This document shows, piece after piece, positions 1-51,707 of a stretch of DNA of 51,707 nucleotides. A program made the translations under genes and the position numbers. The notes under the pieces are model-generated. The model saw nothing but the letters and a program-made list of their open reading frames with translations, did not search any database and was not told where the DNA came from. Location of the stretch: positions 1 to 51,707 of the forward strand of contig JADHZE010000002.1 in the NCBI GenBank assembly GCA_026934365.1. The letters run 5' to 3'. Origin of the DNA: Isoptericola sp. QY 916 (GTDB lineage Bacteria; Actinomycetota; Actinomycetes; Actinomycetales; Cellulomonadaceae). Each line of letters starts with the position of its first letter. The stretch's first letter is position 1.

Positions 1-158
1 GGGAACGCCGTCAACACCACGAAACCCACCAACCACGGCGACAAGAACGCGAACCCCGCACCCGCCTCACGGCGGCGCTTGGCGCGCCCCCGCTCGGGGG
101 ACGCGTTCTGCGTCCCCCGAGCGGTGTCGAGCGTGGTGCCCGAAGTCACCGCAGTCAC
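1..158 (-). CDS. Sugar ABC transporter permease, N-terminal fragment
   Basis: This is the start of a carbohydrate ABC permease that runs off the left edge. A basic, low-complexity N-terminus (about residues 1-35) is followed by a hydrophobic stretch, FAFLSPWLVGFVVLTAF, typical of the first membrane helix of MalF-type permeases. I chose the GTG at 158 because it overlaps the TGA of the upstream lipoprotein gene as GTGA, a coupling seen repeatedly in this window. A second in-frame GTG lies at 149. It would form the channel for the sugar bound by the 155-1471 lipoprotein. The substrate is unknown; the neighbouring glucuronate genes suggest an aldouronate or xylo-oligosaccharide. A hairpin repeat lies inside this coding segment. 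Confidence 0.75.
   Translation of the reverse strand, partial: MTAVTSGTTLDTARGTQNASPERGRAKRRREAGAGFAFLSPWLVGFVVLTAF
91..123. repeat. Perfect hairpin inside the permease N-terminus
   Basis: A 14-bp perfect inverted repeat (91-104 with 110-123, arm CGCTCGGGGGACGC) with a 5-nt loop lies wholly inside the first codons of the permease. It encodes a polar, poorly conserved stretch before the first membrane helix. Two similar in-gene hairpins occur in the GH67 gene. Confidence 0.7.
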
Positions 159-1471
159 GACTGCTTCACCGCGCTGTCGGCGAAGGAGAACCACTGGGTG
201 ACGAACTCGTCGACGGTGATGTTGCCGTACCCGAGCTCCTCACCGAGGCGCTTGAACTCGGCCTCGATCTCGCCGAAGCCCTCGACCGGGACCGGGGCGG
301 GCTCGGTGACGACGTCCGCCACCTGCTCCTCGTACTTCACGACCTGCTCGTCCACCGAGCCGGGCTCGACGTCCATCGCGTCGATCTGCGCCTGGACGGC
401 GGGCACGCCCTTCGAGGTGCCGAAGATCTTGCCGACCTCGGGCTCGTTGATGAGGAAGTCGATGAGCGCCGCGGACGCCTCCGGCTGCTGGGTCTGCGCG
501 GACGCGGAGAGCAGCATCGACGGCTTCCAGAACTGCGACGGGCCGTTCTCGCCGGACGGGATCGGCAGCATCTGGATGTCCTCGCCGGACTCGGCCACGT
601 AGCCCGCCAGGAAGTTGTCCCACGTCGACTCGGACGCGACCTCGTTGACGTGGAACCCGCCGAGCGGCTCCAGCTGCTTGTTCTTCTTGATCGGGTAGAT
701 CGCCTCGGAGTCGCGCAGCCCCTGGCCCAGGTTCAGCCACTCGGTCATCTGCGCCTCGTCGAAGTTGAGCTTGCCGTCCTCGCTGAACGGCTCGACGCCC
801 TGCTGGATGAGCCACTGCAGGAAGAACCAGAACGTCGCGGTGAAGTCGCCGCCGCCGTACAGGGCCGGGTCCTCGCCGGCGCCCGCCTCGGTGACCTTCT
901 CGATCCACGCGCTGTAGTCGTCCCAGGTGTACCCCTCGGCGAGCGGCTCGACGCCCACCTTCTTGAGCAGGTCGGCGTTGTAGAACGTGGCGAGCGTGTT
1001 GGTGCTCGTCGGGACGCCGTACTGCGCGCCGTCGATCTGCCCGGAGGTGAGGAGCGAGTCCTCCACGCCGTCGGTGTTCAGGTTGACGCCCACCTGGCCG
1101 CCCAGGTCCAGGAGCTGCCCCGTGGCGCCGTACTGGCGCAGGTAGGACAGGTCCATCTGGATGACGTCCGGCAGGGCGCCGCCCGCGGCCTCGGTGGCGC
1201 GCGCGGTCCAGTAGCCGTCCCAGTCCTGGAACTGGGTCTGCACCGTGATGTTGGGGTGCTTCTCCTCGAAGAGGTCCACCGCCTTCTCGTACATCTCGGC
1301 ACGGGCGGGCTCGCCCCACCAGGCGAGCGAGATGGTGATGTCCTCGTCGGTGCTCACCTTCTCCGCGGAGCCCGGCTCCGCAGGGTCGGCGCCGCCCCCG
1401 CAGGCGGTCAGGGTGAGGGCGACGGCGACCGCCGCCGCGGCCGCGCCGGCGGCCTTCCGCGTGATCCTCAT
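155..1471 (-). CDS. Sugar ABC transporter substrate-binding lipoprotein
   Basis: A 438-residue family 1 extracellular solute-binding protein (MalE/UgpB-like). The N-terminus has basic residues, an Ala/Val hydrophobic core and a lipobox LTAC (Cys at about 24), so it should be a lipoprotein anchored outside the membrane. The mature part contains motifs usual for the family, such as ISLAWWGEPARAEMY and an ALPDVIQMDLSYLRQY segment. A GAGGAGG ribosome binding site precedes the ATG. It is followed with GTGA overlap by the permease at 158. It is preceded, 324 bp away and on the same strand, by uxuB, so it may belong to the glucuronate regulon as an importer of glucuronoxylan fragments. The substrate is inferred from context only. 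Confidence 0.85.
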   Translation of the reverse strand: MRITRKAAGAAAAAVAVALTLTACGGGADPAEPGSAEKVSTDEDITISLAWWGEPARAEMYEKAVDLFEEKHPNITVQTQFQDWDGYWTARATEAAGGALPDVIQMDLSYLRQYGATGQLLDLGGQVGVNLNTDGVEDSLLTSGQIDGAQYGVPTSTNTLATFYNADLLKKVGVEPLAEGYTWDDYSAWIEKVTEAGAGEDPALYGGGDFTATFWFFLQWLIQQGVEPFSEDGKLNFDEAQMTEWLNLGQGLRDSEAIYPIKKNKQLEPLGGFHVNEVASESTWDNFLAGYVAESGEDIQMLPIPSGENGPSQFWKPSMLLSASAQTQQPEASAALIDFLINEPEVGKIFGTSKGVPAVQAQIDAMDVEPGSVDEQVVKYEEQVADVVTEPAPVPVEGFGEIEAEFKRLGEELGYGNITVDEFVTQWFSFADSAVKQS

Positions 1472-1795
1472 GTGAGCCTCCTCGCTCGTCGATCGTCCAC
1501 GATCGTCGGCGACGAGGACGCCCCGTTGACCCCTCGTACGGCTGCCGACTGAATCGATAAAACAGGATTCGGTAAGCGTTGTCCAGCCCCGGGGTGCTCC
1601 GAGTCACATCACGATCTCGCAACGAGCCCTGACGTGTTCCCGCGGCGACGACCCGTCGCGGCTCGGCGAGGGCCCCGGCGACCCGCACACGTGTGATCGC
1701 TCACATCCGGCCGGCAGCCTACGTGGCGGCGGCGCCGTCCGACGAACCCGCAGGAGAGAGGGGCCGCCGCCCCGCACGCCCACGTTTCCTCGGGC
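1472..1795. other. Intergenic region upstream of the sugar-binding lipoprotein gene
   Basis: No convincing gene here. It holds a relatively AT-rich patch at about 1551-1580, with GAATC at 1551-1555 and GATTC at 1566-1570 as an inverted repeat. This is the most promoter-like part for the leftward lipoprotein gene. A palindrome CACACGTGTG lies at 1686-1695, adjoining TGTGA-N4-TCACA at 1692-1705. A short GC hairpin follows the uxuB stop. Confidence 0.5.
1760..1773 (-). terminator. Weak stem-loop after uxuB
   Basis: GGGGC and GCCCC arms (5 bp) with a 4-nt loop lie just downstream of the uxuB stop, followed leftward by a pyrimidine-rich TCTCTCC. The stem is short, so this is only a possible terminator. 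Confidence 0.25.
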
Positions 1796-3277
1796 TCAGA
1801 CCTCCGCGAGCTCCGGCACCTGGGCCAGCACGGCGTCCACGAGCCCGGCGTCCGTGCCGACGCCCTCCGGCAGCAGGCCCGGCAGCGCCAGCAGCGCCCG
1901 CGCGACGTCGGCCGGGGCCGCGGCCGCCGGATCACCGTCCCCGGCCCCGGCCACGACGTCGGCGAGCTCCTGCGCCCGCGGGTCGTCGACGAGCCGGCCG
2001 GCGGCCGCCTCCCGGCGCACCACCTCGCTCCACGCCGCGAGCGCGAACGCCGCGCCGGCCGGGACCGCGCCCGCCGCGAGCCGGTCCGCGACGATGCCGC
2101 CCCAGCGGAACGGGATCTTCTGGGTGCCGTCCATCGACACCTGGACCGTGGTGTGGCCCGTGGCCGGGTTGGCGAACCGCTCCAGCAGCGACTCCGCGTA
2201 CGCGCGCAGGTCGGCGCCGTGGGGCGGGGTGAGCGTCGGCAGCGCGTCGTCGAGCATGAAGGCGCGGGCGCGCTCGTGCAGCACGGGGTCGGTCACCGCC
2301 TCCGCGAGCGTCGCGTGACCCGCCAGCCGACCCGCATAGGCGAGCAGCGAGTGCGTGCCGTTGAGCAGGCGCAGCTTGGCCTGCTCCCAGGGTGCGACGT
2401 GGTCGGTGAACGTCGCGCCCGCCTCCTCCCAGGCGGGGCGCGGGCCGGCGAACCGGTCCTCGATCACCCACTGGCGGAACGGCTCCCCGACGACGAGGCC
2501 CTCGTCGCGGGCGCCGAGCTCGCGCTCCACCGCGTCCCGCTGCGCGGGCGTCGTCGCGGGCACGATCCGGTCCACCATCGAGCACGGGAACGCGACGTCG
2601 GTCGCCAGCCACGACCGCAGCCCGTCGCCCTGCTCCCCCGGGAGCGCCGCGTCCACCGCCTCGCCCACGAGCCGCCCCAGGACGTGCCCGTTGTCGACCA
2701 TGTTGTCGCAGGTCAGCACGGTGATCGGGCGCCGCTCCCCCGCTGCCTCCGCAGCACGCCACCGGGCCGCGAGCCCGCGCACGAGCAGCCCGACCGCCGT
2801 CGCGCCCGGGACGGCGGCGTCACCGGCGGCGAGGGCGTCCAGGTCCGGGCGCACCCGCTCGACGTCGAGCCCGCCGTCCGCGCCGCGGGCGTACCCCTTC
2901 TCGGTGACGGTCAGCGTCACGACGTGGGTCGTGGGCGCCGCGATCGTCTCCAGCACCCGCGTGGTCTCCTCCGCCGGCCAGGCGACGTCGAGCACCGCCC
3001 CGACCAGGTCCAGCCGGGTCTCGTGCGTGCCCGCGGTGAGCACCGAGTAGGCGCCGCCCTGCGGCCGGAGCTGGTCGCGCACGGAGGCCGACCGCTGCGT
3101 GACGCCGAGGATGCCCCAGCGGCGGTCCCCCGTGGCACGGGCGGCCAGCTCCGTGAACACCGCCTGGTGCGCCCGGTGGAACGCCCCGATCCCCAGGTGC
3201 ACGATGCCCACCTGGTCGGGGGTCACCGGCGCCTCGAGACGGGCGGGCAGGTGGGAGCGGTGCAGGCGGTCGGTCAT
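1796..3277 (-). CDS. uxuB: Fructuronate reductase (D-mannonate oxidoreductase)
   Basis: A 493-residue polyol-specific long-chain dehydrogenase of the mannitol dehydrogenase family. It would reduce D-fructuronate to D-mannonate with NADH in the cytoplasm, the step between UxaC and UxuA. The N-terminal nucleotide-binding segment begins VGIVHLGIGAFHRAHQ. The family active-site pattern K-x4-N-x2-H is seen in KLRLLNGTHSLLAYAG near residue 300. Length fits UxuB. The gene starts 58 bp after the LacI-type repressor gene on the same strand, so the two are probably cotranscribed, opposite uxaC-uxuA. Sequence alone does not exclude a mannitol or arabinitol dehydrogenase; the neighbours make fructuronate reductase most likely. 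Confidence 0.85.
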   Translation of the reverse strand: MTDRLHRSHLPARLEAPVTPDQVGIVHLGIGAFHRAHQAVFTELAARATGDRRWGILGVTQRSASVRDQLRPQGGAYSVLTAGTHETRLDLVGAVLDVAWPAEETTRVLETIAAPTTHVVTLTVTEKGYARGADGGLDVERVRPDLDALAAGDAAVPGATAVGLLVRGLAARWRAAEAAGERRPITVLTCDNMVDNGHVLGRLVGEAVDAALPGEQGDGLRSWLATDVAFPCSMVDRIVPATTPAQRDAVERELGARDEGLVVGEPFRQWVIEDRFAGPRPAWEEAGATFTDHVAPWEQAKLRLLNGTHSLLAYAGRLAGHATLAEAVTDPVLHERARAFMLDDALPTLTPPHGADLRAYAESLLERFANPATGHTTVQVSMDGTQKIPFRWGGIVADRLAAGAVPAGAAFALAAWSEVVRREAAAGRLVDDPRAQELADVVAGAGDGDPAAAAPADVARALLALPGLLPEGVGTDAGLVDAVLAQVPELAEV

Positions 3278-3335
3278 GGTTCCTCCGTCGCCCGGCGGCG
3301 TCGCCGGGGTGGTGCGTCCGTGTCGGTCGGGGTGG

Positions 3336-4349
3336 TCAGGGGGCGTCGGGGGCGGGCCGCGGCGCCGCGGCGCGCGGGGGTGCGGTCGATCCGCGGACGA
3401 CGAGCTCGACGGGGAGCGTCACGTCGCCCTGCAGGGCGCCGTCGTCCTTGCCCGGGCGCAGGACCAGGCGGTCGACGGCCACCCGGCCGGAGTCGCGGAG
3501 GTCGGTCCGCAGGGTGGTGAGGGGCGGGGCCAGGAGCTCCGCGACGTACGCGTCGTCGCAGCCGACCACGGACAGGTCGCCGGGCACGTCGAGGCCGCGC
3601 ACCCGCAGGCGCTCGACCAGGCCGGCGGCCACGAGGTCGTTGAAGGTCACGACCGCCGTCGCGCGGGTGGCGACGACGAGGTCCGCCGCCGCGTGCCCGC
3701 CCGCGACCTGCGGCCGGTGCGGCCCGAGCTCCACGAGCTCGACATCACCGAGCCGCGCGGCGGCCGCACGCAGGCCGGCGCGGCGGCGGCTGTCCGACCA
3801 CGAGCGGGCGGGCCCGCCCACGTAGGCGACCTTCGCGTGGCCCAGCGCCCGCAGGTGCTCGAGGGTGCGCAGCATGCCCGCCTCGTGGTCGGCGACGACC
3901 GACGGCAGCCCGTCGACATGGTGGTTGACCAGCACCACCGGTCGCCCCTCGAGCGCCTCGACGGTGCGCTCCACCGCGCGCGGCGAGCACAGGATGATGC
4001 CGTCGGTCTGCGGAGCCAGGCCCGAGACGGCCTCGGTCTCGAGCTCGGGGTCCTCGTCGGAGTCGACGACGAAGAGCCCGACGCCGCGTTCGCGCGCCTG
4101 GGCCTGGGCGCCCTTGGCGATCGCCGCGAAGTAGGGGTTGGCGAGGTCGGGCACCACGAGCCCGAGCGCTCCGGACCGTCCCGCGCGGAGCACGCTGGCC
4201 GCCCGGTTGGGTCGGTAGCCGAGCTCGCGCGCCGCGGACGTCACCCGGTCGCGCGTCGCCACGGCGACCCGCTGCGGGTCGGTCAGGGCGCGCGAGACCG
4301 TCGAGATCGACACGCCGGCCGCCCGCGCGACGTCGTGCACCGTGACCAC
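3336..4349 (-). CDS. LacI-family repressor of the glucuronate genes
   Basis: A LacI/GalR regulator of 337 residues: an N-terminal helix-turn-helix (TVHDVARAAGVSISTVSRAL, residues 3-22), a hinge, then a periplasmic-binding-like ligand domain starting at ALGLVVPDLANPYFAAIAKGA. I chose the GTG at 4349 because GAGGAG at 4359-4364 sits 9 nt upstream; GTGs at 4355 and 4340 are less well placed. It is divergent from uxaC and leads into uxuB. Two near-identical palindromic operators lie between it and uxaC, so it probably represses both directions and responds to a uronate intermediate. The inducer is not determinable from sequence. Confidence 0.88.
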   Translation of the reverse strand: MVTVHDVARAAGVSISTVSRALTDPQRVAVATRDRVTSAARELGYRPNRAASVLRAGRSGALGLVVPDLANPYFAAIAKGAQAQARERGVGLFVVDSDEDPELETEAVSGLAPQTDGIILCSPRAVERTVEALEGRPVVLVNHHVDGLPSVVADHEAGMLRTLEHLRALGHAKVAYVGGPARSWSDSRRRAGLRAAAARLGDVELVELGPHRPQVAGGHAAADLVVATRATAVVTFNDLVAAGLVERLRVRGLDVPGDLSVVGCDDAYVAELLAPPLTTLRTDLRDSGRVAVDRLVLRPGKDDGALQGDVTLPVELVVRGSTAPPRAAAPRPAPDAP

Positions 4350-4388
4350 GACCACCGTCTCCTCGAGCCCGCCGCTCGCACCCGGACG

Positions 4389-4404
4389 ATGCGAACGTTT
4401 GCCA
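4389..4404. promoter_or_regulatory. LacI-type operator O1
   Basis: ATGCGAACGTTTGCCA, centred on AACGTT, 40 bp upstream of the repressor start. Its first 14 bases equal the reverse complement of operator O2. Core AACGTT palindromes are typical of LacI-family sites. It probably controls the repressor-uxuB transcript and supports looping with O2. Confidence 0.75.
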
Positions 4405-4484
4405 GATCGTCGCACATCTCGGCTCGCCGTGTCTGCCCCCGGCCGCGGATGCCTCGGGGATTCCGCGGCCGGCAGTCGGCAGGC

Positions 4485-4490
4485 TACGAT
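4485..4490 (+). promoter_or_regulatory. Candidate -10 element of the uxaC operon
   Basis: TACGAT fits the actinobacterial TANNNT pattern, and its last two bases overlap operator O2. A repressor bound at O2 would block this promoter. TTCCGC at 4461-4466 is a weak -35 candidate, 18 bp upstream. Confidence 0.5.
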
Positions 4491-4504
4491 GCAAACGTTC
4501 GCAT
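4489..4504. promoter_or_regulatory. LacI-type operator O2
   Basis: ATGCAAACGTTCGCAT is a 16-bp palindrome with one mismatched pair, 25 bp upstream of the uxaC start and overlapping its likely -10. It is the inverted counterpart of O1, with centres exactly 100 bp apart. Confidence 0.8.
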
Positions 4505-4529
4505 CCCATCTCGACGTTGAGGAGCTCCT

Positions 4530-5948
4530 GTGAGCGAGCGCTGGACCCTGCACCCCGACCGGGCGCTGCCCGCCGACCCCGGATCCCGGGTACTGGCCCG
4601 CGAGATCTACGCCGCGGTGCGGGACCTGCCGATCGTCTCGATGCACGGCCACGTGCCGGTCGAGTGGTTCGCCGACGACGCGCCCTTCGGCGACCCGGCC
4701 CAGCTCGTCGTCGTGCCCGACCACTACCTCACGCGGATGCTGGTCTCCCAGGGCGAGACCCTGCCCCGCCTCGGCGTCGGATCCACGGACGACGAGACCG
4801 TCGAGACCGACCCGCGCGAGATCTGGCGCCGGTTCTGCGCCGGGTGGAAGCACTTCCGCGGCACGCCCACCCGCTACTGGCTGGAGCACGTGCTCGTCGA
4901 GATCCTCGGCGTCACGCAGCGCCCGTCGGCCGAGACCGCCGACGCCCTGTACGACCAGGTGGCCGCGCGCCTCGCCGAGCAGGAGTTCCGCCCCCGCGCA
5001 CTCCTCGACGCCTTCAACATCGAGGTCATCGCCACGACCGACCCCGCCTGGGCGACCCTCGACGCGCACGCGAAGCTCGCCGCCGACGGCTACGGCGACC
5101 GCGTGCTGCCCACCTTCCGGCCCGACCCCCTGCTGCACGTCGACCGCGCGACCTGGCGCGACGACGTCGAGCGGCTCGGCGAGGCGGCCGGCGTCGACGT
5201 CACGTCGTACGACCGCTACCTCGAGGCCCTGCGCGCGCAGCGCGAGCGCTTCGTCGCCGCGGGCGCGCGGGCCACCGACCACGGCCACCTGTACGCCGAC
5301 ACGACGCCGCTGGACGACGCCGAGGCCGCGCGCATCCTCGACAAGGCCCTAGCGGGCACGGTCACGGCCGCCGAGGCGCAGGCGTTCAGCGGGCACATGC
5401 TGTTCCAGATGGCCGCGATGTCGGCGGAGGACGGCCTCGTGATGCAGCTGCACCCCGGCGTGCTGCGCGACCACGCGAGCGCCCCGTTCGCCGCGTTCGG
5501 CCCGGACAAGGGCTACGACATCCCGGTGGTCACCGAGTTCACGCACTCGCTGCGCCCCGTGCTGGACGCCTTCGGCCACCACCCGGGCTTCCGGATGATC
5601 GCGTTCACGGTGGACGAGGACGTGTACTCGCGCGAGCTCGCGCCGCTGGCCGGCGTCTACCCGTCGCTGCGGCTCGGCGCGCCGTGGTGGTTCCTCGACG
5701 CCCCCGACGCGATGCGGCGGTTCCGCGAGGCGGCGACCGAGACGGCCGGGTTCAGCAACATGAGCGGCTTCGTGGACGACACCCGCGCGTTCTGCTCCAT
5801 CCCCGCCCGGCACGACCTGGCCCGGCGCGTCGACGCCGGCTACCTGGCCCGCCTGGTGGCCGAGCACCGCCTCGACCTGGACGAGGCGGTCGACGTGGCC
5901 ACCGATCTGACCTACCGCCTGCCCCAGGCGGCCTACTCCCGCCCCTGA
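4530..5948 (+). CDS. uxaC: Glucuronate (uronate) isomerase
   Basis: A 472-residue uronate isomerase of the amidohydrolase superfamily. It interconverts D-glucuronate and D-fructuronate, the first cytoplasmic step of glucuronate use. The metal-binding HxH is MHGH (His39, His41). Family segments such as FRGTPTRYWLEHVLVEI, LDAFNIEVIATTDPAW and FSNMSGFVDDTRAFCSIPARHD are present, and length is normal. The GTG start is supported by GAGGAG about 6 nt upstream. It heads an operon with uxuA and the GH67 alpha-glucuronidase and is separated from uxuA by a 22-bp stem-loop. Its promoter overlaps operator O2. Confidence 0.93.
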   Translation: MSERWTLHPDRALPADPGSRVLAREIYAAVRDLPIVSMHGHVPVEWFADDAPFGDPAQLVVVPDHYLTRMLVSQGETLPRLGVGSTDDETVETDPREIWRRFCAGWKHFRGTPTRYWLEHVLVEILGVTQRPSAETADALYDQVAARLAEQEFRPRALLDAFNIEVIATTDPAWATLDAHAKLAADGYGDRVLPTFRPDPLLHVDRATWRDDVERLGEAAGVDVTSYDRYLEALRAQRERFVAAGARATDHGHLYADTTPLDDAEAARILDKALAGTVTAAEAQAFSGHMLFQMAAMSAEDGLVMQLHPGVLRDHASAPFAAFGPDKGYDIPVVTEFTHSLRPVLDAFGHHPGFRMIAFTVDEDVYSRELAPLAGVYPSLRLGAPWWFLDAPDAMRRFREAATETAGFSNMSGFVDDTRAFCSIPARHDLARRVDAGYLARLVAEHRLDLDEAVDVATDLTYRLPQAAYSRP

Positions 5949-5951
5949 ACC

Positions 5952-6013
5952 GCTGTGAGCGGGCGTTTGGCCCGGACGGACGTCGAGAACGGGGCCGAAC
6001 GCCCGCTCACAGC
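5952..6013. repeat. 22-bp stem-loop between uxaC and uxuA
   Basis: Arms 5952-5973 and 5992-6013 pair over 22 bp with one G-U type mismatch and an 18-nt spacer. It starts three bases after the uxaC stop and ends 39 bases before uxuA. In mid-operon it could be a partial terminator, an RNA stabiliser at the uxaC 3' end, or a dispersed palindromic element. Confidence 0.75.
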
Positions 6014-6052
6014 AGGTGGAGGGGCAGGACGACGAGCACGAGGAGTCACGCA

Positions 6053-7192
6053 GTGAAGATGGGTTTCCGCTGGTACGGCGAGGGCAACGACACGGTCACG
6101 CTGGACCACGTCCGGCAGATCCCCGGTGTCGAGACGATCGTGTGGAGCCTGCACCACAAGCAGGCCGGCGAGGTGTGGGAGCAGGAGGAGATCGACGCCG
6201 AGGTGGCGCGCATCTCCGGGCTCTCCGACGAGGCCCGGGCCCGCGGCGTGACCCGCACGCTCGACGCCGAGGTGGTCGAGTCCGTCAACGTGCACGAGTC
6301 GATCAAGCTGGGACGCACCGTCCTCGGGCTGAGCCGTGACGAGGCGATCGAGAACTACGTGACGACGCTCCGGCGGCTGGGCCGGGCCGGCGTGAAGGTG
6401 GTCTGCTACAACTTCATGCCCGTCTTCGACTGGCTGCGCACCGACCTGTGGCATCCGCTGCCCGACGGCTCGACCGCGCTGTTCTTCGAGAAGGCGGTCG
6501 TGGACCGGATGACGCCCGAGGGCCTCATCGCCGACATGGAGGCCGGGTCGCACGGCCTCACGCTGCCCGGCTGGGAGCCCGAGCGGCTCGCGGGCTTCAC
6601 CGAGCTCAACGCCGCGTACGAGGGCGTCACGCACGAGGACATGTACGCGAACTACCGGTACTTCCTCGACGCGGTGGTCCCGGCGGCGGAGGAGGCCGGG
6701 ATCAAGCTGGGCGTGCACCCGGACGACCCGCCGTTCGACGTCTTCGGCTGGCCGCGCGTCGTGTCGACGCCGGACGACCTGCAGCGCGTGCTGGACCTGC
6801 ACCCGAGCCCGAACCACGGCCTCACGCTGTGCCTCGGCAGCTTCTCGGCGAACCCGGCGCAGGCGCCGCTCGCCGCGGACACCGTGCGCCGGTTCATGGA
6901 CCGCATCCACTTCACCCACGTGCGGAACATCAAGCACTTCCCGAACGGCGACTTCACGGAGGTGGGGCACCGGGCGTGCGAAGGCGACGTCGATACGACC
7001 GGGATCATGAAGGCGTACGCCGAGGCCGGGTACACCGGCTATGTCCGCCCCGACCACGGCCGCCACCTCTGGGACGAGAACACCACGAACAAGCCCCGCC
7101 CCGGCTACGGCCTGTACGACCGTGCGCTGGGCATCCAGTATCTGCTCGGCGCGTGGGACGCGTTCCGCTACGCCGCCCCCACCGACCGCTGA
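6053..7192 (+). CDS. uxuA: Mannonate dehydratase
   Basis: A 379-residue mannonate dehydratase, removing water from D-mannonate to give 2-keto-3-deoxygluconate. The protein begins MKMGFRWYGEGNDTVTLDHV, the usual UxuA opening. It carries the metal-site region KLGVHPDDPPFDVFGWPRVV near residue 220, then FTHVRNIKHFPNGDFTEVGH and the C-terminal YVRPDHGRHLW. The start is the GTG at 6053, with AGGAG 8 nt upstream; the in-frame ATG at 6059 is too close. It is the second gene of uxaC-uxuA-GH67. Length is close to the family norm and no key residue looks absent. Confidence 0.93.
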   Translation: MKMGFRWYGEGNDTVTLDHVRQIPGVETIVWSLHHKQAGEVWEQEEIDAEVARISGLSDEARARGVTRTLDAEVVESVNVHESIKLGRTVLGLSRDEAIENYVTTLRRLGRAGVKVVCYNFMPVFDWLRTDLWHPLPDGSTALFFEKAVVDRMTPEGLIADMEAGSHGLTLPGWEPERLAGFTELNAAYEGVTHEDMYANYRYFLDAVVPAAEEAGIKLGVHPDDPPFDVFGWPRVVSTPDDLQRVLDLHPSPNHGLTLCLGSFSANPAQAPLAADTVRRFMDRIHFTHVRNIKHFPNGDFTEVGHRACEGDVDTTGIMKAYAEAGYTGYVRPDHGRHLWDENTTNKPRPGYGLYDRALGIQYLLGAWDAFRYAAPTDR

Positions 7193-7198
7193 GCACCT

Positions 7199-7233
7199 CC
7201 GCGGGCCCGGACGCCGTCGTCCCGGGCCCGCGG
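7199..7233 (+). terminator. GC stem-loop after uxuA
   Basis: A 12-bp perfect stem (CCGCGGGCCCGG with CCGGGCCCGCGG) and 11-nt loop, followed by a pyrimidine-rich CCTCTCTCC. It begins four bases after the uxuA stop. It may attenuate read-through into the GH67 gene. Confidence 0.5.
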
Positions 7234-7273
7234 CCTCTCTCCACCTCCCACCACCGACCCGAGGGACCCGCCG

Positions 7274-9418
7274 GTGACTTCCGAAATCGTTGTCGATCCC
7301 GCACCGCACCCGGCCTGGCTGCCCGACGGCGCGCTGGCCGCCGCCGGCCGCCGCCGCGTGGCGGTCGGCACACCCGAGCTGGCAGAGCCACAGCGCGGTG
7401 TGGCACCGCCTGGTTCTGACGGCTCCCCCCAGGTCGTGGCCACGCTGCGCGCGGAGCTCGAGCGCGCGACCGCGGCCCACGGCGGCGCCGTCGTCGACCC
7501 CGACGGCTCCCCCGACCTCCTCCTCGCCCTGGTCCACGAGGTGTCAGGGCCAGGTGCACGTCTTCCTGCGCGCGGCCCTGACACTTCGGGCGGCGACGGG
7601 TTCCGGATCGTGCGGGACGGCGGCCGAGTCACCGTCACGGCCGAGACGCCGACGGCGCTGCTGCACGGCTGGTTCCACGTGGTGCGGCACGGCGAGACGG
7701 CGTTCACGGGGCCCGACGTCGACGAGCGGCACGCCCCCGCGTTCGCGCTGCGCGTGCTGGACCACTGGGACAACGTGGACGTGCACCCGGTGATGGGGCA
7801 GGTCGAGCGCGGGTACTCGGGCGGGTCGATCTTCTACGCCGACGGCCGGGTGCGCGACGACCTGTCCCGCGTCACGACCTACGCGCGCCTGCTCGCCGCG
7901 ACGGGCGTCGACCGGGTCTGCATCAACAACGTCAACGTGCACGCGCGCGAGGCACGCCTGCTCACCGACGACCTGCCGGAGGTCGCGCGGGTCGCCGCCG
8001 CGATGCGGCCCTACGGCGTGCGCACGCACCTCGCGGTGAGCTTCGCCGCGCCGATGACGCTCGGCGGGCTGCCGACGTCCGACCCGCTCGACGACGACGT
8101 GCGCGCCTGGTGGCGCGCCGCCGCCGACCGCGTCTGGGCGACGATCCCGGACTTCGGCGGGTTCGTCGTCAAGGCCGACTCCGAGGGCCAGCCGGGCCCG
8201 TTCGCGTACGGGCGCGACCACGCCGACGGCGCCAACCTGCTGGCCGAGGCGGTCGCGCCGCACGACGGCGTCGTGCACTGGCGGGCGTTCGTCTACGACC
8301 ACACGCAGGACTGGCGCGACCGCACCACCGACCGCGCCCGCGCCGCGTACGACCACTTCGCGCCGCTGGACGGCCGGTTCGCGGACAACGTGGTGGTGCA
8401 GGTCAAGCACGGCCCGATCGACTTCCAGACGCGCGAGGCGGTCTCGCCGGTCCTCGCGGGGATGCCCGCCACCCGGCTGGCCCTCGAGCTGCAGGTGACG
8501 CAGGAGTACACGGGCCAGCAGCGGCACGCGTGCTACCTCGCCCCCTGGTGGAGCGAGAACCTCGGCTTCCGGCCCTGGGGAGCCGGCGAGGACGGTGCCG
8601 CGGTGCGCGACGTCGTCGCCGGGCGCGGCCCGTCCGCGCCGGCCGCCGTCGCGGACGCCGGGGGCGGCGGGATCGCCGCCGTCTCGAACGTGGGCGACGA
8701 CCGGTTCTGGACCGGCCACCCGCTGGCGCAGGCGAACCTGTACGCCTTCGGGCGGCTGGCGTGGGACCCGACGCTCGAGCCCGCGGCCATCCTCGACGAG
8801 TGGGTCGGGCTGACCTTCGCCGGCCCGGACGGCGGCCTCGAGCCGCGGGTCCGCGAGGCGCTGCACGCGGTGCTCGACGGCTCGTGGCGCACCTACGAGT
8901 CGTACACCGCGCCGCTGGGCGTCGGGTTCATGGTGCGCCCCGGCCACCACTACGGCCCGGACGTGGACGGCTACGAGTACACGCCGTGGGGCACCTACCA
9001 CTTCGCCGACCGCGACGGCATCGGCGTGGACCGCACCCGGGCCACCGGCACCGGGTTCACGGGCCAGTACCCGGAGCCCTGGCGTGACGTCTACGAGGAC
9101 CTCGCGACCTGCCCCGACGAGCTGCTGCTGTTCTTCCACCACGTGCCGTACACGCACGTGCTGCGCTCCGGCGTCACCGTGGTCCAGCACGTCTACGACA
9201 CGCACTTCGCGGGCGTCGAGCGGGTGCGCGAGGCCGTCGCGGCGTGGGAGTCGCTGGCCGACCTCGTCCCCGGCGCGCTCCCGGCCGACGTCGACGCCCG
9301 CGTCCGCGAGCGCCTCGCCGAGCAGCTGCGGTCGGCCGTCGAGTGGCGCGACCAGCTGAACACGTACTTCTTCCGGAAGTCCGGGATCCCCGACGCCCAC
9401 GGCCGCACGATCTTCTGA
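7274..9418 (+). CDS. aguA: GH67 alpha-glucuronidase
   Basis: A 714-residue family 67 alpha-glucuronidase, which removes (4-O-methyl)glucuronic acid from the non-reducing end of xylo-oligosaccharides. It has an N-terminal beta domain (about 1-155), a TIM barrel and a C-terminal helical domain. Diagnostic segments are LRVLDHWDNVD, YSGGSIFY, GGFVVKADSEGQPGP near residue 300, VVQVKHGPIDFQ near 375, and ELQVTQEYTGQQRH. No signal peptide is visible, so it should act inside the cell on imported aldouronates. The GTG start has GAGGGA 7 nt upstream. Two palindromic elements lie in the N-terminal coding region and add unusual Pro/Gly/Arg stretches. It is last in the uxaC operon. Confidence 0.92.
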   Translation: MTSEIVVDPAPHPAWLPDGALAAAGRRRVAVGTPELAEPQRGVAPPGSDGSPQVVATLRAELERATAAHGGAVVDPDGSPDLLLALVHEVSGPGARLPARGPDTSGGDGFRIVRDGGRVTVTAETPTALLHGWFHVVRHGETAFTGPDVDERHAPAFALRVLDHWDNVDVHPVMGQVERGYSGGSIFYADGRVRDDLSRVTTYARLLAATGVDRVCINNVNVHAREARLLTDDLPEVARVAAAMRPYGVRTHLAVSFAAPMTLGGLPTSDPLDDDVRAWWRAAADRVWATIPDFGGFVVKADSEGQPGPFAYGRDHADGANLLAEAVAPHDGVVHWRAFVYDHTQDWRDRTTDRARAAYDHFAPLDGRFADNVVVQVKHGPIDFQTREAVSPVLAGMPATRLALELQVTQEYTGQQRHACYLAPWWSENLGFRPWGAGEDGAAVRDVVAGRGPSAPAAVADAGGGGIAAVSNVGDDRFWTGHPLAQANLYAFGRLAWDPTLEPAAILDEWVGLTFAGPDGGLEPRVREALHAVLDGSWRTYESYTAPLGVGFMVRPGHHYGPDVDGYEYTPWGTYHFADRDGIGVDRTRATGTGFTGQYPEPWRDVYEDLATCPDELLLFFHHVPYTHVLRSGVTVVQHVYDTHFAGVERVREAVAAWESLADLVPGALPADVDARVRERLAEQLRSAVEWRDQLNTYFFRKSGIPDAHGRTIF
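7380..7420. repeat. Imperfect palindrome inside the GH67 gene (copy 1)
   Basis: Left arm 7382-7400 and right arm 7404-7420 pair imperfectly around a TGG loop. The right half reads as the complement of GTCAGAACCAGG, close to the arm of the second in-gene palindrome (GTCAGGGCCAGG). Suggests one element family. Confidence 0.5.
7541..7584. repeat. Palindrome inside the GH67 gene (copy 2)
   Basis: Perfect 11-bp arms GTGTCAGGGCC (7541-7551) and GGCCCTGACAC (7574-7584) flank 22 nt. The encoded residues (VSGPGARLPARGPDT) sit between recognisable GH67 segments. The reading frame stays open, as expected for a tolerated in-frame insertion. Confidence 0.6.
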
Positions 9419-9441
9419 GCCGAGCGGCCGACGTGCCCGGG

Positions 9442-10440
9442 TCAGCCCGCGGCGAGCAGCTCCAGGGTGTCGACCACCCGGTGGGAGAAGCCCCACTCGT
9501 TGTCGTACCAGGCCACGACCTTCACGTGCCGGCCGTCGACGCGCGTCAACAGGGAGTCGAAGATCGACGACGCCGGGTTGCCCGTGACGTCCGACGACAC
9601 CAGGGGGTCCTCGGAGTACTCGAGCACCCCGGCCAGCGGTCCCCGTGCGGCGTCCCGGTAGGCGGCGAGCACGTCCTCGCGCGTCACGTCGCGCGCGACG
9701 GCGGCGTTCAGCTCGACGATCGAGCCCACCGGCACCGGTACCCGGATCGAGTCGCCCGAGAGCTTCCCGTCGAGGCGCGGCAGCACCAGCCCGATCGCCT
9801 TCGCGGCGCCGGTCGTGGTGGGCACGATGTTCACGGCGGCGGCGCGGGCGCGGCGGGGGTCGCGGTGCGGGGCGTCCTGGAGGTTCTGCTCCTGGGTGTA
9901 GGCGTGCACGGTGGTCATGAACCCGTGCTCGATGCCGGCGAGGTCGTCGAGCACGGACGCGAGCGGCGCGAGCGCGTTGGTGGTGCACGACGCGTTGGAG
10001 ACGATCGTGTGCGCGGCCGGGTCGTAGGCGCCCGTGTTGACGCCGGGGGCGAGCGTGACGTCCGCGCCGGCGGACGGCGCGCTCACGAGCACCTTGCGCG
10101 CCCCGGCGTCGAGGTGGGCGCGTGCCGCGGCGGCGGAGGTGAAGCGGCCGGTGGACTCGAGCACGACGTCGACGCCGAGCTCGCGCCACGGCAGGGTGCC
10201 GGGCTCGCGCTCCCCCAGCACGGCGACGCGGTGACCGTCGACGACGATCGCGTCGTCCTCGGCGGTGACCGGGCGGCCCAGGCGCCCGGCGGTGCTGTCG
10301 AAGGCGAGCAGCCGGGCGAGCGCGGCGGGCTCGGTGAGATCGTTGACGGCGACGAGCTCCAGGTCGCTGCCGCGCTCGAGCAGCGCGCGGACCACGTTGC
10401 GCCCGATGCGGCCGAACCCGTTGATGGCGATGCGGGTCAT
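9442..10440 (-). CDS. gap: Glyceraldehyde-3-phosphate dehydrogenase, type I
   Basis: A 332-residue NAD-dependent GAPDH, oxidising glyceraldehyde-3-phosphate to 1,3-bisphosphoglycerate. The Rossmann start is MTRIAINGFGRIGRNVVRAL. The catalytic Cys is in SNASCTTNALAP (about residue 150), with its partner His in TTVHAYTQEQNL and the C-terminal VAWYDNEWGFS. The ATG at 10440 follows an AGGAGG site; an in-frame extension upstream is not needed. It stands alone, not next to pgk and tpiA, so it is probably a second copy. Placed convergent to the GH67 operon, it could help drain glyceraldehyde-3-phosphate released by KDPG aldolase. That link is inference. Confidence 0.92.
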   Translation of the reverse strand: MTRIAINGFGRIGRNVVRALLERGSDLELVAVNDLTEPAALARLLAFDSTAGRLGRPVTAEDDAIVVDGHRVAVLGEREPGTLPWRELGVDVVLESTGRFTSAAAARAHLDAGARKVLVSAPSAGADVTLAPGVNTGAYDPAAHTIVSNASCTTNALAPLASVLDDLAGIEHGFMTTVHAYTQEQNLQDAPHRDPRRARAAAVNIVPTTTGAAKAIGLVLPRLDGKLSGDSIRVPVPVGSIVELNAAVARDVTREDVLAAYRDAARGPLAGVLEYSEDPLVSSDVTGNPASSIFDSLLTRVDGRHVKVVAWYDNEWGFSHRVVDTLELLAAG

Positions 10441-10545
10441 GTGACCCTCCTTCCGTGTCGCCACCAGGCTCGCCGCCGTCGCACGGGCAGAACACCGGCG
10501 CGCGCGTCACGGTCCGCAAGGATCTCGCCACGCCCGGGGAGGGCC

Positions 10546-11517
10546 TCACTCCCCGCGGGCGAACGTGCGCCGGTACTCGCTGGGCGTCGTGCCGAGGATG
10601 CGCCGGAAGTGCGCGCGCAGGTTCGCGCCCGTCCCCAGCCCGACGTCGGCGGCGACCTGCTCGACGCTGCGCTCCGAGCGCTCCAGCAGCTCCCGTGCCA
10701 CGTCCACCCGCACCCGCAGCACCCAGGCCATCGGCGTGTATCCGGTGTCGTCGGCGAACCGGCGCGAGAAGGTGCGCGGCGAGACGGCCGCGTGCCGGGC
10801 CAGGTCCTCGAGGGTGAGGTCCTCGGTCAGGTGGTGCAGCACCCACTCGCGGGTGGCGGCGAACCGCTCGCCGAGCGGCTCGGGCACGCTCCGCGGCACG
10901 TACTGCGCCTGGCCGCCGCTGCGGTACGGCGCCGCGACGAGGCGGCGGGCCGCGTGGTTCGACGCCGCCACCCCCAGGTCGCCGCGCAGCACGTGCAGGC
11001 ACAGGTCGATGCCCGACGCGGCGCCCGCCGACGTGAGCACGCTGCCCTCGTCGACGAACAGCACGTTCTCGTCCACCCGCACGCCCGGGTGCTTGGCCGC
11101 CAGCGCTCGCGTGTAGTGCCAGTGCGTCGTGGCGCGGCGGCCGTCGAGCAGGCCGGTGGCCGCGAGCGCGAACGCGCCGGTCGAGATGGCGGCCAGTCGC
11201 GCGCCGCGGTCGTGCGCGGCCAGGAGCGCGTCGACGACGGCGGGCGGCGGGTCGTCGCGGTCCGGGTGCCGGTACCCGGGGAGGAACACGACGTCGGCCC
11301 AGGCCAGCGCCTCGAGGCCGTGGTCCAGGTGGTAGGAGAGCCCGTCCCCGCCGGCGACGAGCCCGGGAGCCGCGGCGCAGGCCCGCACCTCGTAGGGCAT
11401 GCTCGGGCGCGTCGTGAAGACCTGCGCGGGGATGCCGACGTCGAGGGGCTTGGCGCCCTCCAGCACGAGGACGGCGACGCGGCGGCGGCGTTCCGGCGGG
11501 TCGGACGTTTCCGGCAC
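10546..11517 (-). CDS. GlxA-family AraC-type transcriptional regulator
   Basis: A 323-residue regulator with an N-terminal DJ-1/PfpI-like domain (about 12-190: VAVLVLEGAKPLDVGIPAQVF ... LTSAGAASGIDLCLHVLR) and a C-terminal AraC DNA-binding domain. The latter holds two helix-turn-helices (LEDLARHAAVSPRTFSRRF and VEQVAADVGLGTGANLRAHF). The GTG at 11517 is supported by a TACGCT -10 seven bases upstream, implying a leaderless transcript. It reads the same way as gap, about 105 bp upstream of it, and may or may not regulate it. The ligand is unknown; the family often senses small metabolites through the PfpI-like domain. Confidence 0.85.
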   Translation of the reverse strand: MPETSDPPERRRRVAVLVLEGAKPLDVGIPAQVFTTRPSMPYEVRACAAAPGLVAGGDGLSYHLDHGLEALAWADVVFLPGYRHPDRDDPPPAVVDALLAAHDRGARLAAISTGAFALAATGLLDGRRATTHWHYTRALAAKHPGVRVDENVLFVDEGSVLTSAGAASGIDLCLHVLRGDLGVAASNHAARRLVAAPYRSGGQAQYVPRSVPEPLGERFAATREWVLHHLTEDLTLEDLARHAAVSPRTFSRRFADDTGYTPMAWVLRVRVDVARELLERSERSVEQVAADVGLGTGANLRAHFRRILGTTPSEYRRTFARGE

Positions 11518-11524
11518 AGGACGC

Positions 11525-11530
11525 AGCGTA
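11525..11530 (-). promoter_or_regulatory. Leaderless -10 for the GlxA-type regulator
   Basis: TACGCT is followed by seven bases and then the GTG start. This is the actinobacterial leaderless layout and fixes the start where no ribosome binding site is seen. Confidence 0.5.
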
Positions 11531-11546
11531 GGCAGCGCGGGCGCGG

Positions 11547-12224
11547 TTACGCGCGGCCGGCGGGACGCGAGCGCGGGGAGACGATCCCCGACTCGTACGC
11601 GAACACGACGAGCTGGGCGCGGTCGCGGGCGCCGAGCTTGGTCATGGCCCGGCTGACGTGCGTCTTCGCGGTGAGCGGGCTGAGCACCATGCGCGCGGCA
11701 ATCTCGTCGTTGGACAGGCCGTGGGCGACGAGGGCCACCACCTCGCGCTCGCGCGGCGTGAGCAGGTCGAGGCCGTCGGGGGCGATCGCATCCGGGGGGC
11801 GGGCCACGAACTCGCTGATCAGCCGGCGCGTGATGGCCGGCGACAGCAGCGCGTCCCCGCGCACGGCGGCGCGCACGGCCTCGACGAGGTCGGCGGGCTC
11901 TGTGTCCTTCACGACGAACCCGCTCGCCCCGGCCCGCAGCGCCTCGAACACGTACTCGTCGATGCCGTAGTTCGTCAGCACGACGACGTGCACGCCCGCC
12001 AGCGCGTCGTCCGCCGCGATCTCACGGGTCGCGGCGATGCCGTCGAGCCCGGGCATCTGCACGTCCATGAGCACGACGTCGGGCCGCAGCGCGCGTGCGA
12101 GGCGCACGCCGTCGTGCCCGTCCGCGCCCTCGGCGACCACCTCGACGTCGTCCTCCGCGTCGAGCAGCGCGCGGATGCCGGAGCGGATGAGCGCCTGGTC
12201 GTCGACGAGGCCGACGCGGATCAC
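11547..12224 (-). CDS. NarL/LuxR-type response regulator
   Basis: A 225-residue two-component response regulator: a receiver domain (1-120) with acidic pocket DD at 8-9, phospho-acceptor Asp54 in VLMDVQMPG, and Lys in FVVKD. A C-terminal LuxR helix-turn-helix follows (LTPREREVVALVAHGLSNDEIAARM). Its ATG overlaps the TGA of the partner kinase gene as ATGA, so the two are translationally coupled. No target is visible; the divergently placed FAD oxidoreductase / DrrAB-like operon is the obvious candidate. Confidence 0.92.
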   Translation of the reverse strand: MIRVGLVDDQALIRSGIRALLDAEDDVEVVAEGADGHDGVRLARALRPDVVLMDVQMPGLDGIAATREIAADDALAGVHVVVLTNYGIDEYVFEALRAGASGFVVKDTEPADLVEAVRAAVRGDALLSPAITRRLISEFVARPPDAIAPDGLDLLTPREREVVALVAHGLSNDEIAARMVLSPLTAKTHVSRAMTKLGARDRAQLVVFAYESGIVSPRSRPAGRA

Positions 12225-13039
12225 CCGCGGGCCGCCGGCTCACCCGTCGCGGCCGCCGCCGCGGGCCGCCCGGACGGCGCCGGCAGCGGCAGGGTGACGC
12301 GCACGGAGAACCCGCCGTCCTCCCCCGCCCCGGCGTCGAGCGTGCCGCCGAGCGCGGCGACGCGCTCGCGCATCCCGGTGAGCCCGTGCCCGGGTTCCGG
12401 CCAACCCGGCGCGCCGCGGCCGTCGTCGTCGACCTGCAGGGTGAGCTCGCGGGCCTCGAACGTCACCCGCACCGTCGCGGTCGCCGCCGGGCCGCCGTGC
12501 CGGGCGACGTTGGTGAGCGCCTCCTGCACCACGCGGTAGGCGGCCTGGTCGGTCTCGGCGGGCACGGTGCGCCGGTCGCCGACGACCCGCACGGTGGTGG
12601 GCACGCCCGCGGACTCGGCGCGGTCGACGAGGGCCTCGAGCCGGTCGATCCCGTTCCCGTTGGGTTCCCCGTCGCGCCGCAGCACGTCGAGGGTCGAGCG
12701 CAGCTCGCGGGCGGCGTCCGTGCTGGCCTCCTGGATCGCGAGCAGCGCGGGCGGCGGCTCCTCTCCTCGCTTGCGTGCGAGGTGGGCGGCCACCCCCGCC
12801 TGCATCTTGATCACGGAGATGCTGTGCGTGAGGGAGTCGTGCAGCTCGCGGGCGATGCGCAGCCGTTCCTCGACGGCGCGGCGCCGGGCGACCTCGTCGC
12901 GCGTGCGCTCGGCGTCCTCGGCCCGCTGCTCCACCTCGCGCACGTACGCGCGCCACTGGAGCACCGCGACGGCGGCGACGCCGAGGGAGACCAGCCAGCC
13001 CGCCGCGAGGATGCGCTCCCGTGCCCGTCCCGTTCCCAT
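12221..13039 (-). CDS. Sensor histidine kinase (HisKA_3, DesK/LiaS-like)
   Basis: A 272-residue kinase with one hydrophobic segment (about residues 10-29), a short coiled coil, a HisKA_3 dimerisation domain with phospho-acceptor His67 in RELHDSLTHSIS, and an HATPase domain (VVQEALTNVARHG, DDDGRG, GLTGMRERVAALGG). I start it at the ATG at 13039, not further upstream, because TACGCT lies six bases before it (leaderless promoter). An upstream extension would be Arg/Pro-rich and unlike the family. The sensory part is almost absent, so it may sense the membrane state or an accessory protein. It is coupled to the response regulator downstream. Confidence 0.85.
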   Translation of the reverse strand: MGTGRARERILAAGWLVSLGVAAVAVLQWRAYVREVEQRAEDAERTRDEVARRRAVEERLRIARELHDSLTHSISVIKMQAGVAAHLARKRGEEPPPALLAIQEASTDAARELRSTLDVLRRDGEPNGNGIDRLEALVDRAESAGVPTTVRVVGDRRTVPAETDQAAYRVVQEALTNVARHGGPAATATVRVTFEARELTLQVDDDGRGAPGWPEPGHGLTGMRERVAALGGTLDAGAGEDGGFSVRVTLPLPAPSGRPAAAAATGEPAARG

Positions 13040-13045
13040 CCCGGC

Positions 13046-13051
13046 AGCGTA
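13046..13051 (-). promoter_or_regulatory. Leaderless -10 for the sensor kinase
   Basis: TACGCT-GCCGGG-ATG: a TANNNT element six bases before the ATG, the same layout as the HAD phosphatase gene at 35802. Confidence 0.55.
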
Positions 13052-13079
13052 GGTGCGGCGAGGGAGCCGCCGCATCCGG

Positions 13080-13110
13080 CGCGGGGAGCACCCTACGCGT
13101 ACTCCCCGCG
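13080..13110. promoter_or_regulatory. Inverted repeat between the kinase and the FAD oxidoreductase gene
   Basis: Perfect 9-bp arms CGCGGGGAG (13080-13088) and CTCCCCGCG (13102-13110) with a 13-nt centre. They lie in the 223-bp divergent promoter region just upstream of the kinase -10. A candidate binding site for the response regulator or another repressor; the protein is unknown. Confidence 0.4.
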
Positions 13111-13262
13111 CGGTAGGACCACGCCGGGCCGACGCCCGGTCCGGTAGTGGCAGGTGTCGCCGACGGGCGGACGCGCCGGACCACCCTCGCGGCGAAGGAT
13201 CGACCCGACGGATCAGCAAGGACGCCCTCGGCAAGGGCGCCCGAGGACCGAGGAGAGAAGCC

Positions 13263-14651
13263 ATGAGCATCCAGGCACCGAGCACCCAGGCACTCGGGCG
13301 CACCCCTGCCGGGCTGGGCGACGTCGTCGTCCCCGGCGACGACGACTACGAGGACGCGCGACGCACCGTGTTCGCCACCGGCTCCCCCGCCCTGGTCACG
13401 CGCCCCCGCGACGAGGCGGAGGTGGCGGCCGCCGTGACGTACGCGGCCCGCGCGGGGCTGCCGCTGTCGGTCCGCTCGGGCGGGCACGGCCTCACCGGCC
13501 GCGCCACGAACGACGGCGGGATCGTCGTGGACCTGCGCCGCCTCGACGCGGTCGAGGTGGTGGACCCGCACCGACGCCTGGTGCGCGTGGGCGCGGGCGC
13601 GACGTGGGGGCCGGTCGCGGCGGCACTCGCGCCGCACGGTCTGGGGATCTCCTCCGGCGACACCGCGAGCGTCGGCGTGGGCGGGCTGACGCTCGGCGGC
13701 GGCATCGGGTGGATGGTGCGCCGGCACGGCCTGGCGGTCGACGCCGTGGTCGGGGCCCGGGTGGTGCTCGCCGACGGACGGACGGTGGTGGCGAGCCCGG
13801 ACTCGCACGCGGGCCTGTTCTGGGCGTTGCGCGGCGGGGGCGGCCACGTCGGCGTCGTGACGAGCCTCGACCTCGTCGCGGCCCGCGTGGGCGACGTCCG
13901 CTACGGTGCGATCTCCTTCGCCCCCGACGGCGCGGCCGGCCTCGTCGCGGGCTGGCGCGACGCCCTGCGGACCGCCGACGAGGAGCTGAGCAGCACGCTG
14001 GTGCTGGCGCCGGCCAAGGGCGACCGTCCGGCGTCCGCGTCGGTCCTGGTGTGCGCGTCGCACGACGACGCGGCCGCGGCCGAGCGGTCGATCGAGCCCC
14101 TGCGGCGACTCGGCACCGTGCTCGCCGACGACGTCGCGACCGTGCCGTACGCCGACGTCCTCGCCGCAGGCGGCCACCACCCGCCGGGGGTGCGCCTCGT
14201 CGGCCGCAACGTGCTGGTGCCGCGGCTCGACGACGACGCCGTCGCGGCCGTCGTCTCGGCATCCACGGGCGCACCGCCGCTCGCGCTCGCGCTGCGTGCC
14301 CTCGGCGGCGCCGTCTCGCGGGTGCTGCCCGACGAGACGGCCTTCGCGCACCGCGACGCCGAGGCGCTGGTGGTGGGCGGCGCCCTCGTCCCCCAGGACG
14401 CGTCCGACGCCGACGTCGAGGCCGCGCTGGCCGGCTGGCACGACGTCGCCGCCCACGGCGCCGGCGCGTACGTGAACTTCCAGGGCACCGCCACCGCGGC
14501 CGACCTGGGCGCGGCGTACCCGCCCGCGACGCTCGCCCGGCTGCGCGCGGTCGAGCGCTCCTACGACCCGAGCGCCCTGTTCGGGCGCCGCCTCGACGGC
14601 GCGCCCGACGTCGCCCCCCGTGTCGCGGCCGGCCCGGGTGCGTCATCGTGA
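13263..14651 (+). CDS. FAD-linked oxidoreductase (BBE family)
   Basis: A 462-residue flavoprotein of the berberine-bridge / 6-hydroxynicotine oxidase type. The PCMH FAD-binding domain (about 35-215) includes SVRSGGHGLTGRATNDGG, whose His is the usual covalent FAD anchor, and GVGGLTLGGGIGWMVRRHGL. A substrate domain and a C-terminal BBE segment (YDPSALFGRR) follow. The start is the ATG at 13263 after GAGAGAAG. Its TGA overlaps the GTG of the exporter ATPase, so all three genes form one operon. The substrate is unknown; coupling to a DrrAB-like exporter suggests modification or removal of a small aromatic or antibiotic-like molecule. Confidence 0.85.
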   Translation: MSIQAPSTQALGRTPAGLGDVVVPGDDDYEDARRTVFATGSPALVTRPRDEAEVAAAVTYAARAGLPLSVRSGGHGLTGRATNDGGIVVDLRRLDAVEVVDPHRRLVRVGAGATWGPVAAALAPHGLGISSGDTASVGVGGLTLGGGIGWMVRRHGLAVDAVVGARVVLADGRTVVASPDSHAGLFWALRGGGGHVGVVTSLDLVAARVGDVRYGAISFAPDGAAGLVAGWRDALRTADEELSSTLVLAPAKGDRPASASVLVCASHDDAAAAERSIEPLRRLGTVLADDVATVPYADVLAAGGHHPPGVRLVGRNVLVPRLDDDAVAAVVSASTGAPPLALALRALGGAVSRVLPDETAFAHRDAEALVVGGALVPQDASDADVEAALAGWHDVAAHGAGAYVNFQGTATAADLGAAYPPATLARLRAVERSYDPSALFGRRLDGAPDVAPRVAAGPGASS

Positions 14652-15601
14652 GCGCCGCGTTCGAGGCCGAGGGCCTCGTCAAGCGGTTCGGCGCGACGAC
14701 GGCCCTCGACGGCGTCGACCTGCGCGCCGAGCGTGGCACGGTGCTCGGCGTCCTGGGGCCGAACGGGGCGGGCAAGACCACCGCCATCCGGGTGCTGGCC
14801 ACGCTGCTGCGGCCGGACGCCGGGAGGGCCGCGGTCGACGGCGTGGACGTGTGCCGCGACCCCGTCGCGGTGCGGCGGCGGATCGGCCTCACCGGCCAGT
14901 ACGCCACGGTGGACGAGGACCTCACGGGCGCCGAGAACCTCGTGCTGTTCGGCCGCCTGCTCGACCTGCCCACGCCCGAGGCCCGCGCCCGCGCCGCCCG
15001 GCTCCTGGACCGGTTCGGGCTCGCCGACGCGGGCGCCCGGCGCGCCTCCACCTACTCCGGCGGGATGCGCCGCCGGCTCGACCTGGCGGCCAGCCTCGTC
15101 GGCTCGCCCAGCGTCCTGTTCCTCGACGAGCCCACGACCGGCCTCGACCCGGGCAGGCGCGAGGATCTGTGGCAGACCATCCGGTCGCTCGCCGACGACG
15201 GCACCACCGTGCTCCTCACCACGCAGTACCTGGAGGAGGCTGACGCCCTGGCCGACGAGATCACCGTGATCGACGACGGCCGCGTCATCGCCCACGACAC
15301 CCCGGCGGGGCTGAAGCAGCAGGTCGGCGGGCAGACGGTCGTCGTGCGCCCGCGCGACCCGGCCCAGGTCGGCACCGCGGCGGGCGTCGTCGCGCGCGCC
15401 ACCGGGCAGGACGTCGCGCCGCCCCGCGGCGGCGCGGTCACGGCGTCCGTGGACGACGAGCGCGCGTTCGCCGCCGTCGTGCGCGGGCTCGAGGACGCGG
15501 ACGTGGCGGTCACCGAGCTGGCGCTGCGGCTGCCCGGCCTCGACGAGGTCTTCTTCGCCCTGACCGACGGCCAGCGCACCGCCCCGAGGGAGGAACCATG
15601 A
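14648..15601 (+). CDS. DrrA-like ABC exporter ATPase
   Basis: A 317-residue ABC-2 type ATP-binding subunit of the daunorubicin-resistance (DrrA) group. Walker A is GPNGAGKT at 37-44, the Q-loop region is LTGQYATVDEDLTG, the signature is YSGGMRRRLDLAASL, and Walker B is VLFLDEPTTGLDPGRR. The DrrA-type C-terminal extension ends near LPGLDEVFFALTDGQ. The GTG start overlaps the preceding stop (GTGA), and its own stop overlaps the next start (ATGA). It energises export through the permease at 15598. The substrate is not known. Confidence 0.9.
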   Translation: MSAAFEAEGLVKRFGATTALDGVDLRAERGTVLGVLGPNGAGKTTAIRVLATLLRPDAGRAAVDGVDVCRDPVAVRRRIGLTGQYATVDEDLTGAENLVLFGRLLDLPTPEARARAARLLDRFGLADAGARRASTYSGGMRRRLDLAASLVGSPSVLFLDEPTTGLDPGRREDLWQTIRSLADDGTTVLLTTQYLEEADALADEITVIDDGRVIAHDTPAGLKQQVGGQTVVVRPRDPAQVGTAAGVVARATGQDVAPPRGGAVTASVDDERAFAAVVRGLEDADVAVTELALRLPGLDEVFFALTDGQRTAPREEP

Positions 15602-16425
15602 CCACCACCGCGACGACCGCCCCCACCGCGCCGGCCTACCGGGTCGGCACGACGCCCGCGCGCCGCTGGCCGCTCGCCCGGCACAGCCTGGCCCTGGCGC
15701 GCCGCGCCCTCGTCAAGACCCGGCGCAATCCGGGCGAGCTGGCGGACGCCGTGATCCTGCCGGTCGTGTTCCTCGTCCTGTTCGTCTACCTGTTCGGCGG
15801 GGCGGTCGCCGGGTCGACGCAGGAGTACCTCCAGTACCTGTTCCCCGGCATCCTCGTGCTCACCACCGTGCTCACGGGGCAGGTCGCGACCGGGCTCAGC
15901 ATCGTGCAGGACATGAAGAGGGGCGTGTTCGACCGGTTCCGCAGCATGCCCGTGCCGCGCGCCGCGATGCTGTTGGGCTCGGTCCTCGCCGATGCCGTCC
16001 ATTACGTCATCGCCCTCGCCGTGCTGTTCGGCGTCGGGTACGCGCTCGGCTTCCGGGTCGAGACGGGGCTGCTGCCGGCGCTCGCCGCGTGCGGGCTCGC
16101 GATCGTCCTCGGCTTCTCGCTGTGCTGGCTGACCGTGCTCGTGGCGGTGCTGCTGCGCGACGAGATCATGGTGTCCACCGTGGGCTTCCTGCTGCCGTTC
16201 CCGCTCGTGTTCGGCACGGGCCTGGCGGCGCCGGTCGAGACGATGCCGGGCTGGCTGCAGGCCTGGGCCGGGGTGAACCCCGTGAGCCGGGCGATCGAGG
16301 CCAGCCAGGGCCTGCTGCTCGGCGGCCCGGTCGCCGGGCCGGTCACCGCCACCCTGCTGTGGAGCGCGGCCTTCCTCGCCGTCTTCGGCACCGCCGCCGT
16401 GGTGGCCTACCGCCGGGTGGTGTGA
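15598..16425 (+). CDS. DrrB-like ABC-2 exporter permease
   Basis: A 275-residue ABC-2 membrane protein with about six hydrophobic segments, including LADAVILPVVFLVLFVYLFGG and the central helices around 135-190. It contains the DrrB-type FPGILVLTTVLTGQVATGLSIVQDMKRGVFDRFRSMP region, and the C-terminal half has VNPVSRAIEASQGLLLGG. It overlaps the ATPase gene by ATGA. Together they should form a four-part exporter in the cytoplasmic membrane. After it the strand is left with operator palindromes and a gene remnant. Confidence 0.9.
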   Translation: MTTTATTAPTAPAYRVGTTPARRWPLARHSLALARRALVKTRRNPGELADAVILPVVFLVLFVYLFGGAVAGSTQEYLQYLFPGILVLTTVLTGQVATGLSIVQDMKRGVFDRFRSMPVPRAAMLLGSVLADAVHYVIALAVLFGVGYALGFRVETGLLPALAACGLAIVLGFSLCWLTVLVAVLLRDEIMVSTVGFLLPFPLVFGTGLAAPVETMPGWLQAWAGVNPVSRAIEASQGLLLGGPVAGPVTATLLWSAAFLAVFGTAAVVAYRRVV

Positions 16426-16447
16426 CGGACGGCGACGCGGCGGGTCC

Positions 16448-16457
16448 GAAACGTTTC
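16448..16457. promoter_or_regulatory. Perfect LacI-type palindrome GAAACGTTTC
   Basis: GAAACGTTTC, a 10-bp perfect palindrome with the CG centre typical of LacI-family operators. It lies 22 bp after the exporter permease and upstream of the glycoside-hydrolase remnant. Confidence 0.6.
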
Positions 16458-16494
16458 AGATCCTTGGCAGGGCGACATCGAGCCCGAGAGGCTC

Positions 16495-16510
16495 GTCGAA
16501 GCGCTTCGAC
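16495..16510. promoter_or_regulatory. Perfect LacI-type palindrome with GCGC centre
   Basis: GTCGAAGCGCTTCGAC is a 16-bp perfect palindrome, resembling GAAGCGCTTC-type operators of actinobacterial carbohydrate genes. It lies 22 bp before the first open codons of the remnant at 16517, as though the control region survived and the gene body was lost. Confidence 0.6.
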
Positions 16511-16516
16511 ATCGGG

Positions 16517-17140
16517 GTGGGGCGACGTCCCCCCGGTCACGGCACGCAGCTCGAAGGGCTGTACCTCGACGGCGAGCCGGTCGCGGCCGCGGACGCCGCC
16601 GTCGCGGGCGACGAGGTGACCCTCTCGGCGGACTACCTGACGCGGCTGGTCGGCGACGGCGCGTACGGCGAGCACGCCACGCTCGAGGCGCGGTTCTCGG
16701 CGGGCGTGCCGTGGCGGATGCACGTGATCGCGGCCGACACCCCCGTGCTCGCCGACGCCACGGGCACCGTGGCCGGCGGCGTGTCGATCCCCACGCAGTT
16801 CCGCGGCGACCGCCTGGCCACCATGGCCTCCCTGTACGCCGACGGCACGGGCGCCGGCCCGCAGAGCTGGACGCCGTTCCAGGAGTTCGACGCGTCGTTC
16901 GCCCCGGACGAGGAGGCCGGTGCCGTCCTGCTGCGCCCGGCCTACCTCGCCACGGTGCCTGACGGCGAGCCCGTCTCTCTGACGTTCCACTTCTGGAGCG
17001 GGGACAGCGCGGAGTACACCGTGACGCGCAGCGGCGACACCGTCACCGGCTTCTCTATCTCGGCGGGTCCTCGCGGAGGACGACGACGTCGGTCGGCTCC
17101 AGGTGAAGGGGCTCCCCCGCCTCGATCCGGCGACCGGTGA
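16517..17140 (+). pseudogene. Remnant of a glycoside hydrolase C-terminus (X2-like modules)
   Basis: The open frame has no signal peptide, catalytic domain or usable ribosome binding site. Its residues resemble the C-terminal Ig-like X2 type modules of cellulase-family (GH5-like) enzymes. They include LEGLYLDGEPVAAADAAV, GDEVTLSADYLTRL, FSAGVPWRMHVIAADTPVLA and LTFHFWSGDSAEYTV. The expected ending is near residue 178 (TGFSIS), but the frame then runs on about 85 bases antisense into the beta-galactosidase gene, so the original stop is gone. I read it as the 3' end of a deleted secreted glycanase with its operators still upstream. A short expressed orphan is possible but unlikely. Confidence 0.6.
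17050..17065. repeat. Copy of the CGCCGAGATAGAGAAG repeat at the GH42 stop
   Basis: CTTCTCTATCTCGGCG is identical to the outer 16 bp of each arm of the large palindrome at 26361-26464. The leftward beta-galactosidase uses the TAG inside it (17055-17057) as stop, just as the LacI regulator does at 26369-26371. Confidence 0.7.
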
Positions 17141-19133
17141 GCAGGTCCGTGCCCGAGGCATGGGCGGCGACGTCGACGGCGACGCCGGCGTGGTTCAGCA
17201 CGAACGCCGTCCGCGCGCCGTCGGCGCCCTCGCGGACCGCCAGCTCGACGTCCTCGGCGTCGGCGTAGGGCCCGACGAGGCCGTGCCGGGCGAGGACGCG
17301 GCGCACCACCCAGCCCGTGCCGGCGTCGTCGAGGGCGGTCGCGACGTACCAGGCCTCGCCGCCGTCCTCCCCGTCGTCCGGGCCTCCGGGGCGGTGGCGC
17401 GTGACCGCGGGCGTGCCCGCGTAGAACTCCGAGCCGTACGTGCCGACCACCTCCGCGCCCTGCGGCACGAGCACCTCGAAGACGAGCGCGGCGTCGGAGA
17501 CGACGTCGTCGCCCGTGCCGTCCTTCAGGGTGACGGGGTTGGTGACGCCCGGCTCGGCGGAGTCCGTCTCCTCGACGCGCACGCCGAACGGCCGACCGAG
17601 CGGGCCGGGGGCGTCCATGAGGAACGCGTTCGCGTCCTCGTCCGCACGGCCGGACCAGTACGACGCGAGCACCGAGCCGCCGCGCGCGACCACGCCCTCC
17701 AGCCGTTCGGCGACGTCGCCCTTGAGCACGTGCAGCATGGGCGCGAGCACGACGTCGTAGCGGGCCAGGTCCGCGGTGACCGGCACGACGTCCACCTGCG
17801 CCCCCGCCTGCCACAGCGCGCGGTAGTAGGCGAGCACCGTGTCGACGTAGCGCGCGTGCCGGTTGAAGCCGTCCGTCATCTCCGCGGCCCACCACGAGTC
17901 CCAGTCGAAGAGCAGCGCCACGCGGGCCGGGGTGCGCGCCCCGAGGACGGCGTCGCCCAGCGCGTCGAGCTCGGCGCCGAGGGCCGCGACCTCCCGGAAC
18001 GCGCGGGTGTCCGTGCGGCCGGCGTGGTCGAGGACGGCGCCGTGGTACTTCTCGCACGCCCCCTTCGACTGCCGCATCTGGAAGTACAGGACGGCGTCCG
18101 CGCCGTGCGCCACCGCCTGCCACGACCACAGCCGCAGCACGCCGGGTCGTTTCACCGGGTTGACGTCGCGGGAGGCGGTCATGGTCGGCGTCTGCTCCAT
18201 GACCCAGAACGGCGCGCCGTCCTTGAGCCCGCGCATGACGTCGTGGGCCAGGGCCATGCGGGCGTGCTCCCGCTGGCCGGGCGGGTAGTTGTCCCACGAC
18301 GCGAAGTCGAGGTCCTCGGCCCAGCGGTGGTAGTCGATCGGCCGGAACATGCCCATGAAGTTGGTCGTGACGGGCGTGGTCGCGTCGTGCTCGCGGATGC
18401 GCGCCTTCTCGTCGCGATAGTTCGCCAGCATCGCGTCGGACATGAACCGCCGGTAGTCGAGCGTGATGCCCTGGAAGGCCGTGTGGTCCGGCCCGCGCCA
18501 GTGCTCGCTGAGCATGTTCGGGGGCACGACCTGCTCCCAGTCGCTGAACGTGTGCGACCAGAACGCCGCGTTCCAGGCGTCGTTCAGGCGCTCCAGCGTG
18601 CCGTACCGCGCGCGCAGCCACTCACGGAAGCCCGCGGCGCACAGGTCGCACCAGCAGCCGCCGTCGAACCCGCCGTACTCGTTGCCCACGTGCCACGCGA
18701 CCAGCCCGGGCGTGCCCGCGTAGCGCTCGGCGAGGCGCCCCGCGAGCTCTGCCGACAGCCGCCGGTACACCGGCGAGCTGGGGCACGCGTTGTGCCGCTG
18801 CCCGTACACGTGCCGCCGGCCCTGGAAGTCGGTGCGCTCCACCTCGGGGTGGCGGTGGGCGAGCCACGGCGGCAGCGCCCCGGTCGACGTCGCGAGCACG
18901 ACGTCGCGGCCCGCGGCCACGGCGCGCTCGACGATCGCGTCGAGCAGCGCGAAGTCGTACGCCTCCTCGTCGGGCTGCAGCGTCGCCCAGGAGAAGACGT
19001 TGAGCGTCACCGTGTCGATCGACGCCAGGTCGAACGCGGCGTGGTCGGCCTCCCACACCTCCCGCGGCCACTGCTCGGGGTTGTAGTCGCCGCCGTAGCG
19101 GATCTTGCGTCCGGCGGGCAGGTGGGCGGACAT
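17055..19133 (-). CDS. GH42 beta-galactosidase
   Basis: A 692-residue family 42 beta-galactosidase. Its N-terminal barrel opens IRYGGDYNPEQWPREVW. The acid/base Glu is in WHVGNEYGG (about residue 151) and the nucleophile Glu in FWVMEQTPT (about 311). Cysteines in GGCWCDLCAAGF and GACEKYH match the zinc-binding positions of the family. Trimerisation and C-terminal beta domains follow. No signal peptide, so it acts in the cytoplasm on imported galactosides or arabinogalactan-type oligosaccharides. The ATG follows GGAGGA. It starts 33 bp after the DUF624 gene and is probably the last gene of the 25063-17055 operon. Its stop lies inside a dispersed repeat. Confidence 0.92.
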   Translation of the reverse strand: MSAHLPAGRKIRYGGDYNPEQWPREVWEADHAAFDLASIDTVTLNVFSWATLQPDEEAYDFALLDAIVERAVAAGRDVVLATSTGALPPWLAHRHPEVERTDFQGRRHVYGQRHNACPSSPVYRRLSAELAGRLAERYAGTPGLVAWHVGNEYGGFDGGCWCDLCAAGFREWLRARYGTLERLNDAWNAAFWSHTFSDWEQVVPPNMLSEHWRGPDHTAFQGITLDYRRFMSDAMLANYRDEKARIREHDATTPVTTNFMGMFRPIDYHRWAEDLDFASWDNYPPGQREHARMALAHDVMRGLKDGAPFWVMEQTPTMTASRDVNPVKRPGVLRLWSWQAVAHGADAVLYFQMRQSKGACEKYHGAVLDHAGRTDTRAFREVAALGAELDALGDAVLGARTPARVALLFDWDSWWAAEMTDGFNRHARYVDTVLAYYRALWQAGAQVDVVPVTADLARYDVVLAPMLHVLKGDVAERLEGVVARGGSVLASYWSGRADEDANAFLMDAPGPLGRPFGVRVEETDSAEPGVTNPVTLKDGTGDDVVSDAALVFEVLVPQGAEVVGTYGSEFYAGTPAVTRHRPGGPDDGEDGGEAWYVATALDDAGTGWVVRRVLARHGLVGPYADAEDVELAVREGADGARTAFVLNHAGVAVDVAAHASGTDLLTGRRIEAGEPLHLEPTDVVVLREDPPR

Positions 19134-19166
19134 GACGACGTTTCCTCCGGAGGTCGGTGATGCGGG

Positions 19167-19853
19167 TCAGGCGACGAAGCGTGCGCGGACGTCGTCGAGC
19201 ACGGGCTGCGCGACGCGCAGCAGGAAGGCGAGCCACGCGGCGGCGACGACGGCGAGCACCAGCTCGCCCGCCACCCACACCACGCCGCCCGCCACGACGA
19301 CGAGCGCGAGCAGGCCGACGGCGACGAGCGGCCGCCGGCCCAGGTAGTAGGCGGACAGCCGGGCCACGTCGCGGGCCCGGAAGGAGAACAGGGACGCGAG
19401 CACCAGCGCCTGCACCGCCCAGAGCAGCACGCCGAGCCCGACCAGGCCGAGCACGACGGCGTAGGCCGCGGAGATGCCGGCGGCCTCGCGGTGCAGCACC
19501 GACGTGAGGACGACGCCGAGCACCGCCGTCGCCGGCACCCACAGCCGCAGCGCGTCGAGCCAGCCCAGCCGCAGTCCGCGCACGAACGTGCGGCCCGGCA
19601 CGGGCTCGTCGGCACCCGCCCGCGCGTGCAGGGCGAAGAGCCCCGCGGCCAGGAACGGGGCCGCCGGCACCAGGCACAGCGGCACCAGCAGCGCGTTGCC
19701 GGTGGACCGGTCCAGGAGCGCGAGCAGCACCAGCGTGGGCACGCAGCCCAGGGCGACGAGCGCCCCCACGACGGCGTACCAGTAGACGCGAGCCGTGATC
19801 CGGCCCAGGACGCCGTCCCCGAACTCACGGGGCGCCCCGGCCGCCGCCGCCAT
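19167..19853 (-). CDS. DUF624 (YesL-like) membrane protein
   Basis: A 228-residue protein with about six hydrophobic segments, beginning FGDGVLGRITARVYWYAVVGALVAL. This matches the YesL/DUF624 family found beside LplA/YtcQ-type oligosaccharide transporters. Its function is not established; an accessory role in sugar uptake is assumed from context. The ATG overlaps the TGA of the beta-xylosidase gene by one base (TGATG), so translation is probably coupled. The GH42 gene follows 33 bp later. Confidence 0.75.
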   Translation of the reverse strand: MAAAAGAPREFGDGVLGRITARVYWYAVVGALVALGCVPTLVLLALLDRSTGNALLVPLCLVPAAPFLAAGLFALHARAGADEPVPGRTFVRGLRLGWLDALRLWVPATAVLGVVLTSVLHREAAGISAAYAVVLGLVGLGVLLWAVQALVLASLFSFRARDVARLSAYYLGRRPLVAVGLLALVVVAGGVVWVAGELVLAVVAAAWLAFLLRVAQPVLDDVRARFVA

Positions 19854-21403
19854 CAGGACACCTCCCCGGCGCGGTCCTGCTCTCGGCTGTGCTCTCGACC
19901 GAGGATCCGTGCGTCGTCGAGCCAGGACGGCGTCTCGTCGTGCACCGGGTCGATCTCCACCAGCGTCACCTCGTGCCGGGCGAGCGTGAGCGCCAGGTCG
20001 ACCCGGCCGCCCGACACCTCGAGCGAGGTGTGCGAGCGCCCCGGCACGGACGCCTCGTGCAGCAGGTCGAGCTGCCGCGCGGTCGGCGACGCCGGACGGC
20101 CCAGGTGACGCCACGCGCTGAACGCGTTGCCCTCGTCGTCGTTCACGCGCGAGCGGTGCACCGACGCCCGGCGCACCGCGGCGCCGCCGACCGGGACGCT
20201 CAGCCGCAGCTCGTGCCGGTCCGCCTCCGAGGCGTCGTCGGTGCCGCCCACGGGCTGCCAGGCCAGCACCGTCACCCGGCCGCCGCCGTCGCGCGTCACC
20301 AGGTGGTCCAGGCCCCGGTGCAGCACGTCCCCGCCCATCCGCGCCATGAAGGCGTAGAGGTGGAACACCGGCTTGCGCAGCTGCCGGTGCCCCAGCATCC
20401 CGAAGCCGCCGTGGAAGACCGACGTCGGCACGTTCTCCTCCTCGAAGACGTCGCAGAACGTCCAGTAGGAGAAGGAGTCGACGAGGTCGCCGCCCTCGGA
20501 GAGCACGGGCGCCAGCGACGCCGCCTGGTAGGCCGTGTCGTGCACGGGGTTGTCCGGGCGGTAGCTGGTGCTGAACTCGGTGACGTGGGCGGGCAGCCCC
20601 TCCAGGCGGGTGCCCGCCAGCAGCTTCGCCGGGGCGGCGAACTGGTCCAGCAGGTTCCGGGGATGCCGCAGCGTCTGGTAGGTGCCGAACGGCACGTGCT
20701 GCGCGGGCCCGCTCGTGTAGGCGTGGAAGGACACGAAGTCCACCGGGACGTCCCGGCGCTCGACGAACTCCGCGAACGGTGCCCACCACTCGTCCGCGCC
20801 GGGGGAGATCGCCGGCCCGCCCACCTGCAGGTCGGCGTCGACCTCCTTCACGGCGGCCGCGGTGACCTCGTAGAGCCGGAGGTACGCCTCCTGCGACGCG
20901 CCCTCCCAGAACTGCACGAGGTTCGGCTCGTTCCACACCTCGACCGGCCACCGCCGCACCTCCTCGAGGCCGTAGCGGTCGATCGCGTGCCGCAGCACCG
21001 CCTGGACGAGCGCCGCCCACTCGCGGTGGTCGCGCGGCGGCGTGACGTTGCCATTCCACCAGAACACGGTCTGCTCCCCCGACGCGAGCGCCGACGGCAT
21101 GAACCCGAGCTCGAGGAACGGCCGGATGCCCTGCGCGAGCCACGCGTCGAGGACCTGGTCGGCGTAGGTGAACGCGTACCGCGTGCCGCGGTGGCCCGCC
21201 GCGTCGTAGGGACGGTGGATCCCGACGTCGTCGGACAGCAGGCCGTGTCCCCGCACGTGGCGGAACCCGATCTCCCGCTGCACCACGGCGAGCGAGTCCT
21301 GGTAGTCCTGACGCAGCGCGAGGTTGAGGCGGCCGGTGCCGACGCACCGCCGCCACGCGTCGGAGAGCGTGGCGGCGGGCGCGTCGGGGACGACGGTGGT
21401 CAG
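19853..21403 (-). CDS. GH39 beta-xylosidase with a CTG start
   Basis: A 516-residue family 39 glycosidase, expected to release xylose from xylo-oligosaccharides in the cytoplasm. The acid/base Glu is in VEVWNEPNLVQFW (about residue 156) and the nucleophile Glu in HVTEFSTSYRPDN (about 274). The first ATG/GTG codons in this frame (21292 and 21289) come well after conserved N-terminal sequence (SDAWRRCVGTGRLNLALRQD) has begun. No ATG, GTG or TTG exists between the upstream stop and that block. A CTG at 21403 sits exactly 8 nt after AGGAGG, so I start there. It follows the binding-protein gene with a 3-nt gap and precedes the DUF624 gene. Confidence 0.85.
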   Translation of the reverse strand: MTTVVPDAPAATLSDAWRRCVGTGRLNLALRQDYQDSLAVVQREIGFRHVRGHGLLSDDVGIHRPYDAAGHRGTRYAFTYADQVLDAWLAQGIRPFLELGFMPSALASGEQTVFWWNGNVTPPRDHREWAALVQAVLRHAIDRYGLEEVRRWPVEVWNEPNLVQFWEGASQEAYLRLYEVTAAAVKEVDADLQVGGPAISPGADEWWAPFAEFVERRDVPVDFVSFHAYTSGPAQHVPFGTYQTLRHPRNLLDQFAAPAKLLAGTRLEGLPAHVTEFSTSYRPDNPVHDTAYQAASLAPVLSEGGDLVDSFSYWTFCDVFEEENVPTSVFHGGFGMLGHRQLRKPVFHLYAFMARMGGDVLHRGLDHLVTRDGGGRVTVLAWQPVGGTDDASEADRHELRLSVPVGGAAVRRASVHRSRVNDDEGNAFSAWRHLGRPASPTARQLDLLHEASVPGRSHTSLEVSGGRVDLALTLARHEVTLVEIDPVHDETPSWLDDARILGREHSREQDRAGEVS

Positions 21404-21406
21404 GGC

Positions 21407-23077
21407 TCAGCCCTCCTGGCGCGCCAGGGCGGTGTTGACGGTCTCGACCAGCTGCGTGGCGCCGAGGCCCTCGATCTCGGCGACGTACGCGTCCCAGTCG
21501 TCGAGCGAGCGCTGGCCGGTGATGAAGGCGGCCGTCGCGGACTGGACGGCGTCCTTGAGCTGCGTGTCGAGCAGCGAGTTCTGCTCGAGCTCCATCTCGT
21601 TGAGGCGCGGCGCCGGGGCCACCGGCAGCACCTCCTTGGCGTCGAGCACGGACCGGGTCCACTCCTTGACCTCGTCCGACATCACGGACTCGAGCAGGTC
21701 CTGCGTGGACCCGTTCGCCAGCAGGAACACGCCGTTGCTGTAGCCGAAGTCGGTGTTGAGCTTCTTCGGCGCGCCGGCGTTGATCGCGTTCCAGCTGATG
21801 TCGTCGTTCAGCGTGCGGGTGCCGTCCGAGTCCTTCGAGTACGTCTCGCCGTCCACGCCCCACTGGGCGAACTCGATGCCCTCGTCCGAGTAGTACTGCC
21901 AGTCGACGTACTGGAGCAGCGCCTTGAAGTACGGCTGCTCCGCCGCCTTGCTGGAGATCATCAGGCCGCTGGAGAGCTGGCTCGCGGCGAGGTTGCTGCC
22001 CGCCGGGCCGCCCGGGATGGTGAGCAGCCGGGTGGTGATGTCCTTCCCGCCGTCCTTGATCGCCGTGCGGTACGCCGTGATCTCCTGCGTGTTGCTCGTG
22101 ACGGCGGCGGACTTGCCGGACACGAACTTCTGCCGGGCCTGGTCGTCGGACTGGGTGATCTCCGGGTCCATGACGCCCGCCTCGACCCAGCCGTGCACCG
22201 TCTCGAGGAGCTGCTTGTACTCGTCGCTCGTGCCGTTGAAGACGTACTCGCCGGAGTCCTGGTCGAACCAGGTGTTGTTGTAGCCCCAGCCGCCGGCGGC
22301 GCCGAAGTTCGGGCCCATGACGTTGAGCAGCGCGCCGAGCGTGGTGGTGTCGGTCCAGCGGTCGGAGTAGGCGTAGTCGAGGCCGGGGTTCGCCTCCTTG
22401 ACCTTCGCCAGGTCCTCGGTGAACTCGTCCCACGTGGCAGGGTCCTCGGTGATCCCCGCCTTCTTCCACATGTCGTCGTTGATCATCACCGTGTACTGGA
22501 CGTCGGGGATCTCCCGCAGGCCCGGCAGGATGTAGTACTTGCCGTCGTCCTGGCGCAGGTTGTCGATCTCGTCCTGCAGGCCCCAGTCCTCCACCTTCTG
22601 CGCGAAGTTCGGCATGTACTCGAGGTAGTCGGACACCGGGAGGATCGCGCCGCCCGAGACGAACTGCGTCTCCTGCCCCGGGTACGTCACGGGCATGAGG
22701 TCCGACGCCTCGCCCGACCCGATGAGCAGCGCCTTCTTCTGGTCCCAGTCCGCCAGGGGGACGTCGGTGCGGGAGAACGTCACGTTGCGGTCGTCCTCGA
22801 GGTGCTGGAAGACCGACCAGTCGTCCTGCACCTCGTAGTCCGGGTGGTCGCGGTACATCAGCGAGAGCTCCACCGGCTCGGTGGCCTTGAACGACGTGCC
22901 CGCCGCGAAGTCCTCCATCGCGCCGACGGAGTGCTCCGCGTCGATGGTGGCGGCCGCGTCCGGGCTCGCGCCGTCGCCGCCGTCGTCGTCTCCCCCGCTG
23001 CCGCAGGCAGAGAGGCCCAGGGCCAGGGTGGTCAGCGACACGGCCGCGACGGCCGCCCGCATCCGGGTGTTCCTCAT
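21407..23077 (-). CDS. Oligosaccharide ABC transporter binding lipoprotein (LplA/YtcQ-like)
   Basis: A 556-residue extracellular solute-binding protein of the long LplA/YtcQ type. The signal peptide ends in lipobox LSAC (Cys at about 25), followed by a Gly/Asp-rich linker. Internal motifs include LMYRDHPDYEVQDDWSVF, MPNFAQKVEDWGL and WGYNNTWFDQDSGEYVFNG. Length matches the 500-560 residue group rather than MalE-type proteins. It is cotranscribed with two LplB/LplC-like permeases upstream and with GH39, DUF624 and GH42 genes downstream. In other xylan users this transporter type imports aldouronates, so it may supply the GH67 enzyme of this window. No ATPase gene is nearby; a shared MsmX/MsiK-type ATPase is probably used. 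Confidence 0.85.
   Translation of the reverse strand: MRNTRMRAAVAAVSLTTLALGLSACGSGGDDDGGDGASPDAAATIDAEHSVGAMEDFAAGTSFKATEPVELSLMYRDHPDYEVQDDWSVFQHLEDDRNVTFSRTDVPLADWDQKKALLIGSGEASDLMPVTYPGQETQFVSGGAILPVSDYLEYMPNFAQKVEDWGLQDEIDNLRQDDGKYYILPGLREIPDVQYTVMINDDMWKKAGITEDPATWDEFTEDLAKVKEANPGLDYAYSDRWTDTTTLGALLNVMGPNFGAAGGWGYNNTWFDQDSGEYVFNGTSDEYKQLLETVHGWVEAGVMDPEITQSDDQARQKFVSGKSAAVTSNTQEITAYRTAIKDGGKDITTRLLTIPGGPAGSNLAASQLSSGLMISSKAAEQPYFKALLQYVDWQYYSDEGIEFAQWGVDGETYSKDSDGTRTLNDDISWNAINAGAPKKLNTDFGYSNGVFLLANGSTQDLLESVMSDEVKEWTRSVLDAKEVLPVAPAPRLNEMELEQNSLLDTQLKDAVQSATAAFITGQRSLDDWDAYVAEIEGLGATQLVETVNTALARQEG
21412..21417 (-). promoter_or_regulatory. Ribosome binding site that supports the CTG start
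   Basis: AGGAGG lies inside the last codons of the solute-binding protein gene, eight bases before a CTG. The position is ideal for initiation of the GH39 gene, which otherwise has no usable start at its conserved N-terminus. Confidence 0.7.
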
Positions 23078-23153
23078 GTCTTCTCCTCGTGTGACGAGCG
23101 TCGTCGCTCTCGAGCGGGATGTGGTGCGTGCGGTGCGGGTGATGGCCGGCCCG

Positions 23154-24071
23154 TCAGCCCTTGACGGAGCCGAGCATCACGCCGGAGACGAAGTACCTCT
23201 GGATGAAGGGGTAGAAGCAGATGATCGGCAGCACGGTGAGCAGCATCGTCACGGACTGGATGTTCGCGCCGATCTGCACGGCGTCCTGCGTCGGGTCGGC
23301 CGCCGGCGACGCCGCGGCGATCATGTTCCGCAGGTAGACGGTGACCGGGAAAAGCTCCTTCTGGTCCAGGTAGAGGAAGGCGTTGAACCACGAGTTCCAC
23401 AGGCCGACGGCGTAGAACAGGGTCATCGTGGCCAGCACCGCCTTGGACAGCGGCAGCACGATCCGGAAGAAGATCCCGTACGTCGTGAGGCCGTCGATCG
23501 CGGCCGCCTCCTCGAGGTCGCTCGGGAAGTTCTCGAAGAACGACTTCATGACCAGGAGGTTGAACACCGAGATGGCGCCGGGCAGCACGATCGCCCAGAG
23601 GGTGTTCCGCATCCCCAGCACGTCGGCGACGAGGATGTAGTTCGGGATCAGGCCGCCGCTGAAGAACATCGTGAAGACCGCGATGCCGATGAAGAACGTG
23701 CGGCCCTTGAGGTGGCGGCGGCTCAGGGCGTAGGCGTACGGGGTGGTGAGCGCCATCGACACGAACGTGCCGACCACCGTGTAGACGACCGTGTTCTTGT
23801 AGTTGGTCCAGAACATCGCGTCGCCCATGACGTACTGGAACGTCTCGACGTTGAAGCCCCGCGGCAGGAGGTTGACCTCGCCGGCGGCGATGAAACCCTC
23901 CGAGGAGAACGCCTTCGCCACGAGGTTCACGAACGGGTACAGCGTCACGGCGCACACCAGGAGCAGCACGACGACGTTGACCACCTTGAAGGTGCGGTAC
24001 CCGGCCGTGTCCTTGACGGTCGTGGCCTCGGTCCGGACGGCGGCGAGGTCGGGGGTGGGCATGCCGGTCAC
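23154..24071 (-). CDS. Sugar ABC transporter permease (LplC/YtcP-like)
   Basis: A 305-residue MalG-type permease with six membrane segments and the EAA loop EEAAAIDGLTTYGIFFRIVLPLSKAVLATM. The C-terminus FYPFIQRYFVSGVMLGSVKG is the standard end of the LplC/YtcP group. I prefer the GTG at 24071 because it overlaps the preceding TGA as GTGA and has AGGAG 9 nt upstream; the ATG at 24062 lacks a placed site. It pairs with the 24068-25063 permease to form the membrane channel for the LplA-like lipoprotein. The gap of 76 bp to the lipoprotein gene is short, so one transcript is likely. Confidence 0.87.
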   Translation of the reverse strand: MTGMPTPDLAAVRTEATTVKDTAGYRTFKVVNVVVLLLVCAVTLYPFVNLVAKAFSSEGFIAAGEVNLLPRGFNVETFQYVMGDAMFWTNYKNTVVYTVVGTFVSMALTTPYAYALSRRHLKGRTFFIGIAVFTMFFSGGLIPNYILVADVLGMRNTLWAIVLPGAISVFNLLVMKSFFENFPSDLEEAAAIDGLTTYGIFFRIVLPLSKAVLATMTLFYAVGLWNSWFNAFLYLDQKELFPVTVYLRNMIAAASPAADPTQDAVQIGANIQSVTMLLTVLPIICFYPFIQRYFVSGVMLGSVKG

Positions 24072-25063
24072 CACAGCGAGGCTCCTACCGTGCGGCGCGA
24101 GACGAAGTTCGCGGTGAGGACGAGGACCAGGCCGATGAGCGCCTCGAAGAGGCCGATCGCCGTGCCGTAGGAGAACTGGGCCGACTGGATGCCCACGCGG
24201 TACAGGTACGTCGAGATGACGTCCGCCGTGGAGTAGATCAGCGGGTTCTGCAGCAGCAGGACCTTCTCGAACCCGACCGCCATGAAGGAGCCGATGTTGA
24301 GGATGAGCAGCACCATCATCGTGGGGCGGATGCCCGGCAGCGTGATGTGCCAGGTCTGCTGCCAGCGGTTGGCGCCGTCGATCCGGGCCGCCTCGTAGAG
24401 CTGGTCGTCCACCGTCGTCAGCGCGGCGAGGTAGAGGATCGTGCCCCATCCGACGGTCTGCCAGACCTCCGAGCTCACGTAGATGGAGCGGAACCAGTCG
24501 GGCTGCTGCATGAACGCGATCGCGTCGCCGCCGAACGCCTCCACGACCTGGTTCACCGTGCCGCTCACGGCGGTGAGCTGGAGCACGAGGCCCGCGACGA
24601 TGACGATCGACATGAAGTGCGGCAGGTACGAGATCGTCTGCACGATCTTCTTGAAGCGCCGCGAGCGCAGCTCGTTGAGCATGAGCGCGAGGACGATCGG
24701 CAGCGGGAAGCAGATCACCAGCGTCAGCAGGCCCAGGATCACGGTGTTCCCGAACACCTGCCAGAACTGCTGGTTGTGGATGAACATGTCGAAGTAGTAG
24801 AAGCCGACCCACTCGTCGCCCAGCGGGCTGCCGCCCGGGCGGAACCGGCGGAACGCGATGACGTTCCCGATCATCGGCACGTACTTGAAGATCAGGAAGA
24901 ACAGCACCGGCAGGACGACGAACGAGTACAGCCGCCAGTCCTTGCGCAGCGCCTGGCGCCACGTGGTGCGCGTCCGCCGCCGCGGTTCGTCCCGCGGTGG
25001 TGGTGACGACGGTGCGTCGTCGATCGGTGGGACGGTCGTCACCATCCCTGCGGCCTGCGCCAT
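24068..25063 (-). CDS. Sugar ABC transporter permease (LplB/YteP-like)
   Basis: A 331-residue MalF-type permease: a polar N-terminus, then WRLYSFVVLPVLFFLIFKYVPMIGNVIAFRRF, the usual LplB/YteP opening. The EAA loop is YEAARIDGANRWQQTWHITLPGIRP, and the end is TANFVSRRTVGASLW. The start at the ATG 25063 is a choice; an ATG at 25138 would overlap operator-like sequence and add a Ser/Arg-rich extension. It is the first gene of the leftward operon (two permeases, lipoprotein, GH39, DUF624, GH42) and is divergent from a LacI regulator. Confidence 0.85.
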   Translation of the reverse strand: MAQAAGMVTTVPPIDDAPSSPPPRDEPRRRTRTTWRQALRKDWRLYSFVVLPVLFFLIFKYVPMIGNVIAFRRFRPGGSPLGDEWVGFYYFDMFIHNQQFWQVFGNTVILGLLTLVICFPLPIVLALMLNELRSRRFKKIVQTISYLPHFMSIVIVAGLVLQLTAVSGTVNQVVEAFGGDAIAFMQQPDWFRSIYVSSEVWQTVGWGTILYLAALTTVDDQLYEAARIDGANRWQQTWHITLPGIRPTMMVLLILNIGSFMAVGFEKVLLLQNPLIYSTADVISTYLYRVGIQSAQFSYGTAIGLFEALIGLVLVLTANFVSRRTVGASLW

Positions 25064-25123
25064 GAGTCCCCCAGCCGTCACGTCGTCGTGCGGTCCGCCG
25101 GTCGCAACCTCGCGCCGACGATC

Positions 25124-25151
25124 CGAAAGTTTCGTCATTGAAAACGTTCTC
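25124..25151. promoter_or_regulatory. Candidate LacI operators upstream of the oligosaccharide operon
   Basis: Two AT-richer palindromes: CGAAAGTTTCG (25124-25134, perfect, odd centre) and GAAAACGTTCTC (25140-25151, one mismatched pair, CG centre). They lie between the permease start and the divergent LacI gene and are the natural targets for it. Confidence 0.6.
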
Positions 25152-25321
25152 CAACTGCGCCGAGAGTAGGGGGAGCCTTCGGTGATGGTCAAGCGCCCGG
25201 CCGATCACGGTCTGATCACGGCACCTGGAAACGTCGAGAGCACGCCCGACGTCGTGTACGGTCGAGCCGAAACTTGCGGTCGATCGATCGAGCGCTACGC
25301 CGCGCCATGACAGGACGGACG

Positions 25322-26371
25322 ATGAGCACCCCCACACCGCAGGGCACGACGCCGACGATCGCCGAGATCGCCCGGGAGCTCGGAGTGTCCGCGCCCACGG
25401 TGTCCAAGGTGCTGAACGGCAGGACCGACGTCGCGCCGGCCACCCGCGACCGCGTGGAGGCCGCGCTGGAGCGCCACCGCTACCGGCGTCGCCGGGCGGC
25501 GACCCCACCGGTCGGCGCGGGACTCGTGGACCTCGTCTTCCACCGGGTGGGCTCGGCGTGGTCCACGGAGATCATCCGCGGCGTGGAGGACGCCGCCGCG
25601 GCCGCCGGGGTGAGCGTCATCCTGTCCGAGCTGGGCGGGAAGCACCGCCCGCCGTCCACCTGGCTCGAGACGACGCTCTCGCGCCCGCCGCTGGGCGTGC
25701 TGCTCGTCGCGGCCAGCCTCAGCTCCTCGCAGCGGCCGCGCCTCACCACGCGCGGCATCCCCTACGTCGTCATCGACACCGACGGCGAGCCCCCGCCCGA
25801 CGTGCCCACGGTGGGGTCGGACAACTGGAGCGGGGGGCTCGCGGCGACGCGGCACCTGCTCGAGCTGGGGCACCGGCGCATCGCCGCGATCTCCGGCCCG
25901 GGCACCATGCTGTGCGCCCGCGCACGCCTCGACGGCTACCGCACGGCGCTCGAGGAGGCCGGGATCGGCTTCGACCCCGCGCTGGTGCGGTCGGGGAACT
26001 TCGAGGTGGAGTCCGGCTACCGCTCCGGCAGCGAGCTGCTCGACCTGCCCGAGCGCCCGACCGCCGTCTTCGCCGGGTCCGACATGCAGGGGATCGGGCT
26101 GCTCCGGGCGGCGCAGGAGCGCGGCATCTCCGTGCCGCGCGACCTGTCCGTCGTCGGGTACGACGACCTGCCCCTCGCGAACTGGACCACGCCCGCGCTC
26201 ACCACCGTGCGCCAGCCGCTGGTCGAGATGGCGACCACGGCCACCCGGCTGCTGCTCGACCTCGCCCGCGGCGAGACGCCGATGGCCCGGCGGGTCAACC
26301 TCGCCACCGGCCTCGTCGTCCGGGAGTCCACCGCTCCCCCGCGAGATAGAGAACCCCGGTCGCCGAGATAG
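25322..26371 (+). CDS. LacI-family regulator of the oligosaccharide transporter operon
   Basis: A 349-residue LacI/GalR protein: helix-turn-helix TIAEIARELGVSAPTVSKVL (residues 12-31), then a ligand domain with DLVFHRVGSAWSTEIIRGVEDAA, a VVGYDDLPLANWTTPALTTVRQP segment and the family ending VVRESTAPP. I start at the ATG 25322, with AGGA 6 nt upstream; ATGs at 25307 and 25274 would add unneeded residues. It is divergent from the permease operon, with AACGTT-type operators between them. The last nine residues (RDREPRSPR) and the TAG stop come from a repeated GAGATAGAGA element, so the original C-terminus appears to have been extended by a repeat. Confidence 0.87.
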   Translation: MSTPTPQGTTPTIAEIARELGVSAPTVSKVLNGRTDVAPATRDRVEAALERHRYRRRRAATPPVGAGLVDLVFHRVGSAWSTEIIRGVEDAAAAAGVSVILSELGGKHRPPSTWLETTLSRPPLGVLLVAASLSSSQRPRLTTRGIPYVVIDTDGEPPPDVPTVGSDNWSGGLAATRHLLELGHRRIAAISGPGTMLCARARLDGYRTALEEAGIGFDPALVRSGNFEVESGYRSGSELLDLPERPTAVFAGSDMQGIGLLRAAQERGISVPRDLSVVGYDDLPLANWTTPALTTVRQPLVEMATTATRLLLDLARGETPMARRVNLATGLVVRESTAPPRDREPRSPR

Positions 26372-26464
26372 AGAAGCGAATTCCACGAGATAGAGAGGGG
26401 CGGACCGAAGCCGGCTTCGGTCCGCCCCTCTCTATCTCGTGCAATCCGCTTCTCTATCTCGGCG
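26361..26464. repeat. 104-bp near-perfect palindrome between convergent genes
   Basis: Arms 26361-26412 and 26413-26464 are reverse complements over 52 bp with only two mismatches. The inner 58 bp (26384-26441) are perfect with no loop. Each arm carries two copies of GAGATAGAGA, and a further copy lies at 26343. The rightward LacI gene stops inside the left arm; the leftward kdgK stop begins at the base after the right arm. It can act as a two-way terminator, but its size and repeated units also suggest a dispersed palindromic element. The outer 16 bp recur at 17050-17065. Confidence 0.85.
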
Positions 26465-27571
26465 TCAGCGCTGGACGCGCGCGCTGCCGCCGCCGGCCAG
26501 CTTGGCGACCTCGGCGAGGGTCGCCGTCGTCGTGTCGCCGGGCGTGGTCATGGCGAGCGCGCCGTGCGCGGCGCCGTACTCGACGGCCTGCTGCAACGAG
26601 TCGAGCTCCATGAGGCCGTAGGCGAGGCCGGAGGCGAACGAGTCGCCGCCGCCCACGCGGTCGAAGATCTCCAGGTCGGCGCGGTGCGTGGCCTCGACGA
26701 AGCCCTCGGCGCGCGACCAGGCGATGGCGCCCCAGTCGTTGACGGACGCGGACTTCACGCCGCGCAGCGTCGTCGCGATGACCTGGAAGTTCGGGTAGGC
26801 CTCGGCGGCGGTGCCGATCATCGCGCGGAAGGCGCCGGTGTCGAGGTCGGTGAGGTTCTCGTCCACCCCCTCCACCTCGAAGCCGAGCGAGGCGGTGAAG
26901 TCCTCCTCGTTGCCGATCATCACGTCGACGTGGTGCGCCAGACGGCGGTTGACCTCGCGCGCCCGCTCGACGCCCCCGATGCCCTTCCACAGGGAGGGGC
27001 GGTAGTTGAGGTCGTACGACACGATCGTGCCGTGCTTCTTGGCCGCGGTCATGGCCGCCTCGGCGACGTCGGCGGCCGACTCGGACAGCGCGGCGAAGAT
27101 GCCGCCGGTGTGCAGCCAGCGCACGCCGGAGCCGAACAGGGCGTCCCAGTCCACGTCGTCGGGCTTCATCTGCGCGATCGCGGTGTTTCCGCGGTCGCTG
27201 ACGCCGACGGCACCGCGCACGCCGAAGCCGCGTTCGGTGAAGTTGAGGCCGTTGCGGACGCTGCGGCCGATGCCGTCGTACTCGCGCCACTGCACCCAGG
27301 AGGTGTCGAGGCCGCCGGTGAGCATGAAGTCCTCGACGAGGCGGCCGACCTCGTTGTCCGCGAGGGCGGTGACGATCGCGCCGCGGAGGCCGAACGCGCG
27401 GCGCAGGCCGCGGGCCACGTTGTACTCGCCGCCGCCCTCCCAGACGTCGAACGAGCGGGTGGTGCGCACGCGGCGGTCGCCCGGGTCGAGGCGCAGCATG
27501 ACCTCGCCGAGCGCGACGGCGTCGTAGCGGCACTCGGCGGCCGGGCGGGTGGTGATGGACGGGTTGGTCAT
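26465..27571 (-). CDS. kdgK: 2-keto-3-deoxygluconate kinase (PfkB family)
   Basis: A 368-residue PfkB-type sugar kinase, expected to phosphorylate KDG to KDPG with ATP. The N-terminal motif is YDAVALGEVMLRLDPGD with WEGGGEYNVARGLRRAFG. The substrate and oxyanion region contains SYDLNYRPSLW. The C-terminal ATP/anion-hole motif is DRVGGGDSFASGLAYG, with catalytic Asp near residue 309. It lies 30 bp downstream of eda on the same strand, the classic pair. The start has AAGGAG upstream. Other PfkB sugars are possible from sequence alone, but the eda, uxuA and kduD neighbours make KDG the clear choice. Confidence 0.9.
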   Translation of the reverse strand: MTNPSITTRPAAECRYDAVALGEVMLRLDPGDRRVRTTRSFDVWEGGGEYNVARGLRRAFGLRGAIVTALADNEVGRLVEDFMLTGGLDTSWVQWREYDGIGRSVRNGLNFTERGFGVRGAVGVSDRGNTAIAQMKPDDVDWDALFGSGVRWLHTGGIFAALSESAADVAEAAMTAAKKHGTIVSYDLNYRPSLWKGIGGVERAREVNRRLAHHVDVMIGNEEDFTASLGFEVEGVDENLTDLDTGAFRAMIGTAAEAYPNFQVIATTLRGVKSASVNDWGAIAWSRAEGFVEATHRADLEIFDRVGGGDSFASGLAYGLMELDSLQQAVEYGAAHGALAMTTPGDTTTATLAEVAKLAGGGSARVQR

Positions 27572-27601
27572 CGTGTCTCCTTGCAGGCTCTGCGGGCCGA
27601 C

Positions 27602-28255
27602 TCAGGCGGGCTGCGCGAGGGTGACGGCCTCGGCGGTGCGGCGGGTGATCTCGGCCCAGTCCCCCTGGGCGACGAGGGACTTCTCGACCATCCACGAGCC
27701 GCCGACGGCGAGCACCGGGGCGAGGCCGAGGTAGTCGCCGAGGTTGGCGGCGCTCACGCCGCCCGTCGGCACGAACCGCAGGCCGGGGAACGGCGCGGAG
27801 AAGGCCTTGATCGCGGCGGGGCCGCCGACCACGGAGGCGGGGAAGAGCTTGACGACGTCGAGGCCGAGGTCGAGCGCGGCCATGATCTCGCTGGGCGTGG
27901 CGACGCCCGGCAGGACCGGCACGCCGTGCTCCTGGGCCCGGCGCACGACGGCGGCCGACAGCCCCGGCGACACGATGTAGCGCGCCCCCGCGTCGACGAC
28001 GGCGTCGACCTGCTCGACGGTGGTGACGGTGCCCGCGCCCACGACGACGTCGGGCTGGGTCCGCGCGACGGCGCGGATCGCGTCGATGCCGCCGGCGGTG
28101 CGCAGGGTGATCTCGGCGACGGGGAGGCCGCCGGCGACGAGCGCGTCGGCGAGGCGGGCGCCCTCGTCGGCGCCGTCGACCACGACGACGGGCACGAGGC
28201 GGTGGGCGCCGAGGGCGGCGACGACGTCGCCGACCGGGGTCGAGGGGGAAGACAT
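27602..28255 (-). CDS. eda: KDPG / KHG aldolase
   Basis: A 217-residue class I aldolase of the KDPG family, cleaving 2-keto-3-deoxy-6-phosphogluconate to pyruvate and glyceraldehyde-3-phosphate. The general base Glu is in VAEITLRTAGGIDAIRAV (about residue 46) and the Schiff-base Lys in LGLDVVKLFPASVVGG (about 135). The phosphate-binding PTGGVSAANLGDYL follows. Length is normal. It is the first gene of the eda-kdgK operon and is divergent from an IclR regulator across a 67-bp region packed with inverted repeats. Its product feeds lower glycolysis. Confidence 0.93.
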   Translation of the reverse strand: MSSPSTPVGDVVAALGAHRLVPVVVVDGADEGARLADALVAGGLPVAEITLRTAGGIDAIRAVARTQPDVVVGAGTVTTVEQVDAVVDAGARYIVSPGLSAAVVRRAQEHGVPVLPGVATPSEIMAALDLGLDVVKLFPASVVGGPAAIKAFSAPFPGLRFVPTGGVSAANLGDYLGLAPVLAVGGSWMVEKSLVAQGDWAEITRRTAEAVTLAQPA

Positions 28256-28270
28256 CCTGGCTCCGTTTCG

Positions 28271-28309
28271 CTATGGTGAACGCACGTTGTTCACTACGGA
28301 ACACCATAG
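28271..28309. promoter_or_regulatory. Nested IclR-type operator in the eda / iclR divergent promoter
   Basis: Three inverted repeats overlap here: CTATGGTG / CACCATAG (28271-28278 with 28302-28309), GTGAAC-N7-GTTCAC (28276-28294) and TGTTC-N6-GAACA (28288-28303). Read on the minus strand it contains GTTCCGTAGTGAAC, whose GTTCCGTA core recurs upstream of dctP. Probably bound by one of the two IclR regulators of the window. Confidence 0.7.
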
Positions 28310-28322
28310 AGGACGAGCACCG

Positions 28323-29093
28323 ATGACCCAACCCCCCAGCCCGCTCGGCAGCGTGGACAAGGCGCTGCTGACCCTCGACGCGCTCGCGCGCGCAGGCGCC
28401 GGCGGGGTCGCGCTGGCCGACCTCGCCGCCGAGGTGGGCGCGAACAAGTCGACGCTGCACCGCACCCTCGCGGCCCTGCGCCACCGCGGGTACGCCGACC
28501 AGCGGGCCGACGGCGCCTACACGCTGGGGGCGGCCGTGCTCTCGCTCGGCGCGGCGTACCTCGCCGAGGACAACCTGCCCGGCCTGCTGCGCCCGGCGCT
28601 CGAGGCGCTTCGCGACGAGGTCGACGAGCTCGTGCACCTCGGCGCCCTCGCCGGGCAGGAGGTCGTCTACCTCGACAAGGTCGAGCCGCAGCGCCCGCTG
28701 CGCGTGTGGTCCGCCGTCGGGCGGCGCATCCCCGTCGCGACGACGGCGCTGGGCCGGGCGCTCCTGGCCGCCACGCCGGACGGCGCACCGTCGCCCGGGC
28801 ACGGCGGCGAGCCCGACGCCACCCCCGACGTCACCCCCGACGTCACGCTCCGGGCGGCCCTCGCCGCGGCGCGGGAGCGCGGGTACGCCACCGAGACCGA
28901 GGAGAACGAGCCCGGCATCGCGTGCGTCGCCGTCGCGCTGCTGCGCGCGGGCCGGCCGGTGGCGGCGGTCAGCATCACCGCGCCCGTCGAGCGCATGACC
29001 GGACCCGCCCGCGACGCCCGCGTGGCTGCGCTCCGCGACCTGCTGCCGCGGGTGCTCCCGACCGGCCTGACCGTTCCGGCGCCCTCGACGTAG
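28323..29093 (+). CDS. IclR-family regulator (KDG-related)
   Basis: A 256-residue IclR-type regulator. The N-terminal winged helix is SVDKALLTLDALARAG ... LADLAAEVGANKSTLHRTLAAL, and the C-terminal effector domain contains LVHLGALAGQEVVYLDKVEPQRPLR and IPVATTALGRALLAA. The effector domain carries a small TPDVTPDV repeat near residue 165. GAGGA precedes the ATG by 8 nt. It is divergent from eda-kdgK and probably represses it until KDG or KDPG accumulates. The stop TAG is the first part of a 28-bp perfect hairpin. Confidence 0.85.
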   Translation: MTQPPSPLGSVDKALLTLDALARAGAGGVALADLAAEVGANKSTLHRTLAALRHRGYADQRADGAYTLGAAVLSLGAAYLAEDNLPGLLRPALEALRDEVDELVHLGALAGQEVVYLDKVEPQRPLRVWSAVGRRIPVATTALGRALLAATPDGAPSPGHGGEPDATPDVTPDVTLRAALAAARERGYATETEENEPGIACVAVALLRAGRPVAAVSITAPVERMTGPARDARVAALRDLLPRVLPTGLTVPAPST

Positions 29094-29143
29094 CGATTCG
29101 TCGTCGTCCCCGTGTGGGACGACGACGAATCGCTACGTCGAGG
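29083..29143. terminator. Perfect 28-bp hairpin, bidirectional terminator
   Basis: Arms 29083-29110 and 29116-29143 pair without mismatch around a 5-nt loop (CGTGT). The left arm includes the IclR stop (29091-29093), and the leftward kduD stop lies 16 bp beyond the right arm. No U-tract is present, as is common for high-GC bacteria. Confidence 0.8.
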
Positions 29144-29158
29144 TGGTCCGTGCCCGGC

Positions 29159-29974
29159 TCAGCGCGCCAGCCACCCGCCGTCGACGGGGATGATCGCGCC
29201 GTGCACGTAGTCCGACGCGGGCGAGGCGAGGTACAGCACCGCGCCGGCGATGTCCTCCGGCGTGGCCCAGCGGCCCGCGGGGATGCGGGCGAGGATCTCG
29301 GCGTTGCGGTCCTCGTCGGCGCGCAGCGCGCCCGTGTTGGCGGTGGCCACGTACCCGGGGGCGACGGCGTTGACGTTGACGCCGCGGCCGGCCCACTCGT
29401 TGGCGAGCGCCTTGGTCAGGCCCGCGAGCGCCGACTTCGACGCCGTGTAGCCCGGCACGTTGACGCCGCCCTGGAAGCTCAGCATCGACGCGGTGCCGAT
29501 GATCTTGCCGTGCCCGCGGGCCAGCATGGCGCGACCGACCTCGCGCGAGAGGGTCCACGCGGACCGCAGGTTCACCTCGAGCACGTGGTCGAAGTCGGCG
29601 TCCGGGTGCTCGGCGGCCGGGGCGCGGCGGATGGTGCCGCCGTTGTTGACCAGCACGTCCACCTCGCGCTCGACGAGCGTCGCGGCGAGGGCGGCGACTG
29701 CGTCCCGGTCGGACAGGTCGGTCGCGACCGGGGTGAACCGGCGCCCGGCGGCCTCGACCGCGCGGCGGGTGTCCGAGTCGCCGTCGGGCATCGTCGTGCT
29801 GATGCCGATCACGTCGGCGCCCGCGCGGGCCAGGAGTGTCGCGATCGCGAGGCCGATGCCCTTGCTGGCGCCCGTCACGGCCGCGGTGCGGCCCTCGAGG
29901 CTGAACAGGCGCGCGACGGCGGGGTCGAGCCCGGGCGCCTGGGCGGTCGGGCGGTCGGTGGTGCTGGTGCTCAC
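29159..29974 (-). CDS. kduD: 2-deoxy-D-gluconate 3-dehydrogenase (KduD-like SDR)
   Basis: A 271-residue short-chain dehydrogenase: cofactor motif VTGASKGIGLAIA, NNGG in LVNNGGTIRRAP, catalytic YTASKSALAGLTKAL and the end VHGAIIPVDGGWLAR. The EHPDADFDHVLEVNLRSAW segment is typical of KduD, which reduces 2,5-diketo-3-deoxygluconate to KDG with NADH. The GTG start has AAGGAA upstream. It is the last gene of dctP-dctQ-dctM-kduI-iclR-kduD and ends at the 28-bp hairpin. Together with KduI it handles unsaturated uronates from pectin or other uronic polymers. Confidence 0.88.
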   Translation of the reverse strand: MSTSTTDRPTAQAPGLDPAVARLFSLEGRTAAVTGASKGIGLAIATLLARAGADVIGISTTMPDGDSDTRRAVEAAGRRFTPVATDLSDRDAVAALAATLVEREVDVLVNNGGTIRRAPAAEHPDADFDHVLEVNLRSAWTLSREVGRAMLARGHGKIIGTASMLSFQGGVNVPGYTASKSALAGLTKALANEWAGRGVNVNAVAPGYVATANTGALRADEDRNAEILARIPAGRWATPEDIAGAVLYLASPASDYVHGAIIPVDGGWLAR

Positions 29975-30020
29975 GTGTCTCGTTCCTTCGTCGGGCCCGG
30001 GGCGGGCGGGGCGCTGGGCC

Positions 30021-30770
30021 CTACCGGTCGCCCCCGAGCGCGTGGGTGATGTCGGCCGCCGTCTTGTGCAGGTCGTCCGCCATCGCGGCGAGCTGGCTCT
30101 CGGTGTGCTCGAGGGCGAGCGACGAGATCGACAGGCCGTAGTTGGAGTGGCCGGAGTGGTCGCGGACGGCGGTGCCGATGCACACCACGCCGGGCACGTT
30201 CTCCTCGCGGTCGAACGCGTACCCGTCGCGGCGGATGTCCGCCAGCTCCGCGCGCAGGTCCTCCAGCGTGGCCAGGCTGCGCGCCGTGCGGCGCGGCAGC
30301 CCGGCGCGGTTGACGAACCGCTCGACGGCGTCGTCGTCGAGCCGCGCCAGGATGGACTTGCCGATCGCGGACGTGTGCAGCGGGATCGACGCGCCGACGC
30401 GCGACGGCATGCGGTACGGCTTGTCCGAGTCGGTGCGGACCAGGTAGATGATCTCGTCGCCGCTGCGCACGCCGACGTGCACCGTGCACTGCACGCGGCG
30501 CACGAGGTCGTCGACGTACGGCTGGACGATCGTCGAGACGTCCACCCGGTCGTACGCCGCCCCGGCCAGGGACAGGATCTTCGGGCCGGGCACGTGCGTC
30601 CCGCCGTCGGCGACCCGGATGAAGTCCCGGTCGACGAGCGTGGCGAGGATGCGGTGCACCGTCGCCTTGGGCAGGTCCACCGCCGCCACGATCTCGCTGA
30701 AGCGCCCGTGCGTCATCGCCGCCTCGAGCACCAGCAGCGTCTTCTCGCTGGCCGTCGTCGCCTCGCTCAT
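30021..30770 (-). CDS. IclR-family regulator of the uronate TRAP operon (KdgR-like)
   Basis: A 249-residue IclR regulator with an N-terminal winged helix (EKTLLVLEAAMTHGRFSEIVAAVDLPKATVHRILATL) and an IclR effector domain (VHVGVRSGDEIIYLVRTDSDKPYRMPSRVGASIPLHTSAIGKSILA ... FDREENVPGVVCIGTAVRD). It is embedded between kduI and kduD on the same strand, so it would autoregulate along with its operon. Predicted targets are the repeats at 34646-34677 and possibly the eda region. The inducer is probably KDG or a related keto-sugar acid, by analogy with KdgR. Confidence 0.87.
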   Translation of the reverse strand: MSEATTASEKTLLVLEAAMTHGRFSEIVAAVDLPKATVHRILATLVDRDFIRVADGGTHVPGPKILSLAGAAYDRVDVSTIVQPYVDDLVRRVQCTVHVGVRSGDEIIYLVRTDSDKPYRMPSRVGASIPLHTSAIGKSILARLDDDAVERFVNRAGLPRRTARSLATLEDLRAELADIRRDGYAFDREENVPGVVCIGTAVRDHSGHSNYGLSISSLALEHTESQLAAMADDLHKTAADITHALGGDR

Positions 30771-30807
30771 CGACCGTTCCTCCTCGTCCCTGCGCGTCCG
30801 CGCGTCC

Positions 30808-31647
30808 TCAGCGCATGGTCGCGACGTCGAACCCGTCCATGTCGTCGAACGCCTGGTTCTCGCCGGCCATCGCCCACACGAAGGAGTATGCGGCGGTGCC
30901 GACGCCGGAGTGCACCGACCAGCTGGGCGAGATGATCGCCTCGCGGTCCGCCACGACCATGTGCCGCGTCTCGGTGGGCTCGCCCAGCAGGTGCACGACG
31001 CGCGCCTCGGCCGGCAGGTCGAAGTACAGGTAGCACTCCGTGCGCCGGTCGTGGGTGTGCGCGGGCATCGTGTTCCACATGCTGCCCGGGTGCAGCGTCG
31101 TGACGCCCATGACCACCTGGCACGACCGCACGCCGTTCTCGTGGATGTACTGGTTGAGCGTGCGGCGGTTGGACGTGACCTGGTCGCCGAGCTCGCGCAC
31201 GGTCCCCTGCCCGGGCTCGACGAGCGTGGTCGGGTACGCGGTGTGCGCCGGCGCGGAGAAGAGGTAGAACCGGGCGGGCCCGGCCTCCCCCGCCGCGTCG
31301 TCGGACGCGATCACGACGTCCGCCGCGCCGCGCCCGACGTACAGGCACGCGCCGTGCGCGAGGCGATGCTCCGTGCCGTCCACCGTGATCGTGCCCGGCC
31401 CGCCCACGTTGACGATGCCTGCCTCACGGTGGTCGAAGAACCGCTCCGAGCGGATCTCCGGGAAGCCCGGCAGGGTCAGCGGCGCGGACACCGGGCTGAC
31501 GCCCCCCAGCACCACGCGGTCGTGGTGGGTGTAGACCGTGCGGACCTCGTCGTCGACGAACAGGTCGGGCACGAGGTAGCGGTCCCGCAGGTCCTGGGTG
31601 GTCATGCCCGGGATCTGCTCCGGGGCCGTGGCGTAGCGCTGTTCCAT
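30808..31647 (-). CDS. kduI: 5-keto-4-deoxyuronate isomerase
   Basis: A 279-residue cupin isomerase converting 5-keto-4-deoxyuronate to 2,5-diketo-3-deoxygluconate. It opens MEQRYATAPEQIPGMTTQDLRDRYLVPDLF and carries the metal-binding cupin segment NTMPAHTHDRRTECYLYFDL (His-x-His with Glu, about 196-205) and the late His in PSWSVHSGVGTAAYSF. Length equals the usual 278. The ATG at 31647 follows GGAGG. It sits between the TRAP permease and an IclR gene; KduD acts next. No polysaccharide lyase or unsaturated glucuronyl hydrolase is in the window, so substrate must come from elsewhere. Confidence 0.95.
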   Translation of the reverse strand: MEQRYATAPEQIPGMTTQDLRDRYLVPDLFVDDEVRTVYTHHDRVVLGGVSPVSAPLTLPGFPEIRSERFFDHREAGIVNVGGPGTITVDGTEHRLAHGACLYVGRGAADVVIASDDAAGEAGPARFYLFSAPAHTAYPTTLVEPGQGTVRELGDQVTSNRRTLNQYIHENGVRSCQVVMGVTTLHPGSMWNTMPAHTHDRRTECYLYFDLPAEARVVHLLGEPTETRHMVVADREAIISPSWSVHSGVGTAAYSFVWAMAGENQAFDDMDGFDVATMR

Positions 31648-31706
31648 GGGAACCTCCGAATCGGTGGTGGACGGTGGGACGGGCGTGGGCGGTGCCGGCG
31701 GCGCGG

Positions 31707-33011
31707 TCAGGCGAGCCCGAGGAGCCCGGGCAGCCAGAGCGACAGGGCCGGCGTCATGGCCACGACCAGCAGCAGGAGCACCAGGGCCACGAAGAACGGC
31801 ACCAGGCGCCGCATGACGCTCTCGATGGACATGCCCGACACCCTGGCACCGACGAACAGGACGGGCCCGACGGGCGGGGTGATCGTGCCGATGGACAGCG
31901 CGAGCACCATGAAGATCCCGAAGTGCACGGGATCCATGCCGAACGCCGTGACCACGGGCAGGAAGATCGGCGCGAAGATCAGCACGGCCGGCGTCGGGTC
32001 CATGAAGCACCCGATGACCAGCAGCAGCACCACGATGAGCACGATGAGCACGTACGGGTTGGTGCTGACGGTCAGCAGGGCGTCGGTCACGAGCTGCGGG
32101 ATCTGCGCGAACGACATGACCCACGACATGACCGCGGACACCCCGACGAGGAACATGACGATCGCCGTCGTGCGGGCCGACTCGAGCAGGATGCCGGACA
32201 GGTCGCGCACCGAGATCGAGCGGTACACGAACGACAGGACCAGCGAGTAGATGACGGCGATGCACGACGCCTCGGTGGGCGTGAAGACGCCCGCCAGGAT
32301 GCCGCCGATGACGATGACGATGAGCAGGAGCGCGGGCACGGCCTGCCCGGCGACCCTGAGCCTCGCCGGCCCCGACAGCTTCTCGGTCACGCGCAGCTCG
32401 GGCCGCTTGCGGGCGTACAGGTGCACGATGACCATGCAGACCGCGGCCCACAGGATGCCGGGCACGTAGCCGGCCACGAACAGCGCCGCGACGGACGTGC
32501 TCGACACGAGGGAGTACACGATCATCAGGTTGCTGGGCGGGATGATCATGCCGGACGGCGCGGACGCGATGTTGGTCGCGGCGGCGAAGTCCTTGGGGTA
32601 CCCCTCCTTCGCCTGCAGCGGCCCCATCGTCGAGCCGACGGCGGCCACGGAGGCGACCGCCGAGCCGGAGACCGCCCCGAACATCGCGTTCGCCGCGACG
32701 TTGGTCTGGGCGAGCGACCCGGGGGCGCGGCCCACGAGCATCTTGGCGAAGTTGACGAGCCGCAGGGCGATCCCGCCGTTGTTCATGATCACGCCGGCGA
32801 GCACGAAGAACGGGATCGCCAGCAGGGAGAAGTTGTTGACGCCGCGGAACATCTGCTGCGCGGACGTGAGGAGCCCGTTCTCGAAGCCGAGCACGGTGAT
32901 CGCGGCGAGCGCCGACGACGTGCCGACGGCCACGGAGATCGGGATCCCCAGCGCGAGGAGGGCGACGATCCCGACGATCAGGACCAGCCCGGCGATTGCT
33001 GCCACCTCCAT
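31707..33011 (-). CDS. dctM: TRAP transporter large permease (DctM)
   Basis: A 434-residue TRAP large membrane subunit with about a dozen hydrophobic segments. Typical motifs include LGIPISVAVGTSS, FSLLAIPFFVLAGVIMNNGG, GAVSGSAVASVAAVGS, IASAPSGMIIPPSNLMIVY and TPTEASCIAVIYSL. I start at the ATG 33011 after GAGGGGG; the longer frame to 33068 has no site. It works with DctQ and the DctP lipoprotein, driven by an ion gradient. The kduI, kduD and iclR neighbours point to an (unsaturated) uronate as cargo. Confidence 0.92.
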   Translation of the reverse strand: MEVAAIAGLVLIVGIVALLALGIPISVAVGTSSALAAITVLGFENGLLTSAQQMFRGVNNFSLLAIPFFVLAGVIMNNGGIALRLVNFAKMLVGRAPGSLAQTNVAANAMFGAVSGSAVASVAAVGSTMGPLQAKEGYPKDFAAATNIASAPSGMIIPPSNLMIVYSLVSSTSVAALFVAGYVPGILWAAVCMVIVHLYARKRPELRVTEKLSGPARLRVAGQAVPALLLIVIVIGGILAGVFTPTEASCIAVIYSLVLSFVYRSISVRDLSGILLESARTTAIVMFLVGVSAVMSWVMSFAQIPQLVTDALLTVSTNPYVLIVLIVVLLLVIGCFMDPTPAVLIFAPIFLPVVTAFGMDPVHFGIFMVLALSIGTITPPVGPVLFVGARVSGMSIESVMRRLVPFFVALVLLLLVVAMTPALSLWLPGLLGLA

Positions 33012-33021
33012 GTGAGCCCCC

Positions 33022-33525
33022 TCAGACTGCGTCCGGCTCGCCGTCGGTCGTGGCGTTCTCCACGCCACGCACGACGGCCACCAGGTGGTAGACGGTGTAG
33101 AAGAGCACGAGCACGCCCGAGACCGGGAGCACCAGGTAGAGCCAGCCGACCATCAGCGGGAGGCTGGGCACGTCCTGGGTCCAGGTGAGCTGGGCGAGCT
33201 GCCAGCCGCCGTAGACGAGCACCAGCGCGGCGAACGCGAACGTCACGACCTGGCTGAGCACGGCGGCCGCGCGCTGCAGGCGCTCGGGCGCCCTGCGCAC
33301 CAGGAAGTCGACGGCGATGTGCCCGCGCTCGCCGAACACGAGGGCGGTGCCGAAGAAGCTGAGCCACACGAACAGGTACTTGGCGAGCTCCTCGGACCAC
33401 ACGCTGGGCGCCGACAGCACCTGGCGGGTGAAGACCTGCCACGCCACGACCAGCACGAGCGCGCCCAGGAGCAGCACGCACAGCCAGCGCAGCACGACGT
33501 CGAGCCCGTTCTTGACGCGGGTCAT
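33022..33525 (-). CDS. dctQ: TRAP transporter small permease (DctQ)
   Basis: A 167-residue protein with four hydrophobic segments, including WLCVLLLGALVLVVAWQVFTRQVL and the conserved WSEELAKYLFVWLSFFGTALVFGERGHIAVDF region of DctQ proteins. Its ATG overlaps the dctP stop (ATGA) and its stop lies 10 bp before dctM. It bridges the binding protein and the large permease. Confidence 0.92.
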   Translation of the reverse strand: MTRVKNGLDVVLRWLCVLLLGALVLVVAWQVFTRQVLSAPSVWSEELAKYLFVWLSFFGTALVFGERGHIAVDFLVRRAPERLQRAAAVLSQVVTFAFAALVLVYGGWQLAQLTWTQDVPSLPLMVGWLYLVLPVSGVLVLFYTVYHLVAVVRGVENATTDGEPDAV

Positions 33526-34586
33526 CGCTCCTCCTCCGCCATCTGCTCCGCGACGGCGCGCGTGCGGTCGTAGAGCTCGCGCGACGTGGGCGTGGTGAGC
33601 TTCTCGTCGAGCAGCGGGGCGACGGCCTCGCGGAACGGCTCGACGTCGGGCGAGCTGAACTCGGCGCCCGCCTCCTCGGCGGCCTGCTGGCTCTCCGTCA
33701 TGACCTCGGTCGTGAGGCGGCTCGACTCGTCGTAGGCCGCCTGGAGCTCCTCGAGGAACACGGCGCGGTCGGCCTCGGACATGGCGTCGAAGGTGGCCGG
33801 GTTGGTGATGAGGTAGTCCGGGATCATGAGGTGGTTCGTGTACGAGTAGTACGGCGCGACCTCGTCGTGCTTGAGGTTGCGGTAGATCGACTCGTTGTTC
33901 TCGCCGCCGTCGATGACGCCCGACTGGATGGCCGTGTACACCTCGCCCTGGCCCATGGGCGTGCCGACGCCGCCCATGAGGTCCATCATCCGGCTGTTGG
34001 TGTCGGTCTCCATGACGCGGATCTTGAGGCCGGCGAGGTCCTCGGGCGTCTCGATCGGGTGCGCCGACGTGTAGACGCTGCGCACGCCGGCGGAGAATCC
34101 CCCCAGCACGCGGATGTTCTGCTCCTCGAGCGAGGAGTACAGGTCACCGGTGATCGCGGGGTCGTTGAGCACGGCCTCCTGGTGCGCCTGCGAGTCGTAG
34201 ACGTACGGCATGTTCAGCGCCACGAAGTCCGCGTTGATGTTCTCCAGCAGCGACCCGGCGACCAGCGCGAGGTCCACCGCGCCGGACTGCACCAGCTCCA
34301 CGGTGTCCTTCTGCGCGCCGAGCGTCTCGTTCGGGTACACCTCCACCGAGTAGCGGCCGTCGGTCCGCTCCGCGAGCCGCTCCCCCAGGTGGGTCATCGC
34401 CACCGCCTCGGGCTGGTCGGCGTTCTGGTTGAACGCCACCTTGAAGACCCGGTCCGCCTCCGGTGCGCCCGCGCCGTCGGACGCCGCGCCCCCCGCCGTC
34501 GCGGTCGTGAACCCCGCGCCGCAGGCGGTCAGCGTCACCGCCACGAGCGCCGCAGCCCCTGCTGCGGCCAGCTGTCTGAGCCTCAT
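33522..34586 (-). CDS. dctP: TRAP transporter uronate-binding lipoprotein (DctP family)
   Basis: A 354-residue DctP-type binding protein. The N-terminus has a hydrophobic core and lipobox LTAC (Cys at about 22), so it is lipid-anchored, as expected without an outer membrane. Family segments are AMTHLGERLAERTDGRYSVEVYPNETLG, LKIRVMETDTNSRMMDLMGG (its Arg normally grips the substrate carboxylate) and GVIDGGENNESIYRNLKHDEVAPYYSYTNH. It is the first gene of the uronate operon; repeats at 34646-34677 lie upstream and a hairpin in its 5' leader. Cargo inferred from neighbours. Confidence 0.92.
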   Translation of the reverse strand: MRLRQLAAAGAAALVAVTLTACGAGFTTATAGGAASDGAGAPEADRVFKVAFNQNADQPEAVAMTHLGERLAERTDGRYSVEVYPNETLGAQKDTVELVQSGAVDLALVAGSLLENINADFVALNMPYVYDSQAHQEAVLNDPAITGDLYSSLEEQNIRVLGGFSAGVRSVYTSAHPIETPEDLAGLKIRVMETDTNSRMMDLMGGVGTPMGQGEVYTAIQSGVIDGGENNESIYRNLKHDEVAPYYSYTNHLMIPDYLITNPATFDAMSEADRAVFLEELQAAYDESSRLTTEVMTESQQAAEEAGAEFSSPDVEPFREAVAPLLDEKLTTPTSRELYDRTRAVAEQMAEEER

Positions 34587-34614
34587 CGCCCCCTCCTTCT
34601 GCTCCTCGTCGAGC

Positions 34615-34633
34615 GAGGCACCCCCGGTGCCTC
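34615..34633 (-). promoter_or_regulatory. Small hairpin in the dctP leader
   Basis: GAGGCACC and GGTGCCTC form a perfect 8-bp stem with a 3-nt loop, 29 bp before the dctP start. It may stabilise the mRNA 5' end or be a protein site. Confidence 0.4.
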
Positions 34634-34645
34634 ATGGTCCGTCAC

Positions 34646-34677
34646 ACGGAACTCAGTTCTGCAGTACGGAACCAGTT
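34646..34677. promoter_or_regulatory. Tandem IclR-type boxes upstream of dctP
   Basis: ACGGAACTCAGTT (34646-34658) and ACGGAACCAGTT (34666-34677) are direct repeats spaced 20 bp, about two helical turns. On the minus strand they read as GTTCCGT boxes. The GTTCCGTA core is shared with the operator upstream of eda, suggesting common control. Confidence 0.6.
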
Positions 34678-34713
34678 GCCGGGGCTGCCTGTCAAACCGC
34701 GGGCCCGACGGAG

Positions 34714-34731
34714 GCCTCGCGGCCGCGAGGC
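34714..34731. promoter_or_regulatory. 18-bp perfect palindrome upstream of the epimerase gene
   Basis: GCCTCGCGGCCGCGAGGC ends 15 bp before the rightward ATG at 34747. CACGAT at 34735-34740 is a weak -10, six bases before that ATG. The palindrome is positioned like an operator; no regulator can be named. Confidence 0.4.
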
Positions 34732-34746
34732 GGGCACGATGGACCC

Positions 34747-35751
34747 ATGAGCATCCGCAGCCCTCAGGACGTCCTGTTCATCGGCGGCTCCGGCGTCATC
34801 AGCGCCGCGAGCGTCACCCGCGCCGCCGCGCTCGGGCACCGCGTCACGGTCCTCAACCGCGGCACCTCGACGACGCGGCCGCTGCCGCCGGAGGTCGAGA
34901 CGCTCGTGGCCGACGTGACCGACGACGACGCCGTCGACGCCGCCCTCGCGGGCCGGGAGTTCGACGTCGTCGCGCAGTTCCGCGCGTTCCGGCCGGACCA
35001 CGTGGCGCACGACGTCGAGCGCTTCACCGGACGGGTCGGCCAGTACGTCTTCGTCTCCTCCGCGTCGGCCTACCAGACGCCGCCGGAGCGCCTGCCCGTC
35101 ACGGAGTCCACGCCGCTGCGCAACCCCTTCTGGCAGTACTCGCGGGACAAGATCGCCGGCGAGGACGTCCTCGTGCGGGCCTGGCGCGACCGCGGCTTCC
35201 CGGCGACGATCGTGCGCCCGTCGCACACCTACGACCGCACGCTGCTGCCCACCACGGGCGGCTGGACCGACGTCGCCCGGCTGCGCGCCGGGAAGCCCGT
35301 CGTCGTGCACGGCGACGGCACCTCGCTGTGGACGCTGACCCACACGGAGGACTTCGCGGTCGGGTTCGTGGGCCTGCTCGGCCACCCCGCCGCCGTGGGC
35401 GACGCGTTCCAGATCATGGGGACGCACGCCCCGACGTGGGACCAGGTCTACCGCTGGCTCGCGGCCGCCGCGGGCGTCGACGAGCCCGAGCTCGTGCACG
35501 TCGCGTCCGAGACGATCGCCCGCGCGCTGCCCGACGTCGGGCCCGGGCTGCTGGGCGACAAGGCCCACTCGATGGTGTTCGACTGCGCCAAGCTGTGCGC
35601 CCTGGTGCCCGAGTTCGGCACGACGATCACCTACGACCAGGCCGCCGTCGAGCAGATCGCCTGGCACGACGCGCACCCGGAGGCGCAGCAGGTGGACGAC
35701 GCCCTCGACGCCGCGTTCGACCGCCTGGTCGCGCACGCGCGCGCCGTCTGA
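34747..35751 (+). CDS. NAD-dependent epimerase/dehydratase family protein
   Basis: A 334-residue extended SDR. The Rossmann motif is FIGGSGVISAASVTRA (GGxGxIS variant), and the catalytic region has VFVSSASAYQTPP and YSRDKIAGEDVL, a Tyr-x3-Lys pair. It resembles the sugar-nucleotide epimerase / CSP41-like group that often accompanies carbohydrate genes, but the substrate is not predictable. No clear ribosome binding site is seen; a CACGAT element six bases before the ATG hints at a leaderless transcript. It is divergent from the uronate operon and 50 bp before the HAD gene. Confidence 0.8.
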   Translation: MSIRSPQDVLFIGGSGVISAASVTRAAALGHRVTVLNRGTSTTRPLPPEVETLVADVTDDDAVDAALAGREFDVVAQFRAFRPDHVAHDVERFTGRVGQYVFVSSASAYQTPPERLPVTESTPLRNPFWQYSRDKIAGEDVLVRAWRDRGFPATIVRPSHTYDRTLLPTTGGWTDVARLRAGKPVVVHGDGTSLWTLTHTEDFAVGFVGLLGHPAAVGDAFQIMGTHAPTWDQVYRWLAAAAGVDEPELVHVASETIARALPDVGPGLLGDKAHSMVFDCAKLCALVPEFGTTITYDQAAVEQIAWHDAHPEAQQVDDALDAAFDRLVAHARAV

Positions 35752-35789
35752 CGCCCGGGCACCGGCACCGGCGCGGGCACCCCGGCACG

Positions 35790-35795
35790 TACCCT
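35790..35795 (+). promoter_or_regulatory. Leaderless -10 for the HAD phosphatase
   Basis: TACCCT-GCCGGG-GTG: TANNNT six bases before the GTG start, identical in layout to the sensor kinase gene. Confidence 0.55.
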
Positions 35796-35801
35796 GCCGG
35801 G

Positions 35802-36482
35802 GTGACCCGCTCCCCCTCCCCGCTCGTCCTGCTCGACCTCGACGGCACGCTCACCGACTCCGCCCCCGGCATCGTCGCGGGCATCCGCCACGCCTACGGC
35901 GCCCTCGGGCTACCCGTCCCCGACGACGCCACGCTGCGCTCGTTCGTCGGCCCGCCGATCACCGACACGTTCCCCGCGCACGGCGTCCCCGCCGACCGCG
36001 TGGACGCTGCGGTGCGCGCGTACCGCGAGGCGTACGCCGCCGGCGGCATGTACGACAACCGGGTGTTCGACGGCATCCCCGAGGTGCTGCGCGCGCTGCG
36101 GGCCGCCGGCTGCACGCTCGCCGTCGCGACGTCCAAGCCCGAGGTGTACGCGAAGCCCATCTGCGACCGGTACGGGATCACGGAGCTGGTCGACGGCGTA
36201 TTCGGAGCCCCGCTCGACGAGGGCACGTCGACCAAGGCCACGGTGATCGCCCAGGCCCTCGCGTCCCTCGGCCGCACCTCCCCCGCCGACCCGGCCGAGG
36301 GACCGGCGCTCATGGTCGGCGACCGCGAGCACGACGTGCACGGCGCCGCCGAGCACGGCATCCGCTGCGTCGGCGTCACCTGGGGGTACGCCGCGCCCGG
36401 CGAGCTCGCCGACGCCGGTGCCGTCGCGCTGGTGGACGACGTCGCCGACCTCACCGACGCCGTCCTGTCCCGGCTCTCCTGA
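35802..36482 (+). CDS. HAD-family phosphatase (phosphoglycolate phosphatase-like)
   Basis: A 226-residue HAD hydrolase. Motif I is LLDLDGTLTDS, with the nucleophile and acid Asp residues. A cap domain follows, motif II is in LAVATSKPE, Lys motif III is in STKATVIAQAL, and motif IV is in ALMVGDREHDVHGAAEHGIRCVGVTWGY. This is the Gph / PGMB subgroup; the closest general role is hydrolysis of small phosphate esters such as phosphoglycolate. Start fixed by the leaderless promoter. It converges with the ssu operon with only 6 bp between stops. Confidence 0.85.
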   Translation: MTRSPSPLVLLDLDGTLTDSAPGIVAGIRHAYGALGLPVPDDATLRSFVGPPITDTFPAHGVPADRVDAAVRAYREAYAAGGMYDNRVFDGIPEVLRALRAAGCTLAVATSKPEVYAKPICDRYGITELVDGVFGAPLDEGTSTKATVIAQALASLGRTSPADPAEGPALMVGDREHDVHGAAEHGIRCVGVTWGYAAPGELADAGAVALVDDVADLTDAVLSRLS

Positions 36483-36488
36483 GAGTCG

Positions 36489-37589
36489 TCAGTCGCGGAG
36501 CAGGGGCAGCAGCTGCTCGCCCTGGCGGCGGATCTCCTCCAGGTACGGGGTGTCGGAGAGCACGAAGTGCGTGACACCGAGGTCCTGGTAGCGGCGCAGG
36601 GACTTCGCGACGTCGGACGGCGAGCCCACGAGCCACGTGGTCCCGGCGCCGCCGCCGCCGGCCCGGGCGGGGGCGGTGTACAGGTTCTCGTCGAGCACTT
36701 CGCCGCGGGCGGCGAGGTCGAGCAGGCGCTGCTGCCCCACGGCGACGGGCCGGTCCGCCGCTCGATGATCGGCGTCACGGTGGTCGGCGTCGCGCCGCCA
36801 CCCCTGCGCCCCGGACGACGCGGCGAGCTGCGCCACCTTGGCCTCGGCGTCGCGCCAGGCCTCGTCGGTGGTGTCGCGGACGAAGGTGGTGACGCGCAGC
36901 CCGAACTGCAGCGGCGCGTGCTCCCGGCCGACCCGCTCGCTCAGCGCGCGCAGCCGGTCGATCCGCTCGGCGACGCCGTCCAGCGGCTCGCCCCAGAAGA
37001 GCTGCACGTCGGCCTCGGCGGCCGCCACCTCCTCCGCCTCCGGCGACGCGCCGCCGAAGTAGAGCGTCGGGTGCGCGCGCCCTTCGCGGACCACCGGCTT
37101 GAGGGGCAGCGAGGCCGTGTCCGCCCGGTAGTGCTCGCCCTCGTACGTCACGGCGTCCTGCGTCCACAGCCGGCGCACCAGCTGCAGGAACTCGCGGGTC
37201 CGCCCGTACCGCGCCGCCCGGTCGGTGACCGTGTCGCCGTACTGCGCGACGCCGTCCTGCCCGGACACGATGTTGATCCGGACGCGCCCGCCGGTGAGGT
37301 GGTCGAGCGTGGCGGCCGCCGACGCCAGGTGCGCCGGCTGCCAGTAGCCGGGCCGGATCGCGACCAGCGGGTTGAACGTCGTGGTGCGGGCGGCGAGCGC
37401 CGCCGCGACGGTGAAGGTGTCCGGGCGGCCCCAGCCGGTGCCGAGCAGCGCGCCGTCCCAGCCGTGCTCCTCGAGCGCGCGGGCTTGCTCGGTGAGCGTG
37501 TCCAGGCTGTTGTGGTCCGCCGTGACGACGTCGCCGCGGTGGCCGGCGCGCACCTGGTTGGGGATGTACCAGAGGACGTCGGCGCTCAT
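36489..37589 (-). CDS. ssuD: FMNH2-dependent alkanesulfonate monooxygenase
   Basis: A 366-residue luciferase-like monooxygenase that would split sulfonates to aldehyde and sulfite using reduced flavin. Typical SsuD segments are WDGALLGTGWGRPDTFTVAAALAARTTTFNPLVAIRPGYWQPAHLA, GGRVRINIVSGQDGVAQYGD and TLYFGGASPEAEEVAA. A small duplication, DADHRDADHR, lies near residue 270. It is last in ssuA-ssuC-ssuB-monooxygenase-ssuD, coupled by ATGA to the gene before. No flavin reductase (SsuE) is in the operon, so reduced FMN must come from elsewhere. Confidence 0.9.
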   Translation of the reverse strand: MSADVLWYIPNQVRAGHRGDVVTADHNSLDTLTEQARALEEHGWDGALLGTGWGRPDTFTVAAALAARTTTFNPLVAIRPGYWQPAHLASAAATLDHLTGGRVRINIVSGQDGVAQYGDTVTDRAARYGRTREFLQLVRRLWTQDAVTYEGEHYRADTASLPLKPVVREGRAHPTLYFGGASPEAEEVAAAEADVQLFWGEPLDGVAERIDRLRALSERVGREHAPLQFGLRVTTFVRDTTDEAWRDAEAKVAQLAASSGAQGWRRDADHRDADHRAADRPVAVGQQRLLDLAARGEVLDENLYTAPARAGGGGAGTTWLVGSPSDVAKSLRRYQDLGVTHFVLSDTPYLEEIRRQGEQLLPLLRD

Positions 37590-38989
37590 GCCCCCACCCC
37601 CGCGGTCGCCAGCTCGACGGCCTCGACCGACACGCCCGACGACGAGTAGCGGCTCGCCGGCCGCTCCAGCCCGTAGTGCTCGCGCAGCGTGGTGCCCTCG
37701 TAGGCGGTGCGGAACAGGCCGCGCGCCTGAAGGATCGGCACGACGTGCGCCGTGAACTCCTCCAGCCCGCGCGGCAGCACGGCGGGCATGATGTTGAAGC
37801 CGTCCGCCGCCTCGGCGTCGTACCAGTCCTGGAGGGCGTCGGCGACCTGCTCGGGCGTGCCGGCCAGCGTGCGGTGCCCGCGACCGCCGCCCAGGCGGCC
37901 GATCAGCTCGCGGACGGTCAGCCGCTCGCGCCGCGCGAGCTCCACGATCAGCGTGTACCGGCTCTTGGCGCCCTCGATCTCGTCCTCGTCGGGCAGGTCG
38001 GCGGGCAGCTGCCGGTCCAGCGGGAGGTCGTCGGGGTCGACGCGCAGGGTCGCGGCGAGCTGGCGGCGCGCGTACTCGGGCACGATGAGCTCGTCGAGCT
38101 CACGCTCGGCCGCGAGGGCCTCGGCCTCCGTCGACCCGAGCACGGGGACGAGGCCCGGCAGGATCTTGATCCCGTCGGCGTCGCGGCCGACCGCGACGGT
38201 CCGGGCCTTGAGGTCGGCGTAGAACGCCCGGGCGTCGTCGAGCGTCTGGTGCGCGGTGAAGACCGCCTCGGCGTACCGCGCCGCGAGCCCCTTGCCGTCC
38301 TCCGACGACCCGGCCTGCACGATGAGCGGTCGTGCCTGCGGCGTCCTCGGGGTGGTGAGCGCGCCCGCGACGGAGAAGTGCTCGCCGACGTGCCGGGCCG
38401 CGTGGATCTTCGCCGCGTCCGCCCAGACGCCCTGCTCCTTGTCGCCGAGCACGGCGTCGTCGTCCCACGAGTCCCAGAGCTTGGCCGCGACGTCGAGGAA
38501 CTCCGCGGCGCGCTCGTAGCGCACGGCGTGCGCGGGCTGGTCGTCGAGGCCGAAGTTGCGCGCGATGTCGGGCCCGGCCGTCGTCACGACGTTCCACCCG
38601 GCGCGGCCGCCCGAGACGATGTCGATCGACGCGAACCGCCGGGCCAGGTTGTACGGGGAGTTGTAGGTGGTGGACGCCGTCGCGATGAGCCCGATGCGCT
38701 CCGTGACGGCCGCCAGCGCGGTGAGCACGATCAGCGGGTCCAACGACCCGGCGGGGCGGCGTCCGACGTCGCTGCGCAGGCCGGGGCCGTCGGCGAAGAA
38801 GACGGAGTCGAGCAGCCCCTCCTCCGCCGTGCGGGCCAGCCGCTGCAGGTAGGCGATGTTGGTGGACGTGTGCTCCGGGGAGCTCTCCGGCAGCCGCCAC
38901 GACGCCTCGTGGTGGCCGGTGCTCATGAGGAACGCGTTGAGGTGGAACGGTCCGGGGCGGTGGCCGTCGCGGCCGGCGGTGCGGGTCAT
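37586..38989 (-). CDS. NtaA/SnaA/DszA-type FMN-dependent monooxygenase
   Basis: A 467-residue luciferase-like protein of the nitrilotriacetate monooxygenase component A group. It begins with FHLNAFLMSTGHHEASWRLPE, then VFFADGPGLRSDVGRRPAGSLDPLIVLTALAAVTERIGLIATASTTYNSPYNLARRFASIDIVSGGRAGWNVVTT. Its position between ssuB and ssuD, with ATGA overlap on both sides, suggests it oxidises a sulfur compound such as a sulfone or an alternative sulfonate rather than a chelator. It needs FMNH2 from a separate reductase. Start at the ATG 38989. Confidence 0.87.
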   Translation of the reverse strand: MTRTAGRDGHRPGPFHLNAFLMSTGHHEASWRLPESSPEHTSTNIAYLQRLARTAEEGLLDSVFFADGPGLRSDVGRRPAGSLDPLIVLTALAAVTERIGLIATASTTYNSPYNLARRFASIDIVSGGRAGWNVVTTAGPDIARNFGLDDQPAHAVRYERAAEFLDVAAKLWDSWDDDAVLGDKEQGVWADAAKIHAARHVGEHFSVAGALTTPRTPQARPLIVQAGSSEDGKGLAARYAEAVFTAHQTLDDARAFYADLKARTVAVGRDADGIKILPGLVPVLGSTEAEALAAERELDELIVPEYARRQLAATLRVDPDDLPLDRQLPADLPDEDEIEGAKSRYTLIVELARRERLTVRELIGRLGGGRGHRTLAGTPEQVADALQDWYDAEAADGFNIMPAVLPRGLEEFTAHVVPILQARGLFRTAYEGTTLREHYGLERPASRYSSSGVSVEAVELATAGVGA

Positions 38990-39774
38990 GCGGTCACGTC
39001 CTTCCGCTCGACGCCGAGGGCGTCGAGCAGCTCGGTGCGGATGGCGGCGAAGCGGGGATCGGCGGCGTCCCGCGCCCCGTCGAGGTCGATGCGGCGCTCG
39101 ACGGCGATGCGGCCGCGGTCGAGGACGACGACGCGGTCGGCGAGCACGATCGCCTCGTCGACGTCGTGCGTCACGAGCAGCACCGCGGGCCGGTGCCGGT
39201 CGTACAGGTCGCGCAGCAGCTCGTGCATGCGGATACGGGTGAGGGCGTCGAGCGCGCCGAACGGCTCGTCGGCCAGCAGCAGCTGGGGCGAGCGCACGAG
39301 CGAGCGGGCCAGCGACACGCGCTGCTGCTCGCCGCCGGACAGCTCGTTCGGCCACGCCCGCTCCCGGCCGGCCAGGCCGACCTCGGCGAGCGCGGCCCGG
39401 CCCGCGTCGCGGGCGTCCCGGCGGCCCACGCCGTCCAGGCCCAGCACCACGTTGTCGAGGACCCGCGCCCACGGCAGCAGCCGGGAGTCCTGGAACACGA
39501 CGGACACCTGGTCGGGCACGCGCACCTCGCCGACGCCCGCGACGCCGTGGTCCAGACCCGCGAGCGCCCGCAGCAGCGTCGACTTGCCCGAGCCGCTGCG
39601 GCCCAGGATCGCGACGAACTCCCCCAGCGCGAGCTCCAGGTCGAGGTCGTCGAGCACCCGCTCCTCGCCGTACGCGCGCACCAGGCCGCGCACGGCGACG
39701 GCGGGCGCCCCGGCGACGACGTCCGTGCCGGTCGCGACCGGCGTGGCGCTCAGTCCTCCAGCGTGCGTCGCCAT
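38986..39774 (-). CDS. ssuB: Sulfonate ABC transporter ATPase
   Basis: A 262-residue nitrate/sulfonate/taurine-type ABC ATPase: Walker A GRSGSGKS at 58-65, Q-loop VVFQDSRLLPW, signature LSGGEQQRVSLARSL, Walker B LLLADEPFGALD and H-loop LLVTHDVDEA. The ATG at 39774 has AGGAGG 8 nt upstream and lies inside the end of ssuC, a 25-nt overlap. It couples ATP hydrolysis to import through SsuC. Confidence 0.9.
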   Translation of the reverse strand: MATHAGGLSATPVATGTDVVAGAPAVAVRGLVRAYGEERVLDDLDLELALGEFVAILGRSGSGKSTLLRALAGLDHGVAGVGEVRVPDQVSVVFQDSRLLPWARVLDNVVLGLDGVGRRDARDAGRAALAEVGLAGRERAWPNELSGGEQQRVSLARSLVRSPQLLLADEPFGALDALTRIRMHELLRDLYDRHRPAVLLVTHDVDEAIVLADRVVVLDRGRIAVERRIDLDGARDAADPRFAAIRTELLDALGVERKDVTA

Positions 39775-40637
39775 GCGAGCGCCCTCCTCTGCAGCAACCG
39801 GACGGCGGCGTCGGCGGTGAACCCGAGGACGCCGTAGACCACGAGGCCGACGATGATGACCTCGGTCTGGCCGTAGGTGCGGGCGAGCTCCATCATGTAG
39901 CCGATGCCCGCGGTGGCGTTGACCTGCTCGACGACGACCAGCGACAGCAGGGAGCCCGTGACGGCGAACCGCAGGCCGAGCAGGAAGCCGGGCAGCGCGC
40001 CCGGCAGCACCACGCGACGCACGAACTGCGGCCGGCCCAGCCGCACCGTCTCGGCCAGCTCGACGTAGCGGGAGTCGATGGAGCGCAGCCCGTTGTGCGT
40101 GTGCACGTAGATCGGGATGAACACCCCGAGCGCGATGGTGATGACCTTCATCGGCTCGCCGATGCCGAACCACAGGATGAGCAGCGGCAGCAGGGCGAGG
40201 TTCGGGATGGCCCGCTTGACCTGGATCGGGCCGTCGAGCAGCGCGTCGCCCACCCGGCTCAGGCCGGAGGCGAGCGCCAGCACGACGCCCGCCGCGACGC
40301 CCCACGCCAGGCCGAGGGCCGCGCGGGTCAGCGAGACGCCCAGGTTCTCCTGCAGGTCGCCCTTGGCGATCAGGTCGCCGGCGGTCGTGACGACGGTCCA
40401 CGGGGCGCTGAGCACCCGCTGGTCGATGAGGCCGGTGGCGGAGCCGGCCACCCACACGCCGACCAGGACGACGACGCCGAGCAGCCCGGCCGCGGGGATC
40501 GGGCGGCCCAGCCCGAGCCGCCGACCGGCGGGGCGGACGTCGGGCCGTGCCTGGGGCCGGACGCCGGCGATCTGTGCCGCGCCCGGAGACGTGCGGGGCG
40601 CGGTGCCCGCCCTGGTGATGGTGCCGACGGCGGTCAT
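39750..40637 (-). CDS. ssuC: Sulfonate ABC transporter permease
   Basis: A 295-residue permease with a polar N-terminus (about 1-45), then six membrane segments. The BPD signature region is DSRYVELAETVRLGRPQFVRRVVLPGALPGFLLGLRFAVTGSLLSLVVVEQ, typical of SsuC/TauC. The ATG at 40637 overlaps the ssuA stop as ATGA. It forms the membrane channel with SsuB. Confidence 0.9.
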   Translation of the reverse strand: MTAVGTITRAGTAPRTSPGAAQIAGVRPQARPDVRPAGRRLGLGRPIPAAGLLGVVVLVGVWVAGSATGLIDQRVLSAPWTVVTTAGDLIAKGDLQENLGVSLTRAALGLAWGVAAGVVLALASGLSRVGDALLDGPIQVKRAIPNLALLPLLILWFGIGEPMKVITIALGVFIPIYVHTHNGLRSIDSRYVELAETVRLGRPQFVRRVVLPGALPGFLLGLRFAVTGSLLSLVVVEQVNATAGIGYMMELARTYGQTEVIIVGLVVYGVLGFTADAAVRLLQRRALAWRRTLED

Positions 40638-41740
40638 CGGTCGTCCTCCGCCCCGCCCTGGGCCTCGACGCCGGCGGTCTGCGCCGCGACGAACCGCTGG
40701 TCGAAGAGGTCGGCGGCGTCGAGCGGGTCCTCGCCCAGCTCCTCGGCGAGCAGGTCGACCGTCTCCTGCGTGCGGGCGATGCCGTCGGTGAGGTCGGCAG
40801 GGATGTCGGGCACGGCCGCGTGGTCCGTGAGGTACTGGGCGTCCTCCTCGGTCAGGCCCTCGTGCTCGACGTAGTACCCCTGCTTCCACTCCTCGGGGTG
40901 CGCGGCGACCCACACCTTCGCCTTGGCCCACACCTCGACGTACTCGTCGAGGGCGGCGGCCTTGGCCGGGTCCTCGAGCACGGCCTTCGGCGCGTACAGG
41001 TGGCCGGCGTCGTCGCGCAGGCCGTGCTTGACCGACTGCGCGCCGTCGGCCTCGTACTTGGTGAGGTAGCGGAACAGCTGCGTGCCGCCCAGCGGGGCGA
41101 CGTCGACCTCTCCCGCTGCCAGCGCGGTGGAGTACACGTCGCCGGTGCTGGGCAGCTCGACGAGCTCCACGTCGTCCTGGGTGAGGCCGGCCGCGGCCAG
41201 CGCCTTGAGCACCAGCGCGCCCTGCGCCTGGCCGGGGCTGAACGCGATCCGCTTGCCGGCCAGGTCGTCGAGGGAGCCGAGCGCGATGCCGGGCCGCCCG
41301 GCGAGCTCGTAGATCGGCGCCTCCTGCCAGTTCTCCCGGTACTGGGTCGCGATGATCGACACCGGTACGCCGGTCCACGTCGCGTGGATGGGCGGGATGT
41401 CAGCCACGGCGCCGACGTCGAGCGACTCGGCGCGGAACGCCTCGATGGTCTGCGGGCCGCCGGACAGGTTGGCCCACTCCAGGTCGAACGAGAAGTCGTG
41501 CTCGATCTCGTCGCCGGCCAGCTCGAGCGCGACCTCGGTGGTCGGGTCGCCGACGACGAGCGTCGTGCCGTCCGGCACCGCGGACGGCAGCGGGTCGGAG
41601 GCGGCGAGCGTGCCGCCCGGGCCGTCCGCGGCGGCGTCGGCGACGCAGCCGGCGGTGCCGAGCAGTCCGACGAGGCCGACGACGGCGGCTGCCGTCCGTC
41701 GGGCACCGCGGGCGCGGCGGAAGGGGATCGTTCGGGGCAT
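40634..41740 (-). CDS. ssuA: Sulfonate-binding lipoprotein
   Basis: A 368-residue NMT1/SsuA-type binding protein. The signal peptide ends in lipobox GTAGC (Cys at about 32). The family pattern includes FSFDLEWANLSGGPQTIEAFRAESLDVGAVADIPPIHA, DLAGKRIAFSPGQAQGALVLKALAAAGL and LPSTGDVYSTALAAGEVDVAPLGGTQLFRYL. The start ATG at 41740 has AGAGGA about 7 nt upstream. It is the first main gene of the ssu operon and is preceded by 122 nt of leader and the cysteine-rich small ORF at 41863-41970, which probably controls it. Confidence 0.9.
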   Translation of the reverse strand: MPRTIPFRRARGARRTAAAVVGLVGLLGTAGCVADAAADGPGGTLAASDPLPSAVPDGTTLVVGDPTTEVALELAGDEIEHDFSFDLEWANLSGGPQTIEAFRAESLDVGAVADIPPIHATWTGVPVSIIATQYRENWQEAPIYELAGRPGIALGSLDDLAGKRIAFSPGQAQGALVLKALAAAGLTQDDVELVELPSTGDVYSTALAAGEVDVAPLGGTQLFRYLTKYEADGAQSVKHGLRDDAGHLYAPKAVLEDPAKAAALDEYVEVWAKAKVWVAAHPEEWKQGYYVEHEGLTEEDAQYLTDHAAVPDIPADLTDGIARTQETVDLLAEELGEDPLDAADLFDQRFVAAQTAGVEAQGGAEDDR

Positions 41741-41862
41741 GGCGGGGTCCTCTCGGGGCGTGCGGGGGTACGCCACGTCACCCGACCGCGCGACGGCGGA
41801 CGGGGCGGTGGTCTCGAGCGGGTTCTGCTGCCGGGAAGGCGGAGGCGACGGCGTGCGTCGGG

Positions 41863-41970
41863 TCAGCGGCGACAGCGGCGACAGGGCCGACAGCCCCGGC
41901 GGGCGCACGGCTCGACGGCCCCCGCGGCGCGGGTGCCCGGGGACCGGAGTCCGTTCGTGTCGGCGTGCAT
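41863..41970 (-). CDS. Cysteine-rich leader peptide of the ssu operon (candidate attenuator)
   Basis: A 35-codon ORF whose last 14 residues read CARRGCRPCRRCRR, with Cys at 22, 27, 30 and 33 directly before the stop. The first 21 residues are nondescript. A TACCTT -10 lies seven bases before the ATG, so ORF and transcript probably start together (leaderless). It ends 122 nt before ssuA on the same strand. Cys-rich leaderless upstream ORFs acting as cysteine-responsive attenuators of sulfur genes are known in mycobacteria; slow decoding at low Cys-tRNA would permit ssu expression. A GCACGCC heptamer just after the stop (41850-41856) recurs at 41757-41763, and either could pair with GGCGT at 41770-41774. 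That switch is speculation. Confidence 0.72.
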   Translation of the reverse strand: MHADTNGLRSPGTRAAGAVEPCARRGCRPCRRCRR

Positions 41971-41977
41971 GGCGGGG

Positions 41978-41983
41978 AAGGTA
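41978..41983 (-). promoter_or_regulatory. Leaderless -10 of the ssu leader ORF
   Basis: TACCTT, a TANNNT hexamer followed by seven bases and the ATG of the Cys-rich ORF. The region 41741-42147 holds no other gene apart from this ORF and the clpC terminator. Confidence 0.55.
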
Positions 41984-42072
41984 GGCGCCGCGCAAGCCCC
42001 GCGCGAGAGTTCCTCGGAAAGTCTCACGATGCGGGACCAGAATTCAAGACGTCGCCCCCGACGCCCGCGGGC

Positions 42073-42119
42073 ACGACGAAGGCCCCGGACCCTGTGAGGG
42101 GGTCCGGGGCCTTCGTCGT
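42073..42119 (-). terminator. 20-bp perfect hairpin terminator of clpC
   Basis: Arms 42073-42092 and 42100-42119 pair perfectly with a 7-nt loop, 28 bp beyond the clpC stop. Strong GC stem without a U-tract. It insulates clpC from the ssu promoter region. Confidence 0.85.
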
Positions 42120-42147
42120 CGACCGTCAGGTCGGTGGGCTCAGCGAG

Positions 42148-44715
<2,568 letters not shown>

Positions 44716-44783
44716 GTGCTGCTCCCTCACGAGCGGCGTTACCTGCACCCCGTCGGATTGACGGCTACAGCCTGACCGCTACG

Positions 44784-44789
44784 ACTCTA
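44784..44789 (-). promoter_or_regulatory. Candidate -10 of clpC
   Basis: TAGAGT fits TANNNT and lies about 70 bp before the clpC start. No good -35 is visible, in keeping with an activator-dependent promoter. Confidence 0.35.
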
Positions 44790-44827
44790 TGCGCTCCCAA
44801 CTCGCCGACACCCCTCGGTAAGCCCAT

Positions 44828-44841
44828 GTTCGCCAGGGGCG
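44828..44841 (+). promoter_or_regulatory. Candidate ClgR box upstream of clpC
   Basis: GTTCGC-N5-GCG (GTTCGCCAGGGGCG) matches the box described for the Streptomyces protease regulator ClgR. It lies about 40 bp upstream of the candidate clpC -10, a sensible place for an activator. Confidence 0.55.
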
Positions 44842-44945
44842 TGACGGCGTGCCGGATTGCCAGCCGCGGGCGAGGCGGTCCAGGCTCGGGGAAAGGCGGT
44901 CGCCGCCGCGGAGGTCGCCGCAGAGGTTCCACCCAGGGGGTACCG

Positions 44946-45632
44946 ATGGACGAGATCGAGCAGCAGCCTGGAGCCACGGGCGGGGCGGGCCACGACGCGG
45001 GCCGGCGGGCCTGGAACGGTGACGACGCGCGGCTGGCGCAGTTCTCCGGCGTCCTCGGCGAGGTGCACGACCCGCTGACCTGGGGCCTCGACCTGGAGGA
45101 CCAGTCGCTCACCGGGCCCGCCGACTCCGACGACCCGACGTCCGAGCGGTTCGTGCGCGCCTACCGGTCGTTCACGGGTGAGGCGCTGGAGGTCGAGACC
45201 CTGCGCACCCGGGTCGCGGACGCCGACGTCGAGGACGTCGTCCGTGCCGCGTGCAGCGGCGCCCTCGCCGCACCCCTGCACGCCGACATCGCCGCGCCTG
45301 TCGAGGCCGCGCCGTCCGACGGCGGGGACGAGGCCGCGGCGGACGACGGGTCGGACTTCGCGGACTCGTTCCAGGACTACCGCAGCGCCATGCGGGCCCT
45401 CGTCGCCGAGGTCGACGAGGCCCCGCTGACGACGGGGACGTTCGTCGTGGACGGCGACGACGCGGGCTGCGTGCGCGTCACCGCCCGCGAGACCACCGCC
45501 GTGTACGTGGCGGCGGCCGACCGCGCCCTCGTGGTCACGGGCCCCGCCGACCTCGTCGACCGGGTGGCGGTCGTGACCCGGCCCGTCGACGCCCTCCTGT
45601 CGGGCCGACGTCGTGCTGACGGCGGCGCGTGA
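44946..45632 (+). CDS. Unknown protein with a possible stress or secretion link
   Basis: A 228-residue acidic protein I do not recognise. No signal peptide or membrane segment is seen. An N-terminal disordered part (1-30) is followed by LAQFSGVLGEVHDPLTWGLDLEDQSL, a charged Asp/Glu/Ala-rich middle (about 110-150), then a predicted beta-rich C-terminal part (TTGTFVVDGDDAGCVRVTARETTAVYVAAADRALVVTGPADLVDRVAVVTRP). AGGGGG precedes the ATG by about 6 nt, and codon use matches neighbours, so it is a real gene. It is divergent from clpC and 119 bp before a universal stress protein gene. Confidence 0.65.
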   Translation: MDEIEQQPGATGGAGHDAGRRAWNGDDARLAQFSGVLGEVHDPLTWGLDLEDQSLTGPADSDDPTSERFVRAYRSFTGEALEVETLRTRVADADVEDVVRAACSGALAAPLHADIAAPVEAAPSDGGDEAAADDGSDFADSFQDYRSAMRALVAEVDEAPLTTGTFVVDGDDAGCVRVTARETTAVYVAAADRALVVTGPADLVDRVAVVTRPVDALLSGRRRADGGA

Positions 45633-45676
45633 TCGACGTCCCGTGACCTCGCCCTGACGGGCGACGACGCCCGACC

Positions 45677-45682
45677 TATGCT
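45677..45682 (+). promoter_or_regulatory. Candidate -10 of the universal stress protein gene
   Basis: TATGCT, a good TANNNT element, about 70 bp before the start at 45752. It gives this gene a leadered transcript. No DosR-type palindrome is evident. Confidence 0.4.
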
Positions 45683-45751
45683 GCAAGCCAGGGCCGTCCC
45701 GCGGGTCGTGGCGGGGGCGGCGGACGCACGACGAGAGAGTCGGGGTGGCCG

Positions 45752-46630
45752 ATGCGCGGCATCGTGGTCGGGGTCAACGGTTCGGTCGAGTCGGACGAGG
45801 CGCTGGACTGGGCGCTGCGGGAGGCCGCCGCGGCCGCCGTGCCGCTCACGCTGGTCATGGTCGACGCGGGCGCCGGGAAGGGCGCCGACGCCGCCGCGCA
45901 CGAGGCGGCGCTCGCCCCGGTGCGCGAGGAGGCGCAGGGGCTGCTCGACGCGGCCCGCGCCCGCACGGGGGTCGACGTCGACGGGACGGTCTCGGCCCTC
46001 CCCGGCCCGGCGGCCGACCGGCTGCTCGAGCTCGGCGCCGACGCCGACATGCTGGTCCTCGGCCGCCGCCGGCGGGGCCGGCTCGGCCGGGCCGTGCTGG
46101 GCTCGGTGTCGACGACGGTCGTGGAGCACGCCGTCGTCCCCGTCACGGTGGTGCGCCACGGCAACCCCGACGGCGCCCCGGAGGACGACGTGCCCGCCGA
46201 GGCGGCGCCGCGCATCGTCGTCGGCGTCGACACGTCCGCCCCGAGCGTCGCCGCGCTGCGGCACGCGTGCCAGGTCGCGGGCCGCACGGGGGCGTCGATC
46301 GACGCCGTCTTCGCGTGGCAGATCACGACGCTGGCCCCGCTGCCGGGGTCGTGGGGCTGGGCGCCGCCCGTCGACGACTACGAGAAGTTCGCGGCCGACT
46401 CGCTCGCCGAGGCGGTACGGGCGGCCGGCGTGACGCTGCCGCCCGAGCGGCTGACCCGCCGGGTGGTGCACGGCCAGGCCGCCAAGCAGCTCGTGCTCGC
46501 GGCGCAGGGCGCCGAGCGGCTCGTCGTCGGGGCGCGCGGCCTCGGCGGCTTCGACCGGCTGCTGCTCGGCTCGGTCAGCCGGCAGGTGCTCGACTTCGCG
46601 CCCTGCCCCGTCACCGTCGTCCGCGGCTGA
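45752..46630 (+). CDS. Universal stress protein, two tandem UspA domains
   Basis: A 292-residue protein with two UspA domains (about 1-135 and 150-292). Each begins with a hydrophobic strand and an Asp or Ser site (GIVVGVNGSVESDEALDWALREA; IVVGVDTSAPSVAALRHACQVA). Each ends in the ATP-binding pattern G-x2-G-x9-G-S (GRRRRGRLGRAVLGSVS; GARGLGGFDRLLLGSVS) followed by PVTVV. This is the usual actinobacterial double-domain form, cytoplasmic and probably ATP-binding; the exact role is unknown. It converges with metB. Confidence 0.92.
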   Translation: MRGIVVGVNGSVESDEALDWALREAAAAAVPLTLVMVDAGAGKGADAAAHEAALAPVREEAQGLLDAARARTGVDVDGTVSALPGPAADRLLELGADADMLVLGRRRRGRLGRAVLGSVSTTVVEHAVVPVTVVRHGNPDGAPEDDVPAEAAPRIVVGVDTSAPSVAALRHACQVAGRTGASIDAVFAWQITTLAPLPGSWGWAPPVDDYEKFAADSLAEAVRAAGVTLPPERLTRRVVHGQAAKQLVLAAQGAERLVVGARGLGGFDRLLLGSVSRQVLDFAPCPVTVVRG

Positions 46631-46648
46631 CCGCCGTACCCGCCCTCG

Positions 46649-47866
46649 TCAGGCGAGCGCCTGCCCGAGGTCGGCGACCAGGTCCTCGACGTCCTCGATC
46701 CCGACGGACAGGCGGACGAGGTCGTCGGGCACCTCGAGCGACGTGCCCGCGACCGAGCCGTGCGTCATGCGCCCCGGGTGCTCGACCAGGGACTCCACCC
46801 CGCCCAGGGACTCCGCGAGCGTGAACACCTGCGTGCGCGCGCACACGTCGAGAGCCTTCGCCTCGCTGCCCGCCCGGAACGACACCATGCCGCCGAACCC
46901 GGTCATCTGGCGGGCGGCGACGTCGTGCCCCGGGTGCGACGCGAGGCCCGGGTAGAGCACCTCGGTCACGGCCGGGTGGTCGACGAGGAAGGCCGCGACC
47001 GCGGCCGCGTTGGCCTGGTGGCGGTCCATCCGGACCGCGAGCGTCTTGAGCCCGCGCAGGGTCAGCCACGCGTCGAACGGTCCCGCGACGGCCCCCGACG
47101 AGTTCTGGTGGAAGCCGACGGCGCCCGCCACGTCCGTGCCGCCCGCGGGCGACTCGAGCCCGCCCGGCAGCACCGCGCCCGCCGCGACGACGAGCGCTCC
47201 CCCGACGACGTCGCTGTGCCCGCCGATGTACTTGGTCGTCGAGTGCACGACGACGTCCGCGCCGAGCGCGAGCGGCTGCTGCAAGTACGGGGTGGCGAAG
47301 GTGTTGTCGACGACGAGCAGCGCGCCGGCGTCCCGCGCGACGCCGGCGAGCGCAGCGACGTCGCTGATGCCGAGCAGCGGGTTGGTCGGCGTCTCGACCC
47401 ACAGCACCCTGGTCTCGGGCCGGACCGCGGCCCGGACCGCCTCGACGTCGGACAGGTCGACCGGGGTGTGCGCGATCCCCCACGGCCCGAAGACCCGAGC
47501 GATCAGCCGGTACGTGCCGCCGTACGCGTCGTCGGGCACGATCACGTGGTCGCCCGGGCGCAGCACCGCGCGCAGCAGTGTGTCCTCCGCCGCCAGGCCG
47601 GAGGCGAACGCGAAGCCCTGCGCCGGGTCCAGGCCCCCGGACTCCGCCGCCGCGAGCGCCTCCTCCAGCGCGGTGCGCGTCGGGTTGGCGGAGCGGGAGT
47701 ACTCGTACCCGCCGCGCAGGCCGCCCACGCCGTCCTGCTTGTACGTGGAGACCTGGTGGATCGGCGGCACGACGGCGCCCGTCGTCGGGTCCGGGTCCTG
47801 GCCCGCGTGGATGGCGCGGGTCGAGAAGCCGGTGCGGGTCCAGTCGTTGTGCTCGCTGTTGCTCAC
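46649..47866 (-). CDS. metB: Cystathionine gamma-synthase / lyase-type PLP enzyme
   Basis: A 405-residue Cys/Met metabolism PLP enzyme. It opens GFSTRAIHAGQDPDPTTGAVVPPIHQVSTYKQ, with YEYSRSANPTRTALEEALAAAE, LLVVDNTFATPYLQQPLALGADVVVHSTTKYIGGHSDVVGG (PLP Lys at about 210), and the C-terminal SLGGVESLVEHPGRMTHGS. It joins O-acetyl- or O-succinyl-homoserine to cysteine, or in the reverse route splits cystathionine. The GTG start is supported by a leaderless -10. It follows the cystathionine beta-synthase gene after 25 bp, an arrangement that favours cysteine formation from homocysteine, so a gamma-lyase role is also possible. Confidence 0.9.
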   Translation of the reverse strand: MSNSEHNDWTRTGFSTRAIHAGQDPDPTTGAVVPPIHQVSTYKQDGVGGLRGGYEYSRSANPTRTALEEALAAAESGGLDPAQGFAFASGLAAEDTLLRAVLRPGDHVIVPDDAYGGTYRLIARVFGPWGIAHTPVDLSDVEAVRAAVRPETRVLWVETPTNPLLGISDVAALAGVARDAGALLVVDNTFATPYLQQPLALGADVVVHSTTKYIGGHSDVVGGALVVAAGAVLPGGLESPAGGTDVAGAVGFHQNSSGAVAGPFDAWLTLRGLKTLAVRMDRHQANAAAVAAFLVDHPAVTEVLYPGLASHPGHDVAARQMTGFGGMVSFRAGSEAKALDVCARTQVFTLAESLGGVESLVEHPGRMTHGSVAGTSLEVPDDLVRLSVGIEDVEDLVADLGQALA

Positions 47867-47872
47867 CCGGTC

Positions 47873-47878
47873 AGACTA
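47873..47878 (-). promoter_or_regulatory. Leaderless -10 of the cystathionine gamma-synthase gene
   Basis: TAGTCT-GACCGG-GTG: a -10 six bases before the GTG. It lies between this gene and the beta-synthase gene, so metB may have its own promoter. Confidence 0.5.
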
Positions 47879-47891
47879 CGCACGAGCGTGG

Positions 47892-49295
47892 TCACCGGCC
47901 CGCGACGAACCCGAGGAGGTCGTGGCGGGTGAGGACGCCGACGGGGTCGCCGTCCTCGACGACGAGCAGCGCGTCGGCGTCGGTGAGCGCGGCGCGCACG
48001 GCCTCCACGCCCTCGCCGGCGCCGATGAGCGGCAGGCGGGCCTCCATGTGCGCGTCGACACGGTCGGCGAGGGTGGCGCGGCCGGAGAACACGGCGTCGA
48101 GCAGCGCGCGCTCGGTGACCGACCCCGCGACCTCGCCGATCTTCACGGGCGGCTCCGCCCCGACGACGGGCATCTGCGAGACGCCGTACTCCCGCAGGAT
48201 CTCGATGGCGTCGCGCACCGTCTCGCTGGGATGGGTGTGCACCAGGTCGGGCAGCCGCCCGTCCTTGGCCCGCAGGACGTCGCCCGCGGTGACGCCCTCC
48301 TCGTCGGGCAGGAACCCGTACGACCGCATCCACGTGTCGGAGAAGATCTTCGACAGGTAGCCGCGACCGCCGTCGGGCAGCAGGACGACGATCACGGCCT
48401 CCGCCGCCGCCGCCGCGTCCTCGTCCTCGAGCCGGCGCGCGAGCCGCAGCGCCGCCTCCACCGCCATCCCGCACGACCCGCCCACGAGCAGGCCCTCCTC
48501 GCGCGCGAGCCGGCGCGTCATGGCGAAGGAGTCCGCGTCGGTGACGGCGATGACCTCGTCCGGCACGGTCGGGTCGTAGGCGCCCGGCCAGAAGTCCTCG
48601 CCGACGCCCTCCACCAGGTACGGCCGGCCGTCGCCGCCGGAGTAGACCGAGCCCGCCGGGTCGGCGCCGACGACCCGCACGGGGCCGCCGTCGGCCCGCT
48701 CCGCCGAGACCTCCTTGAGGTAGCGGCCGGTGCCGGTGATCGTGCCGCCCGTGCCGACGCCCGCGACGAAGTGGGTCACGCGGCCGTCGGTGTCCGTCCA
48801 TACCTCGGGCCCGGTGGACTCGTAGTGCGACAGCGGGCCGTTCGGGTTGGCGTACTGGTTCGGCTTCCAGGCCCCGTCGATCTCCTGCACGAGCCGGTCG
48901 GAGACCGAGTAGTAGGAGTCGGGGTGGTCGGGCGGGACGGCGGTCGGCGTCACGACGACGCGCGCGCCGTACGCCCGTAGCACGTCGCGCTTGTCCTCGC
49001 TCACCTTGTCCGGGCAGACGAAGACGCAGTCGTAGCCCTTCCGCTGCGCGACGAGCGCGAGGCCCACGCCGGTGTTGCCCGACGTCGGCTCGACGATCGT
49101 GCCGCCGGGCCGCAGCTCCCCGGACGCCTCCGCCGCCTCGACCATCTTCAGCGCGATGCGGTCCTTGACCGACCCGCCGGGGTTCACGTACTCGACCTTG
49201 GCGAGGATCGTCGCGCTGAGGCCGTCCGTGACACGGGTGAGCCGCACGAGCGGGGTGTGCCCGACGAGCTCCGAGATGTGCTCCGCGTATCTCAT
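47892..49295 (-). CDS. Cystathionine beta-synthase
   Basis: A 467-residue fold-type II PLP enzyme with a C-terminal CBS-domain pair. PLP Lys44 is in NPGGSVKDRIALK, the substrate loop is PTSGNTGVGLAL (about 69-80), and the cofactor phosphate loop is GVGTGGTITGTGRYL. The regulatory CBS pair spans about 345-467 (TVRDAIEILREYGVSQMPVV; ALTDADALLVVEDGDPVGVLTRHDLLGFV). It condenses homocysteine with serine (or O-acetylserine) to cystathionine. No heme-binding N-terminal extension. A CATGAT element six bases before the ATG may be its leaderless -10. It forms a transsulfuration pair with the next gene. Confidence 0.93.
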   Translation of the reverse strand: MRYAEHISELVGHTPLVRLTRVTDGLSATILAKVEYVNPGGSVKDRIALKMVEAAEASGELRPGGTIVEPTSGNTGVGLALVAQRKGYDCVFVCPDKVSEDKRDVLRAYGARVVVTPTAVPPDHPDSYYSVSDRLVQEIDGAWKPNQYANPNGPLSHYESTGPEVWTDTDGRVTHFVAGVGTGGTITGTGRYLKEVSAERADGGPVRVVGADPAGSVYSGGDGRPYLVEGVGEDFWPGAYDPTVPDEVIAVTDADSFAMTRRLAREEGLLVGGSCGMAVEAALRLARRLEDEDAAAAAEAVIVVLLPDGGRGYLSKIFSDTWMRSYGFLPDEEGVTAGDVLRAKDGRLPDLVHTHPSETVRDAIEILREYGVSQMPVVGAEPPVKIGEVAGSVTERALLDAVFSGRATLADRVDAHMEARLPLIGAGEGVEAVRAALTDADALLVVEDGDPVGVLTRHDLLGFVAGR

Positions 49296-49323
49296 GAGCC
49301 GATCATGCCCCTCTGTGGGGCTT

Positions 49324-51354
49324 TCACCACCGGTCCCGCGTGGTGCCGCGGAACGCCACGACGAGCACCCGCACCGCGAGCACGGTGCCGACGAAGCCCA
49401 GCGCGGCGCCGAGCACCGTGAACCACGGCAGCTGCGGAGCGAGCATCGGCCCGCCGTCGGCGACGAACAGCACCACCGCGCCGACGACGGCGCCCACGGC
49501 CACGAGGGTCATGATGACCTGCTGCACCAGGCCGGACAGGAACGCCCGGTCGGCGGGGTCGGAGAACGCGCGCACGGTGACGGTGAACCGTCCCTCCTCC
49601 AGGTCCCGGACGAGGCGGGTCACGCGGCGGGGCAGCCGCTCCAGCTCGGGCGCGAAGCCGAGGAGCTGCTGCGTGGCCTTCCGGCGCACGGCCTCCGGCG
49701 TGACGAGCCGGTGCAGCAGGGGTCGGCCGTGGTCGCGGGCGCCGGCCACCAGGTCGTAGCCGGGACTGAGCAGGTCGAGCGTGCCCTCCAGCGACGCGAA
49801 GGTGCGGAACGCGGCCGCGACCTGCGGCGGCACCGCCATGCCGGCCGACGTCACGACCCGGACCAGGCCGGCGAACGCCGCGCCCGCCCCCGCTCCCGCC
49901 CGGAACCGGAGCACCAGCCGGCCGACCTCGCGCTCGAGGCGGCGCGCGTCGAGCCCGGGCGGCGCGTCGAGCAGCTCGAGCAGGGCGTCGGTGGCGGCGA
50001 TCGCGTCGTCGCCGTCGATCGCCAGCAGCAGCGCGCCGAGGGCGATGCGCTCGGGCTCGCCGAGCCTCCCGACCGACCCCATGTCGAGCAGGCCGAGGCC
50101 ACCGTCGGCCAGCACGAGCACGTTGCCCGGGTGCAGGTCGGCGTGGAACGTGCCCGCCACGAGCAGCTGGTCGAGCGCGGCGCGCAGCAGCCGGTCGGCG
50201 AGCGCGGCGCGCGCCCTGTCGTCGAGCCCGGCCAGCACCTCCCGGGCCTGGCCGACCGGCGTGCCGTCCAGGCGCTCCAGCACCAGCAGCGTGTCGCTCG
50301 ACGGCCCGTCGACCACCTGCGGCACCACGACCAGCGCGCCCGACGACGCGCCGTCGTGCGTCACGACGTCCAGCGCGGTGCGCAGGGCGCGCGTGTTCTC
50401 CGCCTCGACGGCGTAGTCGAGCTCCTCGCGCAGCGACGCGGCGAAGCCGTCGGCCAGCGCGACGACGCCGAGGCTGCGGCCCCACGCCGTGTCCCGCTCG
50501 AGGCGCCGGGCGAGCCGGCCGAGGATCGCGAGGTCGACGGCGACCTGCTCGCGGGCGCCCGGGCGCAGCACCTTCACCACCACGTCGCGTCCGTCGAGCA
50601 GGCGAGCGGCGTGCACCTGCCCTACCGACGCGGAGGCGAGCGGCTGCGGGTCGAAGGACCCGAAGACCTCCGCCACGGGGCGCCCGAGCGACCGCTCGAC
50701 GACGGCCTCCACCTGGTCCCACGGCGCCGGCGGCACGTCGCTCTGCAGCGTCGCGAGGGTCTCGGTGACGGCGTCGGGCAGCAGGTCGCGCCGGGTGGAG
50801 AGCATCTGGCCGAACTTCACGAACGTGACGCCCGCGTCGGACAGGGTGTCGCGCAGCCCGACCGCGAGGCGGCGGACGTCCGATCGCGACGTCGCGCCGT
50901 CGCGCCGGTTCCGGCCGAACGCGCCGCCGAGGCCGTGCCGGACGCCGATCGCCACGACCTGCGCGTACCGGCGCGTCTCGCGGCGCCCCTGCCGCAGCCG
51001 CCGGGCGGCGCGCCAGGGGGTGGGCAGCGTGCCCGTGGGCACCAGCAGCTCCAGCACGAGCAGCACGCACAGGCCCAGCACGAACGCCCAGCAGAAGACG
51101 AGGACGATCCCGACGAGAGCGACCCACGGGTCGACCTCCAGCGCGCCGTCGCCGCTCCACCAGCCCGCCGCTCGCAGCCCGCTGGTGAGCGCCGCCGACG
51201 CGACCGAGATCGCCACCAGCGAGACGAGCCCTGCCCTGACCCAGCCGACCGGCGCGCCCATCACCCGCCGCGCCGTCCAGGCGAGCAGCGCCAGCATCGC
51301 CACCGTCGACACGAACGCGAAGATCGCGCCCACCACGCCGCCTACCGCGTCCAT
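49324..51354 (-). CDS. AarF/UbiB-family kinase-like membrane protein
   Basis: A 676-residue ABC1/UbiB family protein. It has N-terminal hydrophobic segments (about 5-25, 35-55 and 70-105), then the ABC1 domain with FVKFGQMLSTRRDLLPDAVTETLATLQSDVPP (the family KxGQ motif), ASASVGQVHAARL, Lys in DVVVKVLRPG, Glu in REELDYAVEAEN and HADLHPGNVLVL. Two C-terminal membrane helices follow (about 600-665). The N-terminal membrane segments are longer than in E. coli UbiB. It probably supports isoprenoid-quinone or lipid homeostasis at the membrane. The ATG at 51354 is the first sensible start but lacks a strong ribosome site. It lies 28 bp before the CBS gene. Confidence 0.87.
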   Translation of the reverse strand: MDAVGGVVGAIFAFVSTVAMLALLAWTARRVMGAPVGWVRAGLVSLVAISVASAALTSGLRAAGWWSGDGALEVDPWVALVGIVLVFCWAFVLGLCVLLVLELLVPTGTLPTPWRAARRLRQGRRETRRYAQVVAIGVRHGLGGAFGRNRRDGATSRSDVRRLAVGLRDTLSDAGVTFVKFGQMLSTRRDLLPDAVTETLATLQSDVPPAPWDQVEAVVERSLGRPVAEVFGSFDPQPLASASVGQVHAARLLDGRDVVVKVLRPGAREQVAVDLAILGRLARRLERDTAWGRSLGVVALADGFAASLREELDYAVEAENTRALRTALDVVTHDGASSGALVVVPQVVDGPSSDTLLVLERLDGTPVGQAREVLAGLDDRARAALADRLLRAALDQLLVAGTFHADLHPGNVLVLADGGLGLLDMGSVGRLGEPERIALGALLLAIDGDDAIAATDALLELLDAPPGLDARRLEREVGRLVLRFRAGAGAGAAFAGLVRVVTSAGMAVPPQVAAAFRTFASLEGTLDLLSPGYDLVAGARDHGRPLLHRLVTPEAVRRKATQQLLGFAPELERLPRRVTRLVRDLEEGRFTVTVRAFSDPADRAFLSGLVQQVIMTLVAVGAVVGAVVLFVADGGPMLAPQLPWFTVLGAALGFVGTVLAVRVLVVAFRGTTRDRW

Positions 51355-51488
51355 GACCGCCCCGCCGTCACCCGCACCATGGCGCCCACTCTTCCGGACC
51401 CGGCCCCGGCCCGTCGTGCCGAACATGCGGTGGCGCACGTTCTCATGGCGGAGGACGTGCGCCGCTGCATGGTCGACATCGGGGCGGG

Positions 51489-51707
51489 TCAGGCGCGGGT
51501 GGCCCAGGTGGCGAGGGTGAGGGCGACGGCGTCCTCGGCGAGCGCGGCGGGCAGGTCCGGCCAGCCGCGGCGCGCGACGGCGCCGCGCCACGCCGCCCCC
51601 GCGCCGGTGCCGACGACGCCTCCCGCCGCCCCGGCGACGATCGCCGCCACGACCGACGGCGCCGGGGCGTGGTGCCGGAGCGCCAGCAGCAGCCCGCCGG
51701 TGGCGCC
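51489..51707 (-). CDS. C-terminal fragment of an unknown membrane protein
   Basis: The last 72 residues of a leftward gene that enters from the right edge. It shows a hydrophobic Gly/Ala-rich segment (SVVAAIVAGAAGGVVGTGAGAAW), then ARRGWPDLPAALAEDAVALTLATWATRA before the stop. Codon positions and an uninterrupted frame to the edge support a real gene. I do not recognise the family. Confidence 0.5.
   Translation of the reverse strand, partial: GATGGLLLALRHHAPAPSVVAAIVAGAAGGVVGTGAGAAWRGAVARRGWPDLPAALAEDAVALTLATWATRA

Follow-up and report, generated by a model that had tools for sequence, protein, structure and literature searches.

A candidate leaderless cysteine leader peptide upstream of a sulfonate-type operon in Isoptericola and related Cellulomonadaceae

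How might a bacterium tie the use of sulfonates to its own supply of cysteine? This question is raised by a 51,707-nucleotide stretch of DNA from Isoptericola sp. QY 916 (contig JADHZE010000002.1, here called the window), in which a short upstream open reading frame (uORF) with several Cys codons precedes an operon of the ssu type. By analogy with known leader peptides, we consider it very probable that this uORF encodes a leaderless leader peptide through which cysteine is sensed in cis, such that expression of the ssu operon would rise when cysteine is low. The rationale for proposing a cysteine sensor carried by the ribosome is that the Cys codons are conserved near the stop codon, next to sulfur genes.

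The uORF and its locus

The operon is read from the minus strand, beginning with a gene for an ssuA-like substrate-binding protein (40634–41740), which passes the Pfam cut-off for NMT1 and matches the SsuA family model TIGR01728 at 1.3e-23, below its curated cut-off. It is followed by an ssuC-like permease (39750–40631, start approximate; SsuC model best, below cut-off), an ssuB-like ATPase (38986–39789, start approximate; sulfonate ATPase model best, below cut-off), an NtaA/DmoA-family FMN-dependent monooxygenase (37586–39004, start approximate; TIGR03860 over cut-off) and an SsuD-like relative of the alkanesulfonate monooxygenases (36489–37589), a member of the luciferase-like fold family for which NCBIfam alkanesulfonate monooxygenase models are best at 1.4e-70, below their cut-offs. 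Because the ssuA, ssuC, ssuB and ssuD models rank first or nearly so and yet fall under their curated cut-offs, a sulfonate or sulfone is named only as the likely substrate.

A preliminary description of this DNA had placed a 35-codon ORF seven bases after a TACCTT hexamer and 122 nt before ssuA, with four Cys codons among its last 14, and both observations are borne out on the minus strand. The uORF occupies 41863–41970, with its ATG at 41970–41968 and its TGA at 41865–41863, and encodes the peptide MHADTNGLRSPGTRAAGAVEPCARRGCRPCRRCRR, whose C-terminal end is CARRGCRPCRRCRR; the Cys codons are TGC, TGT, TGT and TGT, all within the last 14. The -10 element TACCTT (AAGGTA on the forward strand) lies at 41978–41983, 7 nt before the ATG, and no Shine-Dalgarno sequence is seen before that codon. 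From this promoter spacing, the uORF would start without a leader of its own. The interval between its stop and the ssuA ATG at 41740 (41741–41862, 122 nt; hereafter the leader) is C-rich and G-poor, and the likely Shine-Dalgarno sequence of ssuA, GAGAGGA, lies near its end at 41748–41754.

Farther upstream, an inverted repeat that reads GTCCCG-CATCG-TGAGAC on the minus strand (42021–42037, strand not assigned) is a candidate operator and possibly a transcription-factor site, and its position presumably resembles that of LysR-type activator sites. Related hexamers are found in relatives, where 23 of 33 leaders carry one at a near-fixed 55–59 nt before the uORF ATG, a raw count without a background estimate. 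The gene upstream of the uORF on the same strand, which we take from its sequence to be clpC, is followed by a GC-rich inverted repeat, recognized by eye. Rfam gave no match anywhere in the window at gathering scores. Adjoining genes for cystathionine gamma-synthase and cystathionine beta-synthase lie a few kb from the ssu operon (46649–49295, minus strand); a scan of both strands of the window found no uORF of the ssu type before them. A second match to one 15-mer in this genome (C20, L116) gave no uORF in the scans.

Could such a uORF arise by chance? The window is GC-rich and long overlapping open frames are abundant in it, as would be expected if the uORF were a chance ORF, but it is the sole short ORF on either strand of the window with a [TC]ANNNT hexamer 5–9 nt upstream and at least three Cys codons among its last 15. 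The background was taken from 857,152 strand-bases, made up of the window plus 60 loci fetched from relatives, with the ssu uORFs, and the sir and metQ uORFs described below, set aside by peptide. At the cut of at least three Cys, only two background matches were found, one of which is the weak sir uORF of genome G102, versus 24 of 33 ssu leaders at an equal cut; with at least two Cys there were 11 background matches (~0.008 per 600 nt) versus 31 of 33. These counts, together with the conservation of the uORF, contradict a chance origin, to which we give almost no credence. As a separate search, a DNA pattern for Cys-rich ends was tried in six genomes and discarded, as its 78 matches do not stand out alone against 127 in a reversed control; single matches of this pattern beside cysH pointed to the sir uORF.

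Conservation in the Cellulomonadaceae

The check that the preliminary description itself proposed was an alignment of the regions upstream of ssuA in related genomes. Among 221 genomes of the family, this ssuA was found in 38 from seven genera, and all 38 were examined. In 33 of the 38, the sequence immediately before ssuA holds a short ORF with two or more Cys codons in its final 15. One contig (G223) holds only 99 bases before ssuA and its upstream region is therefore unreadable, such that the uORF is conserved in 33 of 37 readable genomes, or in 35 of 37 when two distant uORFs are included; with these, it occurs in all seven genera that have this ssuA. In the two distant cases, G078 and G047 of one genus, the uORF VSTFTCPCCRR begins at a GTG codon placed ten bases past TAGCCT and lies ~2.1 kb ahead of ssuA. 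Genes for a 2OG-Fe(II) oxygenase and a flavin reductase lie between the two on the same strand and are taken as the front of the operon in these genomes. No uORF was found upstream of ssuA in G091 and G290. In G091 a -10-like hexamer lies 6 nt ahead of ssuA itself, and uORF and leader were therefore lost together. Three more distant ssuA matches of the same order gave no uORF, and outside the family a comparable uORF was found at one of 27 loci with an ssuA-like gene. One locus outside the family, L236, has before its ssuA-like gene a uORF with eight Cys codons and the end CCPCCCC. L028, from a record named Sphaerisporangium cinnabarinum ATCC 31213, is a Cellulosimicrobium-like locus, and the name of this record may be wrong.

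What is conserved is narrow. All 31 distinct peptides, when aligned, share the final Cys; a second Cys, three codons earlier, and the Arg that follows are each kept at 90% or more, against a mean column identity of 30%. At least three Cys codons are present among the last 15 in 26 of the 33 uORFs and at least four in 8. N-termini are unlike between genera and peptide lengths range from 19 to 44 aa; what persists across genera is Cys and Arg before the stop and a spacing of 6–8 nt from the -10 element to the start codon. A [TC]ANNNT hexamer is found at that spacing in 31 of 33 leaders, and the remaining two (G274 and G278) have a similar stretch at the -10 position that does not match the pattern. 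The proposal of a Cys-rich leaderless leader on a sulfonate operon outside the mycobacteria thus holds up, in that frame, start spacing, Cys codons and position are all kept in relatives, and the Arg codons noted as interleaved with Cys recur in their uORFs. Because little beyond the Cys-Arg end is kept, this sensor would be invisible to present family models.

Codon choice and similar uORFs on other sulfur operons

The Cys codons themselves are unusual. TGT makes up 86 of 113 Cys codons in the ssu uORFs, versus 4 of 63 in genes of the window and 39 of 492 in genes of the fetched loci, a comparison for which Fisher values are only indicative because related genomes are not independent and the background genes were called by GC3 and length. 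Tallied by genus, the TGT share is above background in all seven, with extremes of 2 of 6 and 8 of 8. One reading is that a rare TGT codon makes for a sharper ribosome pause, and another is that the bias reflects a constraint on the RNA.

Similar uORFs precede two other sulfur operons. A uORF of the MTTAAHRLLVTTRHEMPACVRRSMRSCLCCCR type lies before a sulfite-reductase gene (sir) upstream of cysH in this genome, in Krasilnikoviella flava and in others; 9 of 12 genomes in which sir was found by motif have it, G102 weakly, and it is present in G008 too. It was not found in G043, G050 and G159, nor in G129 (locus L196) and G155 (locus L198). Such poly-Cys uORFs before sulfite reductase and cysH were seen at L115 (3218–3316, minus strand), L118, L133, L134, L126, L151, L127 and L124, and that of L115 contains a palindromic CTCGTGACGACTCGTCACGAG stretch. 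By eye, GGTCCTC lies opposite a GAGGAC nearer the start codon in the sir leaders of L115, L118, L133, L126 and L151, a candidate anti-Shine-Dalgarno pairing that does not appear in L134 and L127. Of 30 sir loci taken from the class, in which no mycobacteria-type locus was present, two pass the cut of at least three Cys, both of the window's genus. A further three pass only at two or more (L212, L215 and L217), and the L212 and L215 uORFs, with the motif HVDLCR or HVDFCH, match NCBIfam leader-peptide models below their cut-offs.

The second case is metQ (PF03180). Of 15 genomes, 11 have a Cys-containing uORF before it, the present genome among them; none was seen in G050, G129, G155 and G159. 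The tripeptide RMC stands near the stop in 8 of the 11. Cys and Met codons are mixed, with RMC near the stop, at L135, L136, L137, L141, L142, L147, L148 and L149, and several of the metQ-uORF leaders share a GCTGATGGCCGTGGC-like stretch. Going by these codons, the metQ uORFs perhaps sense both amino acids. TGT accounts for 20 of 41 Cys codons in the sir uORFs (8 leaders) and for 9 of 38 in the metQ uORFs (10 leaders).

The occurrence of other peptides with Cys-rich ends before sir and metQ bears on whether the product of the ssu uORF matters. Retention of an open frame in many species, with the Cys-Arg end as its conserved part, would suit a small peptide, rich in Cys and Arg, with a function in trans such as metal binding. 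However, N-termini and lengths that vary as widely as described above are hard to reconcile with such a product, the sir and metQ peptides argue against it as well, and the use of a rare codon suits a sensor better; we regard a trans-acting peptide as very improbable. Returning to the sensor, the more interesting observations are which operons carry such uORFs and how their Cys codons are biased. We speculate, and hold it unlikely as a whole, that a family-wide network exists in which unlike uORFs tie at least three operons, for sulfonate use, sulfate reduction and metQ-type uptake, to charged Cys-tRNA through UGU, with C-rich leaders signaling to Rho and the metQ branch reading both Cys and Met.

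The output step

How would the ribosome on the uORF control ssuA? In the mechanism that we propose, transcription would begin at or beside the uORF ATG and ribosomes would initiate directly on that codon. When charged Cys-tRNA is short, a ribosome would stall on the Cys codons that precede the stop (the rare UGU in three cases of four), and this pause would allow the downstream genes to be expressed, such that sulfonate uptake and desulfonation rise at low cysteine. When cysteine is ample, ribosomes would complete the uORF, the 122-nt C-rich leader would lie bare and expression would go down, possibly via Rho-dependent termination or a closed ribosome site. A classical attenuator is not supported, as no intrinsic terminator (hairpin plus T run) is found in 41700–42160.

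Rho is a candidate because the leader is C-rich and G-poor. Completion of the uORF would open the leader to Rho and transcription would stop before ssuA, and a ribosome paused near the stop would block Rho. The excess of C over G, expressed as (C-G)/length with the last 14 nt excluded, is 0.213 in the window's own leader, a value that 0.6% of sliding windows across the window attain. All 33 leaders have such an excess (mean 0.247, lowest 0.161), versus 0.034 in 90 control upstream regions, although p-values for leader composition, as for codon bias, are overstated because the genomes are related and hence not independent. The sir and metQ leaders are C-rich too, with means of 0.18 over 100 nt after the uORF stop, and the lack of an intrinsic terminator is also consistent with Rho. 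Rho was proposed for mycobacterial cys leaders in the available text of Seliverstov 2005 (PMC1262725), where the prediction is called weak. On the other side, this is evidence from composition alone, 3.3% of the 90 control regions reach the value of the own leader, and a paused ribosome would shield just part of 122 nt. We therefore consider control by Rho a serious possibility, short of an even chance.

The alternative is control of translation, in which the leader would fold over the ssuA ribosome site and be freed by a ribosome on the Cys codons, as in Mycobacterium smegmatis; this output is attributed to the mycobacterial relatives in the consulted part of PMC13236596. A small hairpin at the ssuA Shine-Dalgarno sequence in some genera would fit, with a CUCUC/GAGAG stem and a 3-nt loop in all eight g8 leaders. 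However, the computed accessibility of this site does not change consistently when a ribosome is placed on the Cys codons, being 0.32 with no ribosome, 0.32 at an early Cys, 0.32 at the last Cys and 0.31 at the stop across the 33 leaders. The own leader goes from 0.54 free to 0.61–0.63 with a ribosome on the Cys codons, and K. flava goes in the opposite direction, from 0.53 to 0.30–0.32. Alignment folding by genus or subgroup, done without a control run, gave 2–10 double-change pairs of 30–81, with 10–35 broken cells in five of six groups. A particular switch had also been suggested, in which two GCACGCC copies, one just after the uORF stop and one before ssuA, compete for a single GGCGT. Both copies and the lone GGCGT are present in the window, but the competition between them is unsupported: K. 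flava, the nearest relative found (ssuA 93% identical), retains GGCGT and the 3' copy but has no 5' copy, so that this pairing is absent there and the switch was rejected. A translational output is also a fair possibility, a little less likely than Rho. Whichever step the proposed sensor uses, nature supplies 31 distinct peptides and two losses with which the choice between Rho and ribosome-site control can be put to a direct test.

Relation to known cysteine leader peptides

Canestrari is said to have reported, in 2020, cysteine-responsive attenuation in mycobacteria. As a positive control for our scans, mycobacteria-type genomes with sir were used, namely 13 of 24, those with coordinates among the matches listed. 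A uORF with RRHVD or RRHID and at least two Cys precedes sir in 13 of 13, 6–7 nt after a -10 element. Three of four peptides tested pass NCBIfam Ms4527A, which suggests that these genomes are mycobacteria. TGT makes up 30 of 44 Cys codons in these 13 leaders, a tally for which no genome-wide background was taken. TGT is thus frequent in both mycobacterial leaders and ssu uORFs, and may serve as a simple mark for finding more leaders.

At E up to 10 the window peptide had no match among the NCBIfam models, and the ssu uORF peptides (29 scanned; two are <20 aa) matched no NCBIfam leader model at E up to 1; a single one of the 29 hit an unrelated model by chance, at E 0.15. PF07210, which we take to be a mycobacterial Cys-leader target, matched no locus, and this result is uninformative because the controls gave no match either. 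The models NF042933 (Ms5788A), NF042936 (Ms4527A) and NF042934 (putative leader peptide) resemble the ssu uORFs in function by name, whereas their curated cut-offs are not reached by the ssu peptides. A literature search that covered few subscription papers returned no account of such leaders for ssu or for the Cellulomonadaceae.

Cys-rich leaderless uORFs are described in mycobacteria in the portion of Shell 2015 (PMC4633059) that was consulted, and the available text of PMC9031893 gives a summary of attenuation by such ORFs in response to cysteine in M. smegmatis. Like the polycysteine leaderless ORFs of PMC4633059, as far as that text goes, the ssu uORFs are short, start 6–8 nt after a -10 element with no Shine-Dalgarno sequence, carry Cys near the stop and stand before sulfur genes. 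They differ from the mycobacterial leaders in family, in their sulfonate operon and in the absence of an NCBIfam model match, and the Cys of the window peptide stand singly among Arg and Pro and not in a run; a response to cysteine would here follow by analogy. Cys leader peptides were also predicted, in the accessible part of Seliverstov 2005 (PMC1262725), in Mycobacterium, in Propionibacterium acnes and for Bifidobacterium longum cbs. Those leaders likewise have Cys near the stop, theirs as runs, and no obvious terminator, whereas they belong to other genes and lineages, with no sulfonate operon among those in that part of the paper. The metQ uORFs found here resemble 'metL' of Streptomyces lividans, which precedes metNIQ, an operon other than ssu; according to the text of PMC8079986 available to us, its measured start is leaderless, it ends in CMCRRMCAF, and its authors assign it to methionine.

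Judged from its sequence, the ssu uORF is of the same kind as these Cys-rich leaderless leaders and lies outside the catalogued sequence families. This kind is already known in actinobacteria, with experimental demonstration so far in mycobacteria, and what is new is the lineage and the sulfonate operon, such that the range of Cys-rich leader peptides would come to include sulfonate use and a further actinobacterial family.
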